Below, in pieces: positions 1 to 32,934 of a stretch of 32,934 bases of DNA. The stretch's first letter is position 1; each line of letters opens with the position of its first letter. Under the pieces are notes generated by a model. The model was not told the DNA's origin and did not search any database. It saw only the letters and a list, made by a program, of their open reading frames with translations. This stretch comes from Anaerolineae bacterium. Lineage in GTDB: Bacteria; Chloroflexota; Anaerolineae; Aggregatilineales; UBA3940. A program made the position numbers and the translations under genes. The DNA lies in contig JAFGMS010000165.1 in NCBI GenBank assembly GCA_016927375.1, positions 1 through 32,934 on the forward strand. Reading direction: 5' to 3'.

Positions 1-109
1 CAATCTATTTTCATGCCAGGGGCGCAGAGGACAGAGAGAAAAACAAAAAGGAAACCTCGGCATCTCTGCGGTGAATTGTGATCTTTCTCCCCAACCGGTA
101 CATATGCCC
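1..109. repeat. Interspersed repeat, copy 1 (second copy at 32728-32832)
   Basis: 'caatctattttcatgccaggggcgcagaggacagagagaaa...catctctgcggtgaattgtgatcttt...ccccaaccggtacatatgccc' recurs near the right end with a few substitutions and one 4-nt length difference. Contains internal inverted cgcagag/ctctgcg. Confidence 0.9.
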
Positions 110-927
110 TCTCACGTCTTCCTAACTGCCACAAATATCTCGTACTTTATCACAACGCAATGAACCATCCCTTTGATCTCGTAAATACCCAGCTATGGGG
201 CGTCACTTGCGAACAGTTGTGAGTGCTGGGCGATTAAACATCAAATCACTTGGGTGCTGAGTTGTAGTTTACAGTTCATAGTTACAAGCTGACCGCTGAT
301 AGCTGAGTAGTTGCTTGATCTCTTAACTTGTCACCAATACACTAACCCACTGCCCGCACCCATTGCAGAACGCGTTTCGACGGGGGTATAATTCAAGAAG
401 TTCAGAACAAGTCGTCAACTGTGAGCTGGACACTATAAGCTCACTACGTATAAACGGATACAAATAAACATACTGATGGACGATTACCCTAGTAGTTGCT
501 TGACATACTTTGCTTGTGCGACCCCCTGTTGCGATGCGGGGATATCCTCTCCCTGACGCTCTGCTGATTGGCTAGCGCCTACGGTCCCGGATGTCCCTGC
601 CACACAGGGCATTTCGTCGGACCGGAAAGAAGGGCGTTAGTCATGTTATACATCCACTCCCCAAACCTTCTTGCCATTTGGCGTCAATTCATTCTGATCT
701 CGGCGTACCCTGCCAAACAGTCCCAGTACGCGCCGAGAAAGGTACCCTTATCTATCTCCCTGTAGCTGCTTAGATATTGTGCTGGACGGGTAACGACTCG
801 AACAACAGGAAGTTGTCGACGATCGGAAGCTCACTGAAGCGACTGAAAACAGACAATCTCTCCTGGAGCTTGGAAACTCATTGCTCACGACTCGTTGCTC
901 ATTGCTGTTTTCAAAGGGAGAGACACC

Positions 928-1854
928 ATGATCAAGATACTGAAAAGCACCGATCTCGGCCTTGAGCCGATTGAGACACTGGCAAACAGCTGCTGGGTAA
1001 ACCTGGTCAATCCTGGCCCTAATGATATCGCTCACCTGAGCACCAACTTCGACATTCCCGCCGACTTCATTACCGCCGCAATGGACATCGACGAGCGCCC
1101 GCGCACCGAGCGTGAGGACGGTACCATCCTGATCGTCCTGCGTGTCCCTCACGAACAAGGCAAGCTAGCCGATGTGCCCTATGTGACGGCGCCTCTGGGC
1201 ATCATCCTGACCGATCGCATTATCTTGACGGTCTGCAAGTTCGAGAGCCCCGTCATTGACAACCTCGGACATGTGCGAGGCCTCAGCACGACCAAGCGTG
1301 TCCGTTTTGTGCTGCATCTCCTGTTGGCCGTTGCAACCTACTATCTGCGCTGCCTGCGACGCATCAATGACACCGTAGACAAGCTGGAAGACCAGCTTCA
1401 GAAATCACTTCAAAATAGAGAACTGTTGGAGCTGCTGAAGTACCAGAAGAGCCTGACCTATTTCACGACGGCGCTTAAATCGAATGACCTGGTCTTACAA
1501 CGACTGCAAAAGAGCCGGCTCTTCCACCAGTATCCGGAGGACGACGATCTGCTGGATGACGTCATGACCGAGATCGGGCAGGCCATCGAGATGACCAAGA
1601 TATCCAGCGACATCCTCAGCCAGATGATGGATGCTTTTGCATCGATCATCTCCAACAACCTGAATGTCGTTATGAAGTTCCTGGCGGCCTTTACCATCAT
1701 CCTGTCCCTACCCACCGTCGTCGCCAGTATCTATGGGATGAATGTCCAATTACCCTTCCAAAACAGCCACATGGCTTTCGCCATTACCATGGGACTGGCC
1801 ATCATGCTGTCGGCAGTCACAACAGCGGTCTTTTGGAAGAAGGATTGGTTGTAA
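928..1854 (+). CDS. corA: CorA-family divalent cation transporter
   Basis: C-terminal two-TM architecture with the signature YGMN ('VVASIYGMNVQLPF'). ATG at 928 follows the SD-like sequence aaagggagag. Confidence 0.93.
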   Translation: MIKILKSTDLGLEPIETLANSCWVNLVNPGPNDIAHLSTNFDIPADFITAAMDIDERPRTEREDGTILIVLRVPHEQGKLADVPYVTAPLGIILTDRIILTVCKFESPVIDNLGHVRGLSTTKRVRFVLHLLLAVATYYLRCLRRINDTVDKLEDQLQKSLQNRELLELLKYQKSLTYFTTALKSNDLVLQRLQKSRLFHQYPEDDDLLDDVMTEIGQAIEMTKISSDILSQMMDAFASIISNNLNVVMKFLAAFTIILSLPTVVASIYGMNVQLPFQNSHMAFAITMGLAIMLSAVTTAVFWKKDWL

Positions 1855-1872
1855 CTTCGCCTGAACAGAAAA

Positions 1873-1908
1873 ACCCTCCTGGAGGTTCTAGCCAACTTCC
1901 GGGAGGGT
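1873..1908. terminator. Bidirectional rho-independent-type terminator between convergent corA and HAD genes
   Basis: accctcc(tggaggttctagccaacttccg)ggagggt stem with a nested near-perfect ggaggtt/aacttcc stem. A-run on the left, T-rich on the right, between convergent CDS ends. Confidence 0.75.
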
Positions 1909-1916
1909 CTTCATCC

Positions 1917-2603
1917 TCACGCGCGTTCTCCAACCAGCTCCTCCGCGCTCAGTTCCGAGAAATCCCCCACCACCTGAGCCAGATAAGTCAGCTCAGCAAA
2001 CTCCTCTGCCTCATGCGTCGTGGCCAGGGCGATTACCGTCGTCCCGGCACGCCGCGCCGCTTCCAGACCGGAATACGAATCCTCGAAGACCACGCACTCC
2101 TCAGGCGCCACGCCCAACCGCTCAGCCGCCGTGAGGAAGATTTCCGGATCAGGCTTGCTCTTCTCGATATCTTCCGCGTCAACGACCGCATCGAAATCAC
2201 CACGGATCGCCAGGCTATCCAACACAAAGTCGACGTTCTCCCGGGGCGCTGAGGTCGCAACAGCCAGCTTGATGCCCATCTCTTTCGCCTGCGCGACCAG
2301 CTCGTAGAAACCGTCCACCGCCTTCATCTGAGGTCCGTAGAGCTCGCGGTAGTGCGCCTCTTTGCGGCTGGCCAAAAGGCGGATCTCGTCAACGGTCATG
2401 TTCTCATCGATCAGCATCCGCATGATCTGGCCGTTGGTTCTGCCATTAGCATGGGTGAGGAATTCCTCAGCAGTGATGTGAATACCCATGCCGGACAGCA
2501 TCTCCAGCCAGGTTTGCACGTGCACCGCCATGTTATCGATGATGGTACCGTCCATGTCGAAGATAAAGGCTCGTTTGTGAAATATTGTCATAAAGCAGTT
2601 CAC
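1917..2603 (-). CDS. HAD-superfamily hydrolase, beta-phosphoglucomutase-like
   Basis: Motif I 'FDMDGTIIDN', motif II 'VATSAP', 'KSKPDPEIF', motif IV region 'VFEDSYSGLEAARRAG'. Confidence 0.93.
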   Translation of the reverse strand: MNCFMTIFHKRAFIFDMDGTIIDNMAVHVQTWLEMLSGMGIHITAEEFLTHANGRTNGQIMRMLIDENMTVDEIRLLASRKEAHYRELYGPQMKAVDGFYELVAQAKEMGIKLAVATSAPRENVDFVLDSLAIRGDFDAVVDAEDIEKSKPDPEIFLTAAERLGVAPEECVVFEDSYSGLEAARRAGTTVIALATTHEAEEFAELTYLAQVVGDFSELSAEELVGERA

Positions 2604-2692
2604 CTCTCACAATAAAATCGGCTGCAGCAGGCTGGTAGTTTAACGCGAACGAGGCCTTTCGGAAAAAACCGGTCACCAGCGTCCCATTTCCT

Positions 2693-2815
2693 GGTCTCCT
2701 CTCCATTGTCACCCAGTCCGCCCCCACCTTCTCCCCACCTTCTCTCTATCTTCCTCCTATCCTCCCTATATCCTTCCTATATCCTCCTTATATCCTCCTC
2801 ATATCCTCCCCTCAT
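2693..2815. repeat. Homopyrimidine-rich tract with ~12-nt degenerate tandem repeat (cctatatcctcc-like)
   Basis: + strand reads ...ttcctcctatcctccctatatccttcctatatcctccttatatcctcctcatatcctcccctc... Confidence 0.85.
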
Positions 2816-2900
2816 CGCTTCCGGCATCATGGCATTACGAGCAATTGCCCCTTCCTGCCCCTCATCACACCAGCCGCCCTGTCTCGCTACTCGTACTCAG

Positions 2901-2940
2901 CACTCGTTGCTCATCCCTCATCCCTCATGCCTCATCCCTG
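2901..2940. repeat. CTCATCC/CTCATGC short tandem repeat
   Basis: cactcgttgctcatccctcatccctcatgcctcatccctg: four near-identical heptamer units. Confidence 0.85.
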
Positions 2941-3015
2941 TCTTTTGTTGCTTCCCCTGTCTGGATGATCTATGCTTAGGGCCTATCCGATCATTCACCA
3001 ATGACCTGACAACCT

Positions 3016-4503
3016 ATGCTTACACTCGAATTTCTCATCGCAGCACTAACACTGCCTTCTGCTCTCCCCCCTATTCATGAGGAAGAGATGGAGAGGGGGG
3101 TGCCCATCACCGACGTGGTGATCGACTCGCGCCAGGCCGGCCCAGGGGCGCTGTTCGTCGCCCTGCCCGGCGAGAAGGCCGACGGTCACCAGTACGTCAC
3201 CCAGGCCCTGGAGAAAGGCGCCGCTGCAGCCATCATCGACCAGGACATCGCGGTCTCCTACCCCATCCTCGACCTGACGGCCATGGGGACACAATATACC
3301 GTACCCCTCCAGACCCCAATCTGCCTGAAGGTCGATAACGCCCTACTCGCCCTCCAGGAGGCTGCCCGCCAATGGCACCGCCAATGGGCATCGCAGTCCA
3401 ATCGGCGCACTATCGGCATCACCGGCAGCGTAGGCAAATCGACCACCAAAGAGGCCGTCGCCGACGTGCTGGCCCAGCACTACGCCACCCTCAAGAACGA
3501 GGGCAGCTACAACAACGAAATCGGCCTGCCCATAACGGCCCTCAAGCTGCGCCCCGACCACGAGCGGGCTGTGCTGGAGATGGGCTTCTATGTGCCGGGC
3601 GAAATCGACCTGCTGACGGGCATCACCCCTCCCCAGGTCGGCGTGGTCACGCTGATCGCGCCGGTGCACCTGGAGCGGGCCAAGAGTGTCGAAACCATCA
3701 TCCGGGGTAAGGCCGAGCTGCTGCAGGCACTCCCGGCAGACGGTACGGCCATCCTCAACCTGGACGATGAGAACACAATGAAGATGGCGGCCCTCACCCA
3801 GGCGAAGGTACTCACCTACGGCCTCACTCCACAGGCCGATGTATGGGCCGACCAAATCGAGGGATTGGGGCTGGAAGGCATGCGCTGCGTGCTGCATCAT
3901 GATAGGAAGAGCCATCCAGCACATCTGAAGCTGCTGGGCCGCCACAGCGTCTACACCGCGCTGGCGGCCGCCGCCACCGGCCTGGTCGAGGAGATGAGCT
4001 GGGCAGAGATCATCGATGGGCTGGAGAGCACAGCCGGCAAGCTGCGGCTGGTAGCCCTGCCCGGCTTGCGCGGATCGACCATCCTGGATGACACTTATAA
4101 CGCCAGCCCGCCATCCATGCTCGCCGCGCTCGACCTGCTGGCCGATTTACCCAACGCGCGCCGCATCGCTGTACTGGGCGACATGTTGGAGCTGGGTACA
4201 CACGAGGACGAGGGCCATCGACAGGTTGGCCGGCGCACTGCCGCGGTCGCCGATGTGCTGGTGACGGTCGGCGAGCGGGGCAAGATCATCGCCCATGAGG
4301 CGCAGCACAGTGGGATGTCTCCGTCTCGCGCGCACATCGCGTCGACGGCACAAGAGGCCATCGAGTTCCTGCAATCAATCATCCAGAAAAGCGATGCAGT
4401 GCTGGTTAAAGGTTCGCGAGCAGTGCATATGGAGCAAATCGTCACGGCACTGCACGAGGTAGAAAGCAGTGGAGGAAACAATGACCAGAATAGTTGTGCC
4501 TAG
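3016..4503 (+). CDS. murF: UDP-N-acetylmuramoyl-tripeptide--D-alanyl-D-alanine ligase (MurF)
   Basis: Mur ligase N-terminal 'DSRQAGPGALFVALPGEKADGHQYV', P-loop 'GITGSVGKSTTKEAV', 'NNEIGLP', 'DDTYNASPPSMLAAL', 'VLGDMLELG', C-terminal 'VLVKGSRAVHMEQIV'. Confidence 0.96.
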   Translation: MLTLEFLIAALTLPSALPPIHEEEMERGVPITDVVIDSRQAGPGALFVALPGEKADGHQYVTQALEKGAAAAIIDQDIAVSYPILDLTAMGTQYTVPLQTPICLKVDNALLALQEAARQWHRQWASQSNRRTIGITGSVGKSTTKEAVADVLAQHYATLKNEGSYNNEIGLPITALKLRPDHERAVLEMGFYVPGEIDLLTGITPPQVGVVTLIAPVHLERAKSVETIIRGKAELLQALPADGTAILNLDDENTMKMAALTQAKVLTYGLTPQADVWADQIEGLGLEGMRCVLHHDRKSHPAHLKLLGRHSVYTALAAAATGLVEEMSWAEIIDGLESTAGKLRLVALPGLRGSTILDDTYNASPPSMLAALDLLADLPNARRIAVLGDMLELGTHEDEGHRQVGRRTAAVADVLVTVGERGKIIAHEAQHSGMSPSRAHIASTAQEAIEFLQSIIQKSDAVLVKGSRAVHMEQIVTALHEVESSGGNNDQNSCA

Positions 4504-4810
4504 CCATGTCAGGGCCCAAATCAAAGAGATTGTCAAGGCTTTCAACGAGCGAGAGATCGACGATCCCGAATGTTATTACGTAGTACGGTTTCGAGAGCAG
4601 TACGTGTTTCTGGCTCAAGATGGCCTGGGTGGACCTTATCAGATTTGTCGTCTAACCTACACCGGCGATATGAATCGTTGGGAGTTTGCCATCTATCGGC
4701 ACATCAAAGACAGGTACGATCCTGGCGTTGGGCCTTTCCCCGGATCTGAGCATCTTGATGGCACGATTGAAGGCGCCATGCGAGCCGGCATCGAGGCCTA
4801 TCCTTGCTGA
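4481..4810 (+). CDS. Small conserved protein of unknown function, paralog A
   Basis: 109 aa MTRIVVPSHVRAQIKEIVKAFNEREI...ICRLTYTGDMNRWEFAIYRHIKDRYDP...FPGSEHLDGTIEGAMRAGIEAYPC. Two further copies follow. Start overlaps the murF 3' end and is preceded by ggagga. Confidence 0.88.
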   Translation: MTRIVVPSHVRAQIKEIVKAFNEREIDDPECYYVVRFREQYVFLAQDGLGGPYQICRLTYTGDMNRWEFAIYRHIKDRYDPGVGPFPGSEHLDGTIEGAMRAGIEAYPC

Positions 4811-4851
4811 GCATAGCCACAGCAATAACCCGCGAGAATAGCATAGCTCAG

Positions 4852-4927
4852 GTGTTGGGTGGCGGATAGTTGGCAGGCCAAAGGCCTGCCGCTAAAGTCA
4901 TTTCGCGCTTGCGCCGCCACCTAACCT
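4852..4927. mobile_element. 76-bp MITE-like element 1
   Basis: Imperfect terminal inverted repeats gtgttgggtggcgg ... ccgccacctaacct. Internal perfect 8-bp hairpin ggcaggcc-aaa-ggcctgcc (4872-4890). Same length and termini as the element at 7116-7191. Confidence 0.7.
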
Positions 4928-4953
4928 GCAGGGACAGACTGGGCAAGGGCAAG

Positions 4954-4996
4954 ATGGAACAGATTGTCACGGCATTATGTGAACGAGGAGAGCGCG
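4954..4996 (+). pseudogene. Duplicated 3'-terminal fragment of murF preceding paralog B
   Basis: atggaacagattgtcacggcatta (MEQIVTAL) matches the murF C-terminus 'MEQIVTAL' (atggagcaaatcgtcacggcactg at 4429), in the same relative position upstream of the small-gene ATG. Confidence 0.8.
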
Positions 4997-5326
4997 ATGG
5001 CTAAGAAAGCAATTCCGGATGAAGTCAGAGCCCAGGTTATCGAGATTGTCGAGGCTTTCAACAAAAGCAAAGAAGTCAGGTATGCCGAGTGCCGATATAT
5101 GGCGCGGTTTGAGCAAATACCTGTACCTTGACCGGGCAGGATATGGCAAGCAACGTTCGATTTGCCGCCTGACCTACACCGGGATATCAACAAGTGGGAT
5201 TTCGCTATCTACAAATACAGTGACGAAGCTTACGATCCTCACGAATGTATGTTCCCGGGCGTAGGGCACATAGATGGAACCATACAAGGCGCGATGCGAG
5301 CCGGCCTCGAGGCCTACTCGTGCTGA
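4997..5326 (+). pseudogene. Small conserved protein of unknown function, paralog B (two frameshifts)
   Basis: MAKKAIPDEVRAQVIEIVEAFNKSK...ARF | SKYLYLDRAGYGKQRSICRLTYTG | DINKWDFAIYKYSDEAYDPHECMFPG...DGTIQGAMRAGLEAYSC*. The homologous protein runs across three frames: apparent 2-nt loss near 5108-5112 and 1-nt loss near 5181. Confidence 0.85.
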
Positions 5327-5387
5327 GCGCGACATTTCACCCTGGTGTCGCGGCGCAGGGGAGAAAAACAGCAAGAAGGAGAAAGAG

Positions 5388-5882
5388 ATGGCAAAGAAAG
5401 CGAAAGCTGCTCGCAAGCAAGGTATTCCGGATGATGTAAAAGCCCACGTCAATGAGATCGTCGAGACGTTCAATAAGAGCGAGCCCGCGGCAAAGAAATG
5501 CCCGTACGTGACGCGCTTCCGAGGTAATTATCTGTATCTTGATCGTTCCGAAGCCCGTGCATCGTCGCCGATTTGTCGTCTGAAATACACCGGCAAGCTC
5601 GATGATTGGGGCTTTGCCATCTACAAATACAGCCGGGATGCCTATGACGCAGATGAGTGGTTTTTCCCGGGTTCGCAACATGTCAATGGGACAATAGAAG
5701 GCGCCATGCGGGCCGGCCTCGAAGCTTATCCACCCAGACAAAGGGTTGGCTGTCTCCAGAGGGGACGAGGTTGCTTATTGATGCTGTCCCCGGCATGGCT
5801 CCTGGGACATTTGACGATATGGTTGATGCGCAAAAAAATGGAACAGGACATTCGAGCTTACATCGAAGACGAGCAGCTATGA
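5388..5882 (+). CDS. Small conserved protein of unknown function, paralog C with C-terminal extension
   Basis: MAKKAKAARKQGIPDDVKAHVNEIVETFNKSE...PICRLKYTGKLDDWGFAIYKYSRDAYDADEWFFPGSQHVNGTIEGAMRAGLEAYP, then ~50 extra residues. Stop overlaps the mraY start (ATGA). Confidence 0.87.
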   Translation: MAKKAKAARKQGIPDDVKAHVNEIVETFNKSEPAAKKCPYVTRFRGNYLYLDRSEARASSPICRLKYTGKLDDWGFAIYKYSRDAYDADEWFFPGSQHVNGTIEGAMRAGLEAYPPRQRVGCLQRGRGCLLMLSPAWLLGHLTIWLMRKKMEQDIRAYIEDEQL

Positions 5883-6892
5883 GAGACCTGGCATTTGGCT
5901 TATCACTGGGAGGGCTGACCTTCCTGTTCACTATCATCTGGGGCGACCCCTTTATTGAAGTGCTGCGGCGGCTAGGGATCGGCAAGCAGGTGCGGGAGGA
6001 GATCAGCGATGTGCACAGCCGCAAGGTAGGCACCCCAACCATGGGCGGGCTGATGATTCTGATCCCTGTGCTGATCGTGACGCTGGGTTTGAACATCGCC
6101 AGGCTGCTGGTCCCCAACGTGATCACCGGCCGCTCGATCCTGGTCCCAATGGCGGTGTTGGTGCTGTATGGCGGCCTGGGCGCGCTGGACGACTGGGAGG
6201 GCATCATGGGTGCGCGGGCCGTCGGCGAAGGTCTGTCGGCGCGCGTCAAGTTTGCCGGGCAGATTGTCATTGCATTTGCTACATCGATGGTGCTGATGTA
6301 CGGGCTCGATACGCACTCGGTCGTGCTGCCGGGCATTGTATTCAAGTTCAACTTGGGGGTATTTTATCTGCCTGTTGCCACGCTGCTCATTACCTTCATG
6401 TCGAACGCTGTCAACCTGACCGACGGTCTGGATGGGCTGGCCGGGATCATCACTGCCAGCGCCTTTGCCTGCTACGGCATCATCGCCTTCATGCAAGGGC
6501 AAACCTACCTGACCCAGTTCTGCTTTACCATGGTCGGGGCATGCTTTGCCTTCTTATGGTTCAACGCCCATCCGGCCCAGCTCTTTATGGGCGATACCGG
6601 CTCTCTGGCATTGGGCGCAACGCTGGCAGTTGTGGCCCTGATGACCGGTCAATGGCTGATTCTCCCAATCATCGCCATCATCCCGGTCGCCGAGGCCGTA
6701 TCGGTGATGCTCCAGGTGGCATCGTCACAGCTAAGCAGACGGTTTCTTGGTGAGGATCGACGTATCTTCCTGCGCACGCCCCTTCACCACCACTTCGAGA
6801 AGCTGGGCTGGAGCGAGACACAGATCGTGCAGCGCTTCTGGCTGGTCGGGATACTGGCCGGGATGGCCGGAATAGCCCTGGCGCTGCTGTAA
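5879..6892 (+). CDS. mraY: Phospho-N-acetylmuramoyl-pentapeptide-transferase (MraY)
   Basis: 'HSRKVGTPTMGGLMIL', 'NAVNLTDGLDGLA', 'FMGDTGSLALG', 'FLRTPLHHHFEKLGWSETQIVQRFW' are MraY signatures. Multi-TM. Upstream in-frame ORF extension rejected. Confidence 0.97.
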   Translation: MRDLAFGLSLGGLTFLFTIIWGDPFIEVLRRLGIGKQVREEISDVHSRKVGTPTMGGLMILIPVLIVTLGLNIARLLVPNVITGRSILVPMAVLVLYGGLGALDDWEGIMGARAVGEGLSARVKFAGQIVIAFATSMVLMYGLDTHSVVLPGIVFKFNLGVFYLPVATLLITFMSNAVNLTDGLDGLAGIITASAFACYGIIAFMQGQTYLTQFCFTMVGACFAFLWFNAHPAQLFMGDTGSLALGATLAVVALMTGQWLILPIIAIIPVAEAVSVMLQVASSQLSRRFLGEDRRIFLRTPLHHHFEKLGWSETQIVQRFWLVGILAGMAGIALALL

Positions 6893-7115
6893 GGATATGC
6901 CTGGCCAGCGATATGATGCAACCAGAACTATACTCCCGCTGCGCGCACACTCCCATTTACGGGTACAATAAACCCTGGGTCAATGGTCGGATGTAACTTA
7001 CGACAATTATCGAGAAGAGGTGCATACCAAAGCCTTTATCTCGTCACTCATTACTGTATTCAGAGGAACTGACCATGGGGCGCTGCCCCGCCACAAAGAG
7101 ATGAAAATGTTCAAA

Positions 7116-7191
7116 GTGTTGGGTGGCAGTTGGCGGTAAGATAAGCAAAGTGCATCTAGGAAACATGTGTGTCTCCGCTGCCACCCAACCT
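7116..7191. mobile_element. 76-bp MITE-like element 2
   Basis: Terminal inverted repeats gtgttgggtggcag ... ctgccacccaacct. Same termini and exact length as element 1, with divergent interior. Confidence 0.7.
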
Positions 7192-7280
7192 ACGACTATC
7201 ACTGTTGAGAGGTACATTTCAGAGCTTTTAACTCGTTGCTCATGCCTCATTGCTCGTTGCTATTTTCAAGGGAGTTCCCA

Positions 7281-8468
7281 GTGTCCGCCGAACTACAAAC
7301 TGAAACCCAAAAAGTGATCAACCTAGTCGTCGATTGCCTTTTAGCCGATGGCTGGCGCGCCAACTCGGGTTGGGGTCAGCAGCCGGGCACAGAGCCCGAT
7401 GCCTGGACAACCGCCGAGACCATCCTGATCCTGCGCAAGATCAGAAAGCACAGCCGTGAATATAAGCGCCCCGATGCGGCCCATCTAGACAAGATCATCA
7501 GTGCGGCCTGTGATATTTTGCCCGATCAGCAGCACGAGGACGGTGGCTGGGGCCTCACAAACAGCAATCCACCCAGCACAGCCTTTGCGGCAATGGTGCT
7601 CGCGGATGATGAAAAACACATCGACCGTATCCAACGTGGGGTACAGTACCTCTCATCGTCGCGAAATTGCGCAGAGGATCTGGGACGTGGCGGTTGGGCA
7701 ATGGCCGGCGGCCTCGGTTCGAGTATTCCGGTTACCTGCATTGTCACCTCAACGCTTAATGTTCTGGAGCGAAAAATCGGGCCTAACCTGCTCCAGTTGG
7801 AGTACCTCGATCCGGCACGCAGCTTCTTGCTGCACTACCAAAACCCAGATGGCGGCTGGGGCTCCTACATCTCCGATCCTAGTGCGGCGCGGCCTACTGC
7901 CCATGTCGTCTACTTCTTAGCCTGTGCCTACGGCGACGATCAGGACATCCAACCGGCACTACGCCAGGGTGTGCGATGGCTCAAGAGGAACTTCAATGCC
8001 CGCGAAGGCTCGTGGGGCAGCGCCATTGAAGCTACCACTCTCACGATCCTGGCACTACTGGCCGTTGGCGTATCGCCCCATGCACCATACTTCGCCCCGG
8101 CAATACGTTATTTGCTTAAGAACTGCGATTACGAAAGAGATGCTGTTGGTTGGGGAAAGATACCCGATGCACCGATCTCAACCTGGGCTACTTGCTACGT
8201 CCTGATGGCTCTGATCACCTACCTGGATGCCTACCAGCACACCGAGCGACGTGGGGCCAAGTTGCGTGGCAGCCTGGAGGACTTGCTTTATAACCGCGCT
8301 GCCTCAAATGTGCTGACGATTGTCCTGCTGCTGGTAGCACTGGTGCTGCTAGCCGCCAGCCTGCTCGCCTCCCCGGAGTTGCAGACCATTCTGACGATCA
8401 TCGGCACGGTAGTTGGGGTAATCGATATTCTATACACGCTGCTGCGAGTAATCATGAACAGGTCATAG
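7281..8468 (+). CDS. Squalene-cyclase/prenyltransferase-like alpha-alpha repeat protein with C-terminal TM region
   Basis: Repeats 'DGGWGLTNSNPPSTAFAAM', 'GGWAMAGG', 'NPDGGWGSYISDPSAARPTAHVVYFL', 'EGSWGSAIEATTLTILAL', 'VGWGKIPDAPISTWATCYVLMAL'. C-terminus 'VLTIVLLLVALVLLAASLL...TILTIIGTVVGVIDILYTLL'. GTG start at 7281 follows SD aaggggag-like 'caagggag'. Confidence 0.8.
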   Translation: MSAELQTETQKVINLVVDCLLADGWRANSGWGQQPGTEPDAWTTAETILILRKIRKHSREYKRPDAAHLDKIISAACDILPDQQHEDGGWGLTNSNPPSTAFAAMVLADDEKHIDRIQRGVQYLSSSRNCAEDLGRGGWAMAGGLGSSIPVTCIVTSTLNVLERKIGPNLLQLEYLDPARSFLLHYQNPDGGWGSYISDPSAARPTAHVVYFLACAYGDDQDIQPALRQGVRWLKRNFNAREGSWGSAIEATTLTILALLAVGVSPHAPYFAPAIRYLLKNCDYERDAVGWGKIPDAPISTWATCYVLMALITYLDAYQHTERRGAKLRGSLEDLLYNRAASNVLTIVLLLVALVLLAASLLASPELQTILTIIGTVVGVIDILYTLLRVIMNRS

Positions 8469-8511
8469 GTGCCAGATTTACATTCGACGGCTACCTTTTG
8501 CAGTTTGTGCT

Positions 8512-9627
8512 TCAGGGCGCTGCACCGGCGAATCGCAATGACCGTCGTGTGTCCTCCGCTCGCTGGCGTACCTGCGCTATCTGCTCCGCCGTGACCTCGC
8601 GGTTGAAGCTGCGCAGCCCACTCAACCGGAAGCCATGCCGGTTGGCAATAGACTCAATCTCCCTCACCCGCTCGATCGCGATATGCTTGCCGAGCGTATA
8701 ATCCTCATAGCGGCCTTCGAGGGCCAGCGCCATGGTCTCCGCCATGCAGCCATAGGCTTTCCCCGGCGGATAGCCGAAGTTAAAGTGGAAGTTCACCAAG
8801 CCAGGCACATCCACCATTCCCCCCTCGACAACCAACACGTCATCTCGCTGTCTGGCAACCGCCTTGGAAACATCGGGCGGTACGGCCACATCGCAAACCA
8901 CTGCCCCCGGCTTGAGGTGCTCCGGCTTGATGATCCCCCCCGCAGCGGCGGCACTGGTAGCTGAAAGAATCACGTCGGCCTCACAGATACGGGCTAGATC
9001 GGTGGTGGCTTCGACCTGTGCCTGTTTTCCCGCGCACCGCTCACGCACCGCCTCAACCGATCTGGGGTGCTTGCCTACCAGGATCAGACGAGGGGTTTCA
9101 TCCGCCATCATCTCTGAGCATGGTGCACCGATGGCCCCCGTGGCCCCCACAACTGCTGTGGTCGCCTGATTGAGGTCAACTCCCATCTGGCGGGAAGCTT
9201 CACGTGCTGCCTGAACGGCCAACGCCACCGTGTACGAATCGCCGGTAGTCACAGGGATATCGAGCCCGTGAGCCACGGTGATACCACCATCACCAACCAC
9301 AGCCGTAAACGCCCCCAAGCCCAAAATGCGCGCTCCCAGCTTCTCTGCCAGACGGCCCGTCTGGATGATCTTACGATAAACCCGCCTCACAGGCAGCGAA
9401 ATCATCATATGGGGGGTATAGGGTGCCGCCACAAACCAACCAATAATCTCGTTACCGGTTGCTGCGGAGCGTATGCCAGTGATGCGAGAAAGATAGACCG
9501 GCGGCCAGAATTGGCAGAAGAAATTGATCTGCTTCTCGGTGAGTACTTTACCTAAGAAAGGATACTTGCGCGCGACATCTTTCTTAGCACCGATAGGATG
9601 GATGATAAAGGCGAAGGTATCGTCCAT
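8512..9627 (-). CDS. Long-chain acyl-[ACP] reductase (AAR)-like NAD(P)-dependent enzyme
   Basis: 'DFAFIIHPI'-like N-terminus, 'LGLGAFTAVVGD', Rossmann 'AVVGATGAIGAPC', 'YGCMAETMALALEGRYEDYTLGKHIAIERVREIESIANRHGF'. These resemble the cyanobacterial AAR motifs (GATGDIG, FACFAEAMLLEFEGW...). Confidence 0.78.
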   Translation of the reverse strand: MDDTFAFIIHPIGAKKDVARKYPFLGKVLTEKQINFFCQFWPPVYLSRITGIRSAATGNEIIGWFVAAPYTPHMMISLPVRRVYRKIIQTGRLAEKLGARILGLGAFTAVVGDGGITVAHGLDIPVTTGDSYTVALAVQAAREASRQMGVDLNQATTAVVGATGAIGAPCSEMMADETPRLILVGKHPRSVEAVRERCAGKQAQVEATTDLARICEADVILSATSAAAAGGIIKPEHLKPGAVVCDVAVPPDVSKAVARQRDDVLVVEGGMVDVPGLVNFHFNFGYPPGKAYGCMAETMALALEGRYEDYTLGKHIAIERVREIESIANRHGFRLSGLRSFNREVTAEQIAQVRQRAEDTRRSLRFAGAAP

Positions 9628-9755
9628 GTTATCCTTCGCCTCGGTTAGATTCTATGTCCATTTTTCTCTTCTTTTACCATTACAGCTTCTGCTCATTGGC
9701 AGATCTACCAACACCTTACCAACCAAACAGACCTACGACGAGATATGCGTTGCTT

Positions 9756-11036
9756 TTATTGTGATACTTCCTCCTCACGCGGATAGCGGCGTGGATGGAG
9801 ATCGGTGCTGATGTAGATGGCGTGGTGGTCGCTTTCCTCGTAGCTGATGTTCTTGGCGATCACCCGGCGTGTTGGCGACGCCACCAACACAACATCCGAC
9901 TCGATCATACGAGCCGGATAGACGATCAATCCGGAGCCCAAACGAGTATTATGCCCGACACATGCTCCCAGCACAGGCATATCTAATTCGAGGGTTTGCC
10001 CGTTAATAACAGTCTTGAGAGGGACCGGCAGCAGGTTGAAGTTGGTCAGTATTGTCCCGCTGCCGACATAGGAGTTTCTCCCCAATACACTCATCTCGAT
10101 AGCAGCATTCTGCCCACAAATCGAGTTCTCCATGAAGGTGGTGAAATAGGCGCTGGCTCCCCAGGGAAAGAAGCAGTTATCGCTCATCACACACATGTGA
10201 AAGTGATTGCTATGTGTCAACGTGACGTTATCACCAATAATACACTGGGTAACCACACACCCTGGACCAATGGTGACGTTATCGCCAATAAATAGAGGGC
10301 CTTCAAGGATGGCGGTGGGATCAATGCTGCAATTCTTTCCTACATGCACATAAGTCGAGGATGAAAGAAGCGGTTTACGCTCCAGGAAAGATCGCAACAA
10401 TGTGGTAATCCTGAATGACGGGTCGGAAGCTCTTAGCTCAAATCGATGGGCCTGGCTAAAAATCCCGAAGACAATGTTGGCAAAGAATAGATGTACCCAG
10501 CTGTCTATCGCGCATACAGCACGTTCAGGCAGCCACCAAACGAGTTGACTATGCTGCTCTGCCGGGCCGAGTGCATTGGTCGGTGGAATGTGATGGTAAC
10601 CAACTTCAACAGCACTGCTGGGAATTACAATGGCCTCAGCCTGATCTGTCAGACCCAATGGAAAATACCAGAGATCCAGGTAACACAGATCTCCCCGCTG
10701 AATGTAGGAGCGTGTCAGAGCACGCAACCCTTGTTGCAAATAAGCAGGATCTTTGAGATTAAAGGCAGCTCGCGCTGGCTTACGGCGACGACGCGCTTCC
10801 CGGATGAAGTAACTCAGGAAGGCCTCATCAAACCACAGATTGTCACTATGTACAATCGTCTCGACTGTATCATTCGACGCCGTGCGAATATCATCGACAA
10901 TCAATTCTTCGTCGCAATAGGGAACCAGCAAGTCGTGCTGCCATTGCCAGAGTGGCTTGTTCAAAACACGAAGCAAACGGGCTGGCTCATTGAACGGAAC
11001 AATATAGTTGGGTTTGCGAACGATAATCTTGCGCAT
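9756..11036 (-). CDS. Left-handed beta-helix (hexapeptide-repeat) protein, possible acyl- or nucleotidyl-transferase-like
   Basis: 'VGKNCSIDPTAILEGPLFIGDNVTIGPGCVVTQCIIGDNVTLTHSNHFHMCVMSDNCF' hexapeptide repeats. Second repeat block 'GRNSYVGSGTILTNFNLL...GHNTRLGSGLIVYPARMI'. Confidence 0.75.
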   Translation of the reverse strand: MRKIIVRKPNYIVPFNEPARLLRVLNKPLWQWQHDLLVPYCDEELIVDDIRTASNDTVETIVHSDNLWFDEAFLSYFIREARRRRKPARAAFNLKDPAYLQQGLRALTRSYIQRGDLCYLDLWYFPLGLTDQAEAIVIPSSAVEVGYHHIPPTNALGPAEQHSQLVWWLPERAVCAIDSWVHLFFANIVFGIFSQAHRFELRASDPSFRITTLLRSFLERKPLLSSSTYVHVGKNCSIDPTAILEGPLFIGDNVTIGPGCVVTQCIIGDNVTLTHSNHFHMCVMSDNCFFPWGASAYFTTFMENSICGQNAAIEMSVLGRNSYVGSGTILTNFNLLPVPLKTVINGQTLELDMPVLGACVGHNTRLGSGLIVYPARMIESDVVLVASPTRRVIAKNISYEESDHHAIYISTDLHPRRYPREEEVSQ

Positions 11037-11453
11037 ATGTGTATCACCTAATGGCAAATGATTGGGCCTATGGCCCTGCGAATAATCGAGGACAGCCAGG
11101 GTCTTTACAGAACACTGCCAGGCAAGACAATTAGTGGATAGCTATTTAATTGTAGAGGATTTTTCCTGGGAGTCCAACCAATAAAGCACTAGAAAAATCC
11201 ACATTCCAGTTAGCCGCTGTTGCCCCAGACGGTGTCTGACGATGGCATAAACACATCATAACATTAGTATGTAACAAAGTATATCAATTCCTATAATTCC
11301 AGCCCTCGCCTTACATGATTTACCATATAGTTTGTAACTACTTTGATAATGTCAACTCGGTGCTTCTAAGGCGAGAAGCCTCAATGGTGAAAAATATCCC
11401 CTCAGCAGGGATATAGTTAAGGAAATAGTTGAGAAAGCTGAGGAGACAAGAAG

Positions 11454-11630
11454 ATGAAAGAAGAAGAAAAGGCACGTATGCAGGCCAAAACACCGGAAGG
11501 GCGATTCAAGTATACCCTAAAAGAGGAGCTTGCCTTATCGCCCAAGATGGCAGGATTGGTGTTGGAGGAAGCACAAGAAGTTTCCTTGAAAAAGCCATGC
11601 GATTTGCCAAGAGTGCCCACCAGCGCTTAA
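11454..11630 (+). pseudogene. Truncated fragment resembling the N-terminus of DUF1670/HTH-type proteins
   Basis: MKEEEKARMQAKTPEGRFKYTLKEELALSPKMAGLVLEEAQEVSLKKPCDLPRVPTSA*. Recognised from memory as a DUF1670-family N-terminal motif, ending after 58 codons. Confidence 0.5.
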
Positions 11631-11737
11631 ACTATTTTTCGTCTATAATGTAAAGAAATAACATAATAATAGGGATATTCTCTTCATCATGAAAAATTCA
11701 TTACGACGCAACCCTATTCGGGGAGGCAAAACACGCA

Positions 11738-12847
11738 ATGTCTAAAGGCAGAATCCTGGTCTGTGAAGACGACAACGACATTTCCAATATGCTCAAGATC
11801 TACTTCACCGGCCAGGGCTATGACATGGAAATGACCCGTAGGGGCGAGGATGCACTGAAGACAACCCAACAACAGCTCCCTCAGTTGATCATATTGGATA
11901 TTAATCTTCCAGACATGGATGGATACACCATTTGCAAGACCCTGCGTACAACTACTCGTACCAAGCACATTCCTATCATCTTCTTAACACAGAAGGATGA
12001 TCGCAGTGATCGCATTGCAGGTCTGGAACTAGGAGCAGACGACTATATTACCAAGCCGTTTGATATCGAGGAACTGCGACTGCGCATCCAGAATGCCATC
12101 GCCTCGGCCGAGCGAATGGGCTTGACCGATCCCCGCTCCGGCTTGCCCAGCGGCCGCTTGATCGAGGAGCAGCTCAGAGAAATGCTTCGCCGCCCAGAGT
12201 GGGCATATAGTGACATCCGCCTTAACGCCTTCGAGCCATTCCGTGACAAATATGGCTTTGTGGCTGGCGATGAGGTGCTGCGCTTCACAGCCATGCTGAT
12301 CAATGAGATCGTTGATGAACATGGCAGCCCGGAAGATTTCATTGGCCATGCTGGGAATGACAACTTCGTGGTCATCAGCGTAGCCGACCGGCTCGAAAAG
12401 ATCAAAGTCGCATTGGAAAAACGCTTCGACGAAGAGGTCAAGAGCCACTATTCCTTCATTGATCGTGAGCAGGGTGGTGTCAAGGTAGATGATGGCTATG
12501 GTGGCGAGAAAATGGCCAAGCTGATGACAATTGCTGTTGGTCTAATCTCATCCAAGGATCGAGAGTTTACGGATATCCGCGAGGTTACAGAAGCAGCTGC
12601 CGAGGCCCGACGCAAAGCTCAACAGCAAGCGAATCTGACCCAGTCGCCAGAAGCGGCTCCAGCTCAGACCGCTGTACAAAGTACTGCAACAGCGCCACCG
12701 CCTGCTACACCCCCAGCACCGAGCACATCGCTACCATCGGATGCAGCAAAACCGCCTGACGCTGCACAGCAAACAGGCTCGACGCCCGCCGCGCCGCAAC
12801 AACCCGGCCCGGCACAGCAAACTGACACATCGAAGAACGTGCCGTAG
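11738..12847 (+). CDS. Response regulator: REC + degenerate GGDEF-like domain + Pro/Ala/Gln-rich tail
   Basis: 'ILVCEDDNDISNML', 'LIILDINLPDMDGYTICKTLR', 'IIFLTQKDD', 'GADDYITKPFDIEEL'. Second domain 'TDPRSGLPSGRLIEEQL...GHAGNDNFVVI' in the GGDEF fold position. Tail AAPAQTAVQSTATAPPPATPPAP... Confidence 0.88.
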   Translation: MSKGRILVCEDDNDISNMLKIYFTGQGYDMEMTRRGEDALKTTQQQLPQLIILDINLPDMDGYTICKTLRTTTRTKHIPIIFLTQKDDRSDRIAGLELGADDYITKPFDIEELRLRIQNAIASAERMGLTDPRSGLPSGRLIEEQLREMLRRPEWAYSDIRLNAFEPFRDKYGFVAGDEVLRFTAMLINEIVDEHGSPEDFIGHAGNDNFVVISVADRLEKIKVALEKRFDEEVKSHYSFIDREQGGVKVDDGYGGEKMAKLMTIAVGLISSKDREFTDIREVTEAAAEARRKAQQQANLTQSPEAAPAQTAVQSTATAPPPATPPAPSTSLPSDAAKPPDAAQQTGSTPAAPQQPGPAQQTDTSKNVP

Positions 12848-13106
12848 GGCAATGGCATGTGCGAGATCGACAGAGGACAGGCTTTCTGTCACATAAGGGC
12901 AACCACATAAGAACTTGTACAACAACAACTTCGCGGATTGACTCGTTTCTTTTGTAAAAGAATCTGCGGAATTGTATTTGTGCCAATTTTGAGTCCTGAC
13001 AATGTCAGCAGTGAATACTTTGTAAGCGAGCGTCACCTTTGACGACATATAAGCGTTCTGGCTCCCTACGAAGGACGCACTAGTTCAATTAATTGGGCAG
13101 GTCTGT

Positions 13107-16100
13107 ATGGAAGGGCAAATATCTACCGGCGTTATCTTTGTGCTCATAGGATTGGTCGTGATCGTTCTGATCCTCCTTTCCGCGAGCCTTGCCAGCCGCC
13201 GCAGGCGGCAACTTTTTGGCAGCGAAGAGTCGCTTATCCCTGTCAACCTGGCATCGGTCAATGACGCTGTAATTGTAGCTACCGTTGGCGGGCGAGTCCT
13301 CTTTGTCAATGAGTTAGTGCGACAGTGGTTCGATCTGGACTCCAGTGATGCTGACTTGTGGCTGCTTGCCCAGCGGGTTACCCCTCCCACAGCCTTTCTG
13401 GAGCTTTTCGCAGCTGAAGGACAGGCTTCATTTGCTCTCAGAGAACGCAATTTTGAGGCTGTCTCCCATCGCGTCGCAGTCGGGGAAACTGCCCAGTTTA
13501 TTGTGGTTCTACGCGAGCAGACTCCTCTGCCGACCCTGGGGCGAGAAGAGCGAGGGTCAAGCAAAGCTTTACAGGTGCTCAGTGAAGTCACCCGTTCACT
13601 GAACGCCACCTTAGAATTGGAACCCACGCTCAGCGCTACCTTGGAAGGCGTTCGTCACCTGATTCCCCACGATGCCTCACAGGTTTGCCTGTGGGAACAG
13701 GAACGCGAATTATTGATCGTGGCGGCACGTGCCGGTGTCGTCCGCTACGCGCCAGAGACTTTTGGGCCTGATGATCCAGGTTATGCAAATTGGATCGCCC
13801 GCAAGCGTCAGTCGTTGCTGGTTCCCAATACAGAGGCTCCCGAACCCCATCTAGCCAACCTGCGCCCGGTTGATTCGAGCATCCACAGCTACATCGGTGT
13901 GCCGCTGCGTGTGCACAACCGCTTTATCGGCACATTGGAAATAATGAACCTGGAGCCCAACACATTTAGTCAGGAAGACCTGGCTCTGCTGGCACTCATT
14001 GCCGAGCAGGCAGCAGTAGCTATCGAGAATGCTCGCCAGTATGGCACCCAAGCCGAACGGGTGACTGAACTCTCAGGGCTGCAAAAGATTGCTCAGGCCA
14101 TCAGCAGCCTGCAAGATCCTTACCAATTATTCGCTCAGCTCGGCCAGCGCGTGGCTGAATTGATGAAGACCGAGATGGCCGGTGTGCTGCTCTACGACCG
14201 CGAACACGAACGGCTGATTGCCCAGAAACCACAGCATGGTGTGCTCGATTCCCTGACCAACCGCTACATCATTCCCCTTGAAAAAGGCAGCCAAGTGCGT
14301 GGTCTATGGGAAGAAGTCTCCTTCTGGTTTAGCAACGATATCTACAGTGATAAATTGGCCGCAGAGCTTGAGCTGCTGGAACTGGCCGAGCTGACAGGCG
14401 CAAAAACAACAGCCATGGCCGCTATGACCCTTGGCGACGAGCGCATCGGGGTGCTTCAGGTCTCCAATAAGGAAGATGGAACCCACTTCATCATGGAGGA
14501 CATCCGCCTCCTGCAGATCTACGCCGACCAGGCGGCTATCGTAGTAGGTAGTGCGCGGCTTTATACTGAGGAACAAAGCCGCGTAGCCGAGCTTCAGGGC
14601 CTCCAACAAATCGTTCAGGCTATGAGCTCGTTCAGCAATTTGGAAGAGCTATACGCCCAGCTCACCCAACGCATCGCCGAGCTGATGGAGGTTGATATTT
14701 GCGGCATCCTGCTGTACGACTCTGAACAAGAAAGACTGGTTGCCCGCCTGCCGTTCTTTGGGGCAGACGACGATATTATCCGTGATTATAGCATCAGCGT
14801 TGGGAAGCGTGGGCTGGCCCGAGAGATCTGGCGCGAACACGAGTTATTCGTCATCAATGATGTATTCAGTGATCCGTCCGTCGATAACCTAGGTATCCAC
14901 GACATACTCCGTGACGCTGGTTTGCACACACTGCTGTTGGCCCCCTTAAGTGTTGCCGGGCGGCGTTTTGGTATGCTGCAGATCTCCAACAAGAAGGATG
15001 AAAGCGGTTTTGATGACAGCGACAAGCGGCTGGCGACTATTTTCGCCGGGCAGGCTGCAGCGCTGATCGAAAATGCACGCCTGTACCAAGACACCGATGC
15101 TACATTGCGCAAGCGTGCCGCCGAGCTGCGTTCTGTTTCACGTATCAGTCACGAGTTGAACGCAACGCTGGAACTTGAGCGCATCCTCGAAGTTATCGCA
15201 GTTGAGGCCCAGAGGGCCGAGGGCGCAGTGTGGGGCGGTCTGATTATGTTCGACTGGAACGAGGACCGTTCTGAGATCAGACCGCTCATGCATTTTGGGA
15301 CAGAGCTAAATGAGCAGTCCCGTCTCCTGGCCCAGGCCGCCGCTCGCAGCGGCGAGACGCTGACCATCGATGACTTCGAGCGTGTTGCCCACTACCCCAG
15401 CCCTATTCCGGAGGCACGCTCGGCACTGATCGCTCCAATCTACTTTGAAGGCAAAGCCGTTGGTGTCATATCACTCTACAGCGATCGGACTCGCGGTTTA
15501 GGTCCCAGCGCCGCCGAGTATATCCAGGCCTTGTGCTCACAGGCCACCATCGCGGTAACCAATGCCACCCGCCACGCTGAGCAGGTCGAGCGATCTGATC
15601 TGCTGCGCCGACGCGCTGAACAGCTCACACAGCTTTTTGAACTGGGCCGCATGTTCCGCAGCGACCAGTCCATGGACGAGAACCTGGTGTCCGTCGCTCG
15701 TGCCATCAGTGAGACGGTAGGTTTTGGTACCGTGCTGATGAGCATGCTTGACCCCAGCCGCGAGACATTGCAGCATGTCGCTCAAGTGGGGATCCTGGAT
15801 GATATTTTCGCCAAGCTCAGTAAGAAAGCCGTCCCCTGGGATAAGATCGAGCGCCATATGGACGACGAGTACCGTATGAGCAGCTCATATCTTGTGATTC
15901 ATGAGAAGAGTGCGAACCTGATCGAGACATTGGGAATTCCACATTACACCAAGACCTTTGGAAGCGACAGACCAGGTAGCTGGCAGCCAGGCGACTTGCT
16001 TTTGGTCCCACTGCGCTCAACTAGCGGCGAAGTGATCGGTGTTGTGAGCGTCGATCAGCCGCGTGATGGCATGATCCCCACCCGCAATACGGTTGAGCTT

Positions 16101-19100
16101 TTGGAGATCTTCTGCAACCAGGCAGCCATCGTTCTGGAAAACAGTCGCTTGTACCAGTCGGCGGAAGAGCGCGCTGAGGAGCTCAGCCAGAGCCTAGCTA
16201 ACTTGAGCAAAAGCTATACCGAGCTTGATAATCTCTCCCAGGAGATGATCCGTAAGGACGCCGAGCTCTCACGTGCCAATGAGTTGCTTGAGCAACGCGC
16301 CCAGCGCCTGTTGGCACTCCACCGCGTAATGGAAAGTATAGACAGCACACGCGGCCCAGAGACCGTTCTCCGAGACATCACCGCCGCAGTTGTCGAGGAA
16401 ATGCAGCTCGATCAGTGTGTGGTTGCGATGGATACCGGCCAAGACGAGGTGCACCTGAATGTCATCGCAACTGGAGGCCGGCTACCCCGTGACCTTGATC
16501 TCACGCCGCTGCTGGATGGAACGGATCCTCTATCTGAAGCCCGTGAGACCGACACAGCTGTGTTCTTCGACACGGACAGTACTGAGCGCGGTCCAATTGC
16601 CAAGTTCACCAAGGCTATTGGAGCGCAGGCAATTCTGGCCCTGCCTCTTCATATGGACAGCTCACACGCAGGCGCATTGATGGTTGGTAGCATCCAGCAC
16701 GGAACCAGCTTCAGCGAAGATGACCGGGACCTGTTCAACCTGCTCGCCAGCCAGATCGAAGTTGAGTACGAGAATGCCCGTCTGTACCAGGCTGTCCAGG
16801 CAGAGGCTTCTACGGCCTCATCTGAACGCGATCGCTTGCAACAGCTCCACCTGATCACCACTGCACTGCAACAGGCCACCCGCATGGAAGATCGTCTATC
16901 TGTTATTGCGCGTGGTGTCCGGTCGGTAGGTTGGGCTCGCGTCGCAGTAATGCTGCTCAACGACAATATGGACGTCACTCAATTGGTTTCGGCAGGCTAT
17001 GACGAAAAAGAGGAGGAGCTGCTGCAGAAACGTCTGCTGCCCGGCAAAGTCTGGCGACGCCGGCTAGACGATCCCCAGTTCATCTCAATGCGCATTGGCT
17101 CATCGTATTTCCTGGCTCATGACCACCCCTGGGTGCTTAAGAATGTCGAAGAAGCCAAACCGAGTGATGGGCCGTCGAATGGGGATGGCAATCAGTGGCA
17201 TCCTAAAGATCAGATTTACCTGCCGATGTACGCAGGTAGCCGGATTATCGGCATGATCAACCTGCGTGATCCGGAGGATAGCTTGCGGCCAACTGAAGCC
17301 AGCCTGCGCCCGCTGGAACTTTTTGTCCAACAGGCTTCCTCTGCGCTTGAGAATACGCGTCTCTACCAGGAGACGCTGGAGCTACAAAGCTACAACGAAG
17401 CTATCGTCCAATCCATTCAGCAGGGCATCATCGTACTGGATGAACAGGGTAAAATAGAGACTTTCAATACTTTCCTGAGGGAGAGTTACCAGTGGACTGA
17501 TGAAGCAATTGGGCAAACGCTCCGCAATGCGGCCCCGGCGTTGCGTGAGACGGGCTTGCTCGACAATCTGATGAATCTGGTTCAGGAAGGCAAGCCCGCC
17601 GAGCGTCTGGAAGTACAGCTCCCCGGCGAGGGCGAAGCCCGCAAGGCAAACATCTTCGCTTACCCGCGCTTCGATGAAGATGGTGTGGTGAATGGCGCGG
17701 TAGTTCTGATCGAAGACATAACTCAGCGTGCCCGCCTGGAGGCTGATATTGCCCGCCGCGGTCAGCAGTTGGCTGCCCTGAGCGATGTCTCACGACGCAT
17801 CACCGCGGCACTCACCACTGATGATGTGCTTGAGAGCGCCTTCCAGGAAGCAAAAGAGGTTATCGCCCACGATAAAATTGCGCTTTGGCTGCGCACTGAT
17901 GACGACAGCTCGCTTCGTCTCATCGCTGCTCAGGGCTACAGGAAAACCGAGGTCGCCAAGAAGAAGATCTCCATTGAGGATGACTCTCGTTTCAGCCAGA
18001 TCATCGAGGATCGGCTGCCAGTAGTTATCGGTGATATACAAGCAGAAGAGAAATCAGCCAGCAGTAGAAAACAAATCAGCCGCAGCTGGCTGGGCACACC
18101 ACTTATTAGTGGCGGCAGCGTAACCGGACTGATGGTTTTTGAGAAAGATGAGGCGTTTGCCTACGCTCCTGCCGATGCTCAGGTAGCAGCATCTTTCGCC
18201 AACCAGGTAGCCGTCGCGCTGGAGAACGCTCGCTTGTTTGAAGAGGCTACTGAACATGCAACCGAGCTCGACAGCCGTAATAAACGACTTGCACTGCTCA
18301 ATCGGATCTCATCAACTATCGGCCGCTCCCTTGATCAAAGCGGCATTCTGCAGACTACCGCCGACGAACTGGGCAAGGCACTCGATCTTCCTCAGGTCAG
18401 TGTCTTTTCGTTCGATCTAGATCATGCGGTAGCACGGTTGAATATTCAATATCCATCCAATCCGGATGGCTCGGTCGCTGACCTGAGCTTTCCCTTGGAA
18501 GACAATCCTGCCATTGTCTATCTCCAGGAGAATAAAGAGCCCCTCATTGCTGAAGATGCGATAGGCGATCCTCGCATGGCGGCCATGGCCCGCGTCATGT
18601 CAGTGCGCAAGATCAAATCAGCCGTGTTGATTCCACTCGTTGTCGGCAACGCTACCATTGGCCTTTTCGTCATTGAATCGACAGAAGAGTCGACCTCATT
18701 CGAGCCGGAACAGATTGAGCTGGCCCAGACAATCACCAATCAGGCTGCCGTCTCAGTGCAGAATGCCCAGCTGTTCCAGGAAACGGTGGCCCGCCAACAC
18801 GAGCTGAGCATCTTGTTCGAAGCAGGACGTATCGCAGCTTCGTCGCTCGACCTGGATAAAGTCGTAAACAACGCGGCAGGATACTTCCTGCGGGCCTTGC
18901 CGGTCGACGGATGCACCATCTCCCTGCTGGATGATGCAGAAGATACACTGACAACCCTGATCAGCCTGCACAAAGATGAAGGAATCTTGCCGCTCCAGGA
19001 AGATGAGAGCACCCGCTATGGATTGAAACAATACCCGGCTACGGCCACCGTGATCACCGAGCGGAGTGTGGCCACCCTCGATGTATCTAGCCCGGAGTTG

Positions 19101-21995
19101 TCTCAGAGTGAGACTGAATGGCTGCGCCAGCACAACATCACATCGACAATGTTGATACCCCTTGTAGCCCGCGACCAAACTATTGGTCTGGCTGAGGTGT
19201 GGATGTCGACCAGAGAGCATCGTTTCAGCCAACGTGATATCCGTCTGGCGAAAGCTCTGGCAGCCTCCGTCGCTACTGCCATGGAGAATGCCCGCCTACT
19301 CGATGAGACCCAGAAACGTCTGAATGAGCTGGCGACTATCAATGAGCTCAGCCGTGCGCTCACCCAGACTATCTCCACCGAAGATCTCTATGAGATGCTC
19401 CAGGAGCGTATCGGGGATCTATTCGACACACGCGCAATGACCATCGCCCGGCGCAATCCCCTGACTGGCTCCCTTGAGTTCCCACTGGCACTTCGCAACG
19501 GGCTGCGTATTCATCTTGAGCCGCTTTCCTTTGGCGGTGACCTGTACAGCCATGTGATCGAAACTTGCTGGCCGCTGCTCATCAGCCGGGACCTGGAAGC
19601 CAGGCTAAAAGAGCTGGGCATCCAGCACACAGAAGCTGATTTGAAATCGTTCCTGGGTGTGCCGTTGATCAGCGGTGAGAAGGTTCTGGGAGTATTGACT
19701 GTGGAAGACTACGAACATGCGACAGTCTTCCACGAAGCTGACTTACGTGTCCTTCAGCCTATCGCCGCACAGGTAGCCGTCTCAATGGAAAACGCACGGC
19801 TGTACAGCGAGCTGGAGCAGCGGCTATCAGAGACAACCACCCTGCAAGAAGTCTCTCGTGTGGTAAATTCCGCGCTCGATCTGCAAGAGATCTTCGAGCG
19901 CGTGGTTAACGAGCTTGCCAATGCCTTCAAATATCCCTTGATCGGGTTGTATATGATTGAGGAAGACGAACTGCACATGCAGGCACAGCATGGCTACAGT
20001 CCTGAAGAGATCACTGACTTCCAGCAGATATCCCTCAGTCAGGGCATCATAGGTCGGACAGCATCCAGCGGCGATGCACAGTTTGTGCCGGACGTCACGC
20101 GTGACTCAGATTACATATCCGGCAACAGTCCGGTCTCCAGCGAGATCGCGGTACCCATTATCTCCGATCAAAAGGTGCTTGGTATTCTGGATGTCCAGTC
20201 AGGCGCCGATCACCAGCTTGGGGAGAACGATCTGCAGTTGCTGCAAACCTTTGCCGGACAGGTGGCAACCGCCATCAGTAACGCCCGGTTGTATTCTCAA
20301 ATGGTCGAGCTCTCAACCGAGCTGGAGAAGCGCGTCGAGGACCGCACGCGCGAGCTGCGTGAAGAACGTGACCGCATTGATATCCTATACAAGATTGCCG
20401 TTGAGCTGACTGCCAGCCTCGACCTTGACATGGTGCTTAACCGTGCTCTGCAGATGGTCGGTGAGGCGGTCAGCGGCGAGCGTGGCTCGCTGTTCCTGAT
20501 CGACCCACAATCTGACCAGTTGATCTTCCGTGCATCGATGAGCCAAAACGAGATTCTGCCGCCAGGTGGACGGCAGATTCGACTGTCACGGCACGAGGGT
20601 ATGGCGGGGTGGGTGATGGATAACCGCCAATCGATAGTGGTAGATAACGTCCAGCTCGACCCGCGCTGGGCCAAGGTGCCCGGCACCGAAGCACAACGCT
20701 CATTGCTCGGTGCGCCACTGGTTGCCAACGAAGAAGTGTTGGGCTGCATCTTCTTTGCCAGTGATATCGAAAATGCCTTCCATGAAGGACATCTACGTCT
20801 GGTCGAGGCAGCGGCCAACCAGGTTGCGGCTTCTATCAATAACGCCGAGTTGTATCGCTTGATCCGCGATCAGGCTGAGCGTCTGGGCTTGATGCTGCGC
20901 AGCCAGCAGACCGAGGCTGCAAAATCACAGGCCATCCTTGAGTCCATCGCCGATGGCGTTATGGTGTCTGACCAGGCCGGCGAGATCATTCTGTTCAACG
21001 CTGCTGCCGAGCGCGTCCTGGACCTGAGCCGAGAAGACGTCCTGGGACGCCCATCGACCGACCTGACAGGGCTTTATGGGGCCAGCGCGGAAACGTGGGC
21101 CGAAGCTCTGCGCGAGTGGAGTGCAAACCCCTCCGAATACCAGGGCGCGCTGTTCACCGAGCAGATCGAATTTGGTAACAAAGTCGTCTCGGTGCATGTC
21201 TCTCCGGCAATACACGGAGAGGAGTTCATCGGGATGGTCTCGGTCTTCCGCGATATCAGCCGTGAGGTGGCCGCAGATCGCATCAAGAGCGAGTTTGTAG
21301 CTACGGTCTCTCACGAGCTGCGCACACCAATGACAAGTATCAAGGGATACGCCGATCTGCTGCTGCTTGGCGCTGCCGGAGAGATTTCATCAGAGCAGCG
21401 GCGCTTCCTGGAGATTGTCAAGAACAATGCCGACCGGCTCAGCCTATTGGTCAATGACCTACTCGACATTTCCCGCATCGAGCAAGGTGGTCTTGATCTG
21501 GATGTCCGGCCGTTTGACCTGACTGAGATCATCAAAGACGTCATAGCTACTATCGAGGGACGCAGGGGTAACGAGGATCGTACCCTCCGGATTGCGACTG
21601 AGATACCGGAGGAGCTGCCTAAAATCGAAGGCGACTATGACCGCATTACCCAGATCATCAGCAATGTCCTAGCAAACGCTTACCAATACACTCCTGATGA
21701 CGGCACGGTCACGGTACGCATCACCCCGGACGAAACCGGTATCCAGATCGATGTAATCGACACCGGCATTGGCATCCCTGATGAGGATCAGCCGCATGTC
21801 TTTGAACGGTTCTTCCGGGGCGAGGATCCGATGATCATGCGCACCGCTGGAACAGGACTGGGCCTGGCTATTGTTCAGCGCCTGATCACCATGCACCAGG
21901 GCCGGATATCCTTTGAGAGCAAGCAGGGTGTTGGCACAACATTCCATGTGTGGCTGCCCTGCAAGCTGGAGCAGAGTGCTGAGGGGCAGCTTTGA
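13107..21995 (+). CDS. Giant multi-GAF/PAS sensor histidine kinase (2962 aa)
   Basis: N-terminal TM (VIFVLIGLVVIVLILLSASLA). About 13 GAF-like units each ending in 'AVA.ENARLY'-type motifs. PAS-like segments. HisKA 'FVATVSHELRTPMTSIKGY' (His ~2736). HATPase 'NVLANAYQYTPDDG', 'DTGIGIPDED', 'GTGLGLAIV'. Confidence 0.96.
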   Translation: MEGQISTGVIFVLIGLVVIVLILLSASLASRRRRQLFGSEESLIPVNLASVNDAVIVATVGGRVLFVNELVRQWFDLDSSDADLWLLAQRVTPPTAFLELFAAEGQASFALRERNFEAVSHRVAVGETAQFIVVLREQTPLPTLGREERGSSKALQVLSEVTRSLNATLELEPTLSATLEGVRHLIPHDASQVCLWEQERELLIVAARAGVVRYAPETFGPDDPGYANWIARKRQSLLVPNTEAPEPHLANLRPVDSSIHSYIGVPLRVHNRFIGTLEIMNLEPNTFSQEDLALLALIAEQAAVAIENARQYGTQAERVTELSGLQKIAQAISSLQDPYQLFAQLGQRVAELMKTEMAGVLLYDREHERLIAQKPQHGVLDSLTNRYIIPLEKGSQVRGLWEEVSFWFSNDIYSDKLAAELELLELAELTGAKTTAMAAMTLGDERIGVLQVSNKEDGTHFIMEDIRLLQIYADQAAIVVGSARLYTEEQSRVAELQGLQQIVQAMSSFSNLEELYAQLTQRIAELMEVDICGILLYDSEQERLVARLPFFGADDDIIRDYSISVGKRGLAREIWREHELFVINDVFSDPSVDNLGIHDILRDAGLHTLLLAPLSVAGRRFGMLQISNKKDESGFDDSDKRLATIFAGQAAALIENARLYQDTDATLRKRAAELRSVSRISHELNATLELERILEVIAVEAQRAEGAVWGGLIMFDWNEDRSEIRPLMHFGTELNEQSRLLAQAAARSGETLTIDDFERVAHYPSPIPEARSALIAPIYFEGKAVGVISLYSDRTRGLGPSAAEYIQALCSQATIAVTNATRHAEQVERSDLLRRRAEQLTQLFELGRMFRSDQSMDENLVSVARAISETVGFGTVLMSMLDPSRETLQHVAQVGILDDIFAKLSKKAVPWDKIERHMDDEYRMSSSYLVIHEKSANLIETLGIPHYTKTFGSDRPGSWQPGDLLLVPLRSTSGEVIGVVSVDQPRDGMIPTRNTVELLEIFCNQAAIVLENSRLYQSAEERAEELSQSLANLSKSYTELDNLSQEMIRKDAELSRANELLEQRAQRLLALHRVMESIDSTRGPETVLRDITAAVVEEMQLDQCVVAMDTGQDEVHLNVIATGGRLPRDLDLTPLLDGTDPLSEARETDTAVFFDTDSTERGPIAKFTKAIGAQAILALPLHMDSSHAGALMVGSIQHGTSFSEDDRDLFNLLASQIEVEYENARLYQAVQAEASTASSERDRLQQLHLITTALQQATRMEDRLSVIARGVRSVGWARVAVMLLNDNMDVTQLVSAGYDEKEEELLQKRLLPGKVWRRRLDDPQFISMRIGSSYFLAHDHPWVLKNVEEAKPSDGPSNGDGNQWHPKDQIYLPMYAGSRIIGMINLRDPEDSLRPTEASLRPLELFVQQASSALENTRLYQETLELQSYNEAIVQSIQQGIIVLDEQGKIETFNTFLRESYQWTDEAIGQTLRNAAPALRETGLLDNLMNLVQEGKPAERLEVQLPGEGEARKANIFAYPRFDEDGVVNGAVVLIEDITQRARLEADIARRGQQLAALSDVSRRITAALTTDDVLESAFQEAKEVIAHDKIALWLRTDDDSSLRLIAAQGYRKTEVAKKKISIEDDSRFSQIIEDRLPVVIGDIQAEEKSASSRKQISRSWLGTPLISGGSVTGLMVFEKDEAFAYAPADAQVAASFANQVAVALENARLFEEATEHATELDSRNKRLALLNRISSTIGRSLDQSGILQTTADELGKALDLPQVSVFSFDLDHAVARLNIQYPSNPDGSVADLSFPLEDNPAIVYLQENKEPLIAEDAIGDPRMAAMARVMSVRKIKSAVLIPLVVGNATIGLFVIESTEESTSFEPEQIELAQTITNQAAVSVQNAQLFQETVARQHELSILFEAGRIAASSLDLDKVVNNAAGYFLRALPVDGCTISLLDDAEDTLTTLISLHKDEGILPLQEDESTRYGLKQYPATATVITERSVATLDVSSPELSQSETEWLRQHNITSTMLIPLVARDQTIGLAEVWMSTREHRFSQRDIRLAKALAASVATAMENARLLDETQKRLNELATINELSRALTQTISTEDLYEMLQERIGDLFDTRAMTIARRNPLTGSLEFPLALRNGLRIHLEPLSFGGDLYSHVIETCWPLLISRDLEARLKELGIQHTEADLKSFLGVPLISGEKVLGVLTVEDYEHATVFHEADLRVLQPIAAQVAVSMENARLYSELEQRLSETTTLQEVSRVVNSALDLQEIFERVVNELANAFKYPLIGLYMIEEDELHMQAQHGYSPEEITDFQQISLSQGIIGRTASSGDAQFVPDVTRDSDYISGNSPVSSEIAVPIISDQKVLGILDVQSGADHQLGENDLQLLQTFAGQVATAISNARLYSQMVELSTELEKRVEDRTRELREERDRIDILYKIAVELTASLDLDMVLNRALQMVGEAVSGERGSLFLIDPQSDQLIFRASMSQNEILPPGGRQIRLSRHEGMAGWVMDNRQSIVVDNVQLDPRWAKVPGTEAQRSLLGAPLVANEEVLGCIFFASDIENAFHEGHLRLVEAAANQVAASINNAELYRLIRDQAERLGLMLRSQQTEAAKSQAILESIADGVMVSDQAGEIILFNAAAERVLDLSREDVLGRPSTDLTGLYGASAETWAEALREWSANPSEYQGALFTEQIEFGNKVVSVHVSPAIHGEEFIGMVSVFRDISREVAADRIKSEFVATVSHELRTPMTSIKGYADLLLLGAAGEISSEQRRFLEIVKNNADRLSLLVNDLLDISRIEQGGLDLDVRPFDLTEIIKDVIATIEGRRGNEDRTLRIATEIPEELPKIEGDYDRITQIISNVLANAYQYTPDDGTVTVRITPDETGIQIDVIDTGIGIPDEDQPHVFERFFRGEDPMIMRTAGTGLGLAIVQRLITMHQGRISFESKQGVGTTFHVWLPCKLEQSAEGQL

Positions 21996-22278
21996 GCGCA
22001 GCTTTGTCTTGCTGTGCCTGGCTAGAACGGAAGGCACAGCAAGGCATCACCTACTAATATGCGCTCTATATGAAATAGAAGAGATCTCTTGTGTGGAACA
22101 AATGATGAGTTTAAGGCAGAAAAGCAGTGGAGAATGAGCGAGAATGCTCACAATCACTCAGCGGGCTTCTCATCCATGCTTTTTCCCACTCATCACTCAA
22201 AACTTATCACTTCTTGAATACCTTACATTTCACATAGAACGTAATATATTCCTGAGTTACTGACAATTTTAGGGACAC

Positions 22279-22914
22279 ATGTTCATGACAAAAATACTTA
22301 TCGCGGAAGACGAACGTGACATCCGAGACTTGATTGTATTCACACTACAGTTTGGCGGGTACGAGGTCGTAGCTACAACCAACGGAGCAGAGGCTGTTGA
22401 GCTTGCGCCTTCAGAAAAGCCGGACCTCATTATGCTGGATGTGCGTATGCCTAAGATGACCGGCTACGAAGCCTGTGTTGCCCTCAAGGCAAACCCGGCC
22501 ACAAAAGAGATCCCTGTCATGTTTCTTTCCGCTAAAGGGCAAGAGAGCGAAGTCAGTACCGGGCTTTCGGCAGGTGCTGTAGCTTACATCCTAAAGCCAT
22601 TCGCGCCAGATCAGCTCATTGACAAAGTGAAGGAAGCATTGAGTGCCAAGGGGGGCAAGGAAGCTCCTACTCCTACCCCTACCCCTACCACAACCCAAGC
22701 CACCCAAGCCCCAGCAGCAACGGCATCGGTCACAGCTTCTAAAGAAACCAAGCCGGACACTGAACCTGCCAAATCACAATCGCTGGCAGAAACCAAAGCG
22801 AAAGGTGAGGGAAAAAAGGACGAGCCAAAGGCATCTAAGACCGATGTAGCTCCAGGTACCAAGACTGCCGAGATAGATAAGAAACCAGAAGAGACGAAGA
22901 AGGACAAAGAATAA
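22279..22914 (+). CDS. Single-REC response regulator with Thr/Pro/Lys-rich low-complexity tail
   Basis: 'KILIAEDERDIRDLI', 'LIMLDVRMPKMTGYEACVAL', 'VMFLSAKGQ', 'YILKPFAPDQL'. Tail APTPTPTPTTTQATQAP...KPEETKKDKE. Alternative start at 22285. Confidence 0.9.
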   Translation: MFMTKILIAEDERDIRDLIVFTLQFGGYEVVATTNGAEAVELAPSEKPDLIMLDVRMPKMTGYEACVALKANPATKEIPVMFLSAKGQESEVSTGLSAGAVAYILKPFAPDQLIDKVKEALSAKGGKEAPTPTPTPTTTQATQAPAATASVTASKETKPDTEPAKSQSLAETKAKGEGKKDEPKASKTDVAPGTKTAEIDKKPEETKKDKE

Positions 22915-23056
22915 GAGTCCTGCATGAAAGGTAGGATTAGAGCCTAAGGAATGGGGATTAAATAACTTTCCCGGCAGAGCCTGCAATGCGGGCCAGGAAT
23001 GGGTAAGTTAATAAACTCTCATTCCTAAACACCTTAAGACAAATATGAGCGCGGCG

Positions 23057-23096
23057 GCAGGTCGGACTAACAGTCCGACGTCCGACCTGCGTTTTT
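23057..23096 (+). terminator. Strong intrinsic terminator built on a GTCGGAC palindromic repeat
   Basis: Perfect 11-bp stem gcaggtcggac / gtccgacctgc followed by gTTTTTcccc. Downstream of the RR gene. Confidence 0.8.
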
Positions 23097-23173
23097 CCCC
23101 CGTGTCATTCCTGCAATCCACACGCCACAATTACCTGCTGCTGCGTCAATCAGCCCGTCAAACCCGCGATTTC

Positions 23174-23288
23174 CTTACTGCCTCGAATGCATTTCCAGGG
23201 CTTTGCCGATCAAGTTGAGCCCTGGAAACCAAATTTCTTCGGCGAGAGATTTTGACTTCCTTAGCTGTTTCGAGGCAGATACAGTAAG
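23174..23288. repeat. ~115-bp inverted-repeat element (MITE/IS-remnant-like)
   Basis: Outer arms cttactg-cctcgaa ... ttcgaggcagatacagtaag (6-nt insertion in one arm). Nested perfect 11-bp stem tttccagggct / agccctggaaa (23192-23202 / 23218-23228). Confidence 0.6.
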
Positions 23289-23320
23289 CCAATGTATCTA
23301 TCCCTTGACAGAAAGATGAG

Positions 23321-23399
23321 CTTTCCTACTGAGGTAGGGTCACGATGCCAATGGGATCGTGACTTGGTTCCGCTGAGATAGCGGATCGATTGGAGAAAG
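23321..23399 (+). ncRNA. Candidate structured RNA: short outer stem enclosing three consecutive hairpins
   Basis: Outer ctttc/gaaag. Hairpins cctac-tgag-gtagg, gtcacgat-gccaatggg-atcgtgac and tccgct-gagat-agcgga in direct succession. ttgaca at 23305-23310 just upstream. Confidence 0.4.
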
Positions 23400-23595
23400 T
23401 CATGTGAGTATCATTAATTGCCCCGCGCACGAACTTAACCGACCCGCGTGCAAGGCCTCATGTCTGGATGGTAACTTCCATATACCAATCAGGTATTTTT
23501 ACTCGCGGAGGACAAGCAATGCAACACAAAGCATCGAGGAGAATATCGCAGCCAAGAATAAGCAGGAACACGAGCTGTCTGAGTTGTCCGGCGGA

Positions 23596-24837
23596 TCAAC
23601 GTCCTACACTGCCACCCGCTATATACCCGCTGGCCCAAGCCCATTGAAAGTTGTATCCACCGATGCGACCATCCACGTCACAGATCTCGCCACATAAATG
23701 GAGACGAGAGCAAATCCGCGATTCCATTGTCTCAAGATAAAGCTCAGAAAGCGGTACACCGCCGGCAGTGACCTCGGCATGGGCAAAACCACGGTCCCCC
23801 GTGATCGGCAAAGGCTGCGAAGTCACAACCTTCACCAGAGCCTTGCGATCCTTGCGAGTAAGCTGATCACCTGGGATGACCCCCGAAATCCCGGCTTCGA
23901 TGCACAGAGCATCGGCCAGGCGCCCCGGCAGCCGATCCCTCAGGTGCCCAACCACTGACTTCCGACCCAGCGCCAGTAGTTCCCGTTCAAGCGAACCGGC
24001 AGTCTCCTCCGGCAACCAATTGACGACAAGCTCTGCTCTGGTATCCGCATGTTTTGCAGCAATGTAATGGCGGCTCATATCCAGCACAACCGGTCCGGAG
24101 ATCCCAAAATGTGCACAGAGCATCGACCCGGTAAAGGCCTGCAGGCGTTTGCCGTCCCCAGATCGCAGATCCAGCGTCACCGGGAGAGAGAGACCGCTGA
24201 GAGTACAAATAAAGTGCTCGCGGGGGAGTGTAAGTGGTACAAGTGCCGGAAATGTGCGAGTGACTGTGTGCCCGAGCGACAGCACAATTTGATGTCCGTG
24301 CCCGTCTGAACCGGATTGCGGCAGGCTGCGCCCGCCTGTTGCCAGAATCAGATGATCGGCTTCCATGCAGCCCCATTTACCAGAGATGTGGAAACCATTC
24401 TCGTGCCTTTCCACCGCCTCGACCCGACAAGGGTAATGCAGCCCCACGCCCACATCACGCGCCGCCTGGTGCAGCGCGTCGAGGATAGTCCGGGCATGCC
24501 CGATGGAGGGAAAGAGCTTCCCTCCATCCTCTTGCCCAAGATCAACACCAAGCTCATTGAAGAAGGCAAGCGTCTGCGGAACATCGAAGCGGCGCAGCAC
24601 TTTCTTGATTGCGTGGCGAGACGAGCCGGCATAGGCTTGCTCATCTATATCCTCATGAGTGACATTGCAGCGCCCGCCGCCAGAGACGAGGATCTTCATG
24701 CCCGGCTTATGCGAGCCATCAAGTAAGAGGATATTACGCTGCGGGTTGGCTCTGCCTGCCCAGATGGCTGCCATCAGGCCCGAGGCTCCTGCACCAACGA
24801 TCACGACATCTGCATCAGGGCCAATCTTGTGACGCAC
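23596..24837 (-). CDS. NAD(P)/FAD-dependent oxidoreductase, HI0933/BaiN-like flavoprotein
   Basis: N-terminal 'DVVIVGAGASGLMAAIWAGR', 'KILVSGGGRCNVTH', 'LATGGRSLPQSGSDGHG', C-terminal 'LHLCGEICDVDGRIGGYNFQWAWASGYIAG'. Confidence 0.95.
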   Translation of the reverse strand: MRHKIGPDADVVIVGAGASGLMAAIWAGRANPQRNILLLDGSHKPGMKILVSGGGRCNVTHEDIDEQAYAGSSRHAIKKVLRRFDVPQTLAFFNELGVDLGQEDGGKLFPSIGHARTILDALHQAARDVGVGLHYPCRVEAVERHENGFHISGKWGCMEADHLILATGGRSLPQSGSDGHGHQIVLSLGHTVTRTFPALVPLTLPREHFICTLSGLSLPVTLDLRSGDGKRLQAFTGSMLCAHFGISGPVVLDMSRHYIAAKHADTRAELVVNWLPEETAGSLERELLALGRKSVVGHLRDRLPGRLADALCIEAGISGVIPGDQLTRKDRKALVKVVTSQPLPITGDRGFAHAEVTAGGVPLSELYLETMESRICSRLHLCGEICDVDGRIGGYNFQWAWASGYIAGGSVGR

Positions 24838-24846
24838 TAGCAGATG

Positions 24847-26541
24847 TCAACCTTCCAGCGCCACTCGTACATCATTGGGAGGGATCTCCATCAATATCAC
24901 CAAACGTCTTACCAGGGTGCTGAAAGCCGGAGCCGCCGTATCAGCCCCCCACCGTGAAGTGGTAGGCCGGTCAAGCTTGATCAGCACCACAAATTGTGGG
25001 TCTTCCACCGGGCCATAGCCCACAAAGCTGGTGATGGTCGCCTCCGGATCGTATCCGCCAGGGATGGGAATCTCGGCAGTTCCAGTCTTTCCGGCTACCG
25101 TGTATCCCGGAACTAGTGCCTTCGATGCTTCCCGCGTAAGGGCCTCTGCCAACATTGCACTGAGCTCTTGAGCGGTCTGCTCAGAAATGGCACGTCCCAG
25201 AGCCGTCGGGCTGAAGGTTGTCACTGTATTATCTGCATCTTCTCGCCGGGTCACCATGTGCGGCTTCATGATCAACCCATCGTTGGCAACCGCACTGATG
25301 GCAGCCACAATTTGGATCGGGGTAACAGCCATCCCCTGACCAAATGCATTCGTGGCAAGATCTGCTTCGTACCAATCAGCCTGGCCTGGCCTGCGCACAG
25401 ATCCTCTCGCTTCAGCTTGTAGATCGATGTCTGTTAGCTTTCCCAGACCAAAGGCATCCAGACCATCATAGAAATTCAGCGGGCCGGTTGCGATGCTGAG
25501 CCTGGCTGCGCCCACATTGAGTGATAGCCCCAACAGATCGGTCATGGAGGTAACACCATGAGCCTGGCGATCCCAGTTATAGATGCTGATACCTCCAACC
25601 TCCAGCACTTCAGTATCTTCATAGGTGCTGTCCGGCCGGATAACTTCGTTTTCCAACGCAATTGCCATCGTGAGAACTTTGACCACGCTGCCCGGTTCAT
25701 ATTGTTTGCTGACGGCAGCATTATCGAATATTTTGGTTATTTCGGCGGCCTGTGAGTAGAACAAATTAGGGTCGTAGGTTGGCAGATTGGCCATCGCCAG
25801 CACCTCACCGGTCTTAGGATCGAGCACGATGACCGTCCCACCCTCTGCATTGGTATCATGCACGGCCTGAGCCAATGTATTCTCGGCCAGATATTGGATC
25901 TCGCTGTCAAGGGTCAGATGAAGAGTCGAGCCCTGTCTCCATCCCTCGCCACCGGTAGCCTCGAAGGGAATGCGGCTCTGGTCACTAACCGAGACGTCGC
26001 CGGAAAGGACATTATTGTAAAAACCTTCGATGCCGTAATAGCCTACATTGTCGCGGGCAACAAAACCTAAAACATGTGCCGCCAAAGAGCCATGCGGGTA
26101 AAACCGCTCGGTGATCGGCGATACAGCCACGCCATCCAATCCCAATGCCAGCACGGCCTGTCCCATCGAAGCGGAAGCACGGCTCGCCAACATCACATAA
26201 GGTGCCTCGCTGGATATATCCTCCAGCAATTCCTCTTTGGGGATTCCCATGGCGCCAGAGAGTGCCTCAGCGGTACCCTGGCGATCATAGATCAGTACAG
26301 GAGAGAGACCGATCTCATACTTGACACTGTTGGTAGCAAGCAGCACGCCACTGCGATCATAGATTTCTCCACGAGGTGGATGGACGGTAATCTTATAGCT
26401 ATACTCATCCCACGCCACATTGGCAAAATAGCCTGTATCATCGGCAAACTGAAGTGACACCAACCGATAGATTGCCAGCAGCGCCAGGATCATCAGAATT
26501 GCCCCGATGAAGCTCAAGCGCCGGTTAAGAGATTCTTGCAT
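24847..26541 (-). CDS. Penicillin-binding protein, peptidoglycan D,D-transpeptidase (FtsI/PBP2 class)
   Basis: Single N-terminal TM. 'HPPRGEIYDRSGVLLATN', SxxK 'YEPGSVVKVLT', SxN 'LSLNVG', 'VAGKTGTAEIP'. Confidence 0.95.
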   Translation of the reverse strand: MQESLNRRLSFIGAILMILALLAIYRLVSLQFADDTGYFANVAWDEYSYKITVHPPRGEIYDRSGVLLATNSVKYEIGLSPVLIYDRQGTAEALSGAMGIPKEELLEDISSEAPYVMLASRASASMGQAVLALGLDGVAVSPITERFYPHGSLAAHVLGFVARDNVGYYGIEGFYNNVLSGDVSVSDQSRIPFEATGGEGWRQGSTLHLTLDSEIQYLAENTLAQAVHDTNAEGGTVIVLDPKTGEVLAMANLPTYDPNLFYSQAAEITKIFDNAAVSKQYEPGSVVKVLTMAIALENEVIRPDSTYEDTEVLEVGGISIYNWDRQAHGVTSMTDLLGLSLNVGAARLSIATGPLNFYDGLDAFGLGKLTDIDLQAEARGSVRRPGQADWYEADLATNAFGQGMAVTPIQIVAAISAVANDGLIMKPHMVTRREDADNTVTTFSPTALGRAISEQTAQELSAMLAEALTREASKALVPGYTVAGKTGTAEIPIPGGYDPEATITSFVGYGPVEDPQFVVLIKLDRPTTSRWGADTAAPAFSTLVRRLVILMEIPPNDVRVALEG

Positions 26542-26567
26542 AAGTTTCTCCCCCAGAAGGATTGGCC

Positions 26568-27077
26568 CTATTGCTCTGGTGTCTCATCCGGGCTTGGGGT
26601 CGTACCAAGAAACAAATCAAACTGCTCCCGCAACATGGCCATCTGTCCGCTAAGCCAGCTGCCCAGTGTTTCGTCATACTCGGGCACTATCTCTTCTACA
26701 TCTGCGGGAGCGAACGGCATGGCAGCAACAGTCTGTGAAACATTATCTATCTTTAGATACTCTACATCCTGCGGCTCAGCCCTGCGGAAACCCTGCCGCT
26801 CAGCTTCTGAGATCAAACGCGGAACAGATTGCAGCGCAGCGATCTCAGCCCGCAGCTGGGCATTTTGCTGTTCAAGCACCTGCCGTTGAGCTTCAAGATC
26901 CTGCAGACGGCGTCCAGTCGCAGCAGTCCGGCTGGCCTGCGCCAGATACAACGTACCGATCACCGCCACCATGATCACAGTCGCCATAATCAGCGACGTT
27001 GCCTGTGTTTGAGTACGCCAGGGAGCCTGCCGGAGTGCCTGGTTGAACCAGTTATCCCTTCGTTTCCGCTGCGTCAT
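26568..27077 (-). CDS. FtsL/FtsB (septum-formation initiator)-like bitopic coiled-coil protein
   Basis: Basic N-terminus, TM 'SLIMATVIMVAVIGTLYLAQ', then coiled coil 'RRLQDLEAQRQVLEQQNAQLRAEIAAL'. Directly upstream of the PBP gene on the same strand. Confidence 0.72.
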   Translation of the reverse strand: MTQRKRRDNWFNQALRQAPWRTQTQATSLIMATVIMVAVIGTLYLAQASRTAATGRRLQDLEAQRQVLEQQNAQLRAEIAALQSVPRLISEAERQGFRRAEPQDVEYLKIDNVSQTVAAMPFAPADVEEIVPEYDETLGSWLSGQMAMLREQFDLFLGTTPSPDETPEQ

Positions 27078-27114
27078 TGCCTATACCATGTCTCAATAAA
27101 TCTCAGATGAACAA

Positions 27115-28113
27115 TCACAGCTTCTGCATCCTGGCTGCAATGCGTAAGGTCTTAAAAAACATAGGCATGTAGCTGGCAAAATCACTGTATTTACCGGCCT
27201 GCCGTTCCAGCAGGTAGTGTTCCAAAACATCGACTACTGCCGGGAGCATCTTGAAGCCGTGTGCTTTATGAGCCATCACGGTAAACGAAGCAGCCTCCTG
27301 TTCATCAAAGGCCTGTTTCAAAGCAATAGCCGTTAACGCACTGACTACCAACACCGCAAACTGATCGAACCAGTCCGGGTAGCGTGCCAGGAAGGTATTT
27401 GGCACTGGTAGATGGGTATGCATAGCCAGATCAGCCTCTTGGGGATGCTGGTCAAGGAACTCACGCAGCAAAATCCGGGCATAGGTACTGAAAGCTTCAC
27501 GGTAAGTTGCAGCAGGATCATCGTCATAAGGCCATGGCGGATTGGTACCCCAGGCGACGTGTGGTGGGCAGATGCATATCAATGCCTGCCCCCAGCGGAA
27601 GCCAATAGCCTCATTGGTGGGATAGCCCAGGTTCGGTTGAAAGACAAACTCCAGATCTTGCTGTCCAAAGAATTGTACTAACAATGGCAGCGGATCTTGA
27701 CCTTCAAGAGCCCGGCGAGCTTGTTCCTCGGCTTCCTTCCAGGCCGCCTTACCCTTTTCCCACACCTCCCGGACACGATATGCGTGCGCAAAATCGCGGA
27801 GTTGGACAGGCCAATCTTCTGGAGCCCAGACAGGAATTTCCGCAGAACGAGCCCGGAAGCCGGGCAGGCTTAGACAGGCGCTGTAGCTGAAGATTGTGCT
27901 GAGACTCTGAGCAGTCTCCAGCATCTCCTGCATAATATGAACCGCCGGATGCTCCTCAGCGACGGCCAGGGCCGCGCGTACAGCTTTAGCCTGAGCATGA
28001 ACACCATGAGGCCTGAAAGCCTGTTCTTGCTCCGGCCAGGTTGTCAATGCCAATACCGTCGAAAGTAACCGGATGCGATCGTCTATCCGGACGGTGATCG
28101 CAGATGCAGTCAT
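27115..28113 (-). CDS. Hypothetical protein (332 aa)
   Basis: Long ORF in a co-oriented gene string, with coherent composition. No domain recognised. Confidence 0.75.
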   Translation of the reverse strand: MTASAITVRIDDRIRLLSTVLALTTWPEQEQAFRPHGVHAQAKAVRAALAVAEEHPAVHIMQEMLETAQSLSTIFSYSACLSLPGFRARSAEIPVWAPEDWPVQLRDFAHAYRVREVWEKGKAAWKEAEEQARRALEGQDPLPLLVQFFGQQDLEFVFQPNLGYPTNEAIGFRWGQALICICPPHVAWGTNPPWPYDDDPAATYREAFSTYARILLREFLDQHPQEADLAMHTHLPVPNTFLARYPDWFDQFAVLVVSALTAIALKQAFDEQEAASFTVMAHKAHGFKMLPAVVDVLEHYLLERQAGKYSDFASYMPMFFKTLRIAARMQKL

Positions 28114-28344
28114 GGGCTCACCTTTTCTTATCTGCAGGTTTCTCTAGAATTGCGATGTTCTCAGGCACTGCGTCAATACACATTAAGCAGTATCTTGTGG
28201 TAGATCTCAATGGCGGATGCTGCCGGATAATGCTCAAGCGATGGTGATGTACCATCCCTCTGGCTAGAGAACGTTTTGGCGCGTTCTTTACATCACCTGG
28301 CTTAGTATATCACAAGCTTACCTGCGGGATGAAACAAGTGCAAA

Positions 28345-28374
28345 CAAGAAAGAGGCGGGTAAATAATGCCCGCC
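28345..28374 (-). terminator. Intrinsic terminator of the cold-shock gene
   Basis: On the minus strand: ggcggg cattattta cccgcc followed by tctttcttgttt, downstream of the csp stop. Confidence 0.65.
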
Positions 28375-28422
28375 CCTTCGCAAGTCAAGTTATATAGCAG
28401 GTTCTTATATCCTGCAGAATGT

Positions 28423-28653
28423 CTAATTCTGGCTGATAACAGCCAACTCCACCACATCAGTTGCGGTGAGGCCTTTTGGCGTAGCTTGGATGCTAAACTC
28501 GACACGCTGGCCCTCACTAAGGTCACGACAACCATCGCCCGCAATAGATGTGTAGTGAACAAAGACGTCCATATCACTACCATCCGGTTCGATGAAACCG
28601 TACCCCTTGATGCAACTAAACCATTTGACGATTCCGGTTACACGATTATCCAT
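28423..28653 (-). CDS. Cold-shock-domain protein
   Basis: MDNRVTGIVKWFSCIKGYGFIEPDGSDMDVFVHYTSI...LSEGQRVEFSIQATPKGLTATDV. RNP1-like KGYGFI and RNP2-like VFVHY. SD gaggagga upstream. Confidence 0.94.
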   Translation of the reverse strand: MDNRVTGIVKWFSCIKGYGFIEPDGSDMDVFVHYTSIAGDGCRDLSEGQRVEFSIQATPKGLTATDVVELAVISQN

Positions 28654-29134
28654 AGAGTAGCGTCTCCTCCTCAATGATTGCAACCTTCACCATCTGACTG
28701 AACGAGGTATAATAAAATCGTAGGAACACTGATTGCCCCTACGGAGTACCTCCAGCCAAATTCGCCGAAACAATACCACAGGTTATGCCGGCTGTCAACA
28801 CGTGTTTACTGAGAGCCTGACATAACTGCTGACAATGTTCACCGATGGGACACAATGCTGCGAGTCGCGCATAGAAATTGGTCTATCATTCATAGGGAAT
28901 GGTTCTCGCTCTATGCTCCACTCGTATCGTTCTCAAAAAACGCAAAGGAAACCAGGTTTTTTTCTCTTGCAAGAACGGTACAATGTTGATGCCATTTTCG
29001 CGGTCAGGATGGTTTGTTCGACGCCCACAAGACCGGTTTCTGGGATGGTTCACTACGTTGTGACAAAGGGTGAGATAATTACGGGCTGGTTAGGAAGACG
29101 GGAGATGTCTCCATATTCATTTATGGGGGGCAAA

Positions 29135-31519
29135 CTAACCGCACCCCGTGACGGTATATGACATCATTTGGTCTACCTTTATACACAACGTCACCTGCCC
29201 CAGGCGAGTGGCTGCCAGTGCAATGACGATCATTCCCAGAAGTGTGCCCCCTGAAACAATCCCCCCTATAATCACCAGCCGGGGAACAAAGTCTACCTGG
29301 ACTATCTGCCCATTACCGGCCTGGATGGGAACACCGATCAACCCGGCGTAGGTGTCGACAATCTCGACCGGGTGCCCATCGATGGCTGCCTGCCAGCCTG
29401 GGTAATTAGGAATAGACAGCGTCAGCAGCGCATCTTCGCTGGTCGAGATGGTCATCTCAATGTGTTCCGGTGTAGGCATATGGAAATCACTTATTTTACC
29501 GTCGGCCGGCCGGGTGCCGGACAACTCGAACGGTAGGGGATGAGTGGTGATGGCTGTCTCACGCAGATTGACGCTCGGGTCAGCCATCATCTGCCTGGCA
29601 AATCCTTGATTGCCCGCTGTGCGATAATCATAAACCAGGTGGGCAAATGGACGCGGATCGGTTAGCTCGTAGAGTACATAGGATTGTCCATCGTTGTTCT
29701 GCAGAGTCGCCAGAGGGGCGGTCGATGTGGATTGGGGTGGCGCGACATCTACCAAGGTCGCGTAGCGCACCGACAACACCTCCCAAAAGCGATCCACAGG
29801 GATGCGCCGCAGCTCTGTCGTGCTGAGCAGAGAAAGCGGACTATTGCCATAGATATCAGGTACCCTGTAGTATATGCTGTAGCCGCGCAGACCAGCAGCG
29901 CCATCGACACGCCAGGTGGTGGTAGGCGGCGTCTGCAGGTAATTAGCTGCCAGAGGAATGGGCCGATTTTCAGGGCGGTCGGGGACAAAGTTCGTGGAAC
30001 GTGTTCCAATCGAGAAGAGATCGAGAACGATCAATGCGACGAGCGTTACAGGTACCAGCGGCCCAAGAGCTGGACGATTTCGCAGCCACAGCGTGAAGAA
30101 CAAGCTCATTAGCGCGACAAAGATCAGGCTGCTCGTGATTTTCTCTGGTATGGCCGCGATCTCGGTGATGGATAGGAGTATGACTGCGAAAGCCGCGATT
30201 CCTGTTAGGCCCAGATGGCCCAAAGCCAATTGCCCAAAGCTCCGGCTTTCTTCCTGAGTGGGTTGCTTGATACCTTCATCCGTTCCCATCAGAAGCTGGT
30301 CGACTTGATAAGCAGCCAACACGGTCATTGCCAGGGTAAAGAAGAAGACAAAACGCTCCTGTCCCCGGAAAAGGTTTATCCCGGGGGCAAGAAGATAGGC
30401 AACATCAGTAGCAATGGTGTTTCTGCCCAGCGAGAGTACCAGGGAAATGATCAAAACAGATGCCCAGAAACGCTGCCGTGCTCGGGGATGAAAGAGCGCT
30501 CCGAGCGCCAGCAGCAGACTCGCTACGCCCGCATAAAGCGAAGACCACCAAAGACCAACTACGTTTGGCCAGATTATTTCGGCCAGGTCGAGGGGGGAGA
30601 AGCCGCTTGATTTTTCGGCATAGTGATACTCTTCCATGCGACTGGCGAGGCCGGCATACTCCAGGCTTGGGAGCCATTGGACGGCCCCAATGCCAACGCC
30701 GATGCCAAGTGTAAGCCCAATCCGCCATACGATGCCCCACCAGACGATCTGCCGCATCCATCCCTCAAAAGCCGCATAAGCCACCATTATATAGATGATG
30801 TGAAGAGTGGTCTGAGGGTGCCCGCCCAAAAGCGAAAGCCCCAGACCCAAGCCACCTAGCAGGCTCCCGCCAATCTTAGACTTTCCTTGTGACAGACTGA
30901 GATGAACCCCCAGCAGCACCAAAGGCAGCCACACCATACTTTCAAGCACAGCAACTTGCTGCATAGGGTAGCTGGTCAGGTTCCCACCGTAGGTAAAGAT
31001 AATGCTCCCGGCCAGGGCAGCAGTCGGGTGGCGGGTAATGGCGCGAAGAAAAGCATACATCAATACGCTGGCAAGCCAGTAATGTGCAGCGACTTCCATC
31101 TGCAATGTCTCGATTTTCCACCCTCCTGGGCCAGCCAGGAATAAGGCTATCCAGCGCGGCGGATACCAGGTGCCCCATTGCAAATCGGCTGCAAAGGGGG
31201 AACCTGCGTCGTTATAAGGGTTCCATAGAGGAATTTGCCCTGCCTGCATGCGCATAGCCTGATAGTTGCTGAAAGGAAAGAACTGGATCGTAAAATCGCC
31301 ACCAGAGAAAATGACCCTGTCTTCAAGAGAGGGTGTCAACAACCGCCAGAAGAACAGCGCCCACAACAGACTGAGCGCTAGCACGGCAATGATCGTTGGC
31401 CCGGTGACCCAAGCCCTAAATCCGGCAGCATACAAACGCAGGTTGGATCGATTGAATCTAGGCATGCGACTCCCTAAGAAGATGGCAATGATATAGGGCA
31501 CTTTTGTTCCCTTACCCAT
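29135..31519 (-). CDS. Large multi-TM membrane protein, YfhO-like
   Basis: 794 aa, many TM segments. 'GGDFTIQFFPFSNYQAMRMQAGQIPLWNPYNDAGSPFAADLQ', 'GLGLSLLGGHPQTTLH', C-terminal 'LTLSIPNYPGWQAAIDGHPVEI'. Confidence 0.85.
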   Translation of the reverse strand: MGKGTKVPYIIAIFLGSRMPRFNRSNLRLYAAGFRAWVTGPTIIAVLALSLLWALFFWRLLTPSLEDRVIFSGGDFTIQFFPFSNYQAMRMQAGQIPLWNPYNDAGSPFAADLQWGTWYPPRWIALFLAGPGGWKIETLQMEVAAHYWLASVLMYAFLRAITRHPTAALAGSIIFTYGGNLTSYPMQQVAVLESMVWLPLVLLGVHLSLSQGKSKIGGSLLGGLGLGLSLLGGHPQTTLHIIYIMVAYAAFEGWMRQIVWWGIVWRIGLTLGIGVGIGAVQWLPSLEYAGLASRMEEYHYAEKSSGFSPLDLAEIIWPNVVGLWWSSLYAGVASLLLALGALFHPRARQRFWASVLIISLVLSLGRNTIATDVAYLLAPGINLFRGQERFVFFFTLAMTVLAAYQVDQLLMGTDEGIKQPTQEESRSFGQLALGHLGLTGIAAFAVILLSITEIAAIPEKITSSLIFVALMSLFFTLWLRNRPALGPLVPVTLVALIVLDLFSIGTRSTNFVPDRPENRPIPLAANYLQTPPTTTWRVDGAAGLRGYSIYYRVPDIYGNSPLSLLSTTELRRIPVDRFWEVLSVRYATLVDVAPPQSTSTAPLATLQNNDGQSYVLYELTDPRPFAHLVYDYRTAGNQGFARQMMADPSVNLRETAITTHPLPFELSGTRPADGKISDFHMPTPEHIEMTISTSEDALLTLSIPNYPGWQAAIDGHPVEIVDTYAGLIGVPIQAGNGQIVQVDFVPRLVIIGGIVSGGTLLGMIVIALAATRLGQVTLCIKVDQMMSYTVTGCG

Positions 31520-31834
31520 AAGCAGAGGCGTAGTTTAACAGATCGCATGCTGGCTGTCATCCGCTATTAGGGGCGATGCACAGCCTAAAAAGAACATCAA
31601 TAGATGCATGGTTCATCTTTGCCATATTGGGAGTATTATTCCTACTTGTGCAAATGGAGTTGGGTGAATCTTTCAGACAGACTGCAATGCCGGGCAATAT
31701 TGGCGAGGCTTGCCAGATATGTCCAGAACCTTGCACAGCGTATCGCATTCATTCAGCCCACGCGAAAAACGGGTACAGTACAGTGTACCCAATGAGTGTA
31801 AATAGAAGTAAGAAATTGGCAAACAGATCGAAGC

Positions 31835-32074
31835 TCAGAGGGCAGTAATCTTCATAGCGATGCCCCGAATTGCTGGGCCATCTAAGACGAGGAGATCGAG
31901 ATTGTCATCGTCACGGCTCAAATTGACAACATGGAGCTTGGCGCGGCTCTGGCCAGGGGCGGCTTGCACTGAAGTTACCCTCCAGCCCTGTGATATCATG
32001 TTCATCACTACGTCGCCAGTAGCGTATGTTTGACATGGCGACCAATGACGCGGCTGCAAGTACCAGTCCAGCAT
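31835..32074 (-). CDS. Small hypothetical protein (79 aa)
   Basis: MLDWYLQPRHWSPCQTYATGDVVMNMISQGWRVTSVQAAPGQSRAKLHVVNLSRDDDNLDLLVLDGPAIRGIAMKITAL. Internal ATG preceded by the SD-like run gaagggagagag. Confidence 0.55.
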   Translation of the reverse strand: MLDWYLQPRHWSPCQTYATGDVVMNMISQGWRVTSVQAAPGQSRAKLHVVNLSRDDDNLDLLVLDGPAIRGIAMKITAL

Positions 32075-32684
32075 GTGGCTCTCTCCCTTCTCTATCTGAC
32101 TAAAAGAATCAATTAGTATATTGAATGACCAACAGTACGAGTGAGAACGAGAGAAAAATGCTAATATGGATGATGCCACCGTTGTTAGGCGAGGATTATC
32201 CCCACAAACTCTGATATAGCGGTTTTGCACAGGGATTGCCTAGCTTTCTTGGCCAACTGTTGTTCTCTGTGTTTGTGTTGCCTTTCATAAAGGATAGGTT
32301 CAAGAAAAGCCGGTCAACAAATACATTACAGACTGACTCAACAGTGACCAATATCTACGATTAAGCATTCAATACCAATCTTAGGATTTTTCTGATACTA
32401 GAGACGGAACAGTCCAGTATACTCTTACCATATCACAGTGCAATGCAAGATTGGGTAAAGAAATGTTACAAAACCGCTAACTGTTGGGGTGGGGAAAGGC
32501 AAAGATATGAGTAACCACTTTGACAATGTCAACTTTAGTAACCTCTCGATGTTGCTATACTTAAAGAGGCGCTCGGCATATGTAGATGTTGAGGGGCGCC
32601 TATCGAGAAGCTTATCTTCACCGCAGTTACGATGCCGGGCTAATGCCTGCACCTTCAATAGATGAAAATGTCCAGGCTAATGTA

Positions 32685-32705
32685 GGTCGGACTGTTAGTC
32701 CGACC
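32685..32705. repeat. GTCGGACT palindromic (REP-like) hairpin
   Basis: ggtcggact-gtt-agtccgacc, a perfect 9-bp stem. Related to the palindrome at 23057-23090. Confidence 0.75.
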
Positions 32706-32727
32706 GTGCGCATACTGACGCTTCGCC

Positions 32728-32832
32728 CAATCTATTTTCATACCAGGGGCGCAGAGGACAGAGAGAAAAAAAGGAAACCTCAGTGTCTCTGCGGTGAATT
32801 GTGATCTTTCCCCCCAACCGGTACATACGCCC
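32728..32832. repeat. Interspersed repeat, copy 2 (see 1-109)
   Basis: Same orientation, near-identical to positions 1-109. Confidence 0.9.
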
Positions 32833-32934
32833 AGAGGTGCTCTTCGTTCCAGATCCGTCGCTCCTTCGTCGATCCTTCGTTTTGAAGCACAAGGAGCCTC
32901 TCCAGCCCATTCTGGTTGCTCAGGAAAACTTGAC

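Follow-up and report, generated by a model that had tools for sequence, protein, structure and literature searches.

The named protein family nearest to the one described here is DUF3024 (Pfam PF11225), which is of similar size and has a collinear arrangement of a helix, strands with an RLxYxG..W-like motif and a C-terminal helix. Only 3 of 49 members of our family, an unnamed domain of ~108 residues, match DUF3024 and do so weakly (best E 0.023); none reaches the Pfam curated cut-off of 24.9 bits, and the family is not assigned to it. The aligned DUF3024 sequences lack our family's motif, FPG...DGT[IV]EGAM.AG..AYP. Profile-profile comparison, based on shallow alignments, gave P 2e-4 and a probability of 46% over 29 aligned columns, and a subset, likewise shallow, gave 17% over the whole length. 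Closer in sequence are outer relatives from Anaerolineae without any Pfam family (L132-L139), which match over the whole domain at HMM E values of 1e-12 to 1e-19 and have in common with our family RFRGQFCYIDAY and HLCRLRYFGD..GWGFAFYTYS, but carry a W/P-rich insert of about 25 residues and are devoid of DEW[FM]FPG and DGT[IV]EGAM. AlphaFold2 models of paralog A (see below) and a canonical member (pLDDT 79.9 and 89.8, respectively) consist of a helix, 4-5 strands and a helix. Fold searches of the PDB and a viral library with the two models returned no match with E <= 0.001; the XisI-like proteins (PDB 3d7q and 2nlv) ranked near the top with both, at E 0.18-0.3 and a TM-score of about 0.3, which is not significant. 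No catalytic motif was recognised in the domain, and the sequence search for relatives of solved structure found none.

We analyzed a window of 32,934 nt, which is the entire contig C280 of an uncultured Chloroflexota bacterium whose genome comprises 5.0 Mb in 547 contigs, and compared it with the nearest relative among the genomes examined, a sister species of the same genus (G001, which contains record JAFGLD010000369). On the plus strand of the window, the genes for murF (ORF 3016..4503; TIGR01143, 381 bits, E 5e-114) and mraY (5879..6892; TIGR00445, 255 bits, E 1e-75) enclose three copies of a small gene: paralog A (4481..4810; intact, 109 aa), paralog B (4997..5326; a probable pseudogene) and paralog C (5388..5882; intact, 164 aa, with the family core reaching to about 5735 and followed by a C-terminal tail). 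The initial annotation had placed three paralogs between these two genes, and this holds: the alignment of A, B and C at the DNA level spans the whole cores with identities of 0.62-0.64, and the two flanking genes are secured by their profile matches. A and C are 48% identical. Paralog A does start inside murF, with its ATG at 4481, such that the two genes overlap by 23 nt and the last MurF residues, NDQNSCA, are encoded by the start region of A. At the other end, the stop codon of C and the start of mraY share 4 nt, which read ATGA in the window and GTGA in the sister species. The gene order in the latter is murF-A-C-mraY, without B.

The stretch preceding B is, judged from its nucleotides, a true relic of murF. 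A stretch of the murF tail encoding MEQIVTA (4429..4449, plus strand; repeat family D8, located by a placement scan) is identical at 18/21 positions to ATGGAACAGATTGTCACGGCA at 4954-4974, which also encodes MEQIVTA and lies within the relic (4947..4993, plus strand), while the next best of 65,787 other placements on both strands of the window reaches 14/21. The best match of the relic is the murF of the sister species, to which it aligns over a longer stretch (23/27) with a Smith-Waterman (SW) score of 39, compared with a maximum of 30 in 2,000 spacer shuffles. The relic and the sister murF have AAG-ATG (Lys-Met) in common where the murF of the window has CAT-ATG; the relic thus keeps a state lost from the local gene, as would be expected if it had truly been copied from murF before the two species separated. 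It is located 43 nt before the start of B, and its source 52 nt before the start of A. Nothing of murF other than its tail found a match in the spacer that separates A from B. The significant nucleotide match, the near-equal position and the retained AAGATG, together with a moderately supported grouping of A and B in the tree (see below), argue for the earlier proposal that the duplicated unit consisted of the murF tail and the small gene.

A third murF vestige had been suspected just before mraY. This stretch, MEQDIRAYIEDEQL, is the C-terminus of C itself, and its similarity to the murF tails is not significant in 2,000 shuffles (p = 0.76 for the murF of the window, 0.07 for that of G001 and 0.05 for the relic before B). 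In the sister species, C begins with the peptide MEQEMA, which we also considered as a murF tail and rejected since it aligns with the ribosome-binding stretch of C in the window (GGAGCAAGAAATGG vs GGAGAAAGAGATGG).

Several other elements were observed in the window. A hairpin-like element of 74 nt is located between A and B (4853..4926; arms GTTGGGTGGC / GCCACCTAAC), and a second stretch of the same length lies just 3′ of mraY (7117-7190). Both have inverted arms, GTTGGGTGGC / GCCACC(C/T)AAC, with different interiors, and a DNA search of the same genome found no other full copies; they may represent a small repeat, either mobile or structural. Before murF (2902-2940) and after mraY (7231-7255) there are intergenic repeats of the CTCGTTGCTCATCCCTCATCCCTCATGCCTCATCCC type. 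Further downstream, 13107-21995 is a single, unusually long ORF of 2,962 aa, which by eye resembles a long series of GAF-type sensor repeats with a histidine kinase at the end.

The two intact paralogs differ in their divergence between the two species. A is 94% identical (92.5% in DNA) and C 62% (core 71%), compared with 82% for murF and 88% for mraY. The dN/dS ratios of about 0.10 for A and about 0.15 for C, the latter with saturated dS, show that both are under purifying selection. The proportion of synonymous differences (pS) is 0.23 for A, 0.69 for C, 0.37 for murF and 0.48 for mraY; the low value of A and the high value of C hint at gene conversion or replacement outside the simple story. 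A has diverged from the family norm, with GVGPFPG in place of DEW[FM]FPG. The tail of C is hardly conserved between the species in sequence, despite a hydrophobic segment of 19 residues at the same place in both: the membrane-helix-like CLLMLSPAWLLGHLTIWLM in the window (5772..5828, plus strand; detected by 19-residue mean hydropathy, 1.62) and LGCLVFFVLLPWRLLVGFV in the sister species (2.25).

The family itself is widespread but patchy. A and C match no family in Pfam or NCBIfam at E <= 1 and nothing in PHROGs below 0.079. A profile search of one genome collection detected 54 loci in many phyla, among them Chloroflexota, Pseudomonadota, Bacteroidota, Planctomycetota, Acidobacteriota and Omnitrophota. 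The family is found in 4 of 154 genomes of the order to which the window belongs and in 33 of 396 of the class (roughly 8% of the Anaerolineae sampled; the weaker of these 33 are the outer relatives described above), and no homologues were found elsewhere in the genome of the window. This patchy occurrence across phyla suggests horizontal spread. None of 50,697 phage and 72,556 plasmid records carries the family, which gives no ground for regarding it as phage or plasmid cargo, and one match was found among IMG/VR contigs.

The initial annotation had linked the small protein to the synthesis of lipid I precursors, and had itself named a random scatter of relatives without murF or mraY as evidence against such an association. 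The occurrence found here comes close to this. We surveyed 57 + 19 locus records (some of them duplicates, with flanks of mostly 5 kb and 1.5 kb), in which murF or mraY is near a family gene only in the sister species and in 0 of the 75 other records; the recurrent association across lineages that would mark an accessory family of the dcw cluster was not seen. In the same taxonomic family, G002 has a murF-mraY gap of 172 nt; in the same order, murF and mraY abut in G012, and most other relatives do not have murF immediately before mraY. Judged from these gene orders, the insertion is limited to this genus among the genomes examined. A role of the family in lipid I synthesis is not supported.

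DUF7309-DUF6930 is the Pfam pair encountered most often right beside family genes (5/91 neighbours). In a follow-up with profiles, this protein adjoins a family gene at 6 loci in about three lineages (Bacteroidota, Omnitrophota and Chloroflexota), where about 0.01 pairs would be expected by chance according to our own estimate, which assumes about 4,000 genes per genome. Five of the six genes are directly downstream on the same strand, and DUF6930 has only 17 matches in 47 family-bearing genomes. The genome of the window harbors one DUF6930 gene, on another contig and not adjacent to A, B or C. We found nothing on the function of DUF3024, DUF7309 or DUF6930 in the literature. Defence-system models are scattered among the neighbours, with at most 2 neighbours per model. 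In G054 (L009 7857-10492), two genes directly follow the family gene on the same strand, one for a SWIM zinc-finger protein and the other for a UPF0158 protein; in G001, a distant relative of the SWIM-containing protein is encoded about 1.4 kb 5′ of murF (L008 5151-6680).

The adjacency above chance favours a small domain that serves as an adaptor or in binding, usually together with the DUF7309-DUF6930 protein. Tentatively, A and C may belong to such a domain, working elsewhere with this partner and here being expressed as passengers on the murF-mraY transcript, with no action on lipid I, although we regard this reading of the function as doubtful. It is unlikely that A and C were recruited to peptidoglycan precursor synthesis, with C anchored in the membrane beside MraY, A binding MurF or its product, and both kept for lipid I formation. 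Both genes have indeed been kept between murF and mraY in two species, A is very conserved, and the hydrophobic tail of C and its 4-nt overlap with mraY are common to both; however, neither murF nor mraY is near any other family locus examined, the insert is missing from relatives of the same family and order, and the location in the operon would also follow from hitchhiking. An envelope role retains some plausibility through the position kept beside mraY and the membrane tail of C. A more specific version, in which a mobile small domain was captured at the junction and turned into a two-part envelope module of this one genus, with a soluble and fixed A overlapping murF and a membrane-anchored C overlapping mraY, that acts on the hand-over of UDP-MurNAc-pentapeptide to MraY, seems to us very improbable. 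The only other cell-wall neighbour seen in the survey is a penicillin-binding protein 1C-like gene, 35 nt downstream of which a family gene is located in L030 (2347-5318). The tentative adaptor reading is the one we prefer for the function of the domain.

To place the three paralogs in the family, a maximum-likelihood tree of 52 members was considered, with the support mark of the tree tool at 95/80. A and B are sisters at 87/86, a moderate value of which the bootstrap side is below the mark, and the C copies of the two species pair at 98/96. The A branch has a stem of 0.85 and tips of 0.01-0.04, which suggests fast change followed by fixation. The five sequences from the murF-mraY junction are monophyletic in only 34% of bootstrap trees, such that descent of A, B and C from one acquisition is not firm and there may have been two. 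As DNA identity is only 62% between A and B but 92.5% between the A genes of the two species, we infer that the duplication predates the species split and that B was later lost from the sister species. Alternatively, B could have been acquired earlier or independently, with the murF tail left behind when an imported murF with A displaced the old murF end by homologous recombination. The low A-B identity, the closer match of the relic to the sister murF than to the local one and the weak clade would fit such a history, which is nonetheless quite improbable given that A and B group as sisters, that the relic precedes B much as the murF tail precedes A, and that insertion twice at the same site is the less likely course.

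B retains a canonical family sequence, but two deletions, the first of 2 nt and the second of 1 nt, break its reading frame and enclose a TGA; it is probably a pseudogene. Of the three small genes in the initial annotation, three copies therefore exist, but B is not intact. B is known from one metagenome assembly, and its two deletions sum to 3 nt with canonical residues kept outside the shifted stretch, yet assembly errors in an intact third gene are a highly unlikely explanation, as the two indels are separate, with about 50 nt and a stop codon lying between them, and B is absent from the sister species.

Tandem duplication together with the murF end is hence the reading that we prefer, and the locus probably arose as follows. 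A member of a horizontally spread small-domain family would have entered the murF-mraY junction in the ancestor of the genus, breaking neither gene and extending into murF on one side and into mraY on the other. It would then have been duplicated in tandem together with the 3′ end of murF, by either unequal recombination or replication slippage, giving rise to A and B, and the murF scrap before B would be what is left of the second murF end. A would have changed quickly before it was fixed, B would have decayed in the genome of the window and disappeared from the sister species, and C would have gained its membrane-helix-like C-terminal tail and the 4-nt overlap with mraY. The horizontal origin, the order of these events and a translational coupling at the overlap are parts of this account that we infer. 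Two copies of the family lie 2 kb apart in G625 (L120, G625:C179:1292-3712) and four matches are present in G435 (L124), both Anaerolineae; local multiplication of the family may thus extend beyond this genus.

These observations suggest that a gene of apparently horizontal origin can settle in an essential operon, leave it unbroken and duplicate along with part of a neighbour, and that its copies can then go three ways, one being fixed, one dying and one acquiring a membrane tail. They also bring out an unnamed protein family of many phyla, for which the DUF7309-DUF6930 neighbour provides a first handle on function. The duplication is of an ordinary kind: as in other tandem duplications within operons that carry along the end of a neighbour, there are three head-to-tail copies, of which one is dead and one diverged, and the upstream gene has left a relic. 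What differs from the ordinary case is the site, the murF-mraY junction within an essential cluster, and the family concerned, which is undescribed.
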